From a virus, in IMG/VR virus record IMGVR_UViG_3300043775_000718, positions 1 through 24,465 of that record: a stretch of 24,465 nucleotides of DNA; one strand, written 5' to 3'. Position 1 is the first letter of the stretch, and each line of letters starts with the position of its first letter. Shown one piece after another: positions 1 to 24,465 of the stretch. Under the pieces are notes generated by a model. The model searched no databases and was not told the origin of the DNA. It was given only the letters and a program-made list of their open reading frames with translations. The position numbers and the translations under genes were made by a program.

Positions 1-264
1 CCCATCAGCAATTGCTATTTTGCTTGGAGCGTAATCGTAAACTTCCAACTTCCATTCTTTAATCAATCGGTCTGAATACGCATACCTTTCGCGCAATTTT
101 GGTTCTCGGTATTGAATAACTGGTAAATCAATTCCCGCACCAAACTTAATCAAATGAAGCAATGCCGTTGAGTCCTTACCTCCGCTCCACAAAACTACTG
201 CTCTTGGCCATCTTTTATTCCATTCTTTGATTTTATGTATTGTTGTATCTATTAGTTGTTTCAT
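1..264 (-). CDS. Partial PAPS-reductase / PP-loop ATPase-like protein (N-terminal 88 residues)
   Basis: The gene starts at an ATG (262-264) that shares one base with the TAA of the preceding gene (TAATG junction) and runs off the left edge, so only 88 residues are visible. Residues 27-32 read SGGKDS, followed by TALLHL, which is the pyrophosphate-binding PP-loop of the adenine nucleotide alpha-hydrolase superfamily as found in phosphoadenosine phosphosulfate (PAPS) reductases and DndC-type proteins. Before it lie a basic helical stretch (HKIKEWNKRWPRA) and a hydrophobic strand (VVLW), as usual for this fold. Such genes are common in phage genomes, and roles in sulfur metabolism or in DNA modification have been proposed for them. 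The substrate cannot be told from this fragment, because the C-terminal half that separates the subfamilies lies outside the window. It is the only enzyme-like gene co-directional with and directly downstream of the ejection-type proteins. Confidence 0.85.
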   Translation of the reverse strand, partial: MKQLIDTTIHKIKEWNKRWPRAVVLWSGGKDSTALLHLIKFGAGIDLPVIQYREPKLRERYAYSDRLIKEWKLEVYDYAPSKIAIADG

Positions 265-1049
265 TAAATAATAATCGCTACACCTGCCAATGCTCCAATT
301 GCCGCTCCACCAGCACCAATCATTTGTCCTTGTTGTGCGTTTGCACTTGCTGCATTTTGTTGAGCATTTTGAAGCATCATTTGCTCGTAATTACGTTTGC
401 TCTCCTGTTCGGATTGCGAAATTTTTTGCAATTGTCCAAGGTTTGAATTAATCCAATCAGTTGTTGATTGATTCAATTGTTGCGCTCCCTGCATAACATT
501 TCCTTGGAATTGTTGCATTGAAGCAAGGTTCTGCGCTTTTGCAGCTTGTTCAGCGGCAATAATAGAAGCTGGATCAAGCCCGCCAATTGGAGCAGGAGTT
601 TGAGCCAGATATCCTTGCTGGATAGCCAAATTTTGCAACCTTGCCTGCCTACCTGCTTCGGTAGCTTGATCAAATACAGCAGATCGTCCAATAAGACTAT
701 CAGTTCCAAGTCCAGACGTTAAACCTTTTTTAACCGCCCAATTGTTCATCCATTCTTTTGTGGCATCAAGATTTGTAGCCTCTGCAACTTTAGAACCAAG
801 GTCTTCGCGCATTTGCGCTATTTCTGGGTTAAGCAACCTTTCAAACTCTTTGGAGCGTTGCAGGTTATCCATTCCAAATTCAGCAGCCTGTTGCGATGTT
901 TTTGTCGCATCAAAACTTTGCATTATTGGAGCTTGAGATGAATACGCTTTAAGAAGATTTGCTTGATTTTGAAGTCCTGCAAGTTGCCCTTGAGACTGCA
1001 TCATTAGCCCTTGATATGATGCCGTTGAATTTGGTGGTTTATATGCCAT
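264..1049 (-). CDS. Q/A-rich internal virion (ejection)-type protein, paralogue 2
   Basis: This 261-residue protein is rich in Gln, Ala and Met and looks almost wholly helical. It aligns with the protein encoded just upstream (1053-1964). Both have a segment of the form GM-x-N-(L/V)-QRS-(K/R)-E near residue 60-70, a short GLG-x-x-S-x-IG motif (about 113-121 here), and AP-(I/V)-GG-(L/I)-DP (153-160 here) followed by an AAKA-x-NL-x-x-MQ stretch. The last 20 residues are glycine/alanine-rich and hydrophobic (about 243-261, ending in AGVAIII), which could insert in a membrane. Position after a nozzle-like tail gene and this composition resemble the small internal virion proteins of T7-like phages (gp14 type), which leave the particle and form part of an envelope channel; that role is inference. 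The ATG start lies 3 bases after the upstream stop. Confidence 0.7.
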   Translation of the reverse strand: MAYKPPNSTASYQGLMMQSQGQLAGLQNQANLLKAYSSQAPIMQSFDATKTSQQAAEFGMDNLQRSKEFERLLNPEIAQMREDLGSKVAEATNLDATKEWMNNWAVKKGLTSGLGTDSLIGRSAVFDQATEAGRQARLQNLAIQQGYLAQTPAPIGGLDPASIIAAEQAAKAQNLASMQQFQGNVMQGAQQLNQSTTDWINSNLGQLQKISQSEQESKRNYEQMMLQNAQQNAASANAQQGQMIGAGGAAIGALAGVAIII

Positions 1050-1052
1050 AAA

Positions 1053-1964
1053 TTAGACGGCAATTGCCTTTGGAACAGCGTTCATGGAATATTGATATTC
1101 CCCTGCTGGATTTGTTCCAATTTTTGAAGCTGTTTTCCCAAGAGCAGTAGGAAGTGATCCGCTAATTCCTCCCAGTGCCGATCCAGCGGCTTGAGCATAT
1201 GCGCCAGTCATTGCTCTTTGTGATGCGAGATTTTGCGCTTGCTGACCAAGCAATGCGCCTTGATAATTCAATGCGTTTTGACGTGCCGTTTGGTTTACGT
1301 CTTGAAAACCTGCGCCCATTTGAGCCATTTGATCAGCAACCGATTGATTGTATCCACCAATGTTGCCATACATTGTATTTTGCCAGTTTTGCATAGCTTG
1401 CAAGTTTGATGCTTTTGCAGCTTCTTGCGCTGAAATGGATGTAGAGGGATCAATGCCGCCAACTGGTGCTTGCATTTGACGAAGAATCTCTTGTTGAAGT
1501 GCGAGATTTTGCTGATCGTAATTTGCCTTTGCTTTCAAAGCTGCATCGTATGTTGCCGCCTGACCAATGCTGGAATCTCCAAGGCCAGTTTGATATCCTT
1601 GAATAAGTCCTTGGTTACGCGCCCATTCATTCATGTATTGCGCTGCGTTATCCATACTTGAAAGTCTTGCAAGCTCTGCCCCTTGAGCTTGACGCATTTG
1701 AGCAGCTTCTGGAGAAACCATTTGCTCCATTTCACGGGAACGCTGCACATTAGCCATCCCAAGTTCGCCAAGTCGTTTTGATTCGGCAGCAGCATCGTAT
1801 TGCTGTTGTTGTGGTGTCATTGTGGCATATGCTTGCAACAATTGACCTTGCGTAGCTTGTTGTTGCGCTTGCGCTTGCTGCATCGCCATTAACATCGCCA
1901 AATCCCGTGTGGAATCTGGTTTTGTCAAATATTTTTCAGCATCAACTTTTTTTGCGCCACCCAT
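1053..1964 (-). CDS. Q/A-rich internal virion (ejection)-type protein, paralogue 1
   Basis: This 303-residue protein has long Gln/Ala runs near its N-terminus (about residues 28-56, including QQAQAQQQ and PQQQQ) and helical, heptad-like sequence through the middle. It shares with the next gene (264-1049) the motif APVGGIDP (166-173), the preceding GLG-x-SSIG motif (127-134) and the AAKASNLQAMQ segment (182-192), so the two are tandem paralogues. The C-terminal 60 residues are Gly/Ala/Ser-rich and do not match the hydrophobic tail of the paralogue. No enzymatic motif is visible. Its place directly after tail genes suggests a virion-internal protein ejected with DNA; an alternative is a tail-associated scaffold protein. 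The ATG start is 2 bases after the upstream stop, with an AT-rich leader and no Shine-Dalgarno sequence. Confidence 0.7.
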   Translation of the reverse strand: MGGAKKVDAEKYLTKPDSTRDLAMLMAMQQAQAQQQATQGQLLQAYATMTPQQQQYDAAAESKRLGELGMANVQRSREMEQMVSPEAAQMRQAQGAELARLSSMDNAAQYMNEWARNQGLIQGYQTGLGDSSIGQAATYDAALKAKANYDQQNLALQQEILRQMQAPVGGIDPSTSISAQEAAKASNLQAMQNWQNTMYGNIGGYNQSVADQMAQMGAGFQDVNQTARQNALNYQGALLGQQAQNLASQRAMTGAYAQAAGSALGGISGSLPTALGKTASKIGTNPAGEYQYSMNAVPKAIAV

Positions 1965-1966
1965 AA

Positions 1967-2353
1967 TTAAAAATTAGTCATAGAGTAAACTTCTCTGTCC
2001 ATTTTAGTCAAACCTATTTTTTTCATAACTTCATTGCTAAAGTTAGGTCGATCATTGATTAGCGGAACTCCAATGAATCCCGGCTGTCCAGAAAGTTGAG
2101 CATGAGCCTTCCAATCACTCATCACTTGGATCACGTCTTGCGGTCTTGTGTGTTGTGGGTGAAAGGCAGGATAGACGACAGGAAGAAATACATGATCAGA
2201 ATATCCAAATAACTTGCCATTAGAATAATGCGCGTAAACATTAACATTCGGGTGTTCGATAATTTCATGGTCAAATTCTTGAGCAAAATCTTGCAATTCA
2301 TAGAATTCATTTGTTCCATGTCTTGCCAATTTGTATTCAATTCGTGTTTTCAT
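1967..2353 (-). CDS. Hypothetical protein, 128 aa, possibly GNAT-like
   Basis: I do not recognise this 128-residue protein with certainty. It starts MKTRIEYKLARH, has alternating strand and helix-like segments (NVNVYAHYSNGKLFGYSDHVFLP is cut by two Gly turns), a Pro/His-rich middle (YPAFHPQHTRP) and ends with an FSNEVMKKIGLTKMDREVYS-type segment. The last pattern, a helix then a strand beginning at a position like 'KIGL', resembles the C-terminal end of GNAT acetyltransferases, where a helix plus a beta-bulge follow the acyl-CoA site. No clear acetyl-CoA loop (R/Q-x-x-G-x-G/A) is visible, so this is only a weak suggestion. It sits between tail and ejection-type genes, spaced by 2 and 5 bases, and is probably co-translated with them. 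Confidence 0.75.
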   Translation of the reverse strand: MKTRIEYKLARHGTNEFYELQDFAQEFDHEIIEHPNVNVYAHYSNGKLFGYSDHVFLPVVYPAFHPQHTRPQDVIQVMSDWKAHAQLSGQPGFIGVPLINDRPNFSNEVMKKIGLTKMDREVYSMTNF

Positions 2354-2358
2354 ATTTA

Positions 2359-2613
2359 TTAATTAGTTCCAACAATAACTTCATTTCCGCTCAATTCAGT
2401 TGGCGTGTATCCCTTGAATCTTTCTGCCTGCTGCTGAATAACTTTATTTCGTGTGGCAAAATTACCGCACACAACGCAAGGAAGGCAATTTTCAGCGTCG
2501 ATTGGGATTGGAACAGAAGAATAGAGTGGCACAACTGGATCATCTCCGAATGGTGATACAAATCGGTTTGGAAAACTGGTAACTTTTACGGAAGCGTCAA
2601 TTATCGATGGCAT
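2359..2613 (-). CDS. Small Cys-containing protein in the tail module, 84 aa
   Basis: The start is taken at the ATG at 2613 (MPSIIDASVK), one base after the stop of the upstream nozzle-like gene. A longer reading beginning at 2712 would overlap that gene by almost 100 bases and is unlikely. The 84-residue protein has a Pro-rich first half and a CLPCVVCG cluster near residues 43-50, which could bind a metal or form a disulfide. The rest is a short helix rich in Gln/Glu and a Thr/Glu segment (YTPTELSG). I do not recognise the family. Its tight coupling on both sides (gaps of 1 and 5 bases) marks it as part of the tail/ejection module. Confidence 0.7.
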   Translation of the reverse strand: MPSIIDASVKVTSFPNRFVSPFGDDPVVPLYSSVPIPIDAENCLPCVVCGNFATRNKVIQQQAERFKGYTPTELSGNEVIVGTN

Positions 2614-2614
2614 A

Positions 2615-4717
2615 TTAGCAAGGATTTTGTATTCGATATTGTTGTGCTGCTGCATTTGCCGCTTGTTGAGCAAGAATTCCCGCTTGCTCTTCGGCATGAG
2701 TAAAAGAAACACTTGACAGAAACGATGCCGCTGCCGTTGCAGAGATAGAAGAGAATGAAGGACAGGTTAGAGTCACAGTGCGATAAACTTTGGCATACCA
2801 ACTTTGTTGTTCTGTTTCTGGAAGTTCATATGGACTTGGAAGCAGTTCAAGCGTCAAGGTTGATCCATCTTGTGCTATTAAACAAGATTTAGTTTCGTCC
2901 GATTGTGGAACACCTGTGGAACGCTCGCTCCATGGGTCTTGAAACATCCTGATAGTCTCAACACCAAATTCTCCGCACCATTCTACAAGTATGGAGAAAC
3001 CTTTATCAATGTCTGTTGTAAGACGTGATTCGCAAGTTTCCGTAGTTGCATTTCGGACTACTGACTCGGTGATCAAACGACGATACTGAGAATTCAAAAA
3101 TCCAAACTTTTCAATCTCTGTTGCAAATGGTGTATCCTGCCATTGGTAGTCTTCTGTTACTGCCAGAATGCGCGTGTTAAGAATCGATCCATACTGGCCC
3201 TTGCTGCCGCGATACGATGCCTTGACATCTACAGTGCCTCCAATCTCGCAACATTCCAGTTCTGCATAGACAAATTGCTTATAGTCCATTCCATCACCCA
3301 AAAGCCCAGTTTCTACTTGCGAGTAAATTCGATTAAATAAATCGGTTGTTGTGCCGTCCGCATTGATGCTCAAATAAGAATCAACCTTATTTGGCATGAA
3401 TGACTCCCACAACGAAATGTAAGAACCATCGTTTGTCGCAGCGTAATCAACGCTGAAATGGAAACAACGAGGTTGTCCATTCACTACACCTGATGTCCAC
3501 TCAACGGGTCTTGTTCCAGTCCAAACGCCACACCATGCAGGAGTGCGTTGTGATCCCATTTCAGCCGCTACTGCCCAATCCATGACCATTGTTGCCGAAT
3601 TCAACGGTTCAAGATATGGGATTGAATACATCAAGTAGTTTTCAAACGATGCAGCACAAATACCAGTTTGATCCCCCGCCATGTATGCTTTTGCTCGCAC
3701 CATTTCAACGTCTTTGTAAAGCACCTGAGATGACAAGTAGGCGTTTCCAGCAACGTCAGCAGAAACCAATCCACCTTGCGAAAACCACCACATTTGTCCA
3801 GCTTGAAATGCAATTGATTTTCCAGCAATGCAACCTACATTCGGAAACAAAATAGTCTGAAAGTTAGGCGTTGTTCCCCACGTTGCCCTGTCATAAATTC
3901 CACTTGAGAGAGCATATGTTTCACGATCCGTAAAAACATACAATTTTTGGTCGTTGTTTTGACCAACATAATTAACAAGTGCCGTTACAGGTCGAGTAAA
4001 CGAAAAGTCTCCACGTCCAGTTCCAGTGGTTCTTTCAATCCAACTTGTCGGGTCGCCAAGATCAGATGCAAGAACGATGTTTTTGTTGGCAATCCATAAT
4101 CTGTTGCCAGAATATGCCATCCAAAATCCAGTAGGGATGCTTGGCGTTTGCACTCCCGTTGTATTACTGCCATCCCAATAAACTGGCGAATTTACGCCAT
4201 CTTGGATAAACAAAACACGATGGGATGGGGTTACTGAAACATCACCGCCAGTGGAAATGTTTGCTGATTTGGTTGCCAGCGTGAAACAAAATTGTGAAAC
4301 ATTTGGATCAAGCGAAACATTTGTTAGTTGGAATGGTTTCCAATCTTTTGGTTGCGTAAGTGGGAATGGACTCCAATACACCTTACCATTTACAGCAAAA
4401 ACCATGTATGCCAATTCGTCTGCCTCAATGCCCTCACCATTTGTATCGTAAATTTGATTTAATGTCGTAGCATCTGCCGCCTTGAATTGTTTGTTTGCAA
4501 GAAAAAGTATGCCGCCTTGGAAGTTTCCCGGAGGCAATGAAAGTCGCATTGATTGTCCGGGTCTTGTCTGTGCAATGCCTCCTCGAAATTGCGAGTTGAC
4601 TGCCCATTTTACCTGATTCTCTGGCAATGCCCACGGATTACGGACGGAATTTATGCCCTGCGTCCACCCAGCAGTTGTTTTTACCTGCCTTCCTTGTGTG
4701 ATTTGTTCGGATTTCAT
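2615..4717 (-). CDS. Nozzle-like / tail tubular protein B-type protein, 700 aa
   Basis: This 700-residue protein is largely beta-rich. Its N-terminal part (about 14-55) has a GWTQGINSVRNPWALPENQ-type segment followed by a 'aligned sample then RPG' pattern (FRGGIAQTRPGQ), as in the N-termini of phage tail nozzle and tail-tube-B proteins of T7-like phages. Repeated Trp/Tyr/Asp strand motifs follow (NSPVYWDG, SGNRLWIANK, KLYVFTDRETYAL, GQMWWFSQGG), suggesting a propeller-like body. The C-terminal 50 residues are Ala/Ser/Gln-rich and helical. In T7 the equivalent protein (gp12) caps the tail and is the platform for fibre attachment and DNA exit. Its place directly after the adaptor-like gene, with a 3-base gap, fits the gp11-gp12 order. 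The assignment rests on pattern and context; sequence identity to T7 is not evident. Confidence 0.65.
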   Translation of the reverse strand: MKSEQITQGRQVKTTAGWTQGINSVRNPWALPENQVKWAVNSQFRGGIAQTRPGQSMRLSLPPGNFQGGILFLANKQFKAADATTLNQIYDTNGEGIEADELAYMVFAVNGKVYWSPFPLTQPKDWKPFQLTNVSLDPNVSQFCFTLATKSANISTGGDVSVTPSHRVLFIQDGVNSPVYWDGSNTTGVQTPSIPTGFWMAYSGNRLWIANKNIVLASDLGDPTSWIERTTGTGRGDFSFTRPVTALVNYVGQNNDQKLYVFTDRETYALSSGIYDRATWGTTPNFQTILFPNVGCIAGKSIAFQAGQMWWFSQGGLVSADVAGNAYLSSQVLYKDVEMVRAKAYMAGDQTGICAASFENYLMYSIPYLEPLNSATMVMDWAVAAEMGSQRTPAWCGVWTGTRPVEWTSGVVNGQPRCFHFSVDYAATNDGSYISLWESFMPNKVDSYLSINADGTTTDLFNRIYSQVETGLLGDGMDYKQFVYAELECCEIGGTVDVKASYRGSKGQYGSILNTRILAVTEDYQWQDTPFATEIEKFGFLNSQYRRLITESVVRNATTETCESRLTTDIDKGFSILVEWCGEFGVETIRMFQDPWSERSTGVPQSDETKSCLIAQDGSTLTLELLPSPYELPETEQQSWYAKVYRTVTLTCPSFSSISATAAASFLSSVSFTHAEEQAGILAQQAANAAAQQYRIQNPC

Positions 4718-4720
4718 GTG

Positions 4721-7700
4721 TTACCACATCACGCAATCTGTTCCGTCACCGTAAGTTATATTATTAATTTGTGGAACTGCCATAGCGTGACCATCAATTG
4801 ATTCTTGTTGGTTTTTAAGGTATCCAAATGAAATTTGCCAATAGCGCATCGCTTGATCCGCAAAATCTTTGTCTTCTAAATCAACCGCATGAACAGCGGC
4901 AATAATTGCGCGTTCTTGTTCAAGCGGAATATAATCATACACGCTTGTAATACTTGGATTGGTAACCTTGTAAATAATCCTTGCCCACGCACAAGGTTTT
5001 CCAATGCGGATTCTCCGATAGCTTGGATTGATTTCCGTTGGATGATATTGGCCAATCAGAGTCATATCGTTGCTGCGTCCGTAATCCCAAGCGTATAGAG
5101 AAACAAAACCATCTGTTAGCGGTTTCTCAATATGAGCAACATTTTTAACAAAGACAGGATCAGAAATTGCATCAACGTAAAATGTAGATGACACAGAATT
5201 ACCAGTCGTTGTGTATGTCCTGCGTCCAGTTGTGGATGTCAAGTCACGCGCATGAGAAAGCGTGTCGTAAAGCTCGAAAGAGTTATTGTCAATACGACGA
5301 ACATAATAATTCGTTCCAGAAACCAATCCAGTTGGCAAAGTGTCACCTTCTTTTGGGCGAGTTACAAGCAGTGTTCCTGTCTCGTATAGCGAAGAATCAG
5401 CAACAATGTTGTTGGATGGTTGCACTTCAACATCACGGATAATGTCAAGGCTCAACTGACCACTTCCAGTGCTTGTCAATACAACGGGAGTAATTCCGCT
5501 ATATGCACGAATAGAATCACCAATAATTTTGATCGTGTAATCTGTTCCGGCAATCAATGGAATCGGCAAGGTTCCAGATGTGCTAAATCGAACAACTTCA
5601 TCTTCAGTTAAAAATGCAGTATTTACTGGTTTGATCAAATTTGAATCAACTGAAGGAGAAACTTGTGTCCGAATTGCATAATAGGTTTGTCCAGTTCCAA
5701 AAGAATCAATGTTGACAAGTGTTGTTAATCCAACATTTGCGTATACTTTTGCAAGCGTGTTTGATGCAACATTCAAATAAAATGGAGTTACGCTATTGTC
5801 AATTGAAGGAGATGTTGTTGGAAGAATGTAATCTGTTCCAAAGTAAATTGTCTGACCAGTTACAAGTGTTGTAAAATCTCCAAGCCAGTTATTTGTAAAA
5901 TCAACGCCAAATGCGCGTGAAAGAACAACATAAAATGTTCCAGTTCCTCCAGATGTAATGTTTACATCACTAAAATCTGTGTTTTGAACTGTAAATTTCT
6001 TGTTAATTGTATCTGGAGATTCTGCTCTGTATGTATTTCCAGATGTTAATGGAGATGGCAATACACCAGTTGAAGAAAAGTTTACAAATACACCAGTAGA
6101 AGGAGTAATTGTAACTGATGGTTCTGAAATATATCCACTTCCAGATGTTATTACATTAAGACTTGTAACAACTCCCGCACTAACATTTGCAGTTGCTGTT
6201 GCATTGCTTCCAGAACCGCCTGTTATTTTAATCTGTGGTGCTTCAGTGTATCCAGAACCACCTGATATTTGTGTGAAATGAGATAAAAATGATGTTGTAA
6301 TTGATGCGTTTGCTGTTGCTTGCGATCCTGATATTTTTTGTGATGTAATAGTTCCCGTTGCATCTGCTAAAACTGAACCAACTACATATTGAAATGTTTT
6401 TGTTGGCACATCAACAAAGGTTATTGTAAATGTTCCATTATATCCAGACGGAGTTGCTCCGCTAATTATTACTTTATCTCCAACAACATACCCATGCGTT
6501 TCGGATGTAATTGCTGTTGCGGTTGTAGTTCCACCGCAAGTTAAAGATGTTACCAATAAACCTTGTTGACTTGGAGGGTCTATTGTAATTGTTGGATTGG
6601 TAATATATCCAAATCCGGGATCAAGTATTACAATATTTAATACTTTATTATTAATCGTGTCCCTTATGGAATATCCAGTAGCGGTTTTTTGCTTTCCATA
6701 TAAAGGACTTGTTATCGGTGGCGTTGGTGGAGCAGAAAATGTTATTCCGGGGTCTGAAACATATCCGCTTCCTTGGGAAACAACTCTTGTTGATGTGACA
6801 ACTCCAACTACAACAGCTTGAAAATTAGCACCGCTTCCAGATGGTGCGGATATGTTCAATCCTGTAGCTGTAATTTGATTTGTTGTTCCAACTGTTGCAG
6901 TGGCTTGAATTAATTTGACAAGTGAATTAGTGCCTGATCCAGCAGTTGTAATTTTGATCGGATTTACAAAATTTGTAGCACTTGATGCAATAGCATCAGC
7001 TTGATTTTCATGCAAAGATACCGAATAATCGTCAATTACATTTACAAAATAATTTTGATTTGCAATCAACGGTTGAGGCAAGGTTCCGCCATTAGTTGTA
7101 GCTTGAACTTGATCTCCGTCATTAAAATAATGTTTGACACTAAAAACAAGTTTTGTTTCTGGAACGATTGCTTTCCGAATATCAATATCAATTGGCGACA
7201 TTGCACCAGTTGTGTAAATTGGATTGCTATTACTCTTCGCATCAGAAAGCGAACTAAAGATGTTCAAATTCAGCGAATCAATCGGTTGTGCAAAGTATGT
7301 TTTCTTTTGTTCTAATGGCGCAGGAAGCGACGATGATGGAAAAACAACTTCGTTAGGAGAGTCAATTGCAAATGTTGGGCCGGGAGGTGCAAACTTCAAA
7401 GAAGTTACCACTTGAGCATTACGCTGGTCGCGTAATTGCATTGATCCAAATCCAACAATGCTTGAAAGTGCGATTGGATATTGCAGTGCTTCAGCATTTA
7501 GTGAATCTCCAAACAATTGCACTGTAAATGCGTCAATTACTCCAACGTAGTAAGTTTGACCATCGTTCAATGGGACTGGAATTGTGCCTGTAAGCACCCT
7601 TGCAGACATTCCCTGACCAGATGTCAAGCCATGCGGCGTTGTTGTCGTGAAGTCCGTGATAGGATCAATAGCAACGTCACGGGTTGCAATTGTTGCTCCA

Positions 7701-8224
7701 TCTGGAGTAATGGTTCCGTATTGGAAGTCTTGCTGAGAATGAATTGGAATGAGAAGACCATCAACGCCAGCACCATTCGGCATTTGCGAACGGAGAATGC
7801 GATTGTTTTGATCAGTTCCAAGAACGCGAAGTTTTTTGCCAACGTCATTATTGCTTTCAGCAACTGCAACAAGCTGAGAAGGCTGAATGATGTCCATCAA
7901 CGTTGCTACATAGCCTCGATCATCCCATGCCCATTCAACGGAATTATACATTCCGCCTTTGTTTACATGGTATTGAAATAAACGATTTCGGAAATACGTT
8001 GGGCTGCCATCAATGTTTACAGCAAGTGGAACATCAATGCCGCGAGGAAGCGCAAGGCTACAACGATCCCATCCAGTGCATACGTCCACCTCTGCGGTCG
8101 TATGCGTCCAGTGTCCAGACTCCATCAGGGTCTGAACCGCTTGCTGAATTTTTCTGAATACCTTTTTGGTATCCGTTGTTCCTAAAATTTCAGCGCATTC
8201 ATCGAAGATTTCCGATACAAACAT
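4721..8224 (-). CDS. Giant tail-adaptor-family protein with repeat-rich insertion, 1167 aa
   Basis: The two ends form one recognisable unit. Residues 1-165 (FVSEIFDECAEILG, then a helical segment KVFRKIQQAV, then CTGWDRCSLALPRGIDVPLA, then a VDGLLIPIH strand) and residues 1025-1167 (LIGQYHPTEINPSYRRIRIG, the basic-aromatic segment WARIIYKVTNP, the DYIPLEQERAI helix) match the layout of a phage tail protein family I know at a few hundred residues, found beside nozzle-type genes. Between them lie about 850 residues of inserted repeats (residues about 170-1020). The job of the core would be the portal-to-nozzle adaptor (T7 gp11-like), inferred mainly from the neighbour at 2615-4717. The insertion would decorate the tail. 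The ATG start is 9 bases after the upstream stop. The frame is open throughout, so the insertion is not an assembly fusion of two genes. Confidence 0.75.
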   Translation of the reverse strand: MFVSEIFDECAEILGTTDTKKVFRKIQQAVQTLMESGHWTHTTAEVDVCTGWDRCSLALPRGIDVPLAVNIDGSPTYFRNRLFQYHVNKGGMYNSVEWAWDDRGYVATLMDIIQPSQLVAVAESNNDVGKKLRVLGTDQNNRILRSQMPNGAGVDGLLIPIHSQQDFQYGTITPDGATIATRDVAIDPITDFTTTTPHGLTSGQGMSARVLTGTIPVPLNDGQTYYVGVIDAFTVQLFGDSLNAEALQYPIALSSIVGFGSMQLRDQRNAQVVTSLKFAPPGPTFAIDSPNEVVFPSSSLPAPLEQKKTYFAQPIDSLNLNIFSSLSDAKSNSNPIYTTGAMSPIDIDIRKAIVPETKLVFSVKHYFNDGDQVQATTNGGTLPQPLIANQNYFVNVIDDYSVSLHENQADAIASSATNFVNPIKITTAGSGTNSLVKLIQATATVGTTNQITATGLNISAPSGSGANFQAVVVGVVTSTRVVSQGSGYVSDPGITFSAPPTPPITSPLYGKQKTATGYSIRDTINNKVLNIVILDPGFGYITNPTITIDPPSQQGLLVTSLTCGGTTTATAITSETHGYVVGDKVIISGATPSGYNGTFTITFVDVPTKTFQYVVGSVLADATGTITSQKISGSQATANASITTSFLSHFTQISGGSGYTEAPQIKITGGSGSNATATANVSAGVVTSLNVITSGSGYISEPSVTITPSTGVFVNFSSTGVLPSPLTSGNTYRAESPDTINKKFTVQNTDFSDVNITSGGTGTFYVVLSRAFGVDFTNNWLGDFTTLVTGQTIYFGTDYILPTTSPSIDNSVTPFYLNVASNTLAKVYANVGLTTLVNIDSFGTGQTYYAIRTQVSPSVDSNLIKPVNTAFLTEDEVVRFSTSGTLPIPLIAGTDYTIKIIGDSIRAYSGITPVVLTSTGSGQLSLDIIRDVEVQPSNNIVADSSLYETGTLLVTRPKEGDTLPTGLVSGTNYYVRRIDNNSFELYDTLSHARDLTSTTGRRTYTTTGNSVSSTFYVDAISDPVFVKNVAHIEKPLTDGFVSLYAWDYGRSNDMTLIGQYHPTEINPSYRRIRIGKPCAWARIIYKVTNPSITSVYDYIPLEQERAIIAAVHAVDLEDKDFADQAMRYWQISFGYLKNQQESIDGHAMAVPQINNITYGDGTDCVMW
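5165..7717 (-). repeat. Inserted degenerate protein repeats within the adaptor-like gene
   Basis: Codons about 170-1020 of the 1167-residue gene hold at least two repeat types. Type A reads roughly G-T-(L/I)-P-x-P-L-x-x-G-x-x-Y-(Y/F)-V, then a strand containing ID-x-x-S-(F/V)-x-L; copies begin near residues 213, 298, 380, 720, 885 and 962. Type B is a GSGY-(V/T/I)-(S/E)-(D/A/E)-P-x-(I/V)-x-I/F turn-strand unit near residues 486, 657 and 696, with a variant GFGYITNP at 537. A third element near 577-615 (HGYVVGDKVIISGATPSGYN) also looks like a mobile small beta domain. DNA identity between copies is low, so the repeats are old or fast-diverging. Confidence 0.7.
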
Positions 8225-8233
8225 GGCGCGAAA

Positions 8234-8554
8234 TTATCGCATCGAGCCTTCTTGTGCAAGAGAATTAAGGAAGGCTTCGTCTTCGTTTACAGCAGCCTCT
8301 GGAGGCATCATTTCTCCTTCTGGAGCAGTTGCACCACCCTTTTGCGCGTCAACCTCGGCCTTGAGAGATTCAAGACCAGTGGCAAGCTGTGTAACGAGCG
8401 TGTAGATGGCATCAAATGCATCAGAAGGCATTTCCACCATTACTTGTCCGCCAGCAGGAGCAGCCATGTCAGGAGTTGGTGCGGCCATTTCCCCCGGCAT
8501 CGCGTCTGGTGTTGGTGTTGGTGCTTCGGTTGGAAGCGTGTTTTTTGGAGGCAT
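8234..8554 (-). CDS. Small Pro/Ala/Met-rich virion-type protein, 106 aa
   Basis: The start is the ATG at 8554 (MPPKNTLPTE), 4 bases after the upstream stop; a longer reading to 8611 would overlap the acidic end of the upstream gene and is rejected. Residues 1-45 are low-complexity Pro/Thr/Ala/Met (PTEAPTPTPDAMPGEMAAP), followed by an amphipathic helix (about 45-75, DAFDAIYTLVTQLATGLESL) and a second Pro/Ala/Glu-rich tract near the end. Proteins of this composition are frequent in phage head and tail modules, where they may be linkers or scaffold-like. I do not recognise a family. It lies immediately before the giant adaptor-like gene. Confidence 0.7.
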   Translation of the reverse strand: MPPKNTLPTEAPTPTPDAMPGEMAAPTPDMAAPAGGQVMVEMPSDAFDAIYTLVTQLATGLESLKAEVDAQKGGATAPEGEMMPPEAAVNEDEAFLNSLAQEGSMR

Positions 8555-8558
8555 AAAA

Positions 8559-8987
8559 TTAATCTTCGTCTTCTTCAGTTTCGTTTTCTTCTTCGTTTTC
8601 TTCGGATTCACCAGCGGCAGCTTTCAAACCCATTTCAATAGCGTCTTCAGTATCTTCTTTCTCTTCCATCTCTGGCATATCTTCGCAACACTCTGGTTTG
8701 ATACCACAAATTTGAAGCTCAACAGAATGACGTTTTTCATTCTTGCCATTGCGAGTAATATCTTCAGTTCGTTCCATCACTTTTTTATAATGGATCACTG
8801 CCATTCCTTCTTTACCAAGTTTTTCAAGTCCTTTTACATTGTCAAAATAAAGCGATGGATAGTGATATTTTGGCGATTCATCAGATTCTTCAGAACCCAT
8901 TGAAATCGTCATTCCACCAGACTTCAGTTCTTCTCCAAGATCAATAAAATCGGATTTTAGTTTAGCTTTTTTGTTAGCGTATGGCAT
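8559..8987 (-). CDS. Capsid-associated-type small protein with acidic tail, 142 aa
   Basis: The core (about residues 35-105) contains a YPSLYFDNVKGLEKLG segment, then a strand (GMAVIHYKKVMERTED), then SVELQICGIKP. This layout (Tyr-Pro-x-L-Tyr-x-Asn, 'Gly-Leu', a basic strand, then a Ser-Val-Glu-Leu strand) recurs in small phage virion proteins near capsid genes, which suggests a capsid-stabilising or structural role; that family link is from memory. The last 35 residues are almost all Glu/Asp/Asn, strongly acidic. The start at 8987 overlaps the 3' end of the upstream membrane-protein gene by 14 bases, and the frame has no better internal start. Confidence 0.7.
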   Translation of the reverse strand: MPYANKKAKLKSDFIDLGEELKSGGMTISMGSEESDESPKYHYPSLYFDNVKGLEKLGKEGMAVIHYKKVMERTEDITRNGKNEKRHSVELQICGIKPECCEDMPEMEEKEDTEDAIEMGLKAAAGESEENEEENETEEDED

Positions 8988-9279
8988 ATTTTAAGATGAA
9001 TGAAATAATTAAAACAATTACAGAAGGAATTGTCAAGTCTGCAAAGAATGCTTTAAATGTCCAGTATTTTGGATTAAATCCACCAAACACGCTCATGTCT
9101 TTTCTCAACTTGCTTGCAGATGCTTCAATATTCCGATATTCGGCTTGTGAAATTTCCCTGCCAGCAAAAAAAAAGACCCCTGCAATAGCACCGATAAACG
9201 GATTCTTTGTCAAAGCATATCCGATGCTTTGAAGTGCAAAGCAGATTAGGATATGAGAAATGTTAAGATAGTTTTTCAT
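8974..9279 (-). CDS. Small phage membrane protein, holin-like family, 101 aa
   Basis: There are three hydrophobic stretches: residues about 7-24 (SHILICFALQSIGYAL), 28-42 (FIGAIAGVFFFAG) and 83-98 (IPSVIVLIISFILKYAI). Between the second and third lies a conserved-looking segment, GREISQAEYRNIEA..., then GGFNPKYW. I know this 'GRE-x-x-QAEYR ... GGF-(D/N)-P' pattern from small phage membrane proteins often labelled holin or unknown membrane protein. The gene starts with ATGA overlap with the end of the 85-aa mini-fibre gene, and the next gene overlaps its 3' end by 14 bases. It lies apart from the lysis cassette at 17504-18578, so it may have a role other than lysis, such as membrane or superinfection function. 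A run of nine A on the plus strand (9166-9174) encodes FFF here and is a possible slippage site. Confidence 0.75.
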   Translation of the reverse strand: MKNYLNISHILICFALQSIGYALTKNPFIGAIAGVFFFAGREISQAEYRNIEASASKLRKDMSVFGGFNPKYWTFKAFFADLTIPSVIVLIISFILKYAIR

Positions 9280-9533
9280 TTTGCAGTCCAGCCTGTATTT
9301 CCAGAACCGCTTGTTTTAATATAAAGAGTTGTTAATGTTGACCCGCTTGTATTGGTATAAATACTTCCAACTGGTGCAATAACAACATTTTCTGGTGAAC
9401 TTGTTCCAGATGCAATTATAGAACCATTAGATAAAATTATGTGTCCATTATTATTAACAGTCATCTGGTCAAAGCCACCTACGCCAATAATTGCCTGTGT
9501 TCCGTCTGTTGATGCTTTAATGTTTATACTCAT
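9276..9533 (-). CDS. Mini-fibre: anchor joined directly to C-terminal cap, 85 aa
   Basis: This 85-residue protein consists of the N-terminal cassette shared with the next two upstream genes (residues 1-30, MSINIKASTDGTQAIIGVGG and onwards) followed straight by the C-terminal cap (about 45-85: SPENVV-x-APVGSIYTN ... TLYIKTSGSGNTGWTAK). The cap also ends the 466-aa tailspike-like protein (9540-10940) and the 407-aa fibre (12574-13797). The payload that sits between anchor and cap in those proteins is missing. Near the 5' end the DNA is identical over 47 bases to the 482-aa gene (9474-9520 versus 12339-12385). It may be a minimal short fibre, an assembly plug, or a deletion product that has stayed intact. 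The stop is TGA, overlapping the ATG of the membrane-protein gene. Confidence 0.8.
   Translation of the reverse strand: MSINIKASTDGTQAIIGVGGFDQMTVNNNGHIILSNGSIIASGTSSPENVVIAPVGSIYTNTSGSTLTTLYIKTSGSGNTGWTAK
9444..9533 (-). repeat. Anchor cassette copy 3 of 3
   Basis: First 30 codons of the 85-aa gene. They encode M-S-(I)-N-(I)-K-A-S-T-D-G-T-Q-A-I-I-G-V-G-G and a QM-x-V-x-N-x-G tail. The stretch 9474-9520 is identical to 12339-12385. Confidence 0.85.
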
Positions 9534-9539
9534 AATTTT

Positions 9540-10940
9540 TTATTTTGCTACCCACCCTGTATTTCCTGATCCAGATTCTTTTACATATAAAGTTGTTCCC
9601 GCTCCTCCATCTCGTCTTGTGTATATAGAGCCAACTGGAGCAGATAATGCGTTTTCTGGAGAACCTAAACCATATAAAGTTAGTGTATTTACTTCAGCAT
9701 CTGAAATTCTACCTTTTATTTGAATATACGAATTATTCCAATTAGCATCAATTGGAATTGCCCTAAATGATGCAACTTGTTTTCCTGTATTTATTGTATC
9801 ACGTCCCCAAAGCGCATTTCCAATATATTTTGTTGTATTATTTGCTGTTGATGTATTTTGAACAATGCAAGCATCAATTCCAGAAGAAGCACTTTTATAT
9901 ACAAGAACTCGTCCACCAAAAATTCTTTCTCCCGCATCTGCTGATCCAGTCCAAAAATTTAAACCATTATCTAATACAACAATTGGGTCTTGAACACCAG
10001 AACCAGAAAAAAGAAAATTATTTCCCGTTCCAGTATTGAATCTTGCATGAGCAATTGGAGGTGAAACAAGTCCAGCCCAATTAATCAATTCAATAAAATT
10101 AAAATCTTGATATATATCAACAAGAATTGGAGTTATACCTTGCGCATCAACGGCAATTCTATATGTATTCCACCTGCACAAATTATTTGTAGCATTTTCA
10201 CCTATTCTAATTCCAGTTGTAGTTGCTGAAAAAATAACTTTTACATCCCATATTTCTCCTTCAAGAAGAAATGATGTGCTATTTTTTATTCTAATTCCAT
10301 ATGGAACTGAACCCGCTTGAACATCTTCAACTATCCATCTGTTATTTCCAGCATTAGCTGTTTGCAAATCTCCATCATGATATATGCAAGTTTGTTGACA
10401 AGAACCCGGCCTTCTTATTGAAATTTCAGAATATTCAAGATTGTAATATCTTATTGCATATGGAGCATTTGGTGCCAATACTTCTCCAAGAGAAATCTTG
10501 ATTTTTGATCCTACTAAATTTATAGCAGCACCCGTTGATCCAGTATAATACAATTGAACTGAATTATCTGTATATATTTCAGTATTGTTTGTTGTTGTTA
10601 TGCTTGTTGAAAATCTATATTGATTTATATTATTTTCTGGAAACCAAATTGGTTTTCCTGTAGCAATTGCGGCTAAAATTGCTGCATTATTATCTGTTGA
10701 TCCATCTCCAATCGCACCAAAATCTAATACGTTTGCCACATCAGCAAACCTGTTTGCCAATGTTCTTGCTGTAGTCGATCCAGTAGCAAGTGCTGTAGAA
10801 CTTGATGAATTTCCAGAAATTGCTCCTACAAAACTATTAGCTGTCACTACACCAAGGTTGTTCACAATCATTTGATTTCCGCCACTTACGCCAATAATTG
10901 CCTGTGTTCCATCTGTAGATGCTTTAAAATTTGCGCTCAT
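9540..10940 (-). CDS. Tailspike-like protein B, 466 aa
   Basis: Residues 1-40 are the shared anchor (MSANFKASTDGTQAIIGVSG, then NSFVGA). Residues about 53-90 carry TGSTTARTLANRFADVANVL, then DFGAIGDGSTDN, which is the start of a pectin-lyase-like right-handed beta-helix (the 'DFGA-x-GDG-x-x-D' motif of tailspikes and pectate lyases). The body (about 90-425) is Asn/Ile/Gly-rich and strand-like, with no readable catalytic triad. Residues about 427-466 are the cap (SPENALSAPVGSIYT ... TTLYVKESGSGNTGW). In this family the trimeric spike binds or degrades a surface polysaccharide; whether this one cleaves is unknown. It is a paralogue of the 482-aa gene upstream only in the first ~95 residues, which points to module exchange. 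Confidence 0.8.
   Translation of the reverse strand: MSANFKASTDGTQAIIGVSGGNQMIVNNLGVVTANSFVGAISGNSSSSTALATGSTTARTLANRFADVANVLDFGAIGDGSTDNNAAILAAIATGKPIWFPENNINQYRFSTSITTTNNTEIYTDNSVQLYYTGSTGAAINLVGSKIKISLGEVLAPNAPYAIRYYNLEYSEISIRRPGSCQQTCIYHDGDLQTANAGNNRWIVEDVQAGSVPYGIRIKNSTSFLLEGEIWDVKVIFSATTTGIRIGENATNNLCRWNTYRIAVDAQGITPILVDIYQDFNFIELINWAGLVSPPIAHARFNTGTGNNFLFSGSGVQDPIVVLDNGLNFWTGSADAGERIFGGRVLVYKSASSGIDACIVQNTSTANNTTKYIGNALWGRDTINTGKQVASFRAIPIDANWNNSYIQIKGRISDAEVNTLTLYGLGSPENALSAPVGSIYTRRDGGAGTTLYVKESGSGNTGWVAK
10851..10940 (-). repeat. Anchor cassette copy 2 of 3
   Basis: First 30 codons of the 466-aa gene, the same MSANFKASTDGTQAIIGV segment as copies 1 and 3 with a few synonymous and conservative changes. 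Further in, 10708-10781 matches 12181-12254 with one difference in 74 bases. Confidence 0.85.
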
Positions 10941-10949
10941 AGTTTTTTA

Positions 10950-12398
10950 TTATACAATTCTAATTTGAACAACACTTCCATTTCTATAAAGCCCACCAAC
11001 CGGAACTCCACCTGCCGCAGCAGCAACATCATTTACATAACTTGTAGAAGATTGCAAAACATTTAAAATTATAGTTCCTGTTTCGTTAATTAAAATTGGA
11101 GAAATATTGTTTGTTACTCCATAAATATGGAATCTATCGTCTGAAAGTTTTTCAAGCTTCCATTTTGCAGTCGATGAATTTGATAATATAATTCCTGCCT
11201 GATGGCTTGTAGTATTTCCAGATGAAACACTTAAATGACAATCAAAATTTGAAAAATTTCTAAATGAAGCAGATGAATTTAATCCAGACGGCATTCTTGC
11301 AAATGTTCCCGGATTTACAGTGCATTCAGATACATCAATTATATTTACATGAGAACCCTTTGATGATATAATACTATACGCATTTCCTTCATTTCTCAAA
11401 CAAGCACCATTTGCAGTATGTGTGTTTGTTGCTCCATTCCACCCAAGATAGATTCCGGTATCAATTTGTGGAATCCAATCCATTGGGTCTTGCTTAAAAA
11501 ATAATCCCCATTTTGTTGTTCTTGAAATTGCAATTCCATTTTGAAACCAGTTTTGACCAGTTGATCCATTAACCCAAGTTCTAATTGCGCTGGTTTGCTT
11601 TCCTCCTGTTGGAGAAGAACCAAGGCCCGTTATTTCAATCGCATTAGATGTAAATCCAAAAAATGGATTGGAACTGGCATCGCTATTATCGCCACGATCT
11701 GTTGCAATTTCTGCTTCAATTGCAACCATGCGGCAAATAGGTTCTCCGGGAATTTGATTTGCGACGAAGTTGGAAGACCAAACTTCTGTTGTTCCAACTG
11801 GAAGATCAACATTGTTTACAAGACATGATAGCATGACTCGGTTATTTGTTCCGGGTGTAAGCTCTGGGAAATTATTGTTTGTAAGTCTTAAGCCAATTGC
11901 TTCTCCGGCAGCATTTGCCGTTGTAGATTCATTGGCAATACAAATTGGGCCATATGGTGCTGTAGGAATAACCCTACCATAAAATAATGTCGGTGGACGA
12001 AAACCCGGTGCTGGATTCACCGAATTGATTAACCTTGCGCTTGGAGAATAAATCCACAATTTTGGATCAGGGCTATAAAAATTTCCGGGAACATTATATG
12101 ATCCTTCTGGAACTAAAATAATACTTTTACTGCTAAATTGAGCCGCTTGAAATGCAACAGTATCATCAGCAATCCCATTACCAATCGCACCAAAATCTAA
12201 TACGTTTGCCACATCAGCAAACCTATTTGCCAATGTTCTTGCTGTAGTCGATCCTGTTGCTATGACACTGGAGCTATTCAGCCCTACAAAGCTATTTGCC
12301 GTCACTATGCCAGCGTTGCTCACAGCCATCTGATCAACGCCACCTACGCCAATAATTGCCTGTGTTCCGTCTGTTGATGCTTTAAAATTTGCGCTCAT
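10950..12398 (-). CDS. Tailspike-like protein A, 482 aa
   Basis: This protein has the shared anchor (1-40), a TGSTTARTLANRFADVANVL segment (48-67) and the DFGAIGNGIADDT motif (68-80) that opens a pectate-lyase-type beta-helix. The body differs from protein B. It is rich in Asn/Ser/Pro and contains a stretch with Trp-Asn-Gly and two GTGIYLGWN-like strands; no active-site set can be named. Its C-terminus is not the SPEN cap. It ends AAAAGGVPVGGLYRNGSVVQ followed by an IRIV strand, an ending I know from other phage fibre proteins and distinct from its neighbours. The start overlaps the stop of the 57-aa gene (ATGA at 12395-12398). The likely role is host-surface binding, possibly depolymerase activity. 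Confidence 0.8.
   Translation of the reverse strand: MSANFKASTDGTQAIIGVGGVDQMAVSNAGIVTANSFVGLNSSSVIATGSTTARTLANRFADVANVLDFGAIGNGIADDTVAFQAAQFSSKSIILVPEGSYNVPGNFYSPDPKLWIYSPSARLINSVNPAPGFRPPTLFYGRVIPTAPYGPICIANESTTANAAGEAIGLRLTNNNFPELTPGTNNRVMLSCLVNNVDLPVGTTEVWSSNFVANQIPGEPICRMVAIEAEIATDRGDNSDASSNPFFGFTSNAIEITGLGSSPTGGKQTSAIRTWVNGSTGQNWFQNGIAISRTTKWGLFFKQDPMDWIPQIDTGIYLGWNGATNTHTANGACLRNEGNAYSIISSKGSHVNIIDVSECTVNPGTFARMPSGLNSSASFRNFSNFDCHLSVSSGNTTSHQAGIILSNSSTAKWKLEKLSDDRFHIYGVTNNISPILINETGTIILNVLQSSTSYVNDVAAAAGGVPVGGLYRNGSVVQIRIV
12309..12398 (-). repeat. Anchor cassette copy 1 of 3
   Basis: First 30 codons of the 482-aa gene: MSANFKASTDGTQAIIGVGG, then a VDQMAVSNAG strand. It contains the 47-base segment shared exactly with 9474-9520. 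Confidence 0.85.
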
Positions 12399-12568
12399 AC
12401 TTGTAGATGGTTTTCTTCCATTTCTCTACGAGCGTCGAATTCCAATGCTTGTTGTTCTTTGATTTGTTGATTGATATGGTTAATCAATGGTGCAGATATA
12501 CGGAACGGAAGTTCCACTATTGCTGCGTTCAATACTTGTAGTTGTTGTTCGTTGAATTCAATTTTCAT
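12395..12568 (-). CDS. Small conserved phage protein between fibre genes, 57 aa
   Basis: The start is the ATG at 12568 (MKIEFNEQQLQVLN), 5 bases after the stop of the 407-aa fibre gene; the longer start at 12589 would overlap that gene. The 57 residues form two predicted helices: EQQLQVLNAAIVELPFRISA and a Gln/Glu-rich second helix (INQQIKEQQALEFDARREME). I know short phage proteins with a similar 'x-QL-x-VLN-x-AI-x-x-LP-x-x-x-AAPLI' layout. A chaperone or fibre-assembly role is possible but unproven. Its position, wedged between a fibre gene and the tailspike-like genes with ATGA coupling, suggests a role in fibre folding or attachment. Confidence 0.75.
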   Translation of the reverse strand: MKIEFNEQQLQVLNAAIVELPFRISAPLINHINQQIKEQQALEFDARREMEENHLQV

Positions 12569-12573
12569 GTTAT

Positions 12574-13797
12574 TTATTTTGCTGTCCATCCTGTATTTCC
12601 CGCTCCTCCAGATGTTTTAATGTATAATGTTGTTGATGCTCCTCCTGATGTATTTAAATAAACACTACCAACAAATGCAGATACAACACCCTCTGGAGAA
12701 CCTGTTCCAGATGTAAATGATGCTCCTGTATTTAATGTTACGGCTTTTGTCCATACATTATTCCACCTGTTAGAACCGCCACCAAGTTCAAATGTAAGGT
12801 CTGCATTTGGGAAAACAGATTTTGTTTTTACACCCAATGTTTCTATTCCAAGAGTGGTGTAGTTGTCTGATGCAAGATATAAAATGTTTAACTCATTTGT
12901 TCCCGCGCTATCAAATGCTCTAATTGCAGAATTGTTTGGTATGGCAATTGCGGCTGAAGAATAACTTCCTTTAGCAAGGTCTAATCCTGTGTTTAACCCT
13001 GTTTGATAACAACCAAAAGCAACATCTGTTACTTGTCCTGTGCTTACACTCTTCTCTACAACAAAACCAGCCCTCAAGTTTACTTCAGTATATGGATTAA
13101 CTCCAAACGCAACATCAACAGCTTGTCCTTTTCTAATGGTTGACATGAAACTCATTGAAAAACGATTTGGATTAAAATTCCTTGCAGATGGAGCAGGAAC
13201 AGAATGGTAATATATTACTTCTGATTCAATTCCTATGCAGAAAGAACTATTAGGAGTGTTTGTTCCGTCACCAGATTGCGCTACTGTAACAATTCCATAT
13301 ACTTCTCCATTCAATCCAGATGTTGCGTTTACTCCACAAAATCTTCCACCCTCAACAAATGTTCCGTTTCCTCCAACGGTATCAATTGCTTCAGCATAAA
13401 TTCCTTGAACCCTTGTTGCTACTTGTGTATTTTGTTTAAAACCAACACAAAATAAAGATGGATTTTGATAAACTCCACTTGATCCAGCGTTAGAATATTT
13501 AATAAATGTTCCTGCTGACGAAGTGTCTGTTGATGAGTTTTTTGAAATAGCAAGAGGGGTTTTATTTGATGCAGCTTGATAATAAAATCCTGGTGCATTT
13601 GCTGGAATAGGCCCAAATCCAACTACCCCCAATTCTCCAGCAGAACCAACACTTAACACATCTTGCGTAGTTGCTCCAGAATTACCTCTTGCCAACTTAA
13701 TTGTTCCATTTGGCAACGATGGCACTGCAAGAGTAAAGTTTTGTGTTGTTGTCGGTGATTGTCCTACTTGAACTGCGTTTGCTTTGAGGAGACTCAT
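12574..13797 (-). CDS. Tail-fibre protein with shared C-terminal cap, 407 aa
   Basis: The start is chosen at 13797 (MSLLKANAVQVGQSPTTTQN), 4 bases after the upstream stop. N-terminal residues 1-55 have a pattern I know from phage fibre N-termini (LKANAVQ-(V/I)-GQS, PNGTIKLARGN, TTQDVLSV). The body is Gly/Asn/Ser-rich. Near the C-terminus is a DLTFELGGGSNRWNNVWT segment, of the 'GS-x-x-RWN-x-(I/V)-(Y/W)' type seen in front of C-terminal fibre domains. Residues about 360-407 are the cap (GSPEGVVSAFVGSVYLNTSG ... GAGNTGWTAK) that also ends the 466-aa and 85-aa proteins. It does not carry the MSANFKASTD anchor. The role is probably host-surface recognition. Confidence 0.75.
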   Translation of the reverse strand: MSLLKANAVQVGQSPTTTQNFTLAVPSLPNGTIKLARGNSGATTQDVLSVGSAGELGVVGFGPIPANAPGFYYQAASNKTPLAISKNSSTDTSSAGTFIKYSNAGSSGVYQNPSLFCVGFKQNTQVATRVQGIYAEAIDTVGGNGTFVEGGRFCGVNATSGLNGEVYGIVTVAQSGDGTNTPNSSFCIGIESEVIYYHSVPAPSARNFNPNRFSMSFMSTIRKGQAVDVAFGVNPYTEVNLRAGFVVEKSVSTGQVTDVAFGCYQTGLNTGLDLAKGSYSSAAIAIPNNSAIRAFDSAGTNELNILYLASDNYTTLGIETLGVKTKSVFPNADLTFELGGGSNRWNNVWTKAVTLNTGASFTSGTGSPEGVVSAFVGSVYLNTSGGASTTLYIKTSGGAGNTGWTAK

Positions 13798-13801
13798 AAT
13801 T

Positions 13802-14440
13802 TTAAACAATTGTGTAAACACTACCTAATGGAATTGTCAATACGACTCCAGAATTTATTGTGATTGGCCCTGATGACATTGCATTTTTTCCAGATGTGAT
13901 TGTGTAATTATCAGTCATTACAATGTCATTTTCAAAAAAAACTCGGTTTGTTCCACCACCGACAGGTTGATCTCCGATGCCAGACCAAGTTGTGTTGTTG
14001 TAGCCTTCAAACTGATTGCGATCCGTGTTAAAACGAATAAGACCAGTCTGCCCAGTTGGACGGGTTGCAGTAGTTCCTACAGGAAGTTTAATCCAGTTAA
14101 ATGTTTTCTGACCAGTAATTGTTTGATTTGTTGAAAGAAAAACAACATCTGTCCAAGGTAAAAGTGCTGGTGCGTATACGTCAAAAAAACGAATTATGTA
14201 GCAGAGCAATCCTTCGCCGGGAAGACGAGGAAATCCATCAATTGTAGCAGGATCAGCACTTGGATCACAAGGAATATTCCAAACAACCCTTCCATTTACA
14301 ATTGATTTTTCAATCGTTCCGTAAAGAGCGTAAACAAGATTGTCAATCAGAGACGGAACTGATTCAGATGAAATTGTTGGATAAGGAACATCTGGGCAAC
14401 AGGTGCTGGAATAATTAGAGTTGTTACATCCGCAAGACAT
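13802..14440 (-). CDS. Cys-rich fibre-type protein sharing C-terminal cap with the collagen-like protein, 212 aa
   Basis: The start is the ATG at 14440 (MSCGCNNSNYSSTCCP); an in-frame TTG at 14482 would add 14 residues but looks less convincing. Five Cys in the first 16 residues form a dense cluster that could cross-link a trimer. Residues 122-155 hold a GTTATRPTGQTGLIRFNTDR-type segment followed by FEGYNNTTWSGIG, a unit I know from many phage fibre proteins. The C-terminal segment (162-212; GGGTNRVFFENDIVMTDNYT ... GPITINSGVVLTIP) matches the last 50 residues of the upstream 574-aa collagen-like protein, so the two share an exchanged end module. The likely role is fibre tip or adhesin. The gap to the next gene is 4 bases. 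Confidence 0.75.
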   Translation of the reverse strand: MSCGCNNSNYSSTCCPDVPYPTISSESVPSLIDNLVYALYGTIEKSIVNGRVVWNIPCDPSADPATIDGFPRLPGEGLLCYIIRFFDVYAPALLPWTDVVFLSTNQTITGQKTFNWIKLPVGTTATRPTGQTGLIRFNTDRNQFEGYNNTTWSGIGDQPVGGGTNRVFFENDIVMTDNYTITSGKNAMSSGPITINSGVVLTIPLGSVYTIV

Positions 14441-14454
14441 ATAAGATTTCGTTA

Positions 14455-14482
14455 AAATTACATTATTAAAAAATAAAGTCAA
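14455..14482 (-). promoter_or_regulatory. Weak promoter-like pair upstream of the Cys-rich fibre gene
   Basis: A TTGACT at 14482-14477 is followed after 16 bases by TAATTT at 14460-14455, about 14 bases before the ATG at 14440. The -35 is good (5 of 6 to TTGACA) but the -10 is poor (3 of 6). The 49-base gap here is one of the longest inside the second fibre bank, so an internal promoter is plausible. In such AT-rich DNA the match could also be chance. Confidence 0.2.
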
Positions 14483-14489
14483 ACATTTT

Positions 14490-16214
14490 TTATACTACTG
14501 TCCAAACACCGCCCGGAGGAACTGTAACTGTAACTCCACTTGTTACTGTAATAGGCCCAAATGTCCCTGCGTTTCGTGATGTTGGAATAGTATAAGAAGT
14601 ATCTACAGTTTGTTCATTAAGAAAGAAAACAGAATCTGTTCCACCACCAGTTGGAGAGTCGGCAGCCCTCCATGCAGACCAAATTCCACCCCATCTTTGT
14701 CGCACATGAATTCTATTTGTAATATATTCTTGCCAAATTTGTCCGCCATCTCCAGTTCCATTAATTCCAATTGTATAGTTATAAAGTATTCCTGAATTAG
14801 TTGGAGTATTTGTAGCGCCAAATGAGTAACTTAAATATGCTCCTGCTGGTCTATCTATATTTGCATTAATATTCACTACTGACACGCTTAAAAATTGACC
14901 TGTAGCACCAGTAGAACCTTGAATACCTTGGATGCCTTGAATTCCAGTAGCACCTGTTGAACCAATACCAGTAGCTCCAGTTGATCCTTGAATTCCTTGA
15001 ACTCCTGTAGCACCAGTGCTTCCAGTAGAGCCTTGAATACCTTGAATGCCTTGAACACCTTGAACTCCTGTAGAACCAGTTGAACCTTGGATGCCAGTAG
15101 CTCCTGTAGAACCTTGAATACCTTGAATACCAGTTGATCCAGTGATTCCTTGTATTCCTGTGTTTCCAGTTGCTCCAGTTGAACCTGTAGCTCCTTGTCC
15201 ACCAATAACACCTGTTGCGCCTGTAGAACCAATGCCAGTTGCTCCAGTTGCTCCAGTAAGACCAGAAGTAACAATTGCAAAAATCAATTGCTGGTTGTTT
15301 AAAAACTGAGATGTTCCTCCAGATGTAACAAGTGTTACTGGAATTGAAATATAACTATTTAAAATTACAGTAGGTGTAGCTGTAATTTTCCAAGTTTGAA
15401 AGTTGCTTGAGTTTCCTTGATCTTGAATTACAAATGTGTCGTTTGTTTTGAATAGAGGAAAGAAAACATCAATGTCATTTCCAAGTGCGTCAATGTGTGA
15501 AACAGTTACATTTGTAGAAGATGTCTGTGTTGCATTATTCCAATACAATGTATTTATTAAAGGAACTCCAGATAGTTTAGTTGTATCTGCTTTGTAATTG
15601 TAAAAAGTAGATGACTGACCAGCAGCACCTGTTGCCCCGGTAAATCCAGTAGCTCCAGTAGAACCAATTCCAGTCGCGCCTGTTGAACCATTACCTCCAA
15701 CTACACCAGTTGCACCAGTTGTTCCTTGTCCTCCAATAACGCCAGTTGCTCCAGTGCTGCCTTGGACTCCAATAACGCCAGTTGAACCAGTGCTGCCTTG
15801 GATGCCTTGAACCCCTTGGATACCCTGCACGCCCTGAGGGCCAGTAGAACCAATTAAACCTTGAATTCCTGTTGCACCTTGAATTCCACTTGATCCTGTA
15901 GCGCCAGAACCGGTTGCTCCAGTTAATCCAGTTGCTCCAGTTGGCCCACCGCTTGGGCCAGTTGCTCCAGTTGGCCCATTATTTCCTTGAACTCCAACTC
16001 CAGTTGCTCCTGTAAGTCCAGTTGCGCCTGTAGAACCTTGCAATCCAATTCCAGTTGCGCCTTGCAAACCTGTAGCACCACTTGCGCCAATTCCCGTAGC
16101 ACCAGTAGCTCCAGTTGATCCAACATATGGCCAGTTGCAATCCATCGCATTTAATGGAGCGCATCCGCAGTTTGAAGAACTTTGTGGGTTTGGAACCCAG
16201 TTGTATTTTGCCAT
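14490..16214 (-). CDS. Collagen-like fibre protein with pyocin-knob-like domain, 574 aa
   Basis: Domain order: a Cys-rich N-terminus (1-31: [12 protein letters not shown] near 15-26), a first interrupted Gly-X-Y tract (32-199, mostly GAT, GST and GIQ triplets), a beta-rich globular insert (200-317), a second collagen tract (318-439), a segment [16 protein letters not shown] ... [20 protein letters not shown] ... IWSAWR (440-520) of the pyocin-knob type found in phage receptor-binding tips, and a C-terminal module (522-574; [13 protein letters not shown] ... [13 protein letters not shown]). The last is shared with the 212-aa protein. Collagen tracts form rigid trimeric shafts in phage fibres, and the knob contacts the cell surface; those roles follow from family knowledge. 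The ATG start is 15 bases after the metallopeptidase stop, with no Shine-Dalgarno sequence. Confidence 0.85.
14898..15263 (-). repeat. Collagen-like Gly-X-Y tract 2 of the 574-aa protein
   Basis: Codons 318-439: interrupted triplets built mainly from GAT, GST, GIQ and GVQ, visible on the plus strand as runs of 9-base units such as ccagtagct and ccttgaata. Such DNA is prone to slippage and recombination. Confidence 0.85.
15618..16121 (-). repeat. Collagen-like Gly-X-Y tract 1 of the 574-aa protein
   Basis: Codons 32-199: interrupted Gly-X-Y triplets rich in Thr, Ala, Ser, Gln and Ile, low in Pro. Thr and Ser in the Y position replace hydroxyproline, as is usual for bacterial and phage collagens. 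Several tetrads (GIGA, GPSGG) break the register. Confidence 0.85.
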
Positions 16215-16229
16215 AAAAACTAAGCCTGC

Positions 16230-16526
16230 TTACTTTATTGCCTTTGACTTGTCAAAAGAAAGTTTTAACATTTGCCAATAAACCTCATCAATCAATGTTC
16301 CGAGTTCTTCTACTGCGTCTTCTTGCAGATCAGATAATCTTGCATGGATTAGTTCATGCGACAAAACATTAAGAAGGTTACTTTGCGAGTTAGGATTAAT
16401 GGTAATCAAGCGTTTCTCATAATCACAGCAACCATCGTCTGTGACACCAGCAGTTTTTCCGGGATGTCCAAACTTAATAGTCCACAAGTGACCATTAATT
16501 CTTGCTTTTACGCTTTTTTTCGTCAT
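16230..16526 (-). CDS. Small zinc metallopeptidase-like protein (HExxH), 98 aa
   Basis: The start is taken as the ATG at 16526 (MTKKSVKARINGHLW), which overlaps the upstream gene by 32 bases; the longer reading to 16706 lies inside that gene and encodes Cys-rich junk. Residues 57-61 are HELIH, the zinc-binding and catalytic HExxH motif, with a glutamate-rich stretch (QEDAVEEL, 68-75) about 12 residues later that could supply the third ligand. Upstream is a GCCDYEKRLITINP segment (32-45), which precedes the metal helix in small phage or environmental metallopeptidases I know with the same 'CDYEKR-x-I-x-I' strand. No signal peptide is visible. The target could be a virion or host protein; nothing shows which. 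Confidence 0.75.
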   Translation of the reverse strand: MTKKSVKARINGHLWTIKFGHPGKTAGVTDDGCCDYEKRLITINPNSQSNLLNVLSHELIHARLSDLQEDAVEELGTLIDEVYWQMLKLSFDKSKAIK

Positions 16527-16758
16527 GGAAGAAATAATGTGGAGTCTTGTGCACTCCTTTGTTTTTACGAGGCAAAAAATAATCTTTTTTCTCAACAATT
16601 CCAAGCAAGATTCCAGCATTGATTCGCTCAAGTGTTGCAGTTGCATTGAGATTCCACAACTTGCACAAGTTTTTACATGAATACCAACCTTTAGGAACGG
16701 ATTCATATCGTTTATGAATACTATCCTGTATGATTTTAAGGAAATCGTTAGGTGTCAT
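16495..16758 (-). CDS. Small basic winged-helix-like protein, 87 aa
   Basis: The start is the ATG at 16758, giving an ATGA overlap with the phosphoesterase stop; an earlier in-frame ATG at 16770 (METS) is also possible. Residues about 1-20 form a helix (MTPNDFLKIIQDSIHKRY). The middle (about 23-60) reads PKGWYSCKNLCKLWNLNATA, then TLERINAGILLGIVEKKDYF, which has the order helix, turn, helix, then a basic wing. This resembles small phage winged-helix DNA-binding proteins. The end is very basic (HDEKKRKSKN). It may regulate or bind nucleic acid, but no recognition residues can be named. The 3' end overlaps the metallopeptidase gene by 32 bases in another frame. Confidence 0.7.
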   Translation of the reverse strand: MTPNDFLKIIQDSIHKRYESVPKGWYSCKNLCKLWNLNATATLERINAGILLGIVEKKDYFLPRKNKGVHKTPHYFFHDEKKRKSKN

Positions 16759-17501
16759 GGAAGTCTCCAAGGTTGCCCGTGTTCGCGGCTTGTAATGTGA
16801 ATGCAGGATTGTTTTAGCTCTTCACAATACTCACCCCAAAGGAATGCCTGAGTCCACGCAAGTGTTGCCCTGCGACATTTAGCGTAATCCATAGACGAGC
16901 GTTTTGTAAGCGTCCCAATATTATATCCCATGCCGCCAACAAGGTTCCTTCCGGGTTGCATTGATACCTTATGCGAATGCCCAAAGACAATTTTACGCCT
17001 CACACTATTGCAGAATGCTTCTGCGGTGTCTCTCGCGGCCATCTCGTTGAAAAGAACACCATGCTGGAATCCTATGTCAGCAAGGTCAAACATCTGAAAC
17101 ACTCCATCCCACGGAAGTAATGGTGCGCGTAGTTTTTTACAACACTCTTCAATAGCTTCAACTATCTTGTGCGCTGCATGAGCTACAACAGCATTATTGC
17201 TTGATCGTAGCCTCCATGCTCTATCTTCATGGTTTCCACAAAGGACAACATTTGCTCCAAGCATTTTAAGGTGCATTAATCCAGTATCAATGTCTGGAAT
17301 TAACGGCTCTGCTTCACTTGATCCTTTTGCGCCTGCCATTAGAGCGGTTAAATCAACAAAGTCTCCGAGATGGATTGTTGTGTGTGGTTTAAAATCACTT
17401 TTGAACCGCATCACGCTATCCAAAGTTTCCTTGTCGCAGTATTTTGCATGACTGCATGAAACCGCCAACACCTTCTTCCATTTGTGTGTTATATTAGCCA
17501 T
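16755..17501 (-). CDS. Calcineurin-like metallophosphoesterase, 248 aa
   Basis: The motifs of the calcineurin-like (PPP/MPE) fold appear in order: VLAVSCSH (11-18, motif I), HLGDFVD (44-50, motif II), CGNHED (88-93, motif III), QHG (146-148) and FGHSH (173-177). The metal-binding GD, GNHE and GH-x-H residues are all present. One oddity is that motif I normally reads Asp-x-His, while here the Asp position is a Cys (SC-S-H), which would change metal site 1. Phage members act on nucleotides, nucleic acid ends or protein phosphates; the substrate is not readable here. It lies directly downstream of the endolysin gene (2-base gap) and upstream of the winged-helix-like gene. The body has a long central stretch rich in Ala and Cys (about 95-125) with no known motif. 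Confidence 0.85.
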   Translation of the reverse strand: MANITHKWKKVLAVSCSHAKYCDKETLDSVMRFKSDFKPHTTIHLGDFVDLTALMAGAKGSSEAEPLIPDIDTGLMHLKMLGANVVLCGNHEDRAWRLRSSNNAVVAHAAHKIVEAIEECCKKLRAPLLPWDGVFQMFDLADIGFQHGVLFNEMAARDTAEAFCNSVRRKIVFGHSHKVSMQPGRNLVGGMGYNIGTLTKRSSMDYAKCRRATLAWTQAFLWGEYCEELKQSCIHITSREHGQPWRLP

Positions 17502-17503
17502 AT

Positions 17504-18019
17504 TTATTTCTTTGATGGATGTATGCGAATAAAATCTTTTACAAGTGATTTCTTTCTAATCTTTCTCCAAACACCATCTCCACTTGTTGAGTCACGATCA
17601 CCTTTTCCATTGGTATTTCCTTCAAGAGTTACAATTTCAGAACCGCAATCTTCAACAACAAATCCAACATGAGAAAAATCAAATGTTACGATATCTCCCA
17701 TTTGCGCCTTATGCGTTTCATTGAAGATGTCAGTGGTATTTGGACGCTGCAATGCCCATGATTTTAGACCATATGCAAGTGCGGTTTTTGGTCTCCATTC
17801 TTCTGGACTTCTGCGTTGTAAATTAAGCCAAATTACAACCTGTGGAATGGATATCCATTCACGGATACACCAGTCAACGTAAGCGGCACACCAAGGCCAA
17901 GCTCCGGGGTCAAGTTCTGTTGCGGATTGATATTCTCTAATCCGCGCACCACGATTATTCCCGCCTTCTTCTCTTACACCAACTTCCGCAGAAGCAATGG
18001 CAATAAGCCTGTGAAGCAT
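17504..18019 (-). CDS. CHAP/NlpC-type endolysin (peptidoglycan hydrolase), 171 aa
   Basis: The catalytic layout of the CHAP family is clear. Cys44 lies in AWPWCAAYVDWC, His117 in FDFSHVGFVVE, and a polar third residue follows in TLEGNTN (Glu133 or Asn135). Between them is a QMGDIVTFDF strand (107-115), as usual before the His. The N-terminus (HRLIAIASAEVGVREEGGNN) matches the first helix of phage CHAP and NlpC/P60-like enzymes. No signal peptide or SAR segment is visible, so export would need a holin, which fits the small membrane proteins just upstream. No cell-wall-binding domain is present, which is usual for endolysins of phages infecting Gram-negative hosts. CHAP enzymes cleave amide or peptide bonds of peptidoglycan; which bond is not decided by sequence. 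Confidence 0.85.
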   Translation of the reverse strand: MLHRLIAIASAEVGVREEGGNNRGARIREYQSATELDPGAWPWCAAYVDWCIREWISIPQVVIWLNLQRRSPEEWRPKTALAYGLKSWALQRPNTTDIFNETHKAQMGDIVTFDFSHVGFVVEDCGSEIVTLEGNTNGKGDRDSTSGDGVWRKIRKKSLVKDFIRIHPSKK

Positions 18020-18022
18020 TTA

Positions 18023-18196
18023 TTATTTTTGTTTGCGGAATACGTTTATTGCGCCAACAACTGCCATGCCAGCGGCAGCAATAGCATTTGCTTTGCTTGG
18101 ATCAATAACAATACCAGCAGCGGATGCAATAAACACAATTCCGCGCCATGTGGAGTTTTCCGTGAGTCTGTCAAGGATATAATTTACAATTTTCAT
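18023..18196 (-). CDS. Holin-like small membrane protein, 57 aa
   Basis: This gene is very short but sits tightly between lipoprotein and endolysin: its ATG (18194-18196) overlaps the lipoprotein stop as ATGA, and its TAA is 3 bases before the endolysin ATG. The protein starts MKIVNYILDRLTENSTWRGI, then a hydrophobic stretch (GIVFIASAAGIVI, 19-31), a DPSKANAI turn, a second hydrophobic stretch (IAAAGMAVVGAINVF, 39-53) and a basic end (RKQK). This 'L-x-x-NSTWRGI...' plus two-helix layout is one I know from small phage holin-like proteins encoded beside endolysins. The role would be to permeabilise the inner membrane for endolysin release; membrane topology is inferred. Confidence 0.8.
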   Translation of the reverse strand: MKIVNYILDRLTENSTWRGIVFIASAAGIVIDPSKANAIAAAGMAVVGAINVFRKQK

Positions 18197-18396
18197 TTAT
18201 CTTTATATAAGTTAGGTTGTGGGATAATTGGGTTGAACCAATCTATTTCTTGTTCTGGTGGGAGATATTTTACATTAACTGAAATTCTTAACTTTCCATA
18301 GTCTCCAATATTGTTTCCGATTGGAGGAATTGGAACTGAAATGCAACTTGTAAATAAAATGCACACAAGCAGCATTAGTGAAAATTTAAAAAACAT
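18193..18396 (-). CDS. Small lipoprotein, possible outer-membrane spanin (Rz1-like), 67 aa
   Basis: The start is the ATG at 18396 (TGATG junction with the upstream stop); an in-frame TTG one codon earlier is possible. Residues 1-17 are a signal peptide (MFFKFSLMLLVCILFTS) with a lipobox-like ILFTSC ending in Cys18; the -3 residue is Phe, not the usual Leu. The mature part is short, with Pro residues (CISVPIPPIG ... YLPPEQEIDWFNPIIPQP). A short Pro-rich lipoprotein in a lysis cassette is what an o-spanin looks like, but no matching inner-membrane spanin partner with a coiled coil can be seen. It could equally be an unrelated lipoprotein, for example an exclusion or immunity protein. Confidence 0.7.
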   Translation of the reverse strand: MFFKFSLMLLVCILFTSCISVPIPPIGNNIGDYGKLRISVNVKYLPPEQEIDWFNPIIPQPNLYKDK

Positions 18397-18578
18397 CAAG
18401 ATTTATTTTTATGCCAATTTTTTGCAATTACAACAAGAGATGCAATTCCAACAACAATACCAATGCAAAGCGATCCTATTCTTAGCCATTGTTCAATTTC
18501 TGGCAAGAAAGAAATTCCAACAGATGTTGCCGTTGCGAACATTCCTGCTATGCCTGCGTTAAATGAGTGAGTGTCCAT
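18396..18578 (-). CDS. Two-helix membrane protein, holin-like, 60 aa
   Basis: Sixty residues with two hydrophobic stretches: about 8-26 (NAGIAGMFATATSVGISFL) and about 33-52 (RIGSLCIGIVVGIASLVVIA), separated by PEIEQW, and ending in basic NWHKNKS. The small size, two helices, charged C-terminus and position at the head of a lysis cassette fit a class II type holin. A 57-aa second candidate lies two genes downstream, so this one may be holin, antiholin or pinholin-type; sequence does not decide. The ATG shares one base with the stop of the preceding gene (TAATG). Confidence 0.7.
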   Translation of the reverse strand: MDTHSFNAGIAGMFATATSVGISFLPEIEQWLRIGSLCIGIVVGIASLVVIAKNWHKNKS

Positions 18579-19000
18579 TATCCATTTAGAATGTTAAATG
18601 CTTCTGTGACAGTTTCAGAAAATGAAAATGGTGGGTTACCCCAATCTTCTTTTGGAGTGTCAGATTGCACATACTCAGCAAGGATCATATTCGTCCACAT
18701 TTTAACCGAGTTGAGCTTCTGACTTGATTTTCCTGCCGCTTGAAGTTGTGCCGTGAGGTCAAGCAATGTGACTAATTGCGTTGGCCCGTAGCCTTCTTTC
18801 TCCAACCAAGCATTTGCTGTATAAGTCGCGGGTGCTGGGATAATCCAATATCCCGGCCCCCATGTTGCGTTTGGCGTAGGTTGTGGAGGCGTAAGCTCAT
18901 ACTCTCCAAGTTTTGGATTGCTTGTCTCTACCCAAAGATCAATCGTTTCTTGCGCGATGTCTTTGCGTTCAAATGTTGTTTTGTCGTAATAATTAGGCAT
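18578..19000 (-). CDS. Conserved small protein at the end of the first fibre bank, 140 aa
   Basis: The ATG at 19000 (MPNYYDKTTFERKDI) is preferred because it gives an 8-base overlap with the LamG gene. An alternative start at 19084 would overlap by 92 bases and add a Ser/Thr/Pro-rich stretch. Residues about 12-30 form a helix, 36-60 a Pro/Trp-rich loop (ELTPPQPTPNATWGPGYWII), and 62-135 two helices rich in Leu and Gln with LNSVKMWTNMILAEYVQ and SFSETVTEAFNIL. I have seen similar C-terminal halves in phage proteins near fibres. A fibre-assembly chaperone or tail-fibre attachment role is possible, but no motif proves it. It is followed directly by the lysis cassette. Confidence 0.7.
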   Translation of the reverse strand: MPNYYDKTTFERKDIAQETIDLWVETSNPKLGEYELTPPQPTPNATWGPGYWIIPAPATYTANAWLEKEGYGPTQLVTLLDLTAQLQAAGKSSQKLNSVKMWTNMILAEYVQSDTPKEDWGNPPFSFSETVTEAFNILNG

Positions 19001-19643
19001 AAACTTTTGGATGGTTGGCGACAGTTGCGCCGTTGTTGTTGGTGATGGCGAGACCACCTTTTTGGTCGATGAGGTCACGGACAAGGGGAGAGTAAAAGAC
19101 CAGTGACTGCGGGCGCACCTTGTCGCAGGTCATGCCGCGAGCGAGGGAGGCGCTTTCGGCTGCGGTGAGTGCGGCGTTCCAGATACCGACTTCGGCGATG
19201 AGTCCCGTTGCAAAACCCGTGCCTAAAGGAAAAATTACAAACCTCTGCACTCCAATACTGGCTTGAATTGCGGGAGAAACCACAACACTTGTCGAATCCG
19301 TTCCAGACGATCCCCCGTTTATATAAGCTGTTCTACTCGTGTTGGAAGATACTACTCCACAAGCATGAGTCCATACACCCGATGAATAGCCAGTAGTTGT
19401 GGTCGCGTTGCCAGAACCCCCAATGTTGTCTGCGCTCTGCATTCGCACGGGGTCGCCAGCTACATCGCCACGAGCGTATAATACATGGCGATCAGAGGTC
19501 GCGGTTGCATTTACGCAGATCAGAGCTTGTATCCCTGTTGTATTTGTAGAGTTAAACCAGCACGCAAGAGTTAGCGGACTGCTTGAGACTGGCGTTGTTG
19601 CCATGCTCAAAAATTGATTTGTGCCGTTAAATGAAAACGCCAT
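18993..19643 (-). CDS. LamG / concanavalin-like adhesin domain protein, 216 aa
   Basis: A single LamG-type jelly-roll domain covers almost the whole protein: FSFNGTNQFLSM (3-14), LTLACWFNST (25-33), WTHACGVVSS ... TAYINGG (91-111) and AEVGIWNAALTAAE (150-163), the strand set typical of this fold. A C-terminal tail follows: VRPQSLVFYSPLVRDLID (177-193), then GATVANHPKVY (205-215), which I know from other phage LamG proteins. It would bind surface glycans. The stretch 19081-19200 (residues about 149-188) is about 63 percent G+C by hand count, against 45 percent for 19201-19260, so the gene looks patched from two sources. The start is 2 bases after the upstream stop. Confidence 0.8.
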   Translation of the reverse strand: MAFSFNGTNQFLSMATTPVSSSPLTLACWFNSTNTTGIQALICVNATATSDRHVLYARGDVAGDPVRMQSADNIGGSGNATTTTGYSSGVWTHACGVVSSNTSRTAYINGGSSGTDSTSVVVSPAIQASIGVQRFVIFPLGTGFATGLIAEVGIWNAALTAAESASLARGMTCDKVRPQSLVFYSPLVRDLIDQKGGLAITNNNGATVANHPKVYA

Positions 19644-19645
19644 AG

Positions 19646-20287
19646 TTACGCTGCGCTCCTTACTTCAATTGCGATCAACTCCGCATCGCCCGTCATGGTG
19701 TCGCTTGCATTGTTTGCATCGCGGTTAATTTTAAGCCTGAACCCGTCTCCGGCAGTTACCGAGTCGATGGTGGTCAGCGTGATCTCCGAGTAGTTTGGAA
19801 CTCCACTGGTTGCATTTGTAGTTGCGGTAATGCTTGCGATTGTATCGAATGAGTCTGTATCAATATCAGTGGTCATGCGCTCCAATGAGGCATCCCATAC
19901 ACAGGCTCCAGATGTAGCAGTAGTTGCCGTCCAAATGAGGCGAATTTTAAGTCCACTTGCAAGACTGGCAGCTTCTGGCATAATTCCCAAAAAGATTGCT
20001 GACTCGTCGGTAGCAGCGTCAAAATCAAGAACGGCAATGCTGTTACGAGTATCAAGAGTAGCGAAGTTGGTAGCTGGAGGTTGATTATCACGAACTGTGA
20101 AAACCGCATAAGTTTTTGTTCCTCCTCCAGAACCTCCAGCAAAGTTCCATACAACACCAGTTCCGGGATGTCTGAAATAAATCTTTTGATCTGTATGATT
20201 TACAGCACCTTCACCCAGAGCAAGATTTGCAGTTGTAGGAATATTCCCAGCAACAATTGATTTTTTTAATTTGATGACGTTAGCCAT
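19646..20287 (-). CDS. Virion-surface/fibre protein with Mtd-like N-terminal segment, 213 aa
   Basis: Residues 1-50 have the form M-x-x-VIKLKKSIVAGNIPTTAN, then LALGEGAVNHTDQKIYFRHP, the 'I-K-x-(R/K)-x-S ... P-x-x-L-x-x-GE-x-A-(V/x)-N-x-x-D-x-x-(I/L)-(Y/F)' start shared with many phage fibres and tropism-determinant-type proteins. Residues about 60-213 form a beta-sandwich-like domain (AIFLGIMPEAASLASGLKIR, then TSGACVWDASLERM, then SDTMTGDAELIAIEV). I know this second half as a stand-alone phage virion-surface domain. It should help bind a host or decorate the particle. The ATG lies 20 bases downstream of a strong hairpin (20307-20332). The stop is 2 bases before the LamG start. Confidence 0.75.
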   Translation of the reverse strand: MANVIKLKKSIVAGNIPTTANLALGEGAVNHTDQKIYFRHPGTGVVWNFAGGSGGGTKTYAVFTVRDNQPPATNFATLDTRNSIAVLDFDAATDESAIFLGIMPEAASLASGLKIRLIWTATTATSGACVWDASLERMTTDIDTDSFDTIASITATTNATSGVPNYSEITLTTIDSVTAGDGFRLKINRDANNASDTMTGDAELIAIEVRSAA

Positions 20288-20306
20288 GATTTTAGGTGAG
20301 TTATAA

Positions 20307-20332
20307 GGAGGCGAGGTATTGACCCCGCCTCC
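20307..20332. terminator. Strong GC-rich hairpin between fibre genes
   Basis: The arms GGAGGCG (20307-20313) and CGCCTCC (20326-20332) pair fully. On the minus-strand transcript they are extended by a G-U pair and three further pairs around a CAAT loop, giving an 11-step stem. It stands in the 60-base gap between the 305-aa and 213-aa genes. On the minus strand (the coding direction) no T-run follows, only TTATAA. On the plus strand a T-rich tail does follow (CTATTTTGTTTGTTTTTA), so it looks more like a terminator of rightward transcription or an mRNA processing/stability element than a normal leftward terminator. Confidence 0.45.
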
Positions 20333-20347
20333 CTATTTTGTTTGTTT

Positions 20348-21265
20348 TTAGTAGGTTCCGCCATCAATAACCGACTCAAGAGCAGCGATGCGGGATTCGT
20401 GATCCGCAACATCAGACTCAAGATCAGTTAGACGTGCGCTAACTCCAACAGTTTCCAAGGTCGTGATACGATTGGAAAGGCTGGTGTCGGCAGTAGAGCG
20501 GGTGCTTGCCTCTGCATCAATGTTGTCTTGGAGGACGCCATCAGCGGACTCCAAAGCAGCAACGGCAGTTGCGCGAGCGGAAGCTTCTGCGGAAACAGCG
20601 GCGATACGAGCAGTCTCTTCAGCAGAGATGTCACTTTCGGCTGCGGTCACACGCGAGGCCAAGGCTGTCGCTGAGGTAACTACACCATCAATGCGGATAC
20701 CAAGAGCGGTGTCAGCGTTGGTGCGGTTGGTTACTTCTGCTGCGAGAGCAGCATTGTTCGACGTAACGTATCCAGCAAATGCTTGATCGTTAGTGGTATC
20801 AACCGAGTTGATAAGTGTAACGATCTCGGCAAAGCTGTCTTTGTCTGCATCAGAGGCAGAAAGGATTGCGGAAACGTCACCTTCAACAGAGGTCACACGC
20901 ACGTCGAGTGCCGAATCAGCAGCTTCCAGCGTGGACTGGGCAGCAGCGATAGCAATGCCACGGGCGGTTGCTTCAGCGGAGATGTCGTCAGCGAGGTCGC
21001 TCTCAGCACCTTGGGCGCGAGTTACTTCAGCACTGATGCTGTTGGTGAGCGTTGTGTCAGCGGATTCACGGGCCGAAGTTTCGGTCGCAACTGCGCTGGA
21101 AACAAATGTTTTCTTAGCGAAAACGTGTTCGCCACCGACTGCCAATACTCCTTCGGCTGTGCCGACGAAGAGTGACTTGTTAAGCACGTCCATTGCCAAC
21201 TCGCCAGTCTGAAGACTAACTGGTGCGCCGGAACCGCGTTTGATTTTAATGATTGGATTACTCAT
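20348..21265 (-). CDS. Coiled-coil tail fibre, GC-richer than its neighbours, 305 aa
   Basis: Residues 1-45 (IIKIKRGSGAPVSLQTGELA, then DVLNKSLFVGT) are a fibre N-terminal segment of the same general type as the 213-aa protein downstream. Residues about 55-270 are Ala/Ser/Glu/Asp-rich and carry a degenerate repeat of about 20-25 residues with the form SAE-(V/A/x)-(T/A)-(R/x)-A-x-x-AES-D-(L/I)-x-x-(D/E)-IS, which would form a trimeric coiled-coil shaft. The C-terminus is a classic heptad stretch (RLTDLESDVADHESRIAALE, 278-297). Two sampled lines give 53 and 63 percent G+C, clearly above the AT-rich neighbours, so this gene may have been acquired separately. A five-copy AAC run (21282-21296) lies in its leader. 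Confidence 0.8.
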   Translation of the reverse strand: MSNPIIKIKRGSGAPVSLQTGELAMDVLNKSLFVGTAEGVLAVGGEHVFAKKTFVSSAVATETSARESADTTLTNSISAEVTRAQGAESDLADDISAEATARGIAIAAAQSTLEAADSALDVRVTSVEGDVSAILSASDADKDSFAEIVTLINSVDTTNDQAFAGYVTSNNAALAAEVTNRTNADTALGIRIDGVVTSATALASRVTAAESDISAEETARIAAVSAEASARATAVAALESADGVLQDNIDAEASTRSTADTSLSNRITTLETVGVSARLTDLESDVADHESRIAALESVIDGGTY

Positions 21266-21300
21266 GTTTTATTTTTTGTTTGTTGTTGTTGTTGTTTGTT
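21266..21300 (-). promoter_or_regulatory. AAC-repeat leader of the coiled-coil fibre gene
   Basis: On the coding strand the 35 bases between the upstream stop and the ATG contain five tandem AAC units (21282-21296) in an A/C-only stretch, and then CAAAAAATAAAAC before the ATG. There is no Shine-Dalgarno sequence. Such an unstructured A/C-rich leader can favour ribosome entry, but this is inference. Confidence 0.35.
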
Positions 21301-21552
21301 TTACTCAAATTCGCCAGCATCTATAATTGAAATTAATAACGCATACGATTGAGAGTCTATTGACCACCGCCATGGGAGTCCCGTATCAAGGGCGATGTAA
21401 AGCCTATTATTACGACCAGTAGTTGGAAATGATCCTCTATCTGGATATTCAACTATGCTGTCGTTAGGTAAAAGTAAATTAGGAGGAAGTATGATCTGCT
21501 TAGATGTAAAATCTAAGGTGTCAGAAAGTTGATTTGATGTGAGTCTTGTCAT
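21301..21552 (-). CDS. Small fibre-type protein, 83 aa
   Basis: An 83-residue protein with an RLYIALDTGLPWRWSIDSQS segment (about 50-69) after SFPTTGRNNR. This 'FP-x-x-G-x-x-N-x-x-YIA-x-DT-x-x-x-(Y/W)-RW' unit recurs in phage fibre and virion-surface proteins, where it forms a small beta motif. The first half (LDFTSKQIILPPNLLLPN) is unremarkable. Its ATG shares one base with the upstream stop (TAATG). It is possibly a fibre connector or a broken-off fragment of a larger fibre; the frame is intact. Confidence 0.7.
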   Translation of the reverse strand: MTRLTSNQLSDTLDFTSKQIILPPNLLLPNDSIVEYPDRGSFPTTGRNNRLYIALDTGLPWRWSIDSQSYALLISIIDAGEFE

Positions 21553-21917
21553 TAGAAACTACCTCCATCTACTTCGCTTGAATTTGTCAATGCTCCAATT
21601 TGTTCTGCTGTAAATGTTACAGATGATGGAAGTAAGATCAGTCTCGTAATGACGATTTTATCGCCAATCGGTAGTGCTGCATTCAATACCACTTTATTAT
21701 TTGGTATGTCAAGTGTATAATCGCTACCCGGTTCTTGCGATACGCCATTGATATAAACAAAAACACTACTTGGGCCATCGGATGTAGTTAGTGTTCCGGG
21801 CGCAGTAAATTCAGTCTGGATGTCATCGCCATCGTATCTGGTTGTCTGAAAATTTATCAGACCAGTCGAAGGAGCAATGTCCAACTTACCTGTAAATGGA
21901 TTGAATTTTAGTGCCAT
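21552..21917 (-). CDS. Small fibre/tail protein with FNPFTGKLD N-terminus, 121 aa
   Basis: The N-terminus (MALKFNPFTGKLDI) is a signature I know from many small phage virion proteins. Residues about 25-90 make one beta domain: TRYDGDDIQTEFTAPG, then SVFVYINGVSQEPGSDYTLD, then KIVITR, the 'V-x-V-x-(I/V)-NG-x-x-Q-x-PG-x-DY' unit common in phage fibres. The last 30 residues (SSVTFTAEQIGALTNSSEVD) look like a start of another fibre domain. It may anchor or cap a fibre. It follows the longest gap in the window, so it could begin a transcription unit. Confidence 0.75.
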   Translation of the reverse strand: MALKFNPFTGKLDIAPSTGLINFQTTRYDGDDIQTEFTAPGTLTTSDGPSSVFVYINGVSQEPGSDYTLDIPNNKVVLNAALPIGDKIVITRLILLPSSVTFTAEQIGALTNSSEVDGGSF

Positions 21918-22011
21918 ATTATACTTTAGAGTATTCTATTTTTAATCTACATTTACCTTACCCTGCTGTAAAGAAATAAAGTAGATTAATGAATAAGTTT
22001 CCATTTTTTAA
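21918..22011 (-). promoter_or_regulatory. Leader with nested inverted repeats, longest gap in the window
   Basis: On the coding strand, AATCTAC (21987-21981) pairs with GTAGATT (21950-21944), and inside it TTTAC pairs with GTAAA around an AGCAGGGTAAG loop, giving a two-part stem with an asymmetric inner bulge. A perfect TATAAT stands at 21923-21918, directly before the ATG. With no good -35 and a start point that would fall inside the gene, it is doubtful as a promoter for that gene. The element may be an operator, a regulatory RNA structure or a transcript-processing site. Confidence 0.4.
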
Positions 22012-22209
22012 TTAATATGGAAATTTAAGGTCAAGTAGTTTTATTTGTTTTTCGCATTCTTGTTCGGTTCCAACAAACAAAACATCTTGAGTTGCAATTG
22101 ATTGATCTGTTTGCTCGTAAAACACAATTAGTTTGTCGGCATAAACCAATTTCCAGTTGCCAGTAGAGTCATCGTATGACCAACCATCTGCGTTAGGCGG
22201 AATTATCAT
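22012..22209 (-). CDS. Hypothetical protein, 65 aa
   Basis: A 65-residue protein coupled to the PATR gene by an ATGA overlap. It has Trp/Tyr/Asp-rich strands (DGWSYDDSTGNWKLVYADK) and a second half with GTEQECEKQIKLLDLKF. The first part resembles a single small beta unit of the 'W-x-Y-D-x-x-x-x-x-W' kind. I do not recognise a family. Its position between fibre genes suggests a virion role. Confidence 0.65.
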   Translation of the reverse strand: MIIPPNADGWSYDDSTGNWKLVYADKLIVFYEQTDQSIATQDVLFVGTEQECEKQIKLLDLKFPY

Positions 22210-23069
22210 GGCACTATTACAGAAAGCGTTGAGGTTGCTGAAGTATATGTTGCGGTTGTTCCAACTGGAACTCCAACTAAAGTTACAGATGGATATGAAT
22301 TAGTCGTTGAGCCTTGAAAAAAACGAAATGCTGTTGTTCCAGATGGAGGCGAAACATTAAAAGAAACTGAAAGTCCAGTTGTAAATGTTGCTGTTGCTGT
22401 TGATGCTCCAGTTGTTTTTATAGCACGAAGCGTTCCAGCAGTAATTGTTGTTGATCCTGTGTAGTTTAGCGTTCCGTTCAATCGAAGCTGCCCTGTTGAT
22501 GTTTTGCTCAAGCTTCCGCTGCCAGAAATATTTCCAGAAAGAGTTAGTATTGTTGTTCCGCTATTCACGCGAAATTGCAATGATTGCGTAGCGTTTATTT
22601 GAAAGTTATTTGGAAGCGTGACACTGTTTCCAGTAATAATTTGCGATGGGCCTGCGGAAGTAAATAATCCAGTTCCAAAAGCGTTATTAGACGAAAAATT
22701 TATTACTGCACCCGCTACTGTTGGAGCGCACAATGTTCCTCCACTATAAGTATTGTTACCTCCAATTGTTAAACTTGTTGTCCCAGTTTTTGCCAACAAT
22801 CCTGATCCACTTATAACTCCATTCAAGGTTGATGCACTGGAAATCGCAATTTGCCCAGCATTTATTTCAGTTGTCCCAGTATAATCACAAATTCCAGAAA
22901 GTGTAAGCCCACCTATTCCATTTTTAATAAGACCAGTTGTTCCAGATATTGCGGTTGAAATAGTTGTGCTTAAATAACACATTAACTGACGAAACGATGC
23001 AGTTGCAGATGCTATCGCACTTACATTATTAATACCGACTTCCGCTGCGCTGGAATTAGTTAAAATCAT
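22206..23069 (-). CDS. Autotransporter-type (PATR) beta-repeat protein in a fibre bank, 287 aa
   Basis: Three units match the passenger-associated transport repeat of autotransporter adhesins (form L-x-K-x-G-x-G-x-L-x-L-x-G-x-x-x-Y-(T/S)-G-x-T-x-I-x-A-G): [14 protein letters not shown] ... [10 protein letters not shown] (46-72), [15 protein letters not shown] ... YSGGT (90-112) and [15 protein letters not shown] ... [12 protein letters not shown] (185-214). They would form a right-handed beta-helix. Unlike true autotransporters there is no signal peptide and no C-terminal beta-barrel; the end is a plain beta domain ([20 protein letters not shown]). It is thus a repeat module placed in a phage fibre context, probably as a receptor-binding shaft. 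The start overlaps the upstream stop as ATGA. Confidence 0.8.
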
Positions 23070-24465
23070 CCAACAATAACATAAAGTGTGTTAGGATTTG
23101 GAGTTACAATTAAACTATATCCAGCACTCGTAATTTGAACAATATTGGAAAGTTGTGTTGCGCCTGTTAAACCGCTTATATCAGAAACAATAATATTTGC
23201 TGGTGTAACTCCTGTAGCCCCAGTAGCACCTTGCGTTCCAACACCTGTAGCTCCCGCTGCACCTGTAGCTCCATCAACGCCAGAAATGCCTGTAGCACCA
23301 GTTGCGCCAACATCACCTTGAATGCCTGTCGCCCCAGTTGCTCCAGTTGCACCCTGCAATGCGGGAGACAAAGAAGTAACAACTTGTGCAATATTACTAT
23401 CCTCAAAGTGCATTGTCATTGTTCTGCCACCAAGATTAAGTGCGTAAAACTTAACTACAATTCGATCTGTAGCTAAAATATTTGTCGCTGGGACTGGGAT
23501 GCTCCACAAATACAATTCATTTACAGTTCCATCTGTAATTGGATGTGGATTAGAAATATTTGTTGCAATTAGCGTTTCTGTTCCAGCAAGATTGCGATAG
23601 TAAACCTCACCATAAATTTGAGGTGTTCCACCATTGGAACTCATAGAAACAAATGTTTCAAAATTCCAGTTGCCAGATGTAATTGTTGTAACATTTGGAT
23701 CATTTGAAATTGTTGCAAATGATCCAACTAATTTGGTTCCCGCTCCACTTGCCGTAAGTGTAGTTCCAACTCCAATTACTAAATTTCTATTCATTTCATA
23801 GTATCCAATGATACTTGAAGATGAAGATGGGTTAAAATAATACACTGCGCCAGAACTAAACCCTTGTGGGCCTTGCGGCCCAGTAGCTCCAGTGGCTCCG
23901 ATGCCGGTAGCCCCCGTTGCACCTGTGCTTCCATCAAGTCCAGTGGCTCCAGTGGCTCCAGTGGCTCCAGTGGCTCCATCAATGCCATTTAATCCGGTCG
24001 CCCCAGTAGCACCATCCGTTCCAGAAATACCTATTGCGCCTGTAGAACCTTGAATTCCTGTCGCCCCCGTGCTACCTTGAACGCCAGCAGTTCCTGTAGC
24101 TCCAGTCGCACCATCAGTGCCAATTAATCCTGTAGCACCAGTTGCACCTGTAGAGCCTGTGGCTCCATCGCTACCTGCAATTCCTGTTGCACCCTGATCA
24201 CCTGTGGCTCCAGTAATACCAGTAGCTCCAGCTTCTCCTTGTAAACCAGTTGCGCCATCAACACCAGCAACACCTGTCGCTCCTGTGCTGCCTTGAATCC
24301 CCGCTCCAGTAGCACCTGTGGCTCCAGCAATAGTTGCAGTTGTTTGAATCGTTCCATCACCAAATTTAATTCCACTTGTATCAACTGAAAGTGCAACTGT
24401 TGCGTCTGGAGTTACGCCAACACCAACTCGTCCAGCATTGCTAACCACAAATGCTGTAGCGTCTG
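23066..24465 (-). CDS. Collagen-like tail fibre, N-terminus beyond the right edge
   Basis: The frame is open to the right edge (codons before the GTG at 24448 read DATAF), so the start lies outside the window. Visible parts are: a [20 protein letters not shown] segment with GDGTIQTTA, typical of fibre necks; a first Gly-X-Y tract (about 41-196 counted from the GTG); a globular beta domain (197-363; [18 protein letters not shown] ... [12 protein letters not shown] ... [11 protein letters not shown] ... [20 protein letters not shown]), a unit I know from other collagen-like proteins; a second short collagen tract (365-413); and a C-terminal segment (414-460; [17 protein letters not shown] ... 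NTLYVIVG). It resembles the 574-aa protein in plan but not in globular domains. The likely role is a long host-binding fibre. Confidence 0.8.
23210..23356 (-). repeat. Second collagen-like tract of the right-edge fibre
   Basis: About 49 codons of interrupted Gly-X-Y ([16 protein letters not shown] and similar) between the globular domain and the C-terminal segment. Confidence 0.8.
23861..24328 (-). repeat. First collagen-like tract of the right-edge fibre
   Basis: About 156 codons of Gly-X-Y with Thr/Ala/Asp-rich X and Y positions. The GDGATG-type units alternate acidic residues, which differs from the GIQ/GST-rich tracts of the 574-aa protein. Confidence 0.85.
23941..23976 (-). repeat. Perfect 9-base tandem repeat, four copies
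   Basis: Four perfect copies of cagtggctc on the plus strand, encoding Gly-Ala-Thr units within the first collagen tract of the right-edge fibre. It is a likely site for in-frame length changes by slippage. Confidence 0.9.

What the first reader, a model, noticed from the sequence alone, without database searches (positions are those of the whole stretch)
9276..12398. Three consecutive genes share one anchor cassette with unrelated payloads, including a payload-free mini-gene
Seen: the genes at 9276-9533, 9540-10940 and 10950-12398 begin with nearly the same 30 codons (MSxNxKASTDGTQAIIGVGG). 9474-9520 equals 12339-12385 over 47 bases, and 10708-10781 matches 12181-12254 with one difference in 74. 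The middles differ, and the ends are of two kinds. The 85-aa gene joins anchor to cap directly. This looks like a recombination cassette for swapping receptor-binding modules, with the mini-gene as an empty slot or a functional short form.
Basis: partly seen in the sequence, partly recalled or inferred. Interest (0 to 1): 0.85.

Follow-up and report, generated by a model that had tools for sequence, protein, structure and literature searches.

The report
Slot-ordered tail genes with payload-free minis
A group of uncultured phages builds its host-recognition proteins from fixed docking ends and interchangeable middles, and in some phages a docking position is filled by a short, conserved version that has no middle at all.

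Summary
The three genes carry one N-terminal anchor, called T1 here. In 48 other groups of related viral contigs T1 occurs once per contig; only the window has three. The host-recognition locus is an ordered row of slots. Each slot has its own anchor (T6/T5, T3, T2, T1) and an exchangeable payload. Anchors are about 97% identical; payloads mostly are not. Gene A's payload sits on a T3 anchor in one phage (56% identity) and on T2 anchors in two others (52%, 37%). A and B are mosaics: nearly identical anchor start and neck, unlike linkers that match different phages, unrelated payloads.

The mini-gene is probably not debris. A relative (L004) carries the same 85-aa gene as its only T1 gene, and the pair looks constrained (neutral-simulation P = 5e-5). 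An 88-aa mini with another cap fills the T2 slot alone in four contigs. I read minis as functional slot-fillers.

The 47-bp identity is ordinary; the 74-bp A-B identity is exceptional. Anchor/payload shuffling and truncated second receptor-binding proteins are known, so this is a new variant of a known kind. What the mini does in the virion is untested.

The parts
9276..9533 (-). T1 mini-gene, 85 aa: anchor (residues 1-30) joined to the GNTGW cap (about 40-85), no payload
   Evidence: ORF; 84% identical full-length homologue in L004; dN 0.109, dS 0.464; neutral simulation P = 5e-5; AF2 cap pLDDT above 90
9444..9533 (-). T1 anchor of the mini-gene (30 codons)
   Evidence: alignment A1 of 18 anchors
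9279..9414 (-). cap module of the mini-gene
   Evidence: tblastn to caps in viral contigs and 233 cultivated-phage records; alignment A2
9540..10940 (-). Gene B, 466 aa: T1 anchor, AISGN-type linker, neck, pectate-lyase-like payload, GNTGW cap
   Evidence: PF12708 28.1 bits against cut-off 27; cap DNA 88% identical over 59 nt to E. coli phage PGN829.1; mosaic
10851..10940 (-). T1 anchor of gene B
10708..10781 (-). neck of gene B (GSTTARTLANRFADVANVLDFGAIG), 73/74 identical to the neck of A
10950..12398 (-). Gene A, 482 aa: T1 anchor, LNSSS-type linker, neck, payload, second kind of C-terminal end (GGLYRNGSVVQIRIV)
   Evidence: payload 56% identical in L029 on a T3 anchor, 52% in L146 and 37% in L184 on T2 anchors; tailspike Dpo31/Dpo36 in PDB at E 1.1e-5 over residues 42-93
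12309..12398 (-). T1 anchor of gene A
12181..12254 (-). neck of gene A
12395..12589 (-). 64-aa gene (57 aa from the internal ATG) directly before gene A with a 4-nt overlap; same place before the mini in L004 and before T1/T2 genes in other contigs
   Evidence: no Pfam or PHROG match
12574..13821 (-). Gene C, T2 slot: anchor MSLLKANAVQVGQSPTTTQNFTLAVP (internal start, 407 aa), payload, GNTGW cap
   Evidence: T2 present once in 49 contig groups
13802..14482 (-). T5 slot gene (ESVPSLI anchor)
8974..9279 (-). 101-aa gene immediately downstream of the mini (4-nt overlap); borders the T1 slot in many relatives
   Evidence: phrog_1443 E 1.8e-19, function unknown

Best explanation
This is the host-recognition gene row of an uncultured tailed phage. 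Each position has its own N-terminal anchor, presumably a docking plug for one site on the tail, followed by an interchangeable payload and an interchangeable C-terminal cap. Payloads move between anchors and between phages by recombination in the conserved anchor and neck DNA. The window has collected three alleles of the T1 position. Gene A and gene B are full-length alleles from different lineages, re-homogenised at anchor start and neck. The third allele is the 85-aa mini. The mini is a selected short allele (anchor plus folding cap) that can fill the T1 position alone, as it does in L004; T2 has an equivalent. Shown by sequence: slots, order, copy number, payload movement, mosaicism, conservation of the minis. 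Inferred: that the anchor docks on the tail, that payloads bind or cut host surface sugars, and that the mini plugs the site or is a short binder.
For: T1 anchor aa identity has a median of 97% over 50 intact genes; 48 payloads give 1128 pairs, of which 105 show similarity over half the shorter payload, mostly at low identity. Copy number and order: T1 once in 48 groups and three times only in the window; T2 once in 49 groups; T2 before T1 in 45 groups and after it in one; T3 before T2 in 12 of 12. A's payload on T1, T3 and T2 anchors with different C-terminal ends. Linkers: A-B 61%, but A 90% and B 82% to different phages; neck A-B 98.6%. Anchor synonymous-codon identity 0.85 against 0.37-0.59 at the starts of three core genes (0.81 in the adjacent 101-aa gene), uncorrelated with core divergence. 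Minis: L004; dN/dS about 0.23 and P = 5e-5; T2 minis in L098, L150, L158, L251 with dN 0.02-0.03 and dS 0.24-0.30.
Against: Only two T1 minis and three distinct T2 minis are known, so selection rests on few comparisons. The anchor part of a mini could stay conserved through exchange with long genes, although the mini-specific part alone also passes (P = 8e-4 for T1; 6e-4 for T2). The triple T1 arrangement rests on one metagenomic contig. No virion or receptor data exist. The AF2 model has low confidence in the anchor, and the model of A failed.
Confidence: 0.72

Rival explanations
1. The mini-genes are relics: truncated receptor-binding genes that kept their anchor and a stray end, as proposed for the 69-aa protein of Klebsiella phage KpV767, at most a docking site for a future payload.
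For: Latka et al. 2019 (PMC6872550) describe 69-aa and 61-aa truncated second receptor-binding proteins with a conserved N-terminal peptide and suggest loss, or a temporary docking site.
Against: The window mini and the L004 mini share one junction and evolve under constraint; the T2 mini is conserved over three distinct sequences. The minis end in a full cap module, whereas the KpV767 protein has no such cap.
Confidence: 0.15
2. Simple tandem duplication of one T1 gene inside this genome, followed by payload divergence.
For: All three genes are adjacent, in one orientation, with similar starts; the A-B neck is 98.6% identical.
Against: Payloads of A and B are unrelated while anchors and necks are nearly identical. 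Their linkers are of two types, each closest to different phages. The mini has a full-length homologue elsewhere.
Confidence: 0.06
3. Assembly artefact: alleles from different phages of the population joined at the repeated anchors.
For: The contig is from a metagenome and the anchors are shared in the population; the longest exact repeats are 47, 44 and 24 nt.
Against: The repeats are shorter than the long k-mers usual in such assemblies (own knowledge; the assembler is not known here). Each junction (end of A to start of B, end of B to start of mini) needs a real molecule. This rival does not touch the finding of minis in other contigs.
Confidence: 0.12
4. A programmed switching system such as an invertible tail-fibre segment or a diversity-generating retroelement.
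For: Variable ends behind constant starts are typical of such systems (own knowledge).
Against: Only weak inverted repeats (18-23 nt, 78-89% complementary), none bordering the genes as an invertible segment would need. All copies are in the same orientation and are complete ORFs. No ORF in the window was recognised as an invertase or reverse transcriptase, but not every ORF was searched.
Confidence: 0.02

Closest known systems
Anchor-based modular receptor-binding proteins of Klebsiella and E. coli phages (PMC6872550, PMC8262889, PMC10408124)
   Same: Conserved N-terminal anchor, exchangeable C-terminal domain, pectate-lyase-like fold; conserved DNA at the anchor end proposed as recombination hotspot (44 and 95 nt motifs, PMC10408124).
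   Different: Here up to four or five anchors form an ordered row with one gene per anchor, the anchors are only about 30-40 aa, and the phage group has no cultivated member in the phage collection searched.
Truncated second receptor-binding proteins of KP32 group C and KP34 group C phages (KpV767, 69 aa; KP-Rio/2015, 61 aa)
   Same: A short ORF that keeps the conserved N-terminal peptide and lacks the enzymatic domain.
   Different: Those are read as non-functional. The minis here have a full C-terminal cap, recur in two anchor classes and look selectively constrained.
Multi-branched tailspike clusters (Menlow group, phiK64-1 group; CBA120-like phages)
   Same: Several receptor-binding genes in a row with position-specific N-termini.
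   Different: No T4gp10-like domain was reported for the window proteins scanned, and no payload-free members were described in the passages read.
Domain shuffling of phage tail proteins (PMC10684548)
   Same: The same process of fragment exchange between phage proteins.
   Different: Here the exchange is tied to identified slots, and one payload was caught on three anchors.

Membership tests
Modular anchor/payload receptor-binding proteins (tailspikes) | N-terminus conserved between related phages while the C-terminal part differs | tested here: met
   Anchor median 97% identity, payloads mostly unlike
Modular anchor/payload receptor-binding proteins (tailspikes) | Payload moves between anchors or phages | tested here: met
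   A payload on T1, T3 and T2 anchors
Modular anchor/payload receptor-binding proteins (tailspikes) | Beta-helix / pectate-lyase-like start of the payload | tested here: met
   B: PF12708 28.1 bits (cut-off 27). A: 20.7 bits, below cut-off, but PDB tailspike Dpo31/Dpo36 at E 1.1e-5
Modular anchor/payload receptor-binding proteins (tailspikes) | Attached to the virion tail and binds or cleaves a host receptor | not testable with these tools
   Needs virion structure or binding assays
Anchor-branched systems with a T4gp10-like docking domain | T4gp10-like domain in one of the receptor-binding proteins | tested here: inconclusive
   None reported by Pfam for eight window proteins; a full relative genome was not scanned
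Truncated, non-functional second receptor-binding protein | Short ORF with conserved N-terminal peptide, no payload | tested here: met
   85-aa T1 mini and 88-aa T2 mini
Truncated, non-functional second receptor-binding protein | Relic without selective constraint | tested here: not met
   dN/dS about 0.23 and neutral P = 5e-5 for T1; dN 0.02-0.03 against dS 0.24-0.30 for T2
Invertible or retroelement-driven tail-fibre switching | Inverted repeats around a segment, or a recombinase or reverse transcriptase nearby | tested here: inconclusive
   Only three weak inverted repeats, none bordering the genes; no such enzyme recognised among the ORFs scanned, but not every ORF was searched

The most novel reading that the evidence does not exclude
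Payload-free minis are working virion parts: blank plugs that occupy a docking site reserved for a receptor-binding protein, so a phage can keep the site structurally closed, dilute the display of full-length alleles that share the anchor, and regain a payload by one recombination step.
Probability: 0.35. Interest if true: 0.72.

Novelty: new variant of a known kind. Interest (0 to 1): 0.55.

Why it matters
How phages change receptor-binding proteins without losing tail fit is a central question in host-range evolution. This locus gives a comparative data set of about 50 contigs in which slots, anchors, necks, payloads and caps can be told apart, and one payload was found on three anchors. If conserved anchor-cap minis are real virion parts, phages may need to fill unused docking sites, and an 'empty' position would be a selected state. 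That can be tested with one deletion and one virion structure in a cultivated relative.

Tried and rejected
The AF2 model of gene A failed (pLDDT 36) and was not used. The fold search with the mini gave no trustworthy match (Foldseek no hit at E 0.001 or better; best VIA Z 3.2 to tailspike depolymerase 8oq1). phmmer of the mini against PDB gave nothing below E 0.2. The T1 anchor was not found in 84,980 bacterial and archaeal genomes. Exact-peptide searches with A and B alone found no relative; the A payload on other anchors only appeared through relatives already fetched. No tblastn match for the 700-aa tail protein in cultivated phages, and only a short region of the 1167-aa protein matched. 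The idea that necks are generally homogenised within a genome was rejected: within-genome median 71% equals between-genome 71%; only the window A-B pair stands out. The small ORFs behind cap genes in PGN829.1, KOX1 and pKP-BM327-1.1 look unlike the 64-aa gene (sequences read), and a tblastn of the 64-aa gene against the phage collection did not return those phages. Invertible segment or retroelement: not supported.

Full report
What is there. The window is an uncultured virus record of 24,465 bases. On the minus strand, in order of transcription, run a CHAP-domain lysis-type gene and a metallophosphatase, a collagen-like gene, a T5-type gene, gene C, a 64-aa gene, gene A, gene B, the mini-gene, a 101-aa gene, and then the virion structural block. 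The cap shared by the mini and B also ends gene C.

What relatives show. Scans of viral contigs returned many relatives of the neighbouring structural genes and 61 loci with the T1 anchor. I classified the N-termini in all fetched loci and merged contigs with near-identical receptor-binding genes. The locus is a row of slots. T6 or T5 come first, then T3, T2 and T1. Order is nearly strict: T2 before T1 in 45 groups and after it in one, T3 before T2 in 12 of 12, T3 before T1 in 11 of 11. T1 occurs once in 48 groups and three times only in the window; T2 never occurs more than once. A close relative (L027, 94% in the 700-aa tail protein) has no T1, T2 or T3 gene at all, so the content of the row turns over quickly while its borders stay.

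Payload exchange. T1 anchors have a median amino-acid identity of 97%. The 48 payloads behind them are mostly unlike; of 1128 pairs, 105 have a hit over half the shorter payload, and most of these are remote. The payload of gene A is found at 56% identity behind a T3 anchor in L029, and at 52% and 37% behind T2 anchors in L146 and L184, where it ends in a different C-terminal domain. Anchor, payload and cap therefore move independently.

Traces of exchange inside the window. A and B are 95% identical over the first 60 nt, 61% in the linker, 98.6% in the 69-nt neck, and have unrelated payloads. The linker of A is closest to one set of phages (90%) and that of B to another (82%). So A and B are two pre-existing T1 alleles brought together, with local homogenisation of anchor start and neck. 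The neck identity is an outlier: the 99th percentile between genomes is 90%, and no other within-genome pair passes 88%. The 47-nt A-mini identity is not an outlier. Among aa-identical positions, synonymous-codon identity in T1 anchors is 0.85, against 0.37-0.59 in the first 30 codons of three core genes, and does not follow core divergence. The adjacent 101-aa gene is also high (0.81), as expected for a recombination border. This fits anchors being exchanged; strong codon constraint on the anchor cannot be excluded.

The mini-gene. In L004, whose counterpart of the 1167-aa structural protein is only 54% identical to the window's, the same 85-aa gene (84% identity, same junction) stands directly behind the 64-aa gene and is the only T1 gene. 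The pair differs at 41 nt: 19 synonymous and 14 nonsynonymous codons, dN 0.109, dS 0.464. Under a neutral simulation such conservation without a stop has P = 5e-5 for the whole gene and 8e-4 for the part outside the anchor. The T2 slot has its own mini of 88 aa with a different cap (GYITIKDISGTPRKLAVVS), as sole T2 gene in four contigs with three distinct sequences; dN is 0.02-0.03 and dS 0.24-0.30. Two further short anchor-cap genes of other types occur in L061. AlphaFold2 folds most of the cap of the T1 mini with pLDDT above 90 and the anchor at 64-74; no known fold could be assigned.

Mechanism. The best reading is a multi-slot receptor-binding array in which each anchor addresses one docking site, payloads are exchanged through conserved anchor and neck DNA, and minis are selected short alleles that can occupy a slot alone. 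Docking, receptor binding and the plug role are inference from the resemblance to tailspikes (PF12708; Dpo31/Dpo36) and from the slot pattern.

Comparison with what is known. Anchor/payload receptor-binding proteins, their horizontal exchange and conserved DNA motifs at the anchor end are published (PMC6872550, PMC8262889, PMC10408124, PMC10684548). Latka et al. also describe two truncated second receptor-binding proteins of 69 and 61 aa, read as non-functional or as temporary docking sites. I read the 69-aa one: it has no cap of the kinds seen here. What is added here: ordered single-copy slots in an uncultivated phage group, one payload on three anchors, and minis that recur in two anchor classes and look constrained.

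Limits. The triple T1 array rests on one contig. Selection on the minis rests on few sequences. Copy-number counts come from contigs, some of which are partial. No function was measured.

Noticed in passing
window 12395-12589; L138 3623-3844; L139 3623-3838: The 64-aa gene overlaps the 3' end of cap gene C by 16 nt; in E. coli phage PGN829.1 and Klebsiella phage KOX1 an unrelated-looking small ORF overlaps the cap-ending tailspike gene by the same 16 nt. In L029 the 64-aa gene is duplicated, one copy before each of two receptor-binding genes.
   Followed up: partly
window 9540-9643: The DNA of gene B's cap is 88% identical over 59 nt to E. coli phage PGN829.1 and about 75% to Klebsiella phages; the cap is a C-terminus used across several phage families.
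   Followed up: partly
window 14490-16214 and 23066-24448: Two collagen-like Gly-X-Y tail genes with many imperfect 9-nt-period repeats; the first and the T5 gene share a C-terminal end (GPITV..GV..TVP..) that also ends the 101-aa T6 genes of relatives.
   Followed up: no
L061 5476-5709 and 5711-5965: Two adjacent short anchor-cap genes (77 and 84 aa) of further anchor types; the first ends like window gene A (FYRNGSVVQIRV).
   Followed up: partly
window 264-1049 and 1053-1964: Two adjacent genes (261 and 303 aa) are paralogues at 38% identity; function unknown.
   Followed up: no
window 1-264: Start of a gene that reads like a PAPS-reductase/ATP-pyrophosphatase-type protein (WSGGKDSTALLHLI motif), cut by the window end; no Pfam hit on the fragment.
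   Followed up: no
window 22206-23069: 287-aa protein with passenger-associated-transport-repeats (PF12951, E 6e-11), unusual in a phage tail region.
   Followed up: no
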